Program-made: the position numbers and the translations under genes
Notes under the pieces: model-generated
What the model was told of the DNA's origin: nothing
Database searches by the model: none
The model's input: only the letters and a program-made list of their open reading frames with translations
Part shown: in pieces, positions 1 to 41,583 of the stretch
Numbering within the stretch: position 1 is the stretch's first letter
Layout: each line of letters starts with the position of its first letter
NCBI GenBank assembly: GCA_015486505.1
Contig: WFRP01000125.1
Span: forward strand, 1 to 41,583
Origin: Pseudomonadota bacterium
GTDB lineage: Bacteria; Desulfobacterota; Anaeroferrophillalia; Anaeroferrophillales; Tharpellaceae
Reading direction: 5' to 3'
DNA length: 41,583 nucleotides

Positions 1-542
1 TTCTCCTTCATTTTTTGCTGACCGGCGGTTTTCACCTCGACGGTATTGCCGATACCGCCGACGGCCTGATGAGCGGCAGTATCGACCTGGAAAAAATCTT
101 TACGATCATGAAAGACAGTCTTTTGGGCAGTATGGGCGCGACCGCCCTGGTTCTTTTACTGCTCCTTAAATTCAGCGCTCTGCTGAGCCTGGTTAAAGAT
201 GCCCCTTTAAGCCTGATTCTTTTTCCGGTATTCGGCCGTTATGCCATTGTTCAGCTGACATTCAGCTCTGAATATGCCCGGCCCAAAGGTGGTTTAGGCG
301 CTATTTTCACCAACCATTGCGGATTGCGTGAACTCGCAATTGCGGCAGTCACAAGTTTGACGGTGGGAATTTTATGTGCCGGTGGCGCCGGATTATTAAC
401 TTTTTTTGCGATTGTTTTATATGTGTTTTTAGTCAGAAATGCGGCCCGCCGCAAACTTGGCGGGGTCACCGGCGATATCCTCGGTTTTGCCTGTGAAAGC
501 AGTGAAGCTTTGACTCTGATTATGCTGGTTGCCCTGCGGTAA
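1..542 (+). CDS. cobS: Adenosylcobinamide-GDP ribazoletransferase, 5' end cut by the window
   Basis: CobS is the membrane enzyme that joins adenosylcobinamide-GDP to alpha-ribazole (or its phosphate), the last assembly step of cobalamin. The frame is open from base 3 to the stop at 540-542, giving about 179 residues. The family signature LTGGFHLDGIADTADG, an Asp-rich metal/substrate-binding loop, appears within the first 21 visible residues. Several hydrophobic segments follow, as expected for a polytopic inner-membrane protein. CobS is normally about 250 residues, so roughly 60-70 N-terminal residues lie outside the window. TTG at 15 is not a plausible start because the signature begins there. 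The CobC-like phosphatase follows 21 bp downstream in the same direction, supporting a shared operon. Confidence 0.93.
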   Translation, partial: LLHFLLTGGFHLDGIADTADGLMSGSIDLEKIFTIMKDSLLGSMGATALVLLLLLKFSALLSLVKDAPLSLILFPVFGRYAIVQLTFSSEYARPKGGLGAIFTNHCGLRELAIAAVTSLTVGILCAGGAGLLTFFAIVLYVFLVRNAARRKLGGVTGDILGFACESSEALTLIMLVALR

Positions 543-563
543 AGTCAATTTCAGGAGATAAAA

Positions 564-1184
564 ATGCCGGATAATTTCACAACTCTATATCTTCTGCGCC
601 ACGGTGAAACGGTGAATACCTTAGATGGACCGCTGCGCTATAACGGCCATTTTGATGTTGACATTACCGCCAATGCCCGAACCCAGATGCATAAACGCGG
701 AGACGAATTTATTAATCGTAAAATCACCACGGTCTATGCCAGCGATCTTAAACGCTGCCGTATCGGCGGCGAAATTATCGCTGAAAAGATCGGCTGCCCC
801 CTGGTTTTAAGTAAAAATCTTAGGGAAATGAAAATGGGTGACTGGGAAGGTTTGACCCTGGCTGAGGTTCGTGAACGTTTCCCCGAACAGGTGGAGAAAA
901 AATTTGCCGATTTCATCAATTACCGCATCCCCGGTAGCGAAACGGTGGCCGAGGTCGAAAAACGGATCTATCCCGAATTTGATAAAATCATTGCCCGGCA
1001 TCGGGGCGAAGCGATTCTGATTGTCGCCCACGGCGGGGTCAACCTGCTCTTTATCTCCCGGATTCTGGGTTTGCCCAGCGCGGAAATCTTTAATCTGGGC
1101 CAGGATTTCGGCTGTATCAACAAGATTATTATCGGCGCTGATTTTCATAAACTTGAAATGCTGAACAGCTCCGGCCTGCATTGA
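564..1184 (+). CDS. cobC: Alpha-ribazole phosphatase / histidine phosphatase family protein
   Basis: This 206-residue histidine (phosphoglycerate-mutase-like) phosphatase probably removes the phosphate from alpha-ribazole-5'-phosphate or adenosylcobalamin-5'-phosphate. The catalytic motif LLRHGETVNT is near residues 10-19, with His13 as the phospho-acceptor. A second core motif, VAHGGVN, lies near residue 155, and the acid/base glutamate is probably in DWEGLTL. The start is preceded by CAGGAGATAAAA, a good ribosome-binding site. The cobC assignment rests on position between cobS and a CobT-like gene; the fold alone would also fit other small phosphatases. Confidence 0.85.
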   Translation: MPDNFTTLYLLRHGETVNTLDGPLRYNGHFDVDITANARTQMHKRGDEFINRKITTVYASDLKRCRIGGEIIAEKIGCPLVLSKNLREMKMGDWEGLTLAEVRERFPEQVEKKFADFINYRIPGSETVAEVEKRIYPEFDKIIARHRGEAILIVAHGGVNLLFISRILGLPSAEIFNLGQDFGCINKIIIGADFHKLEMLNSSGLH

Positions 1185-1203
1185 TTTTTGCGCGAGTATA
1201 CCG

Positions 1204-1908
1204 ATGATCAGAAACGGCCCGCAGTCAGGTTCGAATTGCCCGAAAATCTGTTACACAGCGATTCTGCTGTTATTTTCAGGCATAATTCTCATTTTTTCCG
1301 CCTGCTCTTTAACACCAAAGAAACCGGCCCCGGGCAGTCCGGCGCCGGTACAGGAACTTGAACTCGGCTTCTACCAGAAAGGGATCGCTTCCTGGTACGG
1401 CCGCCCCTTTCACGGCCACGCCACGGCCAGTGGCGAAATCTATGATATGAACGGCCTCACCGCCGCCCATAAACAGCTGCCGCTGGGAACCCGGGTCCTG
1501 GTCACCGACCTTGAAAACCAGCGCCAGGTCGAAGTCGTTATCAATGATCGCGGCCCCTTTGTCAAAAACCGGATTATCGATCTTTCCAAAAAAGCGGCGC
1601 AGAAGCTCGATATGATTGTTAAGGGGACGGCGATGGTGCGGCTCGACATTCTCGAGTTGCCGGAGAGTATTTCAATTTCGCGGAAACACCCCTTTGCCAT
1701 CCAGTTCGCCGCCTTCAAAAACCGGAAAAGCGCCATCCGGCTCCGGGACAAGATTGCCCGGCAAAATTCTGAGGTGTTTATTGATGAAATCAAACGCAGT
1801 GACGGCTCCCTTTACAGGGTACGGCTCGGCTGGTTTAACAGTCGCAAGGCCGCCCGTAAAGAAGCCCGGCGCCTCGGCTTCCATAACGCCCAGATTTTCC
1901 GGCGCTGA
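1204..1908 (+). CDS. rlpA: RlpA-like septal ring lytic transglycosylase, lipoprotein with SPOR domain
   Basis: RlpA cleaves stem-peptide-free peptidoglycan during daughter-cell separation. The 234-residue product starts with a lipoprotein signal ending in LIFSAC, with Cys34 as the likely lipidated residue. A double-psi beta-barrel follows at about 58-147, with GIASWYG, TASGEIYD, LPLGTRV and VINDRGPF motifs typical of RlpA. Residues about 163-234 form a SPOR domain (starting near HPFAIQFAAF), which binds denuded glycan at the septum. The ribosome-binding site is weak (GCGAGTATACCG). It lies 19 bp after cobC and 41 bp before the cobT-like gene, so a cell-wall enzyme sits inside a cobalamin cluster. 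Confidence 0.92.
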   Translation: MIRNGPQSGSNCPKICYTAILLLFSGIILIFSACSLTPKKPAPGSPAPVQELELGFYQKGIASWYGRPFHGHATASGEIYDMNGLTAAHKQLPLGTRVLVTDLENQRQVEVVINDRGPFVKNRIIDLSKKAAQKLDMIVKGTAMVRLDILELPESISISRKHPFAIQFAAFKNRKSAIRLRDKIARQNSEVFIDEIKRSDGSLYRVRLGWFNSRKAARKEARRLGFHNAQIFRR

Positions 1909-1949
1909 ACCCGCTGCCAAAACAAAAATTCAAATTCCAAGGTAATAAA

Positions 1950-3110
1950 ATGACCCTTCCGACAATTATCAAAGTTCATGTCCCGGAAAGCCATAATGAC
2001 TTTCTTGAGCGCCTGCGCCGGCTGCCGCCGCTTTTCACCTGCACGATTGCCTCGACGGAAACCGCTTTAATTCCCGGGGTTTCGGCCGCCGGAGCGGGCC
2101 CTGAGTTAATCCCCTACACCGCCGCGGCTGATGTTGAAGCCCTGGTTTACGGTCAGGCGCTCTGCCTCGAAAAAATCCCGGAGAACCCGGTCGGGCCGCC
2201 GTCGCCGGTAATTATAACGATGGCGGCGTTACGGGAACTTGAGGCCCCCTTTTTCGTCGTCGATGCCGGCAATGCCGTTACCCCGAAAGTACCGATGCTG
2301 ACCGCCGGACGCCAACCGGGCCGCGAGATAACCGCGCCGGAAGCGGTGGCTGAGGTTGAAGAGCTTTTCCTCCAGGGCATAATTATCGGACAACAGCTGG
2401 CCGATAACCACCACAGCCTGATTTTGGGCGAGAGCGTCCCCGGCGGCACCACGACCGCGATGGCGGTAATGGAAGCTTTAGGGATTGCCGCTTTAGGCAA
2501 AATCAGTGGCAGTATGCCGGGCAACAACCAGAATCTGAAACAGGATTTGGTCTGCCGGGCCCTGCGCGAAAAAGATTTGCAACGCGGTTTCGCCCTGAAA
2601 AATCCGCTCAGCGCAATTCGCCTTTTAGGCGACCCGATGCAGGCGGTACAGGCCGGTATCGCTATGAGTGCGAGCCGCAAAATCCCGGTGCTGTTAGCCG
2701 GCGGCACCCAGATGATTGCGGTGGCGGCTCTGATCGGCGCCCTTTTAGAACAACCGGCCGCTATCAACGCAATAACGCGGCGCGGCAGTCAAAAACTTAT
2801 TAACTGCGCCTTGAAAGCTCAGCTTGAAAATGTCGCGATCGCCACCACCGCCTGGGTCTCCGAAGATGAATCAGCCGATCTCCGCTCGTTAATGCGGCAG
2901 CTGCCACAGGCCCTGCCGCTTTATGCCGCCGGTCTTGATTTTTCAACTTCCCGGCACCAGAACCTTAAGCTCTACGAGGAAGGTTATGTCAAAGAGGGGG
3001 TCGGGGCCGGAGCCCTGGCTTTATGCGCTATGCTTTATCATGATCTTGATAACCTGAAATTTCTGCCGCGGATCGAGAAAATCTACGAGGAGATCTACCT
3101 TGCCGGATAA
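1950..3110 (+). CDS. cobT: CobT-type nicotinate-nucleotide phosphoribosyltransferase, UPF0284/archaeal-cyanobacterial type
   Basis: This 386-residue protein resembles the TIGR00303/UPF0284 family rather than classical Salmonella-type CobT. Members are thought to transfer phosphoribosyl from nicotinate mononucleotide to dimethylbenzimidazole or another lower-ligand base. Visible signatures are VDAGNAVTPKVP, ESVPGGTTTAMAVM (a glycine/threonine-rich loop), LAGGTQMIAVAAL and the C-terminal EGYVKEGVGAGA, which carries the probable catalytic glutamate. The length fits the family (about 350-390). The start at 1950 follows a modest AAGG six bases upstream. Position after cobS and cobC supports lower-ligand activation. 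The family is recognised from motifs, so the exact activity is inferred. Confidence 0.82.
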   Translation: MTLPTIIKVHVPESHNDFLERLRRLPPLFTCTIASTETALIPGVSAAGAGPELIPYTAAADVEALVYGQALCLEKIPENPVGPPSPVIITMAALRELEAPFFVVDAGNAVTPKVPMLTAGRQPGREITAPEAVAEVEELFLQGIIIGQQLADNHHSLILGESVPGGTTTAMAVMEALGIAALGKISGSMPGNNQNLKQDLVCRALREKDLQRGFALKNPLSAIRLLGDPMQAVQAGIAMSASRKIPVLLAGGTQMIAVAALIGALLEQPAAINAITRRGSQKLINCALKAQLENVAIATTAWVSEDESADLRSLMRQLPQALPLYAAGLDFSTSRHQNLKLYEEGYVKEGVGAGALALCAMLYHDLDNLKFLPRIEKIYEEIYLAG

Positions 3111-3140
3111 ATTTACGCGAAAATCCGCTCCGGTCCGCGC

Positions 3141-4247
3141 ATGAAACCAGAACTTAAAAATCTGATCACGGCTTACCTGCAGCAGCTTCGGGCGGCCGCT
3201 CAGAGAAAAAAGCCCGATCCGGAAACAACTGCAGAATATCAGGTCACACCTTTAAGCCCGGACGGCTCGGAGCGGCTTTATTATCGGATTAGCGCCCCGC
3301 GCATCACTTTTATCGCCGCCGATGCCACCGGCTGCGGAGAACCGGATAAAAACAGCGGCCTTAGTCAGAATAATTCTTTTTCCCTTATCCAGCAACACCT
3401 TAACAAATTAAATTTCCCGGTCCCCGGCTATCTCGGCGACAGAGCCGCCGATGACGCTCTCTATCTTATCGAAGATTTAGGCGATACCACCCTGTATGAT
3501 TTGGTCAAAACTCAAGGCTGGAACAAGCGCACTGTTGCTTACTATCGTGAGGCCTTAAAATTACTGCTTAAACTGCAAATTAACGCGGCCCCGGGTTTTT
3601 CCCCGGACTGGGCTTACGCCGGCGGTTTTTACGATTATGAATTGATTGTCAACCGCGAACTCAACTATTTTCTTAAAGAGTTTGTCAGCAATTACTGCCG
3701 GATAGAAATTTCCCCGGCCGTAAAAGCTAAGCTTGAGGCGGAATTCGAATTTCTGGCCGCAGCGGCCCTGAAGGCGCCGGCGGATTTCTTCCTTTATCGC
3801 GATTTTCAATCCAAAAACCTGATGCTGTTTCAGGATGAAATTTTCCTGATCGATTTTCAGGGCGCCCGTTTAGGCCCGATATACTACGACCTTGCGGCCC
3901 TGATTAACGATCCCTACACGGAAATGCCCTTAAACTTACGGCAAGATCTGCAAAAATTTTACTACGAGCAACTGATAGTCGCGCATCCGGCGGGCACGCA
4001 CCTTCCCGACCCAGCAAGCTTTGCTTTCAATTTCGCTCTCTTCTCCCTGATCCGGACCTTGCAGACTTTAGGAGCTTTCGCCTATCTGAGCGGCCGGGGG
4101 AAAATTCATTTCACCCAATACATCCGGCCCGCGCTGGCAAATTTCACCCTCTATCTTGAACACCTGAAAAAACTAGATAACGACTGCGAACTTGAAACCC
4201 TAAACCTCATCAAGCAAAAAATCGGCCTTTGGCAGCAGCAATTATGA
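3141..4247 (+). CDS. APH-family phosphotransferase, AmgK-like sugar kinase
   Basis: This 368-residue protein has the aminoglycoside-phosphotransferase/COG3178 kinase fold. The catalytic loop is FLYRDFQSKNLML, with Asp221 as the likely base and Asn225 as a metal ligand. The Mg-binding aspartate is Asp238 in LIDFQGARLGPIYYDLAAL. The N-lobe includes LYYRISAPR and LYLIEDLGDTTL, the latter a hinge-like element. The best known relative, AmgK, phosphorylates MurNAc/GlcNAc at the anomeric carbon and is usually paired with the nucleotidyltransferase MurU. No MurU gene is visible here, so the substrate is uncertain. The stop overlaps the next start as ATGA, implying translational coupling with the nitroreductase. 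Confidence 0.75.
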   Translation: MKPELKNLITAYLQQLRAAAQRKKPDPETTAEYQVTPLSPDGSERLYYRISAPRITFIAADATGCGEPDKNSGLSQNNSFSLIQQHLNKLNFPVPGYLGDRAADDALYLIEDLGDTTLYDLVKTQGWNKRTVAYYREALKLLLKLQINAAPGFSPDWAYAGGFYDYELIVNRELNYFLKEFVSNYCRIEISPAVKAKLEAEFEFLAAAALKAPADFFLYRDFQSKNLMLFQDEIFLIDFQGARLGPIYYDLAALINDPYTEMPLNLRQDLQKFYYEQLIVAHPAGTHLPDPASFAFNFALFSLIRTLQTLGAFAYLSGRGKIHFTQYIRPALANFTLYLEHLKKLDNDCELETLNLIKQKIGLWQQQL

Positions 4248-5137
4248 AACCAGTAGAAATCAACCCTGAACTCTGCAGCGGCTGCCGGATCTGCGTTAGA
4301 ATCTGCCCGGCCCGCGCCTTTACTCTGGTCAATAATACTGCGGTTTTAAACGGCGAATGTACTTTTTTATGTGACCACTGCGCCGCCGCCTGCCCGCAGG
4401 CTGCCATCATAACCAATTTTCCGGAATTTGCGTACTGCCGACTGCTGACCATACCCGACCCGACAACTCTGGCCCCGGCCCCGGTACCCCCTGCGGAACT
4501 TGTCCGCCTGATGCAAGCCCGGCGCTCCTGCCGGCTTTATACCGACCGGGAACCAGGCCGGAGAATCCTTACCGACCTTGTAACTATCGCTAAAACCGCG
4601 CCTTCCGGCACCAACAGCCAGCAATGGACTTTCTCAATCATCAACAAGCGTTCTCGGGTCATCGAATTCGGAACCGAGATTGCCGCCTATTATAAAAAAC
4701 TGAACCGTCTCGCAGAAATGAAATGGCTCCGCCAAATACTGCAACTCTGCGGCAAACCGGAGCTTAATCATTATTACCGGGAATATTATGAACCGATCAA
4801 GGAAGGCCTGGATTTATGGTATGAAAAGAATGAAGACCGCCTCTTCCACGGCGCCCCGGCCCTGATTTTCATCGGCGCCCGCCCCGGCGCCGGCTGCCCG
4901 GCCGAAGACGCCCTGCTGGCAACCCAAAATATCCTGCTGGCCGCCGAAAGTATGGGCCTGGGCACCTGTCTTATCGGTTTTGCCGTCGAAGCTATGCGCC
5001 GCGATGCCGGGATTCAAAAAACCTTAAACATCCCCGCCAGCGAAAAAATCTACTCCGTCATTGCCCTAGGCTACCCCGCGATAAAATTCCAGCGTCCGGC
5101 CCAACGGCGAAAAGTTGCAATAAACTGGATTGCTTAA
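4244..5137 (+). CDS. Nitroreductase with N-terminal two-[4Fe-4S] ferredoxin domain
   Basis: This 297-residue fusion links a bacterial-type ferredoxin (residues 1-60) to an FMN nitroreductase domain (about 85-290). Two cluster-binding sets are visible: Cys11, 14, 17 and 21, then Cys39, 43, 46 and 50, each ending in a CP pair. The nitroreductase part carries ARRSCRLY, TAPSGTNSQQW (FMN/substrate loop) and AAESMGLGTCLIGF. Such fusions are common in anaerobes and probably take electrons from ferredoxin; the oxidised substrate is unknown. I chose ATG 4244 because it forms an ATGA overlap with the upstream stop; an in-frame TTG at 4229 is less likely. Repeat copies R1 and R2 and a terminator follow. 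Confidence 0.87.
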   Translation: MKPVEINPELCSGCRICVRICPARAFTLVNNTAVLNGECTFLCDHCAAACPQAAIITNFPEFAYCRLLTIPDPTTLAPAPVPPAELVRLMQARRSCRLYTDREPGRRILTDLVTIAKTAPSGTNSQQWTFSIINKRSRVIEFGTEIAAYYKKLNRLAEMKWLRQILQLCGKPELNHYYREYYEPIKEGLDLWYEKNEDRLFHGAPALIFIGARPGAGCPAEDALLATQNILLAAESMGLGTCLIGFAVEAMRRDAGIQKTLNIPASEKIYSVIALGYPAIKFQRPAQRRKVAINWIA

Positions 5138-5163
5138 ACGGTTAAAAAGCCCTGCTCCTGAAA

Positions 5164-5278
5164 CTCATGCGGGAACCAACTCCCGCAACCCAAACAGGGC
5201 TTTGTGGCCCGCAAATAAGTACTCTTATCAGAACATTTTCTTGTTTTTTCAAACCGAAAATAACCTGTAAGGTACTAA
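5164..5278 (+). repeat. R element copy 1 (short middle, 3' module a)
   Basis: First of ten copies of the dispersed R element. It opens with CTCATGCGGGAACC and ends with CCTGTAAGGTACTAA. The 5' hairpin is GCGGGA/TCCCGC. It lacks the roughly 24-bp middle insert and has the short 3' module TTGTTTTTTCAAACCG. It is joined head-to-tail to copy 2 with one shared CTAA. Confidence 0.9.
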
Positions 5279-5400
5279 TGCGGGAACAAACCCGCAACCC
5301 AAACAGGGCTTTGTGGCCCGCAAATAAGTACTCTTATCAGAACATTTTCTGATTATTAAATCTTGTTTTTTAGTGCAGAAAATAACCTGTAAGGTACTAA
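5275..5400 (+). repeat. R element copy 2 (short middle, 3' module b)
   Basis: This copy follows copy 1 in the same orientation and shares CTAA at 5275-5278. It carries the 3' module b, including the ATCAGAA/TTCTGAT hairpin and a GTTTTTTAGTGCAG segment. It ends GGTACTAA, two bases before the stem of the terminator at 5402. Confidence 0.9.
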
Positions 5401-5401
5401 A

Positions 5402-5441
5402 AAACCGGGCCCCTCTAAAGTTATTCAGAGGGGCCCGGTTT
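5402..5441. terminator. Bidirectional intrinsic terminator between convergent genes
   Basis: A perfect 15-bp stem (AAACCGGGCCCCTCT with AGAGGGGCCCGGTTT) encloses a 10-base loop. It is A-rich on one side and T-rich on the other, so it can end transcription from both the nitroreductase (plus) and the flavodoxin (minus). Confidence 0.9.
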
Positions 5442-5484
5442 CTTTGATTCAGTGTAGAGTTTTAAAATTAACTCTCGGCGTTTT

Positions 5485-5934
5485 CTAGACAATCATCTGG
5501 GCAACGGCTTTGCCGTAATCCTGACAGGATTTGATCATTTCCGGATCATCGCTTTGCAATTTACTTTCCAAGCCGTTAAAAGAGCCCAGATTAACCAGCC
5601 TCATTTTCAGCACAAATTCCATAGTGTCCGCCAGAACCTTGGGCGCATCACCGGAATGTGTATATGAGCCAAAAGCACCCGCCGCTTTGCCGCTGAGCCC
5701 GGCTTTTTCCGCCAGGAAGAGGAAGGTTTTGAAATTCTGAGTCATTTCCCGATGATAGGTCGGACAACCAAAAATATAGCCGTCATAACCGGCGAGATCC
5801 TCTTCTGATTTAATTTGACTTACCTTTTTCAACTCGGCTTCAGCACCGGCAAAACGCACGCCTTCAGCAACAAACTGGGCCATTTTTTCGGTATTACCAG
5901 TACGACTGAAATAAACAATCAAGACCTTTGCCAT
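5485..5934 (-). CDS. Flavodoxin family protein
   Basis: This 149-residue flavodoxin-like protein binds FMN and probably carries electrons or acts as a small quinone/flavin reductase. The N-terminus KVLIVYFSRTGNTEKM is the phosphate-binding loop. Further family segments are YDGYIFGCPTYH and AAGAFGSYTHSGDAP. The start is ATG 5934, preceded by GGAGAATGGATT; an upstream in-frame start at 5973 would add 13 residues ahead of the natural N-terminal beta strand and is rejected. The gene stands alone between a shared terminator and the asd terminator, with its own promoter candidate at 5981-6009. The physiological partner is not evident. Confidence 0.87.
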   Translation of the reverse strand: MAKVLIVYFSRTGNTEKMAQFVAEGVRFAGAEAELKKVSQIKSEEDLAGYDGYIFGCPTYHREMTQNFKTFLFLAEKAGLSGKAAGAFGSYTHSGDAPKVLADTMEFVLKMRLVNLGSFNGLESKLQSDDPEMIKSCQDYGKAVAQMIV

Positions 5935-5980
5935 AATCCATTCTCCGTTCTTGTCCAAAGTTAAAAATATCAATAACCGG

Positions 5981-6009
5981 ACTATACCACCTGGAAACTA
6001 ATATTACAA
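5981..6009 (-). promoter_or_regulatory. Sigma70-type promoter candidate for the flavodoxin gene
   Basis: On the minus strand TTGTAA (6009-6004) and TATAGT (5986-5981) are separated by 17 bases. They match the -35 and -10 consensus at four and five of six positions. The distance to the start codon is about 47 bases. Confidence 0.5.
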
Positions 6010-6105
6010 TACTTTTTTAATTCAATTAGTTGTTTTTTATCCGCGCGCATTAAAAATTAAAGATATATTATATTTCTTAAATCTCACACAATGTTTTTAA
6101 AATTA

Positions 6106-6132
6106 AAAAGGGCGCAAAAAATGCGCCCCTTG
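6106..6132 (-). terminator. Intrinsic terminator after asd
   Basis: Read on the minus strand, GGGGCGCA, a short T-rich loop and TGCGCCC form a stable stem followed by TTTTT. It begins about 36 bases after the asd stop and closes the long minus-strand biosynthetic block. Confidence 0.85.
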
Positions 6133-6167
6133 AAAACCAACGTTCGGGGAAACCCTGCTCTAAGATT

Positions 6168-7193
6168 CTACAGATATTCGCGAATCAGGATTTCGGCAAT
6201 CTGCACCGCGTTCAGGGCCGCGCCTTTGCGGATATTGTCGGCAACAACCCAGAGATTGATGCCGTTGGCAATTGATTCATCTTCACGAATCCGGCCGACC
6301 AGAGTCGCATCCTGACCGGCGGCTTCAACCGCCAGAGGATAGCGGTTCTCGGCCAGATCATCAACCAATTCGACCCCCGGCGCCCGCGCCATCAGTTCAC
6401 GCACTTCGTCAACCGTGATTTTCTCATCGGTTTCAATATTGACCGATTCGGAATGGCCGTAGAAAACCGGCACCCGCACTGCGGTCGCCGTCACCCCGAT
6501 GCCGTCATCGGCAAAGATCTTTTTGGTCTCGCGCACCATCTTCATCTCTTCTTTTGAATAGCCGTTCTCAAGAAAGACATCGATATGCGGCAGACAGTTG
6601 AAAGCTATCTGATGCGGATAGACGTTAACCGGAAGTTCGGATTCCTGATTAAAGAGGGCAAGAACCTGTTTTTCAAGTTCATCAATCGCTTTCTTGCCGC
6701 TGCCGGAGACCGCCTGATAGGTTGAAACCACGATCCGGCGAATCCCGACTTCATCGTAAATCGGCTTTAACGCCACCACCATCTGAATCGTTGAACAGTT
6801 GGGATTGGCAATAATCCCGCGCTTTTTATAGTCGGCAATCGCCCCGGGATTTACCTCGGGCACGACCAGCGGCACATCTTCTTCCATGCGAAAGGCATTG
6901 GTATTGTCAATCACCACCGCCCCGCTGGCGGCGGCAATCGGCGCGAAAACTTCACTGATTGAACCGCCGGCGGAAAAAAGGGCAATATCAACCCCGGCAA
7001 AAGAGTCCTCGGTCAACTCCGCAACGGCATACTCTTTACCTTTAAATTCATAGGTTTTGCCGACCGAGCGGGCCGAAGCCAGAAGTCTCAACTCGGCCAC
7101 CGGAAAACCCCGGGCTGCAAGCGTGGCAATCATCTCGTTACCAACCGCGCCGGTCGCCCCGACGACAGCGACACTGTATCCTGCTGATTTCAT
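6168..7193 (-). CDS. asd: Aspartate-semialdehyde dehydrogenase
   Basis: Asd reduces aspartyl-4-phosphate to aspartate semialdehyde with NADPH, feeding lysine/diaminopimelate, threonine and methionine synthesis. The 341-residue protein has the N-terminal nucleotide loop VVGATGAVGNEM, the active-site cysteine (about residue 133) in NPNCSTIQMV, and the catalytic-domain segment FYGHSESVNIET with the conserved histidine. AGGGAGAAATTTAA precedes the ATG. It is the last gene of the minus-strand block; in related genomes leuB usually lies just upstream, but here there is only a short T element. Confidence 0.96.
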   Translation of the reverse strand: MKSAGYSVAVVGATGAVGNEMIATLAARGFPVAELRLLASARSVGKTYEFKGKEYAVAELTEDSFAGVDIALFSAGGSISEVFAPIAAASGAVVIDNTNAFRMEEDVPLVVPEVNPGAIADYKKRGIIANPNCSTIQMVVALKPIYDEVGIRRIVVSTYQAVSGSGKKAIDELEKQVLALFNQESELPVNVYPHQIAFNCLPHIDVFLENGYSKEEMKMVRETKKIFADDGIGVTATAVRVPVFYGHSESVNIETDEKITVDEVRELMARAPGVELVDDLAENRYPLAVEAAGQDATLVGRIREDESIANGINLWVVADNIRKGAALNAVQIAEILIREYL

Positions 7194-7232
7194 TTAAATT
7201 TCTCCCTTTAAATTTTATCTACCCAAAAAATC

Positions 7233-7304
7233 GTACCTATTCAGCCAAATTTTATCTCCCTTCTTGCAGAAAGGGGTAGGGGTAAATTTTGGCTGAATAG
7301 TTAC
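7233..7304. mobile_element. T element, minimal 72-bp copy
   Basis: The segment begins GTACCTATTCAGCC and ends GGCTGAATAGTTAC, so its ends are inverted repeats. The inner part, AAATTTTATCTCCC with GGGGTAAATTTT, extends the pairing, so nearly the whole copy folds back on itself. It fills most of the leuD-asd gap. Longer relatives lie at 11889 and 41407. No coding capacity is visible, which fits a non-autonomous (MITE-like) element. Confidence 0.75.
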
Positions 7305-7311
7305 AAAAAAA

Positions 7312-7815
7312 TTATTTGTCATCCCGCAAACGTTTGCGCCAATGTGCCATAAGACCGCCGTCATCTAAAAGTTTCTGCATAAATTCCGGTACCGGCCGGG
7401 CCTGAAAGGTTTGCCCGCCGGTTAAGTCTTTAATTGTACCGGTGGCCGGATCGACATTAACCTGATGCCCGTCGGCAATCGCCGCCGCGGCTTCAGCGGA
7501 TTCCAGAATCAAAAGCCCGGTGTTAAAGGCGTTGCGATAGAAAATCCGGGCAAAGGTCGGCGCGATTACACAGGCAACACCTGACGCTTTTATCGCAATC
7601 GGGGCGTGTTCCCGGGAGGAGCCGCAACCGAAATTTTTCCCGGCCACAATGATATCCCCGGCCGCGACTTTGGCGGCAAAACCGGCATCGGCATCCTCCA
7701 TACAGTATTTTGCCAGCTCCCGCGGATCTGAAGTGTTAAGATAACGGGCCGGGATAATCGCGTCGGTATCAATATCATCACCGAACTTCCAGGCTTTTCC
7801 TTCAATATTATGCAT
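7312..7815 (-). CDS. leuD: 3-isopropylmalate dehydratase small subunit
   Basis: LeuD is the swivelling small subunit that completes the isopropylmalate isomerase active site with LeuC. The 167-residue length is typical of the shorter prokaryotic type. Clear motifs are KFGDDIDTDAIIPARYL at the N-terminus and KNFGCGSSREHAPIAIK, the substrate-binding loop. AAGGGGAAATTT precedes the ATG. It lies 40 bp downstream of leuC in the same transcript direction. Confidence 0.96.
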   Translation of the reverse strand: MHNIEGKAWKFGDDIDTDAIIPARYLNTSDPRELAKYCMEDADAGFAAKVAAGDIIVAGKNFGCGSSREHAPIAIKASGVACVIAPTFARIFYRNAFNTGLLILESAEAAAAIADGHQVNVDPATGTIKDLTGGQTFQARPVPEFMQKLLDDGGLMAHWRKRLRDDK

Positions 7816-7855
7816 AAATTTCCCCTTAATAATCCCTTAATAATTTAAATTTCGG

Positions 7856-9124
7856 TTAGAGAATCTCTTCCGGTGTCGCAATCCGGCCTAAAACCGCACT
7901 GGCGGCGGCCACCGCCGGACTGCTGAGATAGACTTCACTTTCAGGATGACCCATGCGGCCGACAAAATTCCGGTTGGTCGTCGCCACGGCGCGCTCGCCG
8001 GCGGCAAGAATCCCCATATGCCCCCCGAGACAGGGGCCGCAGGTCGGCGGTGAAATCAGGGCTTCGGCATCGAGAAAAATATCGGTCAGCCCCTCTTTAA
8101 TCATCTGCCGGTAAACCTCCTGCGTGCCGGGAATAATCATAAGCCGGACAAACCTAGCCGCTTTTTTCCCTTTCAGCAGTTTTGCCGCCAAGCGGAAATC
8201 CTCGATCCGGCCGTTGGTACAGGAGCCGATTACAACCTGATCGATCGCGATATTATCGGCGGCCGCCTGGTCGACGGTACGGGTTTTATCCGGCAGCGGC
8301 GGATAGGAGACCTGGGGCCTGAGTTTACTCACGTCAATTTCAATCGTGCGACAATAGTTCGCATCGGGATCACTGGCGAAAACCGTATAATCCCGCTGGG
8401 CCCGGGGCCTGACATAATCTAAAGTTATCTCATCCGGGGCGATAATCCCGTTTTTGGCCCCGGCTTCAATTGCCATATTCGCCATCGACATACGCCCGTA
8501 CATCGGTAGCGCGGCAATCGTTTCGCCGGTCATCTCCAGCGCCTGATAAAGCGCCCCGTCAACCTTGAGCAAACCGATGGTATGCAAAATCAAATCCTTA
8601 CCCTCAACCCAGGCCGGCAACTCGCCGTGATAAACCACCTTGATTGTCTCCGGGACCTTGAACCAGACCTTGCCGGTCGCCATCGCGGCGGCAAGATCGG
8701 TACTTCCGACCCCGGTCGCAAAAGCCCCTAAAGCCCCATAGGTACAGGTATGCGAATCGGCGCCGATAATCAGATCCCCCGGCCCCACCAGACCCTGCTC
8801 CGGCAAAAGAACGTGTTCGATGCCGACCCGGCCGATTTCAAAATAGTTTTTGAGCTCCTGAGCTTGAGCGAATTCACGCAGGATCTTCGCCTGTTCCGCG
8901 GATTTAATATCCTTGTTCGGGGTAAAATGATCCGGAATCAACAGAACCCTTTTTTTATCGAAAACCTTCTCGACGCCGAGTTTTTCAAACTCGGCAATCG
9001 CGATCGGGGCGGTGACATCGTTGGCCAGCGCGATATCGACATCAGCTTCAATCAGTTGTCCGGGCTCAACCTCTTTGAGACCGGCATGAAAAGCCAGTAT
9101 TTTTTCGGTTATAGTTTGTGCCAC
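7856..9124 (-). CDS. leuC: 3-isopropylmalate dehydratase large subunit
   Basis: LeuC carries the [4Fe-4S] cluster that isomerises 2- to 3-isopropylmalate in leucine synthesis. Of its 422 residues, cluster ligands are Cys302 (IGSCTNG) and Cys362/Cys365 (PTCGPCLGG); [13 protein letters not shown] is the family signature. I place the start at GTG 9124 because CAGGAGGATTTT lies directly before it and the protein then begins VAQTITEKI as in relatives. A longer frame from 9163 would translate the R3 repeat and is rejected. R3 therefore abuts the ribosome-binding site of this gene. Confidence 0.95.
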
Positions 9125-9133
9125 AAAATCCTC

Positions 9134-9269
9134 CTGATGCGGGAACAAACCCCGCAGTCCCAAAAAAGTTATCGGCCCGTACCCAGAGGCAATCCGCTGG
9201 TCGCAAATAAGTGCTCTTATCAGAACATTTTCTTGTTTTAAAACAAGAAGATAACCTGTAAGGCACTAA
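9134..9269 (+). repeat. R element copy 3 (long middle, degenerate 3' module a)
   Basis: The copy starts CTGATGCGGGAACA and ends GGCACTAA. It contains the long middle (ACCCAGAGGCAATCCGCTGG). Its 3' part is diverged: CTTGTTTTAAAACAAG is now a self-complementary hairpin. Its left edge overlaps the CAGGAG ribosome-binding site of leuC, which is on the opposite strand. Confidence 0.88.
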
Positions 9270-9391
9270 TGCGGGAACAAACCCGCAACCCAAACGGAGC
9301 CTTGCGGCCCACAAATAAGTACTCTTATCAGAACATTTTCTGATTATTAAATCTTGTTTTTTGGTACAGAAAATAACCTGTAAGGTACTAA
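9266..9391 (+). repeat. R element copy 4 (short middle, 3' module b)
   Basis: This copy is head-to-tail with copy 3 and shares CTAA at 9266-9269. It matches copy 2 closely. Its right end GGTACTAA contributes the TAG stop codon of leuA, read on the minus strand at 9390-9388. Confidence 0.9.
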
Positions 9392-10920
9392 ACCGTTACC
9401 TGGGGACGGTTGCGTTTTTTGTATTCAAGTTTGTTAAGCGCGTTCATATAGGCCCTGGCGCTGGCGACGACGACACAGGTATGCGCCCCCTGCCCCATTA
9501 CCGTCAGGCCCGCTTCCTTAATCCTGACGGTAACCTCACCCAGCGCGTCCGTCCCCCCTGTAATTGATTTAACCTCATAAGTCAAGAGCCGGCTTTGGGT
9601 ATCGGTTAACCGTTTAATCGTCTTGAAAACCGCGTCAATCGCCCCGTCCCCGAATTCAGCGCCGTGAATTGTCTCACCTCCAATCTCAATCTCCAAAGTA
9701 GCGCTCGGCATCGCCACGGTGCCGCTGTTGACACTGACGAAATTAAGTTTGTAATAGTGGGGAATGCGGATGATCTCATCGGCAATCAACGCGTCGATAT
9801 CCTCGTCAAAAATCTCTTTTTTCTTATCGGCCAGTTTTTTGAACGCGACAAAGGCGGTTTCAATCTGCTCCGAATCAAGTTCGTAACCTAAATCAATAAT
9901 TTTATCCTGAAAGGCGTGGCGGCCGGAGTGTTTGCCCATAACCAGACTGTTCTGCGACAGGCCGATCGATTCCGGTGTCATAATTTCATAGGTCTCTTTA
10001 TTTTTCAAAACCCCGTCCTGATGAATCCCGGCCTCATGCGCGAAAGCATTGGCCCCGACAATCGCCTTATTGGGCTGCACCCGAATCCCGGTCACCTGGC
10101 TTACAAGCCGGCTCGCGGGATAGATCTGCTGGGTAACGATATTGGTCGTATACTTAAGATTATCGGGCCGGGTTCTTAAAGCCATCACCAGCTCTTCCAA
10201 AGATGAATTACCGGCGCGCTCGCCGATACCGTTGATCGTACACTCGACCTGCCGGGCCCCGGCCTCAATCGCGGCGATTGAATTGGCGGTTGCCAGACCG
10301 AGATCATTATGACAATGCACCGAGATCACAACCCCGTCACCACCGTTCGGAAGGCGATTTTTAATCTCATCAATCATCGAGAAATATTCGCGCGGCACCG
10401 TATAACCGACCGTATCGGGAATATTAACGGTTTTGGCCCCGGCCTGAACCACGGCCGTTAAAATCCTGACCAGAAAATCGATGTCGCTGCGGGTCGCGTC
10501 TTCGGCGGAAAATTCAACATTCGAAGTCAAAGTCGAAGCATAGCGCACCGCGGCTACCGCCTGCTCCAGCACGGCATCGGCCTCCATCTGCAATTTATGT
10601 TTCATATGAATGGGCGAGGTCGCGATAAAGGTGTGAATCCGGGGGTCGGCCCCGCCTTTCAAGGCGGCCCAGGCCCGATCGATATCCTTTTGATTGGCCC
10701 GCGCCAGCCCGGCAATCTGGCACTCTTTTATATTATCACTGACCAGTTTAACCCCGGCAAAATCGCCCTCGGAAGCGATCGGAAAACCGGCCTCAATAAC
10801 GTCGACCCCGAGTTTCTCCAACTGCCGGGCCAAGAGTAATTTTTCTTCCACATTCATACTCGCCCCGGGTGATTGTTCGCCATCCCTTAAAGTTGTATCA
10901 AAGATCGTTATCCGGTCCAT
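9388..10920 (-). CDS. leuA: 2-isopropylmalate synthase
   Basis: LeuA condenses acetyl-CoA with 2-oxoisovalerate, the first committed step of leucine synthesis. The 510-residue protein has the DRE-TIM start IFDTTLRDGEQSPGASM, metal-binding HCHNDLGLATAN, GIGERAGN, and the linker motif HEAGIHQDG. Residues about 385-510 form the C-terminal leucine-binding regulatory domain, so feedback inhibition is likely. AATCAGGAGGAAAAG precedes the ATG. The last codons run straight into repeat R4, whose first bases give the stop. A citramalate synthase role is possible for some relatives, but the leuC-leuD neighbours favour LeuA. Confidence 0.95.
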   Translation of the reverse strand: MDRITIFDTTLRDGEQSPGASMNVEEKLLLARQLEKLGVDVIEAGFPIASEGDFAGVKLVSDNIKECQIAGLARANQKDIDRAWAALKGGADPRIHTFIATSPIHMKHKLQMEADAVLEQAVAAVRYASTLTSNVEFSAEDATRSDIDFLVRILTAVVQAGAKTVNIPDTVGYTVPREYFSMIDEIKNRLPNGGDGVVISVHCHNDLGLATANSIAAIEAGARQVECTINGIGERAGNSSLEELVMALRTRPDNLKYTTNIVTQQIYPASRLVSQVTGIRVQPNKAIVGANAFAHEAGIHQDGVLKNKETYEIMTPESIGLSQNSLVMGKHSGRHAFQDKIIDLGYELDSEQIETAFVAFKKLADKKKEIFDEDIDALIADEIIRIPHYYKLNFVSVNSGTVAMPSATLEIEIGGETIHGAEFGDGAIDAVFKTIKRLTDTQSRLLTYEVKSITGGTDALGEVTVRIKEAGLTVMGQGAHTCVVVASARAYMNALNKLEYKKRNRPQVTV

Positions 10921-10983
10921 CTTTTCCTCCTGATTAATTATTGTTGTCTGTCTGTCTTGTAACTATTTTCAACCTTAAACAAA

Positions 10984-11022
10984 AAATCCCCCTGAATTCT
11001 GCTTCTGAACTCAGGGGGATTT
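10984..11022 (-). terminator. Intrinsic terminator between pssA and leuA
   Basis: On the minus strand AAATCCCCCTGA pairs with TCAGGGGGATTT and is followed by a run of six T. It starts 31 bases after the pssA stop and lies 64 bases before the leuA start. It most simply ends the pssA transcript; leuA would then need its own promoter in the following 60 bases, or read-through. Confidence 0.85.
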
Positions 11023-11052
11023 GCCTATCTTGCGAAAATTTGAAGTCTGCCT

Positions 11053-11805
11053 TTAGTTGCTGTCTACCGACACACTCTTCTCTTCGGCCCCTTGAGTCCG
11101 TTTTTTTAGTAGTCCGGTTAGCTGTAGCAGGAATTTAACCGGCCCGGAAAATGTGTAAATCAGAGCCAAAGCAAAAAGTGAGATCTGGGGCTCGGCCGCG
11201 ATTACGATAAAAATCACCGCCATCATTACCAAAGCGATAAAAGGGGCCCGGCCGTTGAAAACCGACTCCTTAAATGCCGGATATTTGACATTGCTAACCA
11301 TTAAAAAGGCCAGAACGTAGCAGAGAGCCAGCAGAACCACATTACTTTCAATGCCGGTGGCCCCGAGATGTTCACAGATCAGAACCGTAGTTGCCGCCAT
11401 ACTCGCCGCCGCCGGAATCGGCAGGCCGTTAAAAGTGCCTTTGTCGCTGCTTTCCGCCTGGATATTGTAACGCGCCAGACGCAAGGCCCCGCAGGCGACA
11501 AAAAGAAACGCCGCCAGCCAGCCGAGGCGGCCGTATGAGGAAAGACTCCAGAGAAAGATCAACAATGCCGGCGCCACGCCGAATGAAACCAGGTCGGCCA
11601 ACGAATCAAATTCCATCCCGAAACGGCTGGTCGCGTGCATCATCCGCGCAACCTTGCCATCCAGGATATCAAAAAGATTGGCGACAACCACCGCGGTCGC
11701 TGCCAACGCGAAATCACCCTTGATCGCGGCTATAATCGCATAAAAACCACAAAAAAGATTGCCCATGGTAAAGAGATTGGGCAGCAGATATACTCCGCGT
11801 ATCAT
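11053..11805 (-). CDS. pssA: CDP-diacylglycerol-serine O-phosphatidyltransferase
   Basis: PssA makes phosphatidylserine from CDP-diacylglycerol and serine in the inner membrane; Psd then decarboxylates it to phosphatidylethanolamine. The 250-residue protein has the CDP-alcohol phosphotransferase motif DG-x2-AR-x8-G-x3-D-x3-D, visible as DGKVARMM and GMEFDSLADLVSFG. Six or more hydrophobic segments surround it. AAGGAGGCCGAC precedes the ATG. psd lies upstream in the same direction, separated by a T element and an R copy. Confidence 0.95.
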   Translation of the reverse strand: MIRGVYLLPNLFTMGNLFCGFYAIIAAIKGDFALAATAVVVANLFDILDGKVARMMHATSRFGMEFDSLADLVSFGVAPALLIFLWSLSSYGRLGWLAAFLFVACGALRLARYNIQAESSDKGTFNGLPIPAAASMAATTVLICEHLGATGIESNVVLLALCYVLAFLMVSNVKYPAFKESVFNGRAPFIALVMMAVIFIVIAAEPQISLFALALIYTFSGPVKFLLQLTGLLKKRTQGAEEKSVSVDSN

Positions 11806-11888
11806 GTCGGCCTCCTTCGGGGTGCAAGTATTCGGGGTGCAAACATTAAAGATGTTAAAACCATAATTTACACCGACAAAGTTTTCCT

Positions 11889-12134
11889 GTAACTACTCAG
11901 CCGAATCCGGGGTCGGGCGCGGTTCTTCTCCGCCAGGCGTTAAGATTTCTGTTTTTCCTTACGCTCGCTGCGCCCGCCTTGCAAAACTCGCTTACGCTCA
12001 AACAGTTGCAATGCTAATGGGCTCCCGCTCGCTTCCGAAAAACAACGAAATCGTTTCCGCAACCGCTTACGAAAAGCCACCCCCGCCCCTTCCAGAAGAT
12101 GGGGGGGGGGGGTAAAATTTGGCTGAATAGTTAC
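11889..12134. mobile_element. T element, 246-bp copy
   Basis: The ends are GTAACTACTCAGCC and GGCTGAATAGTTAC (13 of 14 complementary). The interior has a stretch with CTTACGCTCGCTGCGCCCGC and a G12 run at 12101-12112. The same interior reappears in reverse at the window end (41407-41583). No open frame or transposase is visible. It occupies the pssA-psd gap next to R5. Confidence 0.8.
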
Positions 12135-12150
12135 GTTTTCCTTAACATAT

Positions 12151-12276
12151 TTAGTACCTTACAGGTTATTTTCTGCACCAAAAACAAGATTTAATAATCA
12201 GAAAATGTTCTGATAAGAGTACTTATTTGCGGGTCGCAAGGCTCCGTTTGGGTTGCGGGATCTGTTCCCGCATTAG
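12151..12276 (-). repeat. R element copy 5 (short middle, 3' module b)
   Basis: Read on the minus strand it begins CTAATGCGGGAACAG and ends GGTACTAA. Its first bases supply the TAA stop of psd at 12275-12273. The 5' hairpin GCGGGA/TCCCGC is perfect. Confidence 0.9.
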
Positions 12277-12941
12277 TCAACTATTGGCAAGTATCCAATA
12301 ACAGTCTCTCCGGCTTTAACCTGCTGGCCGACGGCAACATCAATTTCGGTATCCGGCGGTAGATAAAGATCGACCCTTGAGCCGAAACGAATCAGGCCGA
12401 AACGCTCACCTTTTTCGAGGCGGTCGTCAGGTTCGACAAAACAGACAATCCGCCGGGCAATCAGACCGGCAATCTGAGTAAAGGCGATCCGGCGCTTATG
12501 ATCATCCTCAATCACAACCATATTACGCTCATTTTCTTCCGCCGCCTTGTCGAGATTGGCGGAGAAAAATTTCCCCGCTTTATAGTGGATCGCCACAACC
12601 CGGCCGGCAGCCGGTGCGCGATTGACATGAACATTAAACACCGACATAAAAATACTGACTTTAATACTCTCTTTTATCCCGGCAAGCTCCGGCCCGTCAA
12701 CCTCGGCAACCGAAAGCACCCGGCCATCCGCGGGAGAAACCACCGCCCCCTCTTTCAGCGGGACGAAACGTTCAGGATCGCGAAAAAAAGCGCCGCAGAA
12801 AACCGCCAGCACCAGGGTTAACTTCCAGAGCCAGCCCCAGCCCAGAAGAAAAAAGATAATCGTTGCCAGGCCAAAACCAATCACCCAGCGATGACCTTCC
12901 GGGTGAACTTTATCCATAATCGGTAAACTGCTGAATTTCAC
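12273..12941 (-). CDS. psd: Phosphatidylserine decarboxylase proenzyme, short type
   Basis: Psd converts phosphatidylserine to phosphatidylethanolamine using a pyruvoyl group made by self-cleavage. The 222-residue protein is the short (archaeal/plasma-membrane type II-like) form. The cleavage site is in IRFGSRVDLYLPP, between Gly and Ser. SVFNVHVNRAPAAGRV is the conserved core and a hydrophobic segment lies near residues 22-43. The start is GTG 12941, with GGGAG seven bases upstream. It begins 12 bp after ilvC, suggesting co-transcription. The stop codon comes from repeat R5. Confidence 0.93.
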   Translation of the reverse strand: MKFSSLPIMDKVHPEGHRWVIGFGLATIIFFLLGWGWLWKLTLVLAVFCGAFFRDPERFVPLKEGAVVSPADGRVLSVAEVDGPELAGIKESIKVSIFMSVFNVHVNRAPAAGRVVAIHYKAGKFFSANLDKAAEENERNMVVIEDDHKRRIAFTQIAGLIARRIVCFVEPDDRLEKGERFGLIRFGSRVDLYLPPDTEIDVAVGQQVKAGETVIGYLPIVD

Positions 12942-12953
12942 TTATTACTCCCT

Positions 12954-13970
12954 TTAGTTTTTTGCCTTATCGACCAACTTGTTTTTACCAATCCAACTCA
13001 TCATCGAACGGAGTTTCGCACCGACCGCTTCGATCTCGTGCTCGGCCCCATTCCGGGTCAAAGCGTTGAAAACCGGACGGTTGGCCTGATTTTCCAGAAT
13101 CCATTCCCGGGCAAACGAACCATCCTGAATCTCGGCCAGGATCTCGGCCATAGCTTCACGGCTCTCTTCATTGATAACCCGCGGCCCCCGGGTCAAGTCC
13201 CCGAACTGGGCCGTATTGCTGATTGAATAGCGCATATTACTGATTCCGCCCTCATAAATCAAGTCAACAATTAATTTCAATTCATGCAGGCATTCAAAAT
13301 AAGCCATCTCCGGAGCATAACCGGCATCGACCAGGGTTTCAAAACCGGCGCGAATCAACTCGGTCACGCCGCCGCAGAGCACCGCCTGCTCACCGAAAAG
13401 ATCGGTTTCGGTCTCTTCCCGGAAAGTGGTTTCAATAATCCCGGCCCGGCCGCCGCCGATGCCGCAGGCATAGGCCATCGCCAGTGCCCGGGTATCTCCG
13501 GCCGGGTCCTGATGCACGGCAATCAAAGTGGGAACCCCCATCCCCTGAGTATATTCATGCCGCACCAGATGGCCGGGGCCTTTCGGGGCCGCCATAAAAA
13601 CATTGACGCCCGCAGGCGGCGTAATCTGGCCGTAATGAATATTAAAGCCATGGGCGAAAGCCAGATAATCACCATCTTCAAGATTGGGGGCGATCTCTTC
13701 ATTATAAAGTTTAGCCTGGAGCTCATCGGGAACCAGAATCATTATTACCTGGGCCTGACGCACGGCTTCGGCGGTTTCAAACAGCGGCAGGCCACCGGTT
13801 TCCGCCTTCTGCCACGAAGGGCCGCCGCGACGCAGGCCAACGATCACATCAAAACCACTCTCTTTCAGGTTATGCGCATGGGCGTGACCCTGGCTGCCGT
13901 AACCGATAACCGCAATCTTTTTCCCCTGCAAAACCGCCGGATTGGAATCTTTTTCATAATAAAGCTGCAT
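12954..13970 (-). CDS. ilvC: Ketol-acid reductoisomerase
   Basis: IlvC isomerises and reduces acetolactate or acetohydroxybutyrate with NADPH in valine and isoleucine synthesis. The 338-residue class I enzyme has the Rossmann motif [16 protein letters not shown], the KGPGH segment, and the metal-binding acidic residues in [12 protein letters not shown]. The start is ATG 13970 ([10 protein letters not shown]), preceded by AAGGGGAAATGTT; an upstream in-frame start at 14033 adds 21 unlikely residues. ilvN lies upstream across a repeat-rich gap of about 380 bp. Confidence 0.96.
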
Positions 13971-14008
13971 AACATTTCCCCTTTTTTCTCTGTAAAAATT
14001 TAGTGTAA

Positions 14009-14219
14009 CTTCCCAGTAACGCCTTGTAACCACTTGAAATTATAAAATTTTTATCTGTGCCTATCCGTGTCCATCTCCATCTATGGTTCAACAAAAAAAT
14101 AGAAACCACAGATGAACGCAGATTAACACAGATTCAGTTCCTCTCACGTTACTTGTATATATGTGGCCGTGATAGCGGTCTGGGATGCTTCCAAGTAACG
14201 CCTTGCAAACACCTGAAAT
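14009..14219. repeat. 32-bp direct repeats flanking an ATCTGTG-type inverted repeat
   Basis: Copies of a 32-bp sequence starting CTTCC and ending TGAAAT lie at 14009-14040 and 14188-14219 and match at 28 of 32 positions. Between them an imperfect inverted repeat pairs ATCTGTGCCTATCCGTG (14053 on) with AACCACAGATGAACGCAG (14104 on). The same AACCACAGATGAACACAGAT motif is at 41323-41380. The arrangement looks like an insertion or local duplication in the ilvN-ilvC gap. No gene is visible in 14034-14351. Confidence 0.7.
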
Positions 14220-14351
14220 CAATCAAGTTTCACGAATTATCTAACATAGGTACAATCTGTCGAAACCTTTTTTGACCTCTTTTTTCTCACGTCTCCGCGC
14301 CTTTTGCGCGAGATAAAAGTAATTTTTGCGCAGAAGCTTTTAACCACGTCG

Positions 14352-14837
14352 TCAATTTTTGCCGTCGCGGGCCAGGGCAACCATACCGGTCCGTGACATC
14401 TCTTTAATCGCAAACGGCGCCAGCACTTCGAGTGCGGCTTCAATCTTCGCCCGTTCTCCGGTCAGCTCAACTATCAGTGAGCGCACCCCGAGTTCCAGGA
14501 CCCGACCCTGATAGACCTCAACCAGGCGCAGCAGTTCAAGCCGCTTGGGCCCGCTGTTAACGGCAAACTTAAGCAGCACCATCTCCCGGGACATCTGGAC
14601 CGACTCAGTCAATTCAACCACTTTTATCACATTGATCAATTTATTGAGCTGTTTGGTAATCTGCTCAATAATATGATCATCACCAATAGTAACAATGGTC
14701 ATATTGGAAATCGATTTATCTTCAGTTTCGGCGACGGTTAAACTTTCAATATTAAAGCCGCGGCCGCTGAAAAGGGAAGCGATGCGGGAGAGGACCCCGA
14801 ACTCATTCTCAACCAGAACACTGATAATATGTTTCAT
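14352..14837 (-). CDS. ilvN: Acetolactate synthase small (regulatory) subunit
   Basis: IlvN (IlvH type) is the valine-sensing regulatory subunit of acetohydroxyacid synthase. The 161-residue protein starts MKHIISVLVENEFGVLSRIA, an ACT domain, with the ligand-loop segment FSGRGFNIESLTV and a C-terminal ALS_ss_C domain (LIVELTGERAKIEAAL). ATG 14837 has AGGGGG nine bases upstream. A longer frame from 14957 overlaps ilvB out of frame and is not used. It starts 13 bp after the ilvB stop. Confidence 0.95.
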   Translation of the reverse strand: MKHIISVLVENEFGVLSRIASLFSGRGFNIESLTVAETEDKSISNMTIVTIGDDHIIEQITKQLNKLINVIKVVELTESVQMSREMVLLKFAVNSGPKRLELLRLVEVYQGRVLELGVRSLIVELTGERAKIEAALEVLAPFAIKEMSRTGMVALARDGKN

Positions 14838-14850
14838 CTTAAAAAACCCC

Positions 14851-16548
14851 CTATACCAGCAACATATTCGAGATGGCTTCACCGGCAGGCACCATCGGAT
14901 AAACATTCTCTTCCGCCGCAACGACAATATCAACCACGACCGGCCCGGGATGAGCAAAAGCCTCTTTTAAGACCGGCTCAACCTCCGCCGGCCGGGTCGC
15001 CCGCAGGCCCAGCGCCCCGTAGGCATCCGCCAGCTTGACAAAATCAGGCGCGTGATCCATCGTTGTCGCCGAATAATGCTTGTCAAAAAAGAGTTCCTGC
15101 CATTGGCGCACCATTCCGAGATAGCCGTTATTTAAAATAATTACCTTAACCGGCAGATTATACTGCACCACGGTTGCCAGCTCCTGGCTGTTCATCTGGA
15201 TACTGCCGTCACCGGCGATATCAATTACCAGACGCTCCGGGAAAGCAACCTGGGCCCCCATCGCCGCCGGCAATCCGTAACCCATAGTCCCGAGGCCACC
15301 GGAAGTCAGCCAGCTGCGCGCCTGCGTAAAGGTAAAAAATTGCGCCGCCCACATCTGATTCTGGCCCACCTCGGTGCTGATAATCGGATTTTTACCGGCA
15401 GTTAATTCATCGATCTTTTCCACGACAAATTGCGGTTTGATAATCTCATCCTGCTGATAAGAGAGTTTATGCTGATCGCGCCAGCGGGCAATTTCTTCAA
15501 GCCAGGCATTATGGCCGGCACTGCAGGCTTTAGCCTTGGCCGGAGCCGACTTGACCAACTCCAGCATTTTACCGAGAACATCAGTGATATCACCGACGAT
15601 CGGAATATCGACATCGACATTCTTGCTGATCGAGGTCGGATCGATATCGACATGGATTATCTGGGCATCGGCGGCAAACTCATCAATCCGGCCGGTAACC
15701 CGGTCATCAAAACGGGCTCCTAAAGCGACCAGGACATCACTTTTGGTAACCGCCATATTGGCCCGATAGGTCCCATGCATCCCCAGCATCCCCAACGAAA
15801 GCGGGTCATCCTCCGGAAAAGCCCCAAGCCCCATCAGCGTGGTTGTTACCGGGATCTGCAAGGCCCGGGCAAGCTCCGTAAGTTCTCGCGCGGCATTGCC
15901 CAGAACCACGCCGCCGCCGACATAAAAAACCGGTTTTTCGGCCTTAAAAATTACCTCCATCGCCCGCTGAATCTGCCCGGGATGACCGGCATAATTAGGA
16001 TTATAGCCTTTAAGCTGAGGTTTGGTCGCGACTTTTTTAGCACATTTTCCAACAATCACATCTTTCGGCAGATCAATCAAGACCGGCCCCGGTCGGCCGC
16101 TGCCGGCGATATGAAAGGCCTCATTTATTATACGTTCAAGATCTTCAACCCGCTTAACGAGAAAATTATGTTTGGTACAAGGCCGGGTAATGCCGACAAT
16201 ATCGGCTTCCTGGAAGGCGTCATTGCCAATCAACGGCGTCGGCACCTGGCCGCTAAAAACCACCAGCGGAATCGAATCCATCGAAGCGGTCGCCAGCCCG
16301 GTAACCGTATTGGTCGCGCCCGGTCCGGAAGTCACCAGAGCGACCCCGATTTTACCGGTTGCCCGGGCATAGCCGTCAGCAGCATGCACGGCCGCCTGTT
16401 CGTGCCGCACGAGAAAATGACGGCAGGAGTAATCCGGCAGACAATCGTAAAGGTTAATTACCGCCCCCCCGGGATAACCGAAGATAACCTCGACTCCCTG
16501 CTCCTGCAAAACCTCAAGCAGTATCTGCGCTCCACTCATCTCTTTCAT
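14851..16548 (-). CDS. ilvB: Acetolactate synthase large (catalytic) subunit
   Basis: This thiamine-diphosphate/FAD enzyme makes acetolactate and acetohydroxybutyrate. Of its 565 residues the N-terminal part has [12 protein letters not shown] and the catalytic glutamate in [18 protein letters not shown]. The ThDP/Mg motif is [15 protein letters not shown] (residues about 440-455), ending in [26 protein letters not shown] precedes ATG 16548. It is followed directly by ilvN, and upstream by argC after about 100 bp without a terminator. Confidence 0.96.
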
Positions 16549-16650
16549 AATCTTTCTCCTGAAATTAAATTAACCTTGACCCTGTCGAATCACTTGCGAA
16601 AATCACGGCAATCCTGAAATACTTCTCGCTAAAAAACACCTCACTAAAAA

Positions 16651-17697
16651 TCAAGGCAGCAATGAAACCGTTGTAAGCCCGGCTCTTTCCGGCAGGCCCA
16701 GCATTAGATTCATATTCTGCACCGCCTGCCCGGCGGCCCCTTTAACCAGGTTGTCGATTGCCGAAAATAAAATCAGGCTCTGTTTATCCGCGGCCAGCAC
16801 ATAGCCGATATCGCAATAGTTGCTGCCCCGAACCCCGTTTAAGGTCGGCAGGACACCGGCCGGCAGCAGCCGGACAAAGGTTTCCGCGGCATAAGCCTGA
16901 TGCAGAGCGTCTTCGATTTCAGCCGCAGTAACCTCCCGGGACAACGGCAGATAGATTGAAGAGAGAATCCCCCGGTTAACCGGCAGCAGATGCGGTACAA
17001 ACAGAAGTCGTGGAGCGCTGCCGGCAACCCGTTCAAGTTGTTCGACCATCTCCGGCTGATGCCGGTGGTTACCGGCTTTATAGGGTTTAAAGCTCTCATT
17101 AACTTCACAATAAAGTGAGCCCAGATTAAGGCCGCGGCCCGCCCCGCTGGTACCGGATTTGGCATCAATGACAATGGTTGCCTGACGTTCAATCAGATTA
17201 AGCGGCAAAATCGGCGCCAGCGGCAGAATGACACTGGTGGGATAGCAGCCGGGATTGCCGACAATCCGGGCTTGAGGAATTTCTGCGCGGAAAAGCTCCG
17301 GTAAACCATAAACCGCTTTTCCCAGCAATTCCGGCCGGGTATGCGGTTGATACCAGCTCTCGTAGAGCTTAAGATCGCGAAAACGGTAATCGGCACTTAA
17401 ATCAACCACTTTCTTCCCGGCCTGATAAAGTTCGGCCACAACCTCGATTGCGGCTTTATGCGGCAGCGCCGTAAAAACCAGATCGGCCATATCTGCAATC
17501 TTATCGACCTGATTATCAATAAATTTAAGCTCGACTATCTCCCGTAATGATGGGAAAAGCTCGGTTACGGCTACTCCGATATGCTGGCGCGAGGTAACCG
17601 CGGTCAACTCAACCCCGGGATGGCCCGCCAGAATTCGCATCAGCTCAACCCCGGTGTAACCACTGGCACCAATAATCGCTACTTTAGTTTTTGCCAC
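16651..17697 (-). CDS. argC: N-acetyl-gamma-glutamyl-phosphate reductase
   Basis: ArgC reduces N-acetylglutamyl-phosphate to the semialdehyde in arginine synthesis. The 348-residue protein shows the NADP loop IIGASGYTGVELMRIL, the active-site cysteine in VGNPGCYPTSVILPL, and conserved TSGAGRG and HRHQPEM (catalytic histidine region). The start is GTG 17697 with AAGGAGAAGATT upstream. It lies after the rpsI terminator, so it may be read from a local promoter or by read-through; rplM-rpsI-argC order is known in related bacteria. Confidence 0.95.
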   Translation of the reverse strand: MAKTKVAIIGASGYTGVELMRILAGHPGVELTAVTSRQHIGVAVTELFPSLREIVELKFIDNQVDKIADMADLVFTALPHKAAIEVVAELYQAGKKVVDLSADYRFRDLKLYESWYQPHTRPELLGKAVYGLPELFRAEIPQARIVGNPGCYPTSVILPLAPILPLNLIERQATIVIDAKSGTSGAGRGLNLGSLYCEVNESFKPYKAGNHRHQPEMVEQLERVAGSAPRLLFVPHLLPVNRGILSSIYLPLSREVTAAEIEDALHQAYAAETFVRLLPAGVLPTLNGVRGSNYCDIGYVLAADKQSLILFSAIDNLVKGAAGQAVQNMNLMLGLPERAGLTTVSLLP

Positions 17698-17730
17698 AAT
17701 CTTCTCCTTATCCCACCTTCCCGGAAACGA

Positions 17731-17760
17731 AAAAAAGGAGACCGTTTTCGCGGCCTCCCT
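17731..17760 (-). terminator. Intrinsic terminator after rpsI
   Basis: On the minus strand GGGAGGCCGCG, an AAAA loop and CGGTCTCC form a stem with one mismatch, followed by seven T. It begins about 33 bases after the rpsI stop and 34 bases before the argC start. Confidence 0.82.
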
Positions 17761-17792
17761 CTATTGTAAGTCTTTCTTTAACCAGATTCGAT

Positions 17793-18185
17793 TTAACGTT
17801 TCGAGAACTGGTAGCGAGCCCGGGCACCACGTTGACCGTATTTTTTACGCTCCTTAATTCGCGCATCACGGGCAAGAAAGCCAGCCTTTTTTAGGACGCC
17901 GCGGAGTTCGGGATCATACTCCTGCAGGGCTTTACTGATACCATGTTTAACCGCACCGGCCTGACCGGAAACCCCGCCGCCGATAACCTTGATCATAAAA
18001 TCAAACTTATTATTACATTCAGCTACGGCCAGCGGCTGAAAAACCATCTCCCGGGCAATATCCATAGTAAAATAGTCTTCAACGCTGCGGCCGTTAACCT
18101 TAATTTCGCCACTGCCCTCACTCAACCAAACCTTGGCGATAGCTGATTTTCTTTTTCCGGTCGCGTAAAACCTTGTCGCACTCAT
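17793..18185 (-). CDS. rpsI: 30S ribosomal protein S9 (uS9)
   Basis: S9 is a small-subunit head protein whose C-terminal tail reaches the P-site tRNA. The 130-residue length and the motifs YATGKRKSAIAKVWL, GGGVSGQAGAVKHGI and the invariant tail ARYQFSKR are diagnostic. AGGATTTTAAT precedes the ATG. It follows rplM by 92 bp, the standard L13-S9 operon. Confidence 0.98.
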   Translation of the reverse strand: MSATRFYATGKRKSAIAKVWLSEGSGEIKVNGRSVEDYFTMDIAREMVFQPLAVAECNNKFDFMIKVIGGGVSGQAGAVKHGISKALQEYDPELRGVLKKAGFLARDARIKERKKYGQRGARARYQFSKR

Positions 18186-18277
18186 ATTAAAATCCTAAAT
18201 ATTAAAATCTTGAATTATTCTGACTGTTTATCAACTGATTATTAGCGTTAATGCCGCAGTTGAGTCTTTAATGTACC

Positions 18278-18706
18278 TTAAAGCTCTACGGCAACCGGGT
18301 TCTGGGCCTGATGGGCGTGTTCGGCCCCGGCATAAATCTTAAGTTTCTGAATCATTTTCCGACCCAGTTTATTCTTCGGCAACATACCTTTTACCGCGTT
18401 TTTGATAAGTTCAGTCGGATTCTTCTCCAGAAGTTCAGCCGCGGTGATGCCTTTGATACCTCCGGCATAACCAGTATAATGGTAATAGACCTTATCTTTA
18501 AGTTTGTTGCCGGTCAAACGGATATCAGCCGCGTTAACCACCACAACATAATCGCCGGTATCAACATGCGGGGTGTAAATCGCTTTGTTCTTGCCCCGCA
18601 GAATTGTCGCTATTTCACTAGCCAGACGTCCAAGAACCCGCCCCTGAGCATCAAACAAATGCCATTTCTGCTCAAATTCACCAGGTTTTGCCACATAAGT
18701 CTTCAT
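18278..18706 (-). CDS. rplM: 50S ribosomal protein L13 (uL13)
   Basis: L13 is an early-assembling large-subunit protein. With start ATG 18706 the product is 142 residues, the usual length, beginning [20 protein letters not shown]. Motifs [29 protein letters not shown] and [14 protein letters not shown] are typical. GGAG lies 12 bases upstream, a long spacing. A longer frame to 18826 only reads the leader. The leader holds a terminator-like hairpin and a strong promoter, suggesting attenuation. Confidence 0.97.
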
Positions 18707-18721
18707 CGGTTTTCTATTCTC

Positions 18722-18764
18722 CAGAAAAAACAGCCGGTCGCGTGATTCAATCACCTGCAACCGG
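18722..18764 (-). promoter_or_regulatory. Terminator-like hairpin (attenuator candidate) in the rplM leader
   Basis: On the minus strand CCGGTTGC and GCGACCGG pair (one G-U), continuing into GTGAT/ATCAC around a three-base loop, then CTG and six T. It lies between the promoter at 18827-18855 and the rplM start. A hairpin plus T-run inside a ribosomal protein leader suggests attenuation, possibly by L13 itself; this is inference. Confidence 0.6.
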
Positions 18765-18826
18765 TAAACTACCCAAATCCCCAAAGCCCGTCTTGAAAAA
18801 TCAGGGCAACAATTTTGAAAGGGCAC

Positions 18827-18855
18827 TTTTTAATACAGCCGCCACGCATTGTCAA
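18827..18855 (-). promoter_or_regulatory. Strong sigma70-type promoter for rplM-rpsI
   Basis: On the minus strand TTGACA (18855-18850, perfect -35) and TAAAAA (18832-18827) are spaced 17 bases. The expected transcript starts near 18820 and has a leader of about 115 bases before rplM. Confidence 0.75.
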
Positions 18856-18892
18856 GTTCTTTTTACCGGTTAGAGACATTTCGTTTAATGAA

Positions 18893-20095
18893 TCAATCTG
18901 TCAAAAAATCACGGCGGCGTTGCGCGAACAGGCTTAGAACATAATCGATATCTTTCCGGGTTAAATCGGCGCTTACGGTTACCCGTAGCCGGGACTGGCC
19001 GGAGGCGACGGTCGGCGGCCGGATTCCCTGAATAAAAACCCCCTGCTCCAAAAACCAGGCGCTGATTTCCATTGTTTTATCGGGGTCGCCGACAACCACC
19101 GGAATAATCGGGGTCGGATCATCACGGACACTGACACCGAGACGTTTAAGGCCGTCGCGAAAATAGCCGGTCAGCGACCTTAAATGCCGCACCGTTTCCG
19201 GTTCGTCAAGCAAAAGGTCAATAGCGGCCATCGAGGCCCCTAAAGCGGCCGGCGGCAGAGCGGTTGAATAGATGAAACTGCGAGCTTTATTTATAAGGTA
19301 ATCGACATATTGCGGCGCTCCGGCAACGTAAGCGCCGCAGCTTCCCAGGGCTTTACCCAGGGTCCCCATCTGCATATCAATATCCTTGTAATCCAGCCCG
19401 AAATGCTCAGCTGAGCCGCGGCCGCCGGGGCCGAGCACGCCGGTGGCATGGGCATCATCAACCACCAGGATCGCGTCATATTTTCGGGCCAGCGCGGCAA
19501 GCTCCGGTAAAGGGGCGATATCGCCGTCCATACTGAAAACGCTGTCTGTCACAATCAGCCGACGCCGGAATCCGGCGGCACTTCCCTTGAGCAGATTTTC
19601 AAGATGCGCAACCTCACAATGCCGATAAATCTCCAATCGGGCCCGGCTCAAACGACAGCCGTCAACGATACTGGCATGATTCAAGGCATCACTGTAGATC
19701 ACATCTCCGGCCCCGACCAGGGTGGTCAGAAGGGCCAGGTTGGCAACATAACCACTATTAAACAGTAAGGCTTTGGGAGTTTTCTTGAAAGCGGCAATTT
19801 TCTCCTCAAGTTCAACGTGCAGGGCCATGGTTCCGGAAATCAGACGCGAAGCCCCGGCGGAACAGCCGTAGCGTTCAGCGGCCGCAAGCGCCTGGACCTT
19901 GAGCTTTGAATGATTGGCAAAACCAAGATAATTATTGGAACAGAGCAGAAGAATCGGCTGTCCCTGCAAGCTGGTATGGGCCTGCTGCGGACCATCAACA
20001 GTCCGCAGAAAACGCAGCCGCCCCTGTTCTTTAAGCTGCTCAAGTTCAAACTCAAGTTCAGAAAGCAATGATTTGTCCGCAACCACTTCAGTCAC
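18893..20095 (-). CDS. bioF: 8-amino-7-oxononanoate synthase
   Basis: BioF is the PLP enzyme that condenses a pimeloyl thioester with alanine in biotin synthesis. The 400-residue protein has SNNYLGFANH, the PLP-ring DDAHATGVLG and the Schiff-base lysine in GTLGKALGSCGAYVAG. The start is GTG 20095, with GGAG seven bases upstream lying inside the last codons of bioB. Only 2 bp separate it from bioB, so the two are coupled. Close relatives include 2-amino-3-ketobutyrate CoA ligase, but the bioB neighbour favours BioF. No bioA or bioD is in the window. Confidence 0.93.
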   Translation of the reverse strand: MTEVVADKSLLSELEFELEQLKEQGRLRFLRTVDGPQQAHTSLQGQPILLLCSNNYLGFANHSKLKVQALAAAERYGCSAGASRLISGTMALHVELEEKIAAFKKTPKALLFNSGYVANLALLTTLVGAGDVIYSDALNHASIVDGCRLSRARLEIYRHCEVAHLENLLKGSAAGFRRRLIVTDSVFSMDGDIAPLPELAALARKYDAILVVDDAHATGVLGPGGRGSAEHFGLDYKDIDMQMGTLGKALGSCGAYVAGAPQYVDYLINKARSFIYSTALPPAALGASMAAIDLLLDEPETVRHLRSLTGYFRDGLKRLGVSVRDDPTPIIPVVVGDPDKTMEISAWFLEQGVFIQGIRPPTVASGQSRLRVTVSADLTRKDIDYVLSLFAQRRRDFLTD

Positions 20096-20097
20096 CT

Positions 20098-21156
20098 TTA
20101 ATCTCCGGCCGCTTCAAGCTCAAACGCGCGCCAGTCCTTAAGCAAACGCTGATCATCCGACCACTGGCGGCCGCTGGTGGTCAGATAATCACCAATCATT
20201 AAACCATTGGCGCCGGCGGCAAAAATAAACGACTGAAAATCCCCGAAAGTCCGCTGTCGCCCGCCGCAGATCCGGATATCAACTGTGGGACAGACAAACC
20301 TGAACATCGCCATCGTTAAAAGCGCCACAAACGGGGTCAGGCCCGGTTCCTCGGCCAACGGAGTGCCGCTGACCGGGACGAGAAAATTTAGGGGGATTGA
20401 GTCGACTTTAAGCTCCCGCAGCGTCAAAGCCAACTCCACCCGCTGGGCCCAACTCTCGCCCAAGCCCATAATCCCACCGCTGCAGACGTAAAGACCGACA
20501 TCTTTCGCGGTTTTGACCGTCGCGACCGCCCGCTCATAATCGTGCGTGGTACAGATATTTTTAAAAAAGGAGCGGGAAGTTTCGAGATTATGGTGGTAGT
20601 GTTTAAGGCCGGCGTCACGATAACGGGCCGCCGTCGCCTCATCAAGAAATCCCAGGGACGCGCAGGGCCCGACCCCGGTGGCGCTGATTTCTTGCAGCAT
20701 CGCGATAATCTTTTCCTGTTCGGCCGAACAATCGACTGCCGTACCGCTGGTGACAATCGAAAAATTATCCACAGTACAGGCCGCCGCGGCCCGGGCCCGT
20801 TCGGCCAACTCCGCAACAGTTATCAGCGGAAAAGTCTTAACCCCGGTATCATAGGAGATCGATTGCGCGCAATAAGCGCAATCTTCCGGACAGCGGCCGG
20901 ATTTGGCATTGGTTATCGCGCAAAGCGCGATTTTCGAACCGCAAAAATGGCGCCGCAGCCGGTTACTTAAAGGTAATAACGAAAAAATATCCGGCCCGGC
21001 CAACTCCCCCATTGCCAAAGCCAGTGTTTTTTCAATACCTGCTCCCGTCGCCGATATTTCCGGCAACAACACTTCCAACTCGGCAATAATTGCCGGCTTT
21101 TCTTTCTCCGCTTTCCCGGATTTACAGGATTTTTGAACTAAACACATATTCCGCAA
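20098..21156 (-). CDS. bioB: Biotin synthase
   Basis: BioB is the radical-SAM enzyme that inserts sulfur into dethiobiotin. The cluster motif is in CPEDCAYCAQS (CX3CX2C); conserved downstream segments are HNLETS, GGIMGLGE and IPLNFLVPVSGTPL. The length, 352 residues, includes an extended N-terminus of about 60 residues before the radical-SAM barrel. AAAAGGAATTTTCT gives ideal spacing to TTG 21156; ATG at 21147 is the alternative and would remove three residues. It is divergent from rlmE across only 45 bp. Confidence 0.95.
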   Translation of the reverse strand: MRNMCLVQKSCKSGKAEKEKPAIIAELEVLLPEISATGAGIEKTLALAMGELAGPDIFSLLPLSNRLRRHFCGSKIALCAITNAKSGRCPEDCAYCAQSISYDTGVKTFPLITVAELAERARAAAACTVDNFSIVTSGTAVDCSAEQEKIIAMLQEISATGVGPCASLGFLDEATAARYRDAGLKHYHHNLETSRSFFKNICTTHDYERAVATVKTAKDVGLYVCSGGIMGLGESWAQRVELALTLRELKVDSIPLNFLVPVSGTPLAEEPGLTPFVALLTMAMFRFVCPTVDIRICGGRQRTFGDFQSFIFAAGANGLMIGDYLTTSGRQWSDDQRLLKDWRAFELEAAGD

Positions 21157-21201
21157 AGAAAATTCCTTTTATTTTTCGGTTACTGATGCTAGTTTTAAAA
21201 T

Positions 21202-21810
21202 ATGGCATTCAATCGTAAAGACAGTTACTATAAACAGGCAAAGCGCGAAGGTAAGCGCTCCCGGGCCATCTATAAGATTGAGGAGATCGATCAACGCTTC
21301 CGGGTCTTCAAAAAAGGCCAGAAAATCCTCGAACTCGGGGCGGCACCCGGCGGCTGGATGGAGTATATCGCCCAACGCGTTGGGCCTTCAGGGATGGTTC
21401 TGGGGCTTGATCTGCTCCCCATAGCCAAGCTTAAATCACCCCCCTGCCTGACTCTGATTGCCGATATTCTGGCACCTGATACCGGAGCCCGGATAGATGA
21501 TCTGGTAAGCCCGCCGTTTGCCGGCATCGTCTCGGATCTTGCCCCCAATCTTACCGGAATTAAAGCCACCGATCAAGCCAACTCCATTGCCATACTGGAA
21601 TCAGCCCTGCAACTCGGCCTTGAACGGCTCAATCAGGGCGGTTTTTTTATCGGCAAGGTCTTTCAGGGCAGCGAACTTAAACCGTTTAAGAATCGACTGC
21701 AAGCGCTCTTCGCGAAAACCACCCTGGCCAAACCGAAGGCCAGCCGTAAAACCTCAACCGAGATTTACCTGGTGGCAACCGGCTACGCCGGCAACACCAG
21801 ACTCCAGTAA
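21202..21810 (+). CDS. rlmE: 23S rRNA (uridine-2'-O)-methyltransferase RlmE (FtsJ/RrmJ)
   Basis: RlmE methylates the ribose of U2552 of 23S rRNA late in large-subunit assembly. The 202-residue protein has the SAM loop ILELGAAPGGWMEYI and the K-D-K-E tetrad at Lys25 (IYKIEEID), Asp112 (SDLAPN), Lys152 (IGKVFQG) and Glu187 (STEIYLV). No Shine-Dalgarno sequence precedes ATG 21202, and the upstream gap to bioB is only 45 bp, so the mRNA may be leaderless or nearly so. Its last 28 bp overlap the convergent prepilin peptidase gene. Confidence 0.94.
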   Translation: MAFNRKDSYYKQAKREGKRSRAIYKIEEIDQRFRVFKKGQKILELGAAPGGWMEYIAQRVGPSGMVLGLDLLPIAKLKSPPCLTLIADILAPDTGARIDDLVSPPFAGIVSDLAPNLTGIKATDQANSIAILESALQLGLERLNQGGFFIGKVFQGSELKPFKNRLQALFAKTTLAKPKASRKTSTEIYLVATGYAGNTRLQ

Positions 21811-22562
21811 AAATCAAGCAGTTGCCGGCCGTAAAAAAGATAAAGCAAACCGCCCGCCGCCAGGAACGGACCGAAGGGAATCGCGTAACGCCCGTCCCGG
21901 CCCTGCCAGACCACCAGCCCGACCCCGATTAGAGCCCCGCTTAGCGAACTTAACAAAATAATCGGCAGCAGAGCCTTATAACCCAAAAAAGCCCCAAACA
22001 TAGCCAAAAGCTTTAAATCACCGCCGCCCATACCGTCGCGCCCGGTACAAAAATAATAACCGGCCGCCACCAGCCACAATGAAAACCAGCCTGAAGCCGC
22101 CCCCAGCAAAAACTCCCACCAGGGCACAGAACCGCCCCACCACCAGCACCCGGCCAGCCCGATAACAATACCGGTCAGACTGAATCCATCGGGTATGATC
22201 TGAAATTCCAGATCAATAAATGTGATCGGTACCAGGAGAAAAATCAAAATCAGCGCCCGGGCCAACGCCGGACTCAGGCCGAACTGCCAGGCGGCGGCCC
22301 CGAACAAGAGGCCGGTTAAAAGCTCAACCAGCGGGTAACGTATGGATATCGGTTCCCGGCAGAAGAAACAGCGGCCCCGCAGAAAAAGATAGGTCAACAG
22401 CGGCACATTAAGCCAGAACGGCAGCCGATGTTTGCATCTGGGACAATGTGAAGGCGGCGCGACTATCGATAAATCGCGGGGTATGCGATAGATACAGACA
22501 TTAAAAAAGCTGCCGCAGACCAGCCCGAAAACAGCGACAACAATAATGATGAATAATTCCAT
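21783..22562 (-). CDS. pilD: Prepilin peptidase / N-methyltransferase
   Basis: PilD cleaves type IV prepilin leader peptides and methylates the new N-terminus. The 259-residue membrane protein has the cytoplasmic zinc-type domain with CPRC and CFFC near residues 40-70. The two catalytic aspartates are in FIDLEFQIIPD and GGGDLKLLAMFG. About eight hydrophobic segments are visible. It is the only peptidase gene in the window and would serve the pilMNOPQ system 8 kb away; no pilin gene is present. Its 3' end overlaps rlmE by 28 bp in convergent orientation. Confidence 0.94.
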   Translation of the reverse strand: MELFIIIVVAVFGLVCGSFFNVCIYRIPRDLSIVAPPSHCPRCKHRLPFWLNVPLLTYLFLRGRCFFCREPISIRYPLVELLTGLLFGAAAWQFGLSPALARALILIFLLVPITFIDLEFQIIPDGFSLTGIVIGLAGCWWWGGSVPWWEFLLGAASGWFSLWLVAAGYYFCTGRDGMGGGDLKLLAMFGAFLGYKALLPIILLSSLSGALIGVGLVVWQGRDGRYAIPFGPFLAAGGLLYLFYGRQLLDFYWSLVLPA

Positions 22563-22772
22563 TACCGACCTGAAAACCCTGTATTTGACTCTTGCTTGAC
22601 TCCAGGGAATAAGATAGTTGAATAAAATTGCTCAATATGATATATAGGGGTTTCGGAACGGAGCCGGAGATTTAATTCCGCTTAACGGACGAACTTATAC
22701 TGAACCGTCTATCACGCCGAGTTGACTTTGCCAAGAAAATAATTACATAAACACCCTGATAACGAATCATAA

Positions 22773-22911
22773 CCAATGCGGGAACAGATCCCGCAACCCA
22801 AAAGAAAGTTATTGGCCCGCACCCAGGGGCACTTCCGCTGGTCGCAAATAAGTACTCTTATCAGAACATTTTCTTGTTTTTTCAAACCGAAAATAACCTG
22901 TAAGGTACTAA
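22773..22911 (+). repeat. R element copy 6 (long middle, 3' module a)
   Basis: This is one of the least degraded copies. It starts CCAATGCGGGAACAG, has the long middle ACCCAGGGGCACTTCCGC, and ends with GGTACTAA. It sits between the divergent pilD and carD genes. The rest of that gap (22563-22772, 22912-22957) shows no gene. Confidence 0.9.
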
Positions 22912-22957
22912 TAAAGCACATTAACCATCAAACCGATACTTACGGATTAAATTACTT

Positions 22958-23491
22958 ATGGAAAACGAGGCAATCAGGACTTTCAACGTTGGCGAACTGG
23001 CCGTCTATCCGGGACACGGCGTAGGTGAAATCACTGCCATCGAACAGCGTGAGGTCTGTGATGAAACGCAGAATTTTTACATAATGGTGATTCTGGACAG
23101 CAATATCACGATTATGATCCCCAAGAACAACACCACCAACGTCGGCTTAAGAGCCCTGGTCAACGCCGAACAGATCAACGAAGTCTATACGACCCTGAAA
23201 AAACGCAAAATCAAACTCTCGCACCAAACCTGGAACAAACGCTACAAACAGTTTCACGATAAAATAAAACGGGGTTCACTTTTTGAAGTCGCCGAGGTCT
23301 TTCGTGATCTTAATCTGATCAGCATAAATAAAGAGCTCTCTTTCGGCGAACGTAAAATGATGGAAACCGCCAAACATCTGATTATCTCCGAACTGGCCTT
23401 AGCCCGCAACCTCTCCGAGGCTGAAATCGACCAGGAAATCCAGGAAATATTCGCAAACAACGAACCTGAAACCGAGACCGAGCAATCTTGA
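22958..23491 (+). CDS. carD: CarD/CdnL-family transcriptional regulator
   Basis: CarD-family proteins bind the RNA polymerase beta subunit and stabilise open promoter complexes, often at rRNA promoters. The 177-residue protein starts with the RNAP-interaction (Tudor-like) domain, visible as FNVGELAVYPGHGVGEI, followed by an alpha-helical C-terminal domain from about residue 70 (LKKRKIKLSHQTWNKRYK to LSFGERKMMETAKHL). The acidic tail ends ETETEQS. A weak ACGGA precedes ATG. Position before a PIN/TRAM protein and ispDF is a recurring arrangement. Confidence 0.93.
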   Translation: MENEAIRTFNVGELAVYPGHGVGEITAIEQREVCDETQNFYIMVILDSNITIMIPKNNTTNVGLRALVNAEQINEVYTTLKKRKIKLSHQTWNKRYKQFHDKIKRGSLFEVAEVFRDLNLISINKELSFGERKMMETAKHLIISELALARNLSEAEIDQEIQEIFANNEPETETEQS

Positions 23492-23536
23492 TTTACGTCG
23501 AAATGGCTCCCGAAAAGCATTACGGGTTTTGTCAGA

Positions 23537-23665
23537 CTAATTCGGGAACAAATTCCCGCAACCCAAAAGAAAGTTTTCGGCCCGCAAATAAGTACTCTTA
23601 TCAGAACATTTTCTGATTATTAAATCTTGTTTTTTTGGTGCAGAAAATAACCTGTAAGGTACTAA
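23537..23665 (+). repeat. R element copy 7 (short middle, 3' module b)
   Basis: Both flanks are CTAA. The 5' stem is shifted to CGGGAA/TTCCCG, so the hairpin is kept although the first G is lost. It fills the carD to PIN/TRAM gap and ends 15 bases before the downstream TTG start. Confidence 0.9.
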
Positions 23666-23680
23666 GATACGAGAAGACCA

Positions 23681-24670
23681 TTGCAGATAATCCGCGCATT
23701 TTTCGTTCTATCATCAGCCCTACTTTCTTTTCAGATCGCAAAAGTTCAATTTGGCCGGATCGATTACGCCTGCGTTGCCGCGTTCATTACCGCGGCCCTT
23801 ATAACCTACACATTCTACCTGATCAGCCGCCTGAAAAAAGTGCCTTTACGCACCCTGGTCGGGGGTTTTTCCGGGATGGTAATCGGCCTCTTTATCGCCA
23901 ACCTGCTCCTGCGCGGCGCTCCGTTTGTCGACCTGTTCGACAACCCGCGTACCAGCTTCACCCTTTATCTGCTGACCTACTCAATGTTTGCCTACGTCGC
24001 GCTGGAGGTCGGCCTGAAAAAAGGCGATGAGTTTGATCTCATCCATTCCCTGGTCGCAAAAAAGCGCCACGATTCCGAGAAAATTGTCGACACCTCCGTA
24101 ATTATTGACGGCCGGATTGCCGATGCCTGCGAAACCGGATTTATCGAAGGAACCTTGATCATCCCGCAATTTGTTCTCCACGAGCTCCAGCTCATCGCCG
24201 ATTCCCCCGACTCTTTAAAAAGAACCCGGGGCCGGCGCGGCCTTGATATCTTAAAGCGCATCCAGAATCAGGCTAAAATCAAAATCGATATTACCGAAGA
24301 AGATTTCCCCCGGATCAAGGATGTTGACTCCAAACTGGTCGCTCTGGCAAAAAAACGCGAAGCCCAGATTCTGACCAATGATTACAACCTGAATAAGGTT
24401 GCCGATCTGCAGGGAGTCGAAGTTCTCAACCTCAACCAGCTGGCCGAGGCCTTGAAACCGCTGGTGCTGCCCGGCGAAAGTATGAATGTAATCGTCTCCA
24501 AAGAGGGCAAAGAGCCGATGCAGGGCGTGGCCTATCTTGATGACGGCACCATGGTGGTTATCGATCAAGGCCGCGACCTGGTTGGTGAAGCGGCTGAAGT
24601 TACAGTTACCAGCGTCCTGCAGACCACCGCCGGGCGTATGATTTTTGCCAAGCGCAAAAACGGTTCTTAA
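23681..24670 (+). CDS. PIN/TRAM domain membrane protein (YacL-like)
   Basis: This 329-residue protein has about four N-terminal membrane segments (residues 1-130), a PIN domain (about 138-260) and a C-terminal TRAM domain (about 265-325). The PIN acidic residues are in VDTSVIIDGRIAD and LTNDYNLNKVAD. PIN domains are usually Mg-dependent ribonucleases and TRAM binds RNA, so a membrane-tethered RNase is likely; the substrate is unknown. The start is TTG 23681, with GAGAAG four bases upstream. It is followed by ispDF after 3 bp. No toxin-antitoxin partner is visible. Confidence 0.9.
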   Translation: MQIIRAFFVLSSALLSFQIAKVQFGRIDYACVAAFITAALITYTFYLISRLKKVPLRTLVGGFSGMVIGLFIANLLLRGAPFVDLFDNPRTSFTLYLLTYSMFAYVALEVGLKKGDEFDLIHSLVAKKRHDSEKIVDTSVIIDGRIADACETGFIEGTLIIPQFVLHELQLIADSPDSLKRTRGRRGLDILKRIQNQAKIKIDITEEDFPRIKDVDSKLVALAKKREAQILTNDYNLNKVADLQGVEVLNLNQLAEALKPLVLPGESMNVIVSKEGKEPMQGVAYLDDGTMVVIDQGRDLVGEAAEVTVTSVLQTTAGRMIFAKRKNGS

Positions 24671-24673
24671 ACT

Positions 24674-25927
24674 GTGCCGGAGTTGAAAGATAAGTCAGTT
24701 TTCGCAATTATTGTTGCGGCCGGCAGCGGCAACCGCTGCCCCGGTCCCAGGGCCAAGCAGTTCCTTAACCTTAAAGGCAAACCCATCTATACCCGGAGTG
24801 TTCAGGCTTTCCAGGAAACCGCGTGCGTCTCCGGCATTATAATTGTCGGCCCCGGCAATAACGCGGCCGCCCTGCTTGAAATGCAGGCCCTGACCGAAAC
24901 TTTTCCCAAAGTAATAAAGGTTGTCGCCGGCGGCAAGAGCCGGACGGAATCGGTCGCCAACGGGCTTAAAGCCCTGCGTTCAAGCGGCAATATCACAGAA
25001 AACGACCCGGTTCTGATCCATGACGGCGTCCGCCCGCTGGTCACGCCGGAACTTATCCGGCAGGTGGCCGGCAAAGTCGGCCCCGACCAGATCGCCATCC
25101 CGACCACAACCCCAACGGCCACCGTTAAAAAAATTTCCGGAGAAACCATCACCGCAACCATCGACCGGGAGACCACCGGCCTGGCGCAAACCCCGCAGGG
25201 TGTAACTTATGCCCTGCTGGAAGAAGCCGTAAGCCACTGGCTGAAGCACCCGACGTCCGCAATCACTGATGAAGGTTCTCTCATCGAAAACCTGCCCCCC
25301 GAAAGACGACAGCAAATAATTATGAACAACGTTTCCGGCGATCCCGACAATCTTAAAATCACTTTTCCAAAGGATCTACAAAAGGCGGAAACCATTCTTG
25401 ATGAGAGAGAAAACCTTAAACCGGTTTCACCCGACAACCTCCCCTATAAACCCCGCGTAGCGACCGGCTTCGGCTACGATGTTCACGCCTTTGCCCCGCA
25501 GCGAAAACTTTTTCTGGGCGGCCTTGAAATCCCGCACCCTCTGGGCCTGGCCGGACATTCCGATGCCGATGTTTTAATTCATGCCTTAGTCGATGCCATC
25601 CTTGGCGCCATCGGGGCCGGCGACATCGGCCGCCATTTCCCGGATCACGACCCGACCTACAAAGACTTGAGCAGTCTTTTCTTTCTCCAAAGAACCATGC
25701 GGCTGGTTCAGAAACGGGGATTTCATCTGGAGGCGGCCGATATTACAGTGGTGGCCGAGCAGCCAAAACTCAAACCCCATATACCGGAGATGCTGACCCG
25801 ACTGCATCGATGCATTGCGCAGCCGTGCCAATTAAACATCAAGGCCACCACCAGCGAAGGCCTCGGGTTTACCGGTCGTCGCGAAGGGATCGCGGCTTAC
25901 GCGGTTGCGACCGTGACCGCAACCTGA
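24674..25927 (+). CDS. ispDF: Bifunctional IspD/IspF (MEP pathway)
   Basis: One 417-residue chain joins 2-C-methyl-D-erythritol 4-phosphate cytidylyltransferase (about 1-240) and 2,4-cyclodiphosphate synthase (about 258-417). IspD shows VAAGSGNRCPGPRAKQFL, GGKSRTESVANGL and IHDGVRPLV. IspF shows the zinc ligands in GYDVHAF and GHSDADVLIHAL, then DIGRHFPDHDP and TTSEGLGFTGR. The two steps are separated in the pathway by IspE, which is not here. Translation starts at GTG 24674, 3 bp after the upstream gene. Confidence 0.95.
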   Translation: MPELKDKSVFAIIVAAGSGNRCPGPRAKQFLNLKGKPIYTRSVQAFQETACVSGIIIVGPGNNAAALLEMQALTETFPKVIKVVAGGKSRTESVANGLKALRSSGNITENDPVLIHDGVRPLVTPELIRQVAGKVGPDQIAIPTTTPTATVKKISGETITATIDRETTGLAQTPQGVTYALLEEAVSHWLKHPTSAITDEGSLIENLPPERRQQIIMNNVSGDPDNLKITFPKDLQKAETILDERENLKPVSPDNLPYKPRVATGFGYDVHAFAPQRKLFLGGLEIPHPLGLAGHSDADVLIHALVDAILGAIGAGDIGRHFPDHDPTYKDLSSLFFLQRTMRLVQKRGFHLEAADITVVAEQPKLKPHIPEMLTRLHRCIAQPCQLNIKATTSEGLGFTGRREGIAAYAVATVTAT

Positions 25928-25943
25928 TTGCAGCCTGATTACC

Positions 25944-26744
25944 ATGATGATCCCACCTGCAAGTTCGCAAACTGAAAACATTTCCCGCCGGCTTGTCCGG
26001 CAGATTAACGATTCCCACCGGGCTTTCAAAATTGCACTCGGGCTTTCACTTATAATCCACGCGTTCCTGTTGCTGCCCGGCCTGTTCAACAAAACGCCCA
26101 GAAGGCTCTCCGATGAAAACCTGGTTGAGGTCAGGCTGCTTGATAAAGCCCCAAAATCCAAACCAAAATCCAGACCGCCGGTAAAACACCGCAAACCAAC
26201 CCTGAAACCTAAAAGGAAGCTCAAACACAAAAAAAAATCCAAGCCGAAAAAAAAATTGCGTAAGGTCACCAAGGAATCAACTCTCGCCCGCCGCCGCAGC
26301 GTTCCTAAAAAAAAGAAACCGGCCGCCGACAACAAACTTGAGGCGATCAAAAAACGTCTCGCCCGGCAACAGGAAGAAGAGAAACTCAACCAGATTCGCC
26401 AACGCCTGCGCCGTAGCGTATCACCCGCAGCTAAAGCCCGGCAAAGCCGCCTGACCCAGGCCTACAGTCAAACACTGACCGCCTGGATAATGCGCAACTG
26501 GCATTTGCCGGAATACCTTCTGAACAGCGGCCTTGAAGCCACAATCAGCTTGACGATTTCCGCCTCCGGAACTCTGATAAACCTTAATGAGGAACAATTA
26601 TCCGGCAATTCGATTTTTGATAACGCCATGCGCCAGGCCATCAGCAACGCTAACCCGTTTCCGCCTTTCCCGGCGGAATTAACTATTCCGCGGGAGGAAT
26701 TTGTCATAACTTTCAACCCCAACAAGATTCTTAAAGAGAACTGA
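25944..26744 (+). CDS. tolA: TolA/TonB-like energy transducer
   Basis: This 266-residue protein has one N-terminal membrane anchor (about residues 29-49), a very basic Lys/Arg/Pro-rich periplasmic linker (about 55-170) and a C-terminal TonB/TolA domain from about residue 175 (TLTAWIMRNWHLPEY, GLEATISLTISASGTL). TolA links inner-membrane TolQR to TolB-Pal. TolB, Pal and CpoB follow, so TolA is the best call, but no TolQ or TolR lies upstream where ispDF sits. Two A9 runs at 26229-26237 and 26247-26255 lie in the lysine-rich linker. The start may be either of two adjacent ATGs; no clear ribosome-binding site is seen. Confidence 0.82.
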   Translation: MMIPPASSQTENISRRLVRQINDSHRAFKIALGLSLIIHAFLLLPGLFNKTPRRLSDENLVEVRLLDKAPKSKPKSRPPVKHRKPTLKPKRKLKHKKKSKPKKKLRKVTKESTLARRRSVPKKKKPAADNKLEAIKKRLARQQEEEKLNQIRQRLRRSVSPAAKARQSRLTQAYSQTLTAWIMRNWHLPEYLLNSGLEATISLTISASGTLINLNEEQLSGNSIFDNAMRQAISNANPFPPFPAELTIPREEFVITFNPNKILKEN

Positions 26745-26747
26745 GCA

Positions 26748-28109
26748 ATGAAAAAAACAAGTTTCACAAAATCGGTCAAAGCAAGCCGCGCCCGGGTCCT
26801 GACCCTGCTGATGGTTTCCTGCATACTTCTAATCCTGGCCAACATAGCCCGGGCCCGGGTCTATCTTGAACTGGACTCACCCAACCTGCGGCGCGTCCCT
26901 CTGGCGATCGCCCCGCTGCAACCGCTTTGCGGCGCCAGCACCAATGCGGAAATTGCCCAGGTCGGACGTCAGATATTAATTGACGATCTCGAATTTTCTA
27001 CCTTTTTTGAACTGCTGCTTGACACTGAAAATTACCTCGAAAAACCCCAAAAATGCAGCCTCTCGCCCGGGACCTTTGATTACAGCAACTGGTCTTTGAT
27101 CGGGGCTGAACTGCTGATCAAAGCGGGCTATTCATTAAGCGGCAAAACCCTGGTCGCGGAATTTCGCCTCTACGACACCCTGGAAGGCAAAATGCTGATC
27201 GGGAAACGCTACCGCAGCCGGGCCAAAAATATCCGGCTGCTGTTCCATATGTTCACTAATCTTGTCGTGGAAAAGGTTACCGGCCTGCCCGGTGAATTCA
27301 CTGCCAAGATTGCCTTCTGCGGGCGCCGGCTCGGTGAACCGGCGCAAGAGTTATACATTTGTGATTATGACGGACAGGAATTACACCAGATCACCCGCAA
27401 TCACACTATCAACGTCTCCCCGGCCTGGTCCCATGACACCAATAAAATCGCCTACACTTCATATCTGAACAACAACCCCGATCTTTATGTTATCGACCTT
27501 AAAAAAGGCAAAGAGATACTTTTGAGCAAGCGCAAAGGGCTCAATGTGGCCGCCGACTGGTCGGCTGACGATCGCTACCTGACTTTGATGCAGCGCTATG
27601 CCCACCACAGCGAAATAACCATTATCGACAGCAGTTCGGGAAAAACCATACGCCGCCTGACCAACAGCCCTTCTAACCAGGCCTCACCCTGCTGGTCGCC
27701 TGACAACAGCGAAATCGCTTTTGTCTCCGACCGCAGCGGCACTCCCCATATTTACGTTATCCCGGCCTCCGGGGGCTCCTGGAGGCGCCTCACCAAAATC
27801 GACGCCTATAACGCCGACCCGGACTGGTCCGTTTGTAATGACAAAATCGTTTTCACCTCCAGGATCGATGGGATCTTCCAAATCTGCACGATCCGGCCGG
27901 ATGGTTCGGGCTACCGCCAACTAACCTTTACCAACAGTAATTGCGAAGTTCCCTGCTGGTCACCAAATGGCCGTCACATTCTTTTCACAAAGAAAATCAA
28001 CAATATCCGCCAGTTAATGGTTATGGACGCCAAGGGCCGCAACCTGAAACAGATCACTTTTGACAAAATCGACAAGAAAGGACCCAGCTGGTCCGCCAAC
28101 CGTCGATAA
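26748..28109 (+). CDS. tolB: Tol-Pal system protein TolB
   Basis: TolB is a periplasmic beta-propeller protein that binds Pal and the TolA C-terminus. The 453-residue precursor has a signal peptide (about 1-37, LLMVSCILLILANIARA), an N-terminal TolB domain (about 40-185) and WD40-like PD40 repeats from about 195. Repeat signatures include SPAWSHDTNKIAYTS, SPCWSPDNSEIAFVSD and VPCWSPNGRHILFTK. GAG lies before the ATG, 3 bp after tolA. About 460 bp and an R copy separate it from pal. Confidence 0.96.
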   Translation: MKKTSFTKSVKASRARVLTLLMVSCILLILANIARARVYLELDSPNLRRVPLAIAPLQPLCGASTNAEIAQVGRQILIDDLEFSTFFELLLDTENYLEKPQKCSLSPGTFDYSNWSLIGAELLIKAGYSLSGKTLVAEFRLYDTLEGKMLIGKRYRSRAKNIRLLFHMFTNLVVEKVTGLPGEFTAKIAFCGRRLGEPAQELYICDYDGQELHQITRNHTINVSPAWSHDTNKIAYTSYLNNNPDLYVIDLKKGKEILLSKRKGLNVAADWSADDRYLTLMQRYAHHSEITIIDSSSGKTIRRLTNSPSNQASPCWSPDNSEIAFVSDRSGTPHIYVIPASGGSWRRLTKIDAYNADPDWSVCNDKIVFTSRIDGIFQICTIRPDGSGYRQLTFTNSNCEVPCWSPNGRHILFTKKINNIRQLMVMDAKGRNLKQITFDKIDKKGPSWSANRR

Positions 28110-28287
28110 AACTCGCATAAAAGTAATCACGACAATAAAAAAACTTACAGGATAACTCGCAAATGTACTCGCAATAGAACAAATATAACCAACTAACCCA
28201 GGTTCCCGGAGCGCCCTAACCACAGAAAATATTGGAAGATTTTAATTAACCGGCTGCTTTTCAAAGGCATCACATTGACAAAACTAT
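28110..28287. other. AT-rich gap after tolB with no gene seen
   Basis: The tolB-pal gap runs from 28110 to 28570. The first 178 bases hold no convincing frame, hairpin or promoter. The rest is R8 and the pal upstream region. Confidence 0.6.
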
Positions 28288-28440
28288 CTAATGCGGAAAC
28301 AAATTCCCGCACCCCAAAAGAAAGTTTTCGGCCCGTACCCCAAGGGCAATCCGCTGGTCGCAGATAAGTACTCTTATCAGAACATTTTCTGATTATCAAA
28401 TCTGGTTTTTTGGTGCAGAAAATAACCTGTAAGGTACTAA
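28288..28440 (+). repeat. R element copy 8 (long middle, 3' module b)
   Basis: At 153 bp this is the longest copy, with CTAA at both ends. It combines the long middle with the long 3' module. The 5' stem has one A-C mismatch (GCGGAAA with TTCCCGC). It lies between tolB and pal. Confidence 0.9.
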
Positions 28441-28482
28441 ATATATGAAATTAGCTTGATTTTTTATATTAAAGGAGTTATG

Positions 28483-28488
28483 TATAGT
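28483..28488 (+). promoter_or_regulatory. Possible -10 element upstream of pal
   Basis: TATAGT matches the -10 consensus at five of six positions. No good -35 is found at 17 bases; TTGATT at 28456 gives a spacing of 21. It could serve pal independently of tolB. Confidence 0.3.
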
Positions 28489-28570
28489 GCATCAGACACT
28501 GTTTTAAAATGTTCTGGTATTAATTAAGCACTTGTTTAACCTTCAACAATCACCGAAAAAGGAGTCCCAA

Positions 28571-29122
28571 ATGAAAGCAGCAAAAGCAATTCTGGCGTTG
28601 GCTTTGTTCGCAAGCTTGATGTTTGTGTTCACAAGTTGCACATGCAAACCTGATCTCGAAGAAGAGAAAGTCACGCAACCGACGACAATGACAACCCCGG
28701 CCGCAGCAACCTCCTCCGAGGCGGTTAAACCGGCAGCGACCTCTACCGGCGTAGTTACCGTTGGCGACCGGGTGGTTGATATCGGCGACCATATTTTCCC
28801 GATCTATTTTGATTTCGACAAAGCCGCTTTACGCAGTGACGCCCGCGAAACTCTGGGGAAACTGGCGCAGTGGATGAAAGTCAACCCCGAGGTCAAACTG
28901 CGCATCGACGGCCACTGCGATGAACGCGGCTCAAACGAGTATAACCTGGCCTTAGGTGAAACCCGGGCCGCCAGCGCGCAGAAATATTTGGTCTATCTGG
29001 GAATCTCTCCGGAACGTTTTGAGATATTAAGTTTCGGTGAAGAAAAACCGGTCTGCAGCGAAGCCACGGAAAGCTGCTGGAGCCGATGCCGGCGGGATGA
29101 TTTTACAATTACCGCCAAATAA
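28571..29122 (+). CDS. pal: Peptidoglycan-associated lipoprotein Pal
   Basis: Pal is an outer-membrane lipoprotein that binds peptidoglycan and TolB. With start ATG 28571 (AAGGAGTCCCAA upstream) the product is 183 residues. The lipoprotein signal ends FVFTSC, with Cys23 the likely lipid site. A Thr/Ala/Pro linker leads to an OmpA-like domain (about 75-180) with IYFDFDKAALRSDARETL, the DAP-binding IDGHCDERGSNEYNLALGE and RFEILSFGEEKP. Repeats on both sides (R8, R9) isolate it from tolB and cpoB. Confidence 0.95.
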   Translation: MKAAKAILALALFASLMFVFTSCTCKPDLEEEKVTQPTTMTTPAAATSSEAVKPAATSTGVVTVGDRVVDIGDHIFPIYFDFDKAALRSDARETLGKLAQWMKVNPEVKLRIDGHCDERGSNEYNLALGETRAASAQKYLVYLGISPERFEILSFGEEKPVCSEATESCWSRCRRDDFTITAK

Positions 29123-29133
29123 TGAAACTTTCA

Positions 29134-29272
29134 TTAGTACCTTACAGGTTATTTTCGGTTTGAAAAAACAAGAAAATGTTCTGATAAGAGTACTTATTTG
29201 CGACCAGCGGAAGTGCCCCTGGGTACGGGCCGAAAAGGCCTGTTTGGGTTGCGGGATTTGTTCCCGCATTAG
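29134..29272 (-). repeat. R element copy 9 (long middle, 3' module a)
   Basis: Minus-strand copy, close to copy 6 in structure. It begins CTAATGCGGGAACA and ends GGTACTAA when read on its own strand. It starts 12 bases after the pal stop. Confidence 0.9.
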
Positions 29273-29299
29273 AATAATAGACTGCATCTGTAAACAAGA

Positions 29300-29351
29300 C
29301 CGGCGGGAAGCCAGACAGCTGACCGACAAGGTTCAGCTTGGCTCCCGCCGG
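29300..29351. ncRNA. Long near-perfect hairpin upstream of cpoB
   Basis: A 52-base segment folds almost end to end. CCGGCGGG pairs with CCCGCCGG, then AGCC/GGCT, then AGCTGA/TCAGCT, then CC/GG around a GACAA loop, with small bulges. It lies between R9 and the cpoB start, about 20 bases before the ATG, and no second copy is in the window. It could be a terminator without a strong T-run, an mRNA structure controlling cpoB, or a single palindromic repeat. Confidence 0.5.
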
Positions 29352-29371
29352 CGGTGGTTTGAATTTTGATC

Positions 29372-30190
29372 ATGAACGATTCGTATAAGTTAAAACTGAT
29401 CGCCATTCTGGTCATTGCATCGGCAATGATTTGCGGCTGTGCCGGTACTAATCAACAGCGCGAGGAGCAGGCAATCTACCACCGCCTTAACGCAATTGAA
29501 CAACAACAGGCAATCTTGCAGCGCGAGAGCGCCAGTGCCCAGAAAAAACTCAACGCCGACACCAACATCCGGCTTGACAACCTCGAAAGAGAGTTAAAAC
29601 TGCTCAGCGAGTCGGTTGAGGATGCCCTGGCCCGGCCCGAAGAAGTAAAATCAATTGACAAGTTTGAATTTGAAGGAACCATTGCCAACCTGGAGAAACG
29701 AATCCAGCAACTTGAGCAGGGAACAGCCACGGCTGCCCCAAATTCAGCCAAACCTAAAAACAACGTCCGGACTCCCCCGAGGCCGGCCCGCCCCGCCGCC
29801 AAAAAAGCCCCAGGCGCCCGCGAAAAGGCCCTCTATGACGATGCCTACAGCACTTTTAAGCGCGGCAATTTCAAAACGGCAAAAAATAAATTCGCAAAGT
29901 TTATTAAAACTTTCCCCAACAGCGGCTACAAGGTTAATTCTCAATTCTGGATCGGCGAATGCTATTATAAGATTGGAGATTACGCTGAAGCAATCATCAG
30001 GTATGATGAAATCATAGCCCAAGCCCCCCACCACCAGAAAGCGGCCAGCGCCCTCCTGAAACAGGGTTTTGCTTTCCTGAAACTCGGGGATACGACTGAC
30101 GGCAAACTAATTCTTGATAAAGTAGTCACAAACTACCCGAAAAGTGACCAGGCTGAAATTGCGCGGCGCAAACTCAAAACCATAAAATAG
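29372..30190 (+). CDS. cpoB: Tol-Pal system protein CpoB/YbgF
   Basis: CpoB is a periplasmic partner of TolA that coordinates outer-membrane constriction with peptidoglycan synthesis. The 272-residue precursor starts at ATG 29372. Its signal ends AMICGC, so here it may be a lipoprotein. A coiled coil (about 28-120) precedes a Pro/Ala/Lys linker and TPR repeats (about 150-270): LYDDAYSTFKRGNFKTAKNK, SQFWIGECYYKIGDYAEAI and ALLKQGFAFLKLGDT. The downstream gap contains R10. Confidence 0.92.
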   Translation: MNDSYKLKLIAILVIASAMICGCAGTNQQREEQAIYHRLNAIEQQQAILQRESASAQKKLNADTNIRLDNLERELKLLSESVEDALARPEEVKSIDKFEFEGTIANLEKRIQQLEQGTATAAPNSAKPKNNVRTPPRPARPAAKKAPGAREKALYDDAYSTFKRGNFKTAKNKFAKFIKTFPNSGYKVNSQFWIGECYYKIGDYAEAIIRYDEIIAQAPHHQKAASALLKQGFAFLKLGDTTDGKLILDKVVTNYPKSDQAEIARRKLKTIK

Positions 30191-30244
30191 CCGCAGCCGC
30201 GACATCGATGGCACAGGTTGTGCAGTTGTGCTAATATTAACATT

Positions 30245-30396
30245 TTCGTACCTTACAGGTTATTTTCTGCACCAAAAAACAAGATTTAATAGTCAGAAAA
30301 TGTTCTGATAAGAGTACTTATTTGCGACCAGCGGAAGTGCCCCTGGGTACGGGCCAAAAAAGCCCGATTGGGTTGCGGGATCTGTTCCCGCGTTAG
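30245..30396 (-). repeat. R element copy 10 (long middle, 3' module b)
   Basis: Minus-strand copy between cpoB and pilM. Its left flank is CTAA and its right flank CGAA on its own strand. The 5' hairpin GCGGGAACAGATCCCGC is intact. Confidence 0.9.
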
Positions 30397-30474
30397 ACAG
30401 TTCTCATAATACTTTATACCATACCCGAATATAATTACTAAAAAGTAACCAAAAACCGGGAGCCAATCCAATTT

Positions 30475-31539
30475 ATGTTATTCAGAAGAGACAAAACCCT
30501 GCTGGGCTTAAACATCGGCTCCGGCTACATTAAAATTGTTGAGCTCAAAGATTCCGGTTCAGTTCACACACTGAGTAGTTTCGGCTTGGCGGCCCTGCCT
30601 CCCGACGCGATTGTTGACGGAACAATCATGGACGCTTCCGCCATCGTCAATGCGATCATCAACCTTGCCGCCAATCTTAAGGTTAAAAAGAAACGGATCA
30701 GCACGTCAATCTCCGGCCACTCGGTTATCATAAAGAAAATAACCCTCCCGCTGATGGATGAAAACACCATCGAAGAAACGATCCACCAGGAAGCCACCCA
30801 GCATATTCCTTACGACATAAGCGATGTCAATCTTGACTTCCAGATTTTAGGCCCGAATGCGGACAATTCCGACAATATGGATATAATTCTGGTCGCCGTC
30901 AAAAAAGACACGATCAATGACTATCTGACCCTGGTTGAAATGGCCGGTTTTACCCCGGTAGTGGTTGATGTCGACACTTTTGCCCTCGAAAACACCTTTG
31001 AACATAACTATGAAGATAATGGAAAAAAAATAGTTGCCTTAATTGATATCGGGGCAAACTTGACCTGTATCAACATACTGGATGACGGCGTAACCTGTTT
31101 TTCGCGTAATATCACCTCCGGCAGCCGCGTTATCACCGAACAACTGCAGAAACAGTTCTCCTTAAGTTACGAGCAGGCCGAACTCCTCAAAATGGGCAGC
31201 CCGGAAAATTTTGCCGACGATATCACGGTTGCAATTTCAGCCATTAAAGAGGCGGCCTTCCCGCTAATCAACGAAATCATCAAAGCCATTGATTTTTTTC
31301 ACACTTCGGCGGTCGCGGATGGCCGCATTGAAAAAATCGTCTTAAGCGGGGGCGGCGCCAAAACCTTTAACATCATTAAAGACATTAAGAACAAATCCGG
31401 GATTGAGACTGAACTGGTCGATCCATTTCGCAATATCATGGTTCCGGAAAAATATTTTGATCTGGAATACATTCGTGAAATCGGCCCAATTGCCGCGGTC
31501 GCCACGGGCCTGGCCCTGCGCAAGGATGAGGTCAGCTGA
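30475..31539 (+). CDS. pilM: Type IV pilus assembly protein PilM
   Basis: PilM is an actin-like cytoplasmic ATP-binding protein that recruits PilN to the inner-membrane alignment complex. The 354-residue protein begins LFRRDKTLLGLNIGSGYIK, the first phosphate loop. Others are IVALIDIGANLTCINI (phosphate 2) and IVLSGGGAKTFNI (adenosine). GGGAG lies about 12 bases upstream. TGATG at its end overlaps the pilN start by one base. It is first in pilMNOPQ, and R10 lies before it. Confidence 0.95.
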   Translation: MLFRRDKTLLGLNIGSGYIKIVELKDSGSVHTLSSFGLAALPPDAIVDGTIMDASAIVNAIINLAANLKVKKKRISTSISGHSVIIKKITLPLMDENTIEETIHQEATQHIPYDISDVNLDFQILGPNADNSDNMDIILVAVKKDTINDYLTLVEMAGFTPVVVDVDTFALENTFEHNYEDNGKKIVALIDIGANLTCINILDDGVTCFSRNITSGSRVITEQLQKQFSLSYEQAELLKMGSPENFADDITVAISAIKEAAFPLINEIIKAIDFFHTSAVADGRIEKIVLSGGGAKTFNIIKDIKNKSGIETELVDPFRNIMVPEKYFDLEYIREIGPIAAVATGLALRKDEVS

Positions 31540-32153
31540 TGATCCATATAAACCTTCTGCCGGTACGAGCTGAACGTCGTAAAGAGTTCATCCGTAAACA
31601 ACTTTCAATTGCCGCGCTCACAATTTTCTTTGCCATTGCGGTTATGGGCCTCCTTTTTTTCCGGATTCAGGGACAATTAAATAAAACTAAAAGCTCTCTG
31701 GCAAGAACCAACAAAAAAATAAAGCAGCTGGACCCGGTCATCAAAAAGATTGACGCTTTCAAAAAAGAAAAAGCCGAGATCAGCAAAAAAATATCAGTTA
31801 TAATTGATCTTGACCGCTATCGCCTGGCCCCGGTAGTCGTGCTTTACGATCTCAACCGGCAGCGGCCGGAGAAACTCTGGTACACCGACATCAAGGAAAA
31901 CAACCGGCACCTGACCGTAAGCGGGGTCGCAATTGACAATGAAACCATCGTCAAGTTCCTGAACAACCTGAAAAAATCAATCCCTCTGCACAATTCCGAC
32001 CTGACTCTGCTGCGCTCTCAGAATATCCAGAAGCTGGATCTTAAAAAATTCACTATCGACTGTCCGCTGGATCTTGACGCCTTACCGGAAATGCTGGAAA
32101 AATCAGCTGCAACTCCGCCGGTTATTGCTGCAGAGGAGGAACAAAATGGCTGA
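31539..32153 (+). CDS. pilN: Type IV pilus assembly protein PilN
   Basis: PilN is an inner-membrane protein that binds PilM through its short cytoplasmic N-terminus, visible here as the conserved MIHINLLPVRAERRKE. One membrane segment (about 25-45) is followed by a coiled coil and a ferredoxin-like periplasmic domain (KLWYTDIKENNRHLTVSGVA). The product is 204 residues. Its last 8 bases overlap pilO, so translation is coupled. Confidence 0.95.
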   Translation: MIHINLLPVRAERRKEFIRKQLSIAALTIFFAIAVMGLLFFRIQGQLNKTKSSLARTNKKIKQLDPVIKKIDAFKKEKAEISKKISVIIDLDRYRLAPVVVLYDLNRQRPEKLWYTDIKENNRHLTVSGVAIDNETIVKFLNNLKKSIPLHNSDLTLLRSQNIQKLDLKKFTIDCPLDLDALPEMLEKSAATPPVIAAEEEQNG

Positions 32154-32754
32154 TTTCAGCTTTGATTTTCTCCATAACACTCCGGCCCCCAAACGCGCTT
32201 TAATGTTGTTGGGGATAGTGGCTCTTCTGGCCGGCGGTTTCACCTACTTTATCTATATGCCCAAGCTGAAAACCCTGCAGAGAACCGAACGTAAGCTTAA
32301 AAAGGCTCGGGTAACGCTGCATCAGACGCAGCAGGTTGCAAGTCAGCTCCCCAAATTAGAAGCGGAAATTGCCAGGCTTAATATTGCCTTCAAAAAAGCT
32401 CTGAAGAAATTACCGGACAGTAAAGAAATCCCGGCCCTCCTCCTGAAAATAACTAAACTGGGCAAAGAAGCAAAACTTTCATTCAACCTGTTTCAACCGT
32501 TGGGCAACCGCAACCGGGATTTCTATGCCGAGGTTCCGATTGATATTGAAGTTCAGGGCGGTTACCATGCTATCGGCCGGTTTTTCAGCCAGATCTGCGC
32601 GATGCCGAGAATTGTAAACGTTTACAATTATTCCCTGGGTGATTACAAGCTGACGGCCGACGGCGACCCTCAGCTTAAAGCCAGGTTTCAGGCGGTCACC
32701 TATACATTTATCGATAAACCCGAACCCAAACTCAAAAAGGGTAAGAAGAAATAA
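32146..32754 (+). CDS. pilO: Type IV pilus assembly protein PilO
   Basis: PilO pairs with PilN in the periplasmic alignment complex. The start is ATG 32146 (MADFSFDFLHNTP), with GAGGAGGAACAAA upstream; the longer frame from 32074 reads pilN in another frame and is rejected. The 202-residue protein has one membrane segment (about 19-38), a coiled coil (about 42-95) and a PilO domain (KITKLGKEAKLSFNLFQPLG, VQGGYHAIGRFFSQI). Its stop overlaps the pilP ATG by one base. Confidence 0.94.
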   Translation: MADFSFDFLHNTPAPKRALMLLGIVALLAGGFTYFIYMPKLKTLQRTERKLKKARVTLHQTQQVASQLPKLEAEIARLNIAFKKALKKLPDSKEIPALLLKITKLGKEAKLSFNLFQPLGNRNRDFYAEVPIDIEVQGGYHAIGRFFSQICAMPRIVNVYNYSLGDYKLTADGDPQLKARFQAVTYTFIDKPEPKLKKGKKK

Positions 32755-33320
32755 TGGCTAGACTTTTTACCGGATTACGCTTCAGCTGCGCCCTGTTGTG
32801 CGTCTGCCTGATGCTGGTTACCCTTGACTCTCCGGCTTTTGCCGGCAAGAAGAGTAAACCGGATAATGTTACTGAACCATTAACCGCGGAAAAACTCAAA
32901 ATTCTTGATAATAAAAAAATTATATTTTCATATAAATCATTGGGGCGCAAGGATCCTTTCCGTCCTTTCATCGACTTCTCTCAGGTTGAAAGACCAATCC
33001 CAACCGATACCAGCCGCCCCCTGACCCCGTTGGAGAAGTACGCCCTGAATCAGTATCGGCTGGTCGGTATAATTCTTGCCGGAGATATGAACAATTACGC
33101 TCTGGTTGAAGATCCGGAAAATGTCGGTTATACCGTAAAGGTTGGGGATATGATCGGCAACATGAGCGGCCAGGTAAAAGAGATAAAATTTAATGAGCTC
33201 GTAATTGAAGAACCCTACCTTGATATATTCGACAGGGAGCAGATCCGTACCATATCCATCCGGCTTCGGGATCTTGAAGAAGAAAGTTATCTCCAACTGG
33301 AAAATGAAAATAGTGAGTAA
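32754..33320 (+). CDS. pilP: Type IV pilus assembly protein PilP
   Basis: PilP links the PilNO complex to the secretin PilQ. The 188-residue protein has a signal peptide ending in DSPAFA, and the PilP core is seen in GRKDPFRPFIDF, LEKYALNQYRLVGIILAG and ALVEDPENVGYTVKVGDMIG. PilP is usually a lipoprotein, but I see no convincing lipobox: the cysteines at 12, 16 and 18 lie inside the hydrophobic stretch. It may be released into the periplasm instead. It overlaps pilO by one base. Confidence 0.9.
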   Translation: MARLFTGLRFSCALLCVCLMLVTLDSPAFAGKKSKPDNVTEPLTAEKLKILDNKKIIFSYKSLGRKDPFRPFIDFSQVERPIPTDTSRPLTPLEKYALNQYRLVGIILAGDMNNYALVEDPENVGYTVKVGDMIGNMSGQVKEIKFNELVIEEPYLDIFDREQIRTISIRLRDLEEESYLQLENENSE

Positions 33321-33324
33321 AACC

Positions 33325-35094
33325 ATGATTTATACTATCCGACGAAAATTTTCGCTGGCATACTTAATCCCGGCGTTGATGTTGCTCAGTCCAGGATTTG
33401 TCAATTTCACGAATGCCGCGCCGGAATCCCCGAAATTCCCGGTATCTAACAATACAATAAGCTTTACGGCTGAACCGACAGACCACACGGTACAGTTACG
33501 TTTTGTAACAACCTCCGACAAAAAAATAAACTACAAACTTTTCACCCTTGATGCCCCGCCGCGACTGGTCATCGACTTTCCGCAAGCCACCTATATTAAA
33601 AATAATATTAATGAAGCATTGAAACATTGTGGTTTCAGCCGACTTCGGGTTTCCAGTGATATCGAAAAGGTTCGCTTTGTCCTGGATACCGAATATACCA
33701 CCCTGCCGCCCTTCACCCAGTCAGCCCGGAATCAAAAATTACTGCTGACTTTGCAACAAGCGGCTCCGGGAAGCGTCAAAACCATTGCTACCCCAGCTAA
33801 AGCCGAGAAAACTGTCGCAAAACCGGCTTTCAAGCCTGGAAACAACCCGATAAGTATCGATTTCAAGGATACTGACATTCAGAATGTCTTTCGCTTTTTG
33901 GCTGAAATCAACCACCTCAATGTGGTAATGAGTGATGATGTCTCCGGCACGGTTACCTTGCGCTTGAAAGAAGTGCCCTGGAAACAGGTGTTGAGCATAG
34001 TTTTAAAAACTCATCAGCTCGGTATGGAACGTACCGGCAATGTCGTTCGCATTGCCCCGCTCAGCGTCTTCGCCAGTGAACAGCAGGCCCTCGATGAAAA
34101 GCGTCGCGCTGAAGCTGAAAGCAAAAAAACCGATGAAGAGATCCAGGACACCGTCTTAAAGATACTTAAAGTTAATTTTGCCAACATTGATGAAGTTGCC
34201 GACAAGATTGAAAATACCATTTTGAGTGACCGCGGCACGGTCGAAACCGACCCGCGTACCAATTCTTTAATCATAACCGACATACCGGATCGCATCGCTC
34301 AGGCGGAATCCCTGTTAAGGAAACTTGACGAACCGGTCAAACAGGTGATGATTGAGGCCAAGATCGTCAAGATCGAGCGTAAATCCGTGCATGAACTGGG
34401 TGTTCAATGGGGCGGGGCCTGGGGCAAGAGCAGTAATGATCGTTACTACGGCATTAATGGTAATGATTCTATGGGTGGAACCGGTTTACCGCCGGTAACC
34501 GACGGCGGTACGGTCCCGGCAGTTCCGAGTTCTTATGCCGTCAATCTGCCGACAACCGCGGTTACCAGCGGTATCGGCCTGATTTTCGGCAAACTTGATA
34601 AATACAACCTTAACCTGAAATTGTCGGCCATGCAGGGACAGGGGCTTGCGAATATCCTCTCATCCCCGAAAGTTCTCGCCTTAAATCAGCACCCGGCCCG
34701 AATCGGCCAGGGGCAGGAGATCCCCTACCAGACGACTTCCCAGGATGGCACCACCACGGAATTTAAAAAGGCTGAACTCAGCCTGGAAGTAACCCCGACA
34801 ATAACCAATAACGGCATGGTCTCGATGGAGGTGATCGTCAGCAAGGATTCCAAAGGTGAAAATACAACCGACGGTCCCGCCATCAATACGCAGACAATTA
34901 CAACTTCTTTACTCCTCAAAGACGGGGAAACCGCGGTTGTCGGCGGGATTATCGAAAGCAACAAAACCAATGCCAATCAGAATGTGCCGGTTCTCGGAAA
35001 GATTCCGATGTTAGGCTGGCTTTTCCGGCATGACTACAAAGATTCCGACCGCAGCGAGCTGATGATTTTCATCACGCCGAGAATCATCCGGTAG
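33325..35094 (+). CDS. pilQ: Type IV pilus secretin PilQ
   Basis: PilQ forms the outer-membrane pore of the type IV pilus. From ATG 33325 the protein is 589 residues: signal peptide (about 1-31), one AMIN domain (about 47-125), STN/N0 (starting SIDFKDTDIQNVFRFL), an N1 domain (DEVADKIENTILSDRG) and the secretin core (about 330-589) with VPVLGKIPMLGWLFRHD near the C-terminus. ATG 33304, overlapping pilP, is an alternative start adding seven residues. An upstream frame to 33205 reads pilP and is rejected. One AMIN domain is fewer than in some relatives. Confidence 0.95.
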   Translation: MIYTIRRKFSLAYLIPALMLLSPGFVNFTNAAPESPKFPVSNNTISFTAEPTDHTVQLRFVTTSDKKINYKLFTLDAPPRLVIDFPQATYIKNNINEALKHCGFSRLRVSSDIEKVRFVLDTEYTTLPPFTQSARNQKLLLTLQQAAPGSVKTIATPAKAEKTVAKPAFKPGNNPISIDFKDTDIQNVFRFLAEINHLNVVMSDDVSGTVTLRLKEVPWKQVLSIVLKTHQLGMERTGNVVRIAPLSVFASEQQALDEKRRAEAESKKTDEEIQDTVLKILKVNFANIDEVADKIENTILSDRGTVETDPRTNSLIITDIPDRIAQAESLLRKLDEPVKQVMIEAKIVKIERKSVHELGVQWGGAWGKSSNDRYYGINGNDSMGGTGLPPVTDGGTVPAVPSSYAVNLPTTAVTSGIGLIFGKLDKYNLNLKLSAMQGQGLANILSSPKVLALNQHPARIGQGQEIPYQTTSQDGTTTEFKKAELSLEVTPTITNNGMVSMEVIVSKDSKGENTTDGPAINTQTITTSLLLKDGETAVVGGIIESNKTNANQNVPVLGKIPMLGWLFRHDYKDSDRSELMIFITPRIIR

Positions 35095-35103
35095 AAGCCG
35101 AGC

Positions 35104-35250
35104 CTAGGAGGTTGTCCGAGAATAGGATTTTTTTCTCAGATCAAGGCATTTTTTGACAATAAGCGCAGACATACACCTAGTATTTCGAGCATTATTTTCA
35201 AAAAATAACGCAGAGATGGGGAAAAAAGACGTTCTCGGACAGCCTCCTAG
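35104..35250. mobile_element. 147-bp inverted-repeat element (MITE-like)
   Basis: The left end CTAGGAGGTTGTCCGAGAAT and right end CTAGGAGGCTGTCCGAGAAC (reverse complement) match at 18 of 20 bases. The interior is AT-rich and non-coding. It starts 9 bases after the pilQ stop and ends just before the stop codon of the ATPase gene. Only one copy is visible; long perfect ends without a transposase suggest a non-autonomous transposon. Confidence 0.75.
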
Positions 35251-35251
35251 A

Positions 35252-36499
35252 TCACAAATAGTTAACCGGCAATTGGATAACCTTATCCGTCAACAGCTCA
35301 ACCCGACGACCCCGATTAACCAGGATTCCTAAATTTGCGCCCGTATCACTAATGAAATTTTTCAACCCTCGTAAATCCCGTCTCCGATTTATGGTTGAAC
35401 TCAGTTTTATTTCAACTGGAATCAGGCCGTTTACCCCATCAATAACCAAGTCAACCTCGGATTTATCGATCGTTCGGTAGTATGTATACTCCAAGCCGGT
35501 CGCCATGGTTGACTGCAAACCTCTTATAATCTCTTCAATAACAAAAGCTTCGAAAGAAAACCCGGCGACCGGGTGGATAAGCAAAGAATCAAGATCCCTG
35601 ATTTTGAGAAAACTATGCAGTAATCCCTGATCTCGAAAAAATCCTTTCTTTGCCTTTTGGATTTTTTTTAATTTATTTTTGCTGAATGGCAGTAAATTTC
35701 GCCAGATAAAAGTCTGGTGAATAATATCCAAGTAGTCTTTGACCGTGGTCACACTCACTTCTAGTGCCCGGGCAATCTCACTCATATTTAATTGATGGCC
35801 GGAAAACTGAGCCAACAGAGTCATAAACCTTCTAAAACTATGCATATTCAGTCGCGGAAACAACCCCCTGATATCCCGACTGATATAATCTTTAATATAG
35901 TTCTCCTGCCATTGCTCATAAAAACCGGGATGCCGCTCACCCACAATCAAGGGCTCAGGAAAACCGCCCTTAAACCAGACATTCATACTTTCGACCAGAC
36001 TTATTTTGCTCGTAAGAGATAAGAAATCTTTATTATCACTATCAGGGCCATTTGCAATTAACAAGTGATAGATATCCGGAATTCTCTTCTCGTAGTATTC
36101 GCACTGTTTAAATGGCCACATTTCTACAGTAACTATGCGTCCGGCCAGACTTTCACTTATTCCTTTAGCAATTTCCGGAGAGCTTGAACCTGTTAGAATA
36201 AATCGGCCTTTTTTCTGGCGATCCTGATCTATAACACCGCGCAAAATCTGAAAGAGTTCAGGATACTGCTGCGCTTCATCAATAATAACTCCAGCACTAT
36301 TGAGAGCAAAAAATGCCACCGGATCACTACTTATCAGTTGATAGTCATCCGGGCTTTCAAGATCATAATATCGCCATTCCGGCCGCATTTGCCGCACCAA
36401 AGTCGATTTTCCACATTGCCGGGGTCCGACAACCGCCACCACCGGAAACATCTCCAGTAGATGGTTGATTTTACCCTCTATAATTCGCGCTTTACCCAT
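35252..36499 (-). CDS. AAA ATPase of the AAA_14/DUF4143 family
   Basis: This 415-residue protein has Walker A GPRQCGKST (residues 25-33) and Walker B VIIDEAQ (Asp74, Glu75), followed by ILTGSSSPEIAKG (sensor 1). The C-terminal DUF4143 half includes a winged-helix-like stretch (MSEIARALEVSVTTVKDYL) and a nuclease-like motif EVDLVIDG...PVEIK near residues 350-370. Family members are widespread, patchy accessory genes of unknown role. There is no ribosome-binding site before ATG 36499, and the promoter lies only about 9 bases upstream. It is flanked by an inverted-repeat element and a repeat-poor gap, which suggests recent acquisition. Confidence 0.85.
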   Translation of the reverse strand: MGKARIIEGKINHLLEMFPVVAVVGPRQCGKSTLVRQMRPEWRYYDLESPDDYQLISSDPVAFFALNSAGVIIDEAQQYPELFQILRGVIDQDRQKKGRFILTGSSSPEIAKGISESLAGRIVTVEMWPFKQCEYYEKRIPDIYHLLIANGPDSDNKDFLSLTSKISLVESMNVWFKGGFPEPLIVGERHPGFYEQWQENYIKDYISRDIRGLFPRLNMHSFRRFMTLLAQFSGHQLNMSEIARALEVSVTTVKDYLDIIHQTFIWRNLLPFSKNKLKKIQKAKKGFFRDQGLLHSFLKIRDLDSLLIHPVAGFSFEAFVIEEIIRGLQSTMATGLEYTYYRTIDKSEVDLVIDGVNGLIPVEIKLSSTINRRRDLRGLKNFISDTGANLGILVNRGRRVELLTDKVIQLPVNYL

Positions 36500-36508
36500 G
36501 ATATTTAA

Positions 36509-36537
36509 ACTCTACACCTAATATCAATGGTTGTCAA
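36509..36537 (-). promoter_or_regulatory. Promoter for the AAA_14 ATPase, likely leaderless mRNA
   Basis: On the minus strand TTGACA (36537-36532) and TAGAGT (36514-36509) are 17 bases apart. The ATG follows nine bases after the -10 box, so transcription would start at or just before the start codon. Confidence 0.65.
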
Positions 36538-36700
36538 ATAATAGTTTAAAAATAACTTATTGAATAAAACATATTAGTGCCGGCGCGAAGCAAAAGGCGG
36601 CGTTCTCGATATTCGTCGAAGCTCAAAGCCGTTTATCTATTTTGCGTTTCCCGGCAAAGGTAAAACTTGACCCCTACTACCTACACACCCAAAACGAATA
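36538..36700. other. Intergenic stretch with no gene seen
   Basis: No supported frame. The stretch includes GTAAAACTTGACCCCTAC near 36660, a sequence type often seen at edges of decayed transposons, but nothing here proves that. Confidence 0.3.
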
Positions 36701-36703
36701 AAA

Positions 36704-36743
36704 AAAGGGTGTTGGTGTTCCGCTTGGGACACCAACACCCTTT
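36704..36743 (-). terminator. Intrinsic terminator after the large secreted protein gene
   Basis: A perfect 15-bp stem (AAAGGGTGTTGGTGT with its complement) has a 10-base loop and, on the minus strand, a T-run at its far side. It lies 35 bases past the stop at 36778. Confidence 0.9.
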
Positions 36744-36777
36744 AATTGTATGTTCTATAGCAAAAAAGCTCCTTGAG

Positions 36778-39700
36778 CTACTGCAATCTGACTCCACTCA
36801 CCGGCGCATCTTCAAGAACCACACCGTCAACGACACAGGTGTAGGTCCCGGAAAATTTATCCGCAGTCAGAGACGTAATATTGTAGGTATAGTTGTAAAT
36901 TCTACCGTTATAAGGCAGACTGAAAGTCATAACATAACCTGAAGCATCAGTCCCATAAAACAATTGCACATTATATCCCGGCCAGACAGCACTGATGTTG
37001 CCATTGCCGTCTTCAGTCACCACCAGGTTGGTCGGATGAACTCGTTTGACGCCATAGTACTCCGAGGTTACCTGCCAGGTTCCGGCAAGTGAATTTATAT
37101 GCAATGACTGCATCTCCAACAGGCCTTTATTGAAATCAAAGGGCCCGCTGGTGGAGGCATCTTTGACATAGGTCCCCATATAGAGCGTTCCGGGCATATA
37201 TTTGAAATCGGAAGCATTATTAAAAGGCTCATTATCCGGCGGAGTAATAATAATGTCGCCAAAGTGAAAATCATCATCGCCGCTATCGACTTTCTCACCC
37301 TGACACTGAGTACAGCCCAGCTCCCGGAAATCAACCTGACTTAAATCAAGCTTCATACCCGGGGCGGCTCCGGCCTTGTACCAGAGATTCTGCCAGCCAA
37401 ATACAGCGTTGTAAGGAAACAACTTCAAGCTCCCATCGGGCGTAAGAGCGTAGATATCTCCCTGAGAAAGCGGATCGTGGGAAAAGAGGACAAAAAGCTG
37501 CCCGGAGGCCTCGGTGGAGGCACTGACCGAAACTTTGTAGTCTATATCCGCAGTATATGTATCATAATCCGCCACGACGAAATCGGCATTGGCGACTCCT
37601 TTGAGCAGAACAACATACTGAGTCCCCCAATCGATTTCCTCGGGCGGAATATTTGCCAGATCCTGCACCGGCCCGACATTAAAATATAATCCATCTTCAA
37701 GGTAACCCGAAGAGACTGGCTTAAAGGTTACCTGACAGGTCAGGGAGCCACCTGATGCCCTGATAATATCGCCGGCCGCAATGCCACTGACACTGTAGGA
37801 GTCGGTTCCGGTAACTGCGCCTTTAACCTGTATATCCTCAACCGAACTATTGGTGATAGTCACATTTAAAACAGTATTACTGCCAACGTCACTATTGGGA
37901 AATTCAAGGGTTGTCGGTGACACGTCAATATCGACACCGGAACCCTGCATAATAATTTCCTGAGGCGGCAGATCGTGATTGAACAGAAGCCTGAGAATCC
38001 CGCTGAAATCACCCACAGACACCGGGGTAAATGTCACAATTCCAACCGTACTCATCCCGGCCGCCAGTGTACCATTGCTGATACCTTCAACCGCGAAAAG
38101 TGCGCCCGGAAGATCAACCCCGACGATTTCCAAATCAACATTGCCGGTGTTGGTCACAACCAGGGTTTCAGTTTTAGTTGTCCCCAAAGCTGTATTGCCA
38201 AAGGCAAAGGATTGCGGCGCCACGCTGATCGCGGGAGCCGAGATATCAACCCCGGAGCCCTTCAGTTTAATATCAGAGGTCACAACTCCCTGGTCATAAA
38301 GAACCCGCAGGGTTATATCATAATCCTGCTCCAGTAACGGCGTAAACGTAACCAACGCATCCAGCACTCCGTATGCCGGAATACTGCCAGGAATGCCACT
38401 GACAGCAAAGACCCCTTCCGGAAGATCTACGGCGCTAATATTAACGGCAACAGCCCCATTATTAATAAAACGCAGATTAGCACTCTTGCTGTTGCCAATA
38501 TTACAGCGACCCAAGTTTATTTCATCACTAACTTCAATGACATTATCAACATTATAAACACCAACTCCGCTTAATTTAATTTCCGAAGACGGCACACCAT
38601 GCTCGTACAAAACCCGTAAAGTGCTGTTATAAACCCGCGGCAATTTCGGTGAAAAAGTTGCTGTAACATTCAAAGTACCATACACCGGAATTGTCGCCGG
38701 CAGGCCGCTGACCTTAAATCCGGCACCATCCGGTAAATCAATTGCGGTAATCACCAGATCAACATTGCCGGTATTGGTAAAGACAAGATTGGCACTCTTA
38801 TCTTCTCCAACTGCGACATTGCCAAAACTGATATCACCGGGCGGAGTCACGGAAGCGATAATATTCCCGCGGCCGACCCCGCTCAAATCTATCTGTAACG
38901 GCGCCACCCCGTCAGCAAAAAATACCATAAGGGTACCAGAATATGACCGCGGCTGCGTCGGTGTAAAGGTAACCAAAGCTACGAAACTGGTTCCGGCTTT
39001 AATAGTACCGGACATACCCGTAACCGCAAAACCTTCCGGCACAATCGTTTCCCCAAACGTAACATCGTCTTTACCGGTATTGGTAAATGTGAGGATTTCA
39101 GTTGCAGACTCGCCAATATTTACGTTTCCATAAGGGTAAGACTTGGGAGATACGTCAACTTTCACATCAGGAGTAACCACCGGCGGCGTGGGCACAGCAG
39201 CTCCCTGGAGATTAACCGCAAGATTGGTAGCATCGGAATAAATGGTGAAACTGCCGAGAAAGGTACCGGTCGCTTCCGGTTTAAATTCGATATAAAGGTT
39301 GTAAGTCGCTCCCGGCACCAGATCAATCGTTTTACCATCGGCCTCAGAGCCTAATTCCCCAGGCAATCCGACATAAACATAGGGTGACTCCAGCGGCGTC
39401 ACATAATCAATTTTTATCGTACTGTCACCGGTATTTTTCATTTTGACCGTTAACGTGGACACTTCCCCCGTCTGCAACGAAGCAAAATCAAGCAACGGCG
39501 GAACCAACGGCGTATTATCATCATGGAGAAGGATAAGTTGGGGTTGCCCCATAGTCAAACGCTGACCATAAATATCAGAATTGGTCGTATTGAGATTACG
39601 GGCATCTTTCCAGACGGACAAAAACTGATGACTACCTGAATTGTAAGCCGTAACCGGATTATACTGGTTTGCCGGTTCGGTGCAAACCGCGTAATTATCC

Positions 39701-41268
39701 CCGCGCAGACTCCCTTCGGAGTCAACATACTGACCATAAATATCCAGATTTTCCAGGGAAACCTGAGAGTTTCGGCCATCCTGCCAGGTTACAAAAAAGC
39801 GCTGGTTAGTGGGATCAATCGCAACTTGAGGTCGGGTCTGATTGGAGTTAAGAATATTCTCATCCTGAGTTCCATCATTGTTGGTATCCTGAAAACTTAT
39901 TGCTATATTACCAGCATAAAGTCCACCTCCGGAATAGAGCAGTTGCCCAAAAATCTTGCTGTGGATTCCATCACCGGATCCATCATCATGTTTATCACGG
40001 TCTTCCCAGGCGACGAGAAACTTGCGATGGGTTGAGTCGTAACCGGCCGCGGGATAATAGCTTGACGCCCCTGAACTATAATCAATCCATTGGGTATAGA
40101 CCACGGATTTATCGATATTTTTATCAAAAATAGCGTAAACATGAACATTCTTATCCGTATCTTCAACTTCACTCAACTCTTCATCTGACACAACGTTATC
40201 TACCAGATTACTGGTCAGAAGTTTTTCACCTTTAACCCCCTCCCAGACAATTAGGGTCTCGGGTGAACTATCGTCGCAGACAACTTTAACATTATTTATA
40301 TCAGTAAAATACTCATATGTGTAGGTAGCGGTGCCCCTGGTTGCGTCTGTCTCATCCAAAGTCCAAGAAATAAGGCGCACTGTACGCACAGCCGGATTTT
40401 TAACACTATTACGAAGTATATCAACACTTTGAATAGCTCCAGTACCTGCCGCCACAACGCCATACGCGACAAAGTTGCTATCCCCAAAAAAGTACTCGCC
40501 TGTAGTCCACTCATTTGTAGTTTTAGGTTTCACCTTCTCCTTTACCCTCTGCAGTTCATCCCGGCTTTCAACCCAGGTCACCCAGAACTGATCGCGGACA
40601 TTGTCAAAGGCAATCGCCGGAAGTTTTCTTGATCTCAGATTATCGCTATCAATCGAAGTATAGGTGAAAGGATAGCCTAAGGGCGCGGCATTGGTCGGAT
40701 CAGATTGAAACGTAAAACCGGAAGAGCAATCCCCGGCTAGCTTAGAGACATCGAGAATGTCATAGTAGACATAGCCTTCTGCTGTAGCGCCTCGGGTATC
40801 CTGCCAGGCGATCATAATTTTGTCGGTTCCGGTAACTTGCGGATCAGCATCAGGTCGATTACGGTAGGCAAGCACCGGTACCGTCTGGTTGCCGGTTTGC
40901 GTTGAAATCGCAATTTCATCACCACAGTAACTGCCGTCACCATTGATAAATCGACCGTAGATATCAGCCCCTGTGGTACTCCAGTTACGCCAGTCTTCCC
41001 AGACGACAAACCATTTATTTTTATCCGGCAGGGCAATCACGCTCGGATTTTGCTGATCATCACCGAGCAGGGTCGCGGTATCCGGGGCAGTGGCGCCGTT
41101 GACAATTGAAATCGGGATATTCGGGCCTTCATTCGCTGCCTGTAAAGGGACCGCAAAACTCAAAACCATTGTCACCAACAACAAGAAAGTCAAAGCAAAA
41201 CAGCACATCGAACTATAGTTCTTACAGTTCTGCATTGATGCCTTAATCGTACCGGTTGACTCCATCAT
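36778..41268 (-). CDS. Large secreted protein: predicted beta-propeller plus six choice-of-anchor-D-like modules
   Basis: The 1496-residue product has a signal peptide (about 15-44, ending PLQAA). Residues about 50-570 contain seven repeats of a hydrophobic-W-x-x-x-R type motif (VVWEDWR, IAWQDTR, VTWVESR, IVWEGVK, VAWEDRD, VTWQDGR, SVWKDAR), often followed by DIYGQ; this suggests a seven-bladed propeller. Six Ig-like modules of about 100 residues follow (about 575-1220), each with a FGN-x-x-x-G start and a FTNTG-like core, resembling ASPM/SPD2/Hydin or choice-of-anchor-D domains. The C-terminus has a CTQC pair near 1310 and a roughly 100-residue beta-rich domain starting LAGTWQVTSEYYG. No sorting signal is visible. 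AAGGGGG lies three or six bases before two adjacent ATGs; the second (41265) has the better spacing. Function is unknown; adhesion or surface binding is a guess. Confidence 0.85.
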   Translation of the reverse strand: MMESTGTIKASMQNCKNYSSMCCFALTFLLLVTMVLSFAVPLQAANEGPNIPISIVNGATAPDTATLLGDDQQNPSVIALPDKNKWFVVWEDWRNWSTTGADIYGRFINGDGSYCGDEIAISTQTGNQTVPVLAYRNRPDADPQVTGTDKIMIAWQDTRGATAEGYVYYDILDVSKLAGDCSSGFTFQSDPTNAAPLGYPFTYTSIDSDNLRSRKLPAIAFDNVRDQFWVTWVESRDELQRVKEKVKPKTTNEWTTGEYFFGDSNFVAYGVVAAGTGAIQSVDILRNSVKNPAVRTVRLISWTLDETDATRGTATYTYEYFTDINNVKVVCDDSSPETLIVWEGVKGEKLLTSNLVDNVVSDEELSEVEDTDKNVHVYAIFDKNIDKSVVYTQWIDYSSGASSYYPAAGYDSTHRKFLVAWEDRDKHDDGSGDGIHSKIFGQLLYSGGGLYAGNIAISFQDTNNDGTQDENILNSNQTRPQVAIDPTNQRFFVTWQDGRNSQVSLENLDIYGQYVDSEGSLRGDNYAVCTEPANQYNPVTAYNSGSHQFLSVWKDARNLNTTNSDIYGQRLTMGQPQLILLHDDNTPLVPPLLDFASLQTGEVSTLTVKMKNTGDSTIKIDYVTPLESPYVYVGLPGELGSEADGKTIDLVPGATYNLYIEFKPEATGTFLGSFTIYSDATNLAVNLQGAAVPTPPVVTPDVKVDVSPKSYPYGNVNIGESATEILTFTNTGKDDVTFGETIVPEGFAVTGMSGTIKAGTSFVALVTFTPTQPRSYSGTLMVFFADGVAPLQIDLSGVGRGNIIASVTPPGDISFGNVAVGEDKSANLVFTNTGNVDLVITAIDLPDGAGFKVSGLPATIPVYGTLNVTATFSPKLPRVYNSTLRVLYEHGVPSSEIKLSGVGVYNVDNVIEVSDEINLGRCNIGNSKSANLRFINNGAVAVNISAVDLPEGVFAVSGIPGSIPAYGVLDALVTFTPLLEQDYDITLRVLYDQGVVTSDIKLKGSGVDISAPAISVAPQSFAFGNTALGTTKTETLVVTNTGNVDLEIVGVDLPGALFAVEGISNGTLAAGMSTVGIVTFTPVSVGDFSGILRLLFNHDLPPQEIIMQGSGVDIDVSPTTLEFPNSDVGSNTVLNVTITNSSVEDIQVKGAVTGTDSYSVSGIAAGDIIRASGGSLTCQVTFKPVSSGYLEDGLYFNVGPVQDLANIPPEEIDWGTQYVVLLKGVANADFVVADYDTYTADIDYKVSVSASTEASGQLFVLFSHDPLSQGDIYALTPDGSLKLFPYNAVFGWQNLWYKAGAAPGMKLDLSQVDFRELGCTQCQGEKVDSGDDDFHFGDIIITPPDNEPFNNASDFKYMPGTLYMGTYVKDASTSGPFDFNKGLLEMQSLHINSLAGTWQVTSEYYGVKRVHPTNLVVTEDGNGNISAVWPGYNVQLFYGTDASGYVMTFSLPYNGRIYNYTYNITSLTADKFSGTYTCVVDGVVLEDAPVSGVRLQ

Positions 41269-41322
41269 AATCCCCCTTCAACGGACCTGCCGTATCTGTA
41301 GATATTTCACCCATCTGCGTCT

Positions 41323-41380
41323 ATCTGTGTTCATCTGTGGTTAAAAAAGGAACCACAGATGAACACAGATGAACACAGAT
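41323..41380. repeat. Perfect 20-bp inverted repeat of the ACCACAGATGAACACAGAT type
   Basis: The arm ATCTGTGTTCATCTGTGGTT (41323-41342) is followed by an 8-base spacer and its perfect complement (41351-41370), then one more GAACACAGAT unit. A degenerate relative is at 14053-14133. It lies in the upstream region of the large secreted protein gene. Confidence 0.85.
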
Positions 41381-41406
41381 GAAAATCATTTATCTTATTT
41401 ATATTA

Positions 41407-41583
41407 GTAACTATTCAGCCACCCCCCCCACCTTCTGGAGGGGACGGGGGTGGTTTTTCGTAAGCGGTTGCGGAAACGATTTCGTTGTTTTTCCCAGCGA
41501 GCGGGAGCCCATCAGCATTGCAACTGTTTGAGCGTAAGCGAGTTTTGCAAGGCGGGCGCAGCGAGCGTAAGGAAAAACAGAAA
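41407..41583. mobile_element. T element, cut by the window end
   Basis: It begins GTAACTATTCAGCC and then matches the 246-bp copy at 11889-12134 in reverse orientation, including GCGGGCGCAGCGAGCGTAAG. The C8 run at 41422-41429 corresponds to the G12 run of the other copy. The far end lies outside the window. Confidence 0.8.

Follow-up and report, generated by a model that had tools for sequence, protein, structure and literature searches.

A propeller-Ig protein with an undescribed C-terminal module, genetically coupled to a candidate lipoprotein at a pilMNOPQ locus

A minus-strand gene in the window (the whole 41,583-nucleotide stretch analysed) encodes a product that opens with a signal peptide and continues with a predicted beta-propeller of seven blades, six Ig modules of the ASH type and a two-part C-terminal domain (CTD; ctdA plus ctdB). 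The gene occupies a fixed site throughout its family, directly after the gene for a candidate lipoprotein, c1, and convergent to pilMNOPQ, and across the phylum the CTD is genetically coupled to c1. We give an even chance to the reading that the product is a surface-displayed modular binding protein whose CTD docks onto c1 at the secretin of a type IV pilus or type II system.

Table 1. Features of the propeller-Ig-CTD gene and its surroundings, in window positions
Feature	Position	Strand	Basis and remarks
Whole gene	36778..41268	-	1496 aa; ORF listing (ATG at 41268, stop at 36778) and translation; full-length orthologues
Signal peptide, about aa 1-44	41137..41268	-	From sequence; hydrophobic stretch CCFALTFLLLVTMVLSFAVPLQA, cleavage near A44/A45
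Beta-propeller, about aa 45-580	39529..41136	-	AlphaFold model, Foldseek, motif count
Variable central blades, about aa 159-426	39991..40794	-	Comparison with second copy in same genome
Five ASH-type Ig modules, about aa 590-1110	37939..39501	-	Pfam, NCBIfam, alignment
Last Ig module, about aa 1111-1231	37576..37938	-	Alignment; predicted structure
ctdA, about aa 1232-1385	37114..37575	-	Alignments
ctdB, about aa 1386-1496	36781..37113	-	Alignment, weak family matches, predicted model
Intrinsic terminator hairpin, directly 3' of stop codon	36704..36743	-	Palindrome then T-run on minus strand
AAA_14/DUF4143 ATPase gene, between gene and pilQ	35252..36499	-	Pfam; synteny
pilM-N-O-P-Q, convergent with gene	30475..35094	+	Secretin/STN/AMIN matches, synteny, PilM match in related operon
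pilQ	about 33205-35094	+	Secretin domain 34627-35091
Dispersed repeat copy (~185 bp), contig ends inside	41400..41583	.	About 40 copies in genome

The original prediction had described a 1496-residue secreted protein with a propeller, Ig modules and a distinct beta-rich C-terminal domain. Its coordinates proved exact, with the frame read on the minus strand. The reading frame is intact in sister genomes, where full-length orthologues (1539 and 1529 aa) share 57-60% identity with it. The N terminus carries a Sec-type signal with a PLQA/AN site, and its sequence contains no lipobox. As had been anticipated, no C-terminal anchor or sorting signal was found in the sequence or by Pfam and NCBIfam, and the best reading is that the protein is extracellular or surface-located. 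The strong terminator ascribed to the gene was recovered as a hairpin and T-run, and no RNA family matched around the gene. The host is a deep-sea bacterium; the one paper found to name Tharpella says nothing of pili, adhesins or secretion.

The propeller assignment draws on a structural model and on repeat motifs. The AlphaFold model of this region is all-beta (pTM 0.82, mean pLDDT 76), and Foldseek matched it to beta-propellers, including sialidases (E 2.5e-8) and CylK (TM 0.52); a PDB sequence search with the propeller profile gave no match. Seven W-x-x-x-R repeats had been claimed. The exact motif occurs five times (aa 90, 155, 232, 495 and 553), compared with a mean of 0.53 and a maximum of 4 in 2000 shuffles, and the count of seven tryptophan strands holds once two degenerate sites, W342-EGVK and W421-EDR, are included. 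Together, motifs and strand order predict a seven-bladed all-beta toroid in which blades 3-5 are degenerate. A second copy of the gene in the same genome is a sharp mosaic relative to the first, with near-identical constant ends (95% and 100% identity in the flanks) and divergent central blades (61/36/54% amino-acid identity). This mosaic propeller suggests pressure on a putative binding face to change.

Downstream of the propeller, all six predicted choice-of-anchor-D-type modules were found as NF012200 stretches (E 6e-61, 203.7 bits against a cut-off of 45), and the region also matches PF22544 (E 3e-45). The first five modules are fewer or missing in shorter relatives, whereas the last is present in even the shortest, and its predicted model matches the ASH domains of CEP192 and HYDIN in Foldseek. 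Within the CTD, ctdA carries a C1319-x-x-C1322 pair that is invariant within its order, and alignment of ctdB shows a largely invariant G-x-W and a C-terminal Arg, both visible in most members. The ten strands of the ctdB model suggest a calycin-like barrel, consistent with weak matches to Lipocalin_4 and DUF1579 (Lipocalin_4 best E only 0.04); Foldseek returned no structural match for ctdB because Ig domains dominated the matches of the CTD model. No curated Pfam family matched the CTD, and PDB sequence-profile searches with it returned the Ig part or chance matches only. The CTD is an undescribed module with no curated family name.

Turning to the locus, the gene had been described as standing alone, as an accessory factor flanked by repeats and a mobile-type element. 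The contig ends 315 bases upstream of it in the window, and sister genomes reveal conserved neighbours in the order gapdh-pgk-tim-secG-c1-gene, running towards pilQ-P-O-N-M. The repeats are present at the upstream end, but the supposed mobile element is an AAA_14/DUF4143 ATPase gene, not a transposase or integrase, and is missing from the corresponding site in the other genomes compared. The conserved site between c1 and pilMNOPQ, the recurrence of the gene as a unit with c1 and the identity of the ATPase neighbour lead us to reject an accessory gene beside a mobile element. Since the gene is convergent to pilQ in the window's family, it shares no transcript with the pilus genes, and co-transcription in the window is rejected. 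Three family members lacking the propeller still have the locus and the CTD, and the propeller is therefore not essential to the core function.

Among 11 relatives, c1 averages 78% column identity, and its lipobox Cys is invariant across 20 diverse members. Weak matches in those 20 members to LpoB (11/20, best E 7e-5), CsgG (10/20, 8e-5) and FlgT_M (7/20) make c1 a candidate outer-membrane lipoprotein of the CsgG/LpoB/FlgT superfamily; PDB profile searches with c1 gave nothing or chance matches. In 395 genomes of the phylum, the CTD was found in 32 and c1 in 57 (after removal of three marginal matches), with both in 31 (Fisher p 3e-29, uncorrected for kinship, genomes within families not being independent). 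In the sole CTD genome without c1, G011, the contig bearing the locus is 3.3 kb long. The CTD occurs in ten families, in nine of which c1 and CTD genes are neighbours; they are unlinked in family f38. In two genomes of one genus (G261 and G389) the parts are separate, consecutive genes encoding c1, propeller-Ig and CTD. These data show genetic coupling of the CTD with c1, and the rule predicts an interaction.

Both c1 and close relatives of the propeller are repeatedly linked to secretin genes. In genomes lacking the CTD, c1 lies directly beside pilQ or mshL in 11 of the 14 loci inspected, and family f71 has a tightly spaced, unidirectional gspM-gspD-CTD-c1 arrangement. Propeller-Ig relatives in genomes G045, G169, G192 and Nitrospirae JdFR-81 lie downstream of pilQ in the same direction, with one or two genes between, and such relatives end the pilMNOPQ gene runs of families f26 and f54 and of JdFR-81. 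Among the genomes searched, the weaker propeller matches are in no case next to a secretin; nor was a secretin seen beside the propeller gene in families f2 and f79.

For the docked binding protein, we envisage that the product would be exported to the cell surface, where its N-terminal seven-bladed propeller may act as a ligand-binding head carried on a stalk of ASH Ig modules adjustable in length. The ctdA-ctdB region would dock the protein physically to the candidate outer-membrane lipoprotein c1, which in turn would associate with the secretin of a type IV pilus or of a type II secretion system. The c1-CTD pair would then present the propeller at the mouth of the secretin or close to it, with a surface, a glycan, the pilus or a substrate as possible targets. 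Counting against this reading are the convergent orientation in the window's family, the unlinked genes of f38, the absence of a neighbouring secretin in f2 and f79 and the family members that lack the propeller; adjacency of genes, moreover, is no proof that their products touch. A broader proposal, which we regard as speculative, is that c1 and the CTD protein form a so far undescribed module on the surface of type IV pilus/type II secretin machines in Desulfobacterota-related bacteria, with interchangeable heads (propeller-Ig, BACON domains, an added retropepsin-like protease), the window's head varying also by exchange of a central-blade cassette.

The principal rivals assign the pair elsewhere in the envelope or place the propeller on the pilus itself. 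One possibility is that c1 serves peptidoglycan or outer-membrane assembly in the manner of LpoB, with the CTD protein as its periplasmic or surface partner and the pilus linkage incidental or ancestral. The matches of c1 to LpoB, alongside those to CsgG and FlgT_M, favour such a general role in envelope biogenesis, as does the placement of the c1-CTD pair after tgt-yajC, after secG or without a secretin in several CTD families. However, the frequent position of c1 beside pilQ/mshL in CTD-less loci and the independent pilQ linkage of propeller relatives count against this role, which we consider rather unlikely. A PilY1-type adhesin, with the propeller on the pilus tip priming pilus assembly, would likewise account for a seven-bladed propeller protein tied to pilMNOPQ in several lineages; PilY1 is reported as a tip adhesin with a propeller (PMC7541494, PMC13190605). 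Against it, PF05567 is not among the 20 families matched at E<=0.1, the adjoining genes are pilMNOPQ and c1 rather than minor pilins, and separate PilY1-like ORFs exist in the same genome and several sisters: PF05567 is found on contig G000:C247, over its cut-off only in combination with in-frame neighbours, and over cut-off in four sisters. The same ORFs weaken the idea that the gene replaces PilY1, and we judge a PilY1-type function improbable.

Two further readings dispense with a dedicated partner or with docking. Many extracellular proteins of bacteria contain ASH Ig modules, and the product could be a generic choice-of-anchor-D secreted repeat protein; the near-complete CTD-c1 co-occurrence, the constant genomic site and the occurrence of the parts as separate genes make this very improbable. 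That the product is an enzyme secreted in free form, with a propeller of the sialidase or arabinanase type, is scarcely credible, although the top Foldseek matches are sialidases and other glycosidases. These matches show 5-12% identity and a TM no higher than 0.52, the repeats consist of W-x-D-x-R strands, no glycosidase family matched in Pfam, and sialidases fill the Foldseek list for any propeller because the PDB contains so many of them.

The core common to type IV pili and type II secretion systems is well studied; to our knowledge, the lineage-specific outer parts of both are poorly known beyond a few model bacteria. The secretin-locus lipoprotein and its multi-domain partner, recurring in ten families under no curated name, offer a testable candidate for such a part. 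A literature search on secretin, LpoB, CsgG and TsaP returned no paper with a lipoprotein of this kind in its title.

Compared with known systems, the protein resembles the PilY1/PilC tip adhesins as a large, putatively exported beta-propeller protein tied to type IV pilus loci, but differs from them in its W-x-D-x-R repeat, ASH Ig stalk and new CTD, as well as in lacking PF05567 and a minor-pilin operon. The WxDxR-propeller proteins of f26, f54 and JdFR-81 share a homologous propeller followed by Ig-type modules; unlike the present protein, they have no ctdA-ctdB and no adjacent c1, those of f26 and f54 ending in a CFIATAAYGS box and hydrophobic segment and that of JdFR-81 in another beta domain. 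Like the CsgG/LpoB/FlgT envelope lipoproteins, c1 is a predicted lipoprotein, although its matches to them are mostly weak and it has an extra Gly-rich insert; c1 is often encoded at secretin genes and may also resemble secretin-associated TsaP. Finally, the choice-of-anchor D/ASPM-SPD-2-Hydin Ig proteins (NF012200, PF15780, PF22544) correspond to the six modules over the curated cut-off, but that family covers the stalk only; the propeller and CTD lie outside it, and in place of a C-terminal anchor the CTD ends in a predicted soluble calycin-like barrel.

The 1496-residue frame originally predicted at 36778–41268 is exact, running on the minus strand from 41268 to 36778; the window makes up the whole of contig C125 in a 351-contig MAG. 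The frame is intact in sister genomes, which encode orthologues at full length (1539 and 1529 aa; 57–60% identity). Work on Auka vent sediments led to the proposal of Tharpella (PMC9213671). Seven tryptophan strands are present; five of them, rather than the seven first noted, carry an exact W-x-x-x-R (mean 0.53 in shuffles). The proposed propeller fold was borne out by an AlphaFold model built with nine relatives, which is all-beta (pTM 0.82, pLDDT 76) and resembles beta-propellers, including sialidases and the propeller enzyme CylK; the blade number is suggested by the motifs and this moderate-confidence model. The six predicted Ig-like modules were recovered as ASH/choice-of-anchor-D modules, followed by the expected distinct C-terminal domain (CTD), for which a family search of curated libraries returned no name. 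Within the CTD, ctdA has a C-x-x-C invariant within the order, and ctdB is a ten-strand meander carrying G-x-W and a terminal Arg; ctdB looks like a calycin, and its structure comparison returned no match.

Features of the window gene (copy B) and of the second copy in the same genome
Feature	Position	Strand	Remark
Sec signal-like stretch	residues 1–44	minus	basis: sequence
Propeller region	residues 45–580	minus	seven tryptophan strands
Six ASH/choice-of-anchor-D modules	residues 590–1231	minus	
CTD (ctdA + ctdB)	residues 1232–1496	minus	
Copy A	L023:10212–11905 (G000:C121)		sharp mosaic relative to copy B

The CTD is the most constant part of the protein, because relatives lose Ig modules (934–1088 aa forms keep the propeller, last Ig module and CTD), lose the propeller (G002, G013 and G015, retaining site, Ig modules and CTD), or encode propeller-Ig and CTD as two neighbouring genes 3′ of c1, the gene of a putative partner outer-membrane lipoprotein (G261 and G389, family f79). 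G002 and G005 have a further domain of ~90 aa beyond the CTD (L029 and L027, respectively). CTD proteins elsewhere bear BACON domains, and several terminate in a retropepsin-like aspartyl protease with a DTGA motif, adjoining c1 (PF13975/PF13650 in L116, L121 and L122; by sequence in L124).

Gene order in the family is resB-ccsA-gapdh-pgk-tim-secG-c1-[gene], with pilQ-P-O-N-M convergent; PilN, PilO and PilP in the window were named from gene order and between-loci similarity rather than curated family matches. An AAA_14/DUF4143 ATPase (35252–36499) separates the gene from pilQ in this genome only among those compared. Here contig C121 carries c1 and, after it, copy A, truncated by the contig end; C125 terminates 315 bases upstream of copy B, inside a dispersed repeat. 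This ~185-bp repeat (window 41400–41583; another at L023:4447–4569) has ~40 copies in the genome, about 90–97% identical. Rfam gave no match around the gene. Searches found a single c1 and three secretins, only one of which was seen here in a pilMNOPQ context; C121 and C125 therefore appear to be the two halves of a single locus, with the copies in tandem, although A and B could instead be strain alleles. Nucleotide identity between them is 92–98% upstream, 83–100% over the first ~155 codons, near 42–69% over codons 160–425, and 98–100% over the last 142 bases before the contig end (protein identity by successive segment: 95, 61, 36, 54 and 100%). The centre of copy A is nearer G009 and G007 than B, whereas its ends are nearer B, a pattern consistent with recombination or gene conversion around the divergent central-blade segment, the most rapidly changing propeller part across the genus. 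An insert rich in Cys, with C-x-D-G-S-x-P repeats, is common to copy A and G005 and lies in the propeller centre.

Outside its own family, the strongest propeller matches lie in G019 and G021 (f2), G261 and G389 (f79), all adjoining c1, and in G192, G045 and G169, where in each case one or two genes stand between the match and the pilQ that precedes it in a pilMNOPQ-ordered run. Nitrospirae JdFR-81 likewise has a propeller gene after pilQ in this order (44–54% identity by direct comparison; JdFR-81 was included in the A3 alignment). Among the weaker matches in the genomes searched, none is next to a secretin. The pilMNOPQ-linked propeller-Ig proteins at L040:6329–10132, L153:8512–12444 and L154:5534–9940 end in a CFIATAAYGS box plus hydrophobic segment.

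Among 395 genomes, the CTD occurs in 32 (A6 profile, one marginal match dropped), c1 in 57 (three marginal matches removed) and both in 31; p-values for this co-occurrence overstate significance because the genomes are related. In the sole CTD genome without c1, the contig that bears the locus is 3.3 kb long. The two genes are adjacent in nine of ten CTD families, f38 being unlinked, and in f71 gspM-gspD-CTD-c1 run in a single direction with short gaps. In CTD-less genomes, c1 adjoins pilQ or mshL at 11 of 14 loci inspected, and in G149 sits between pilP and pilQ. The best-supported reading is an exported binding protein whose CTD lets c1 display it at a type IV pilus or type II secretin; the main rival is a general envelope role for c1. 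In the display reading, the protein would be exported, its CTD would dock it to c1 at the pilus or secretin, and a variable face on a variable-length stalk would bind ligand. PilY1 membership was considered and fails. An undescribed LpoB/CsgG-like lipoprotein lies just after or within pilMNOPQ/mshL runs of several families (L119, L120, L137, L138, L140, L143, L150 and L151). The c1 product (~380 aa) has a mean column identity of 78% across 11 relatives and an invariant lipobox Cys in 20 diverse members; its weak but recurring matches to LpoB, CsgG and FlgT_M, and to Gly-zipper models, hint at a fold related to these known proteins.
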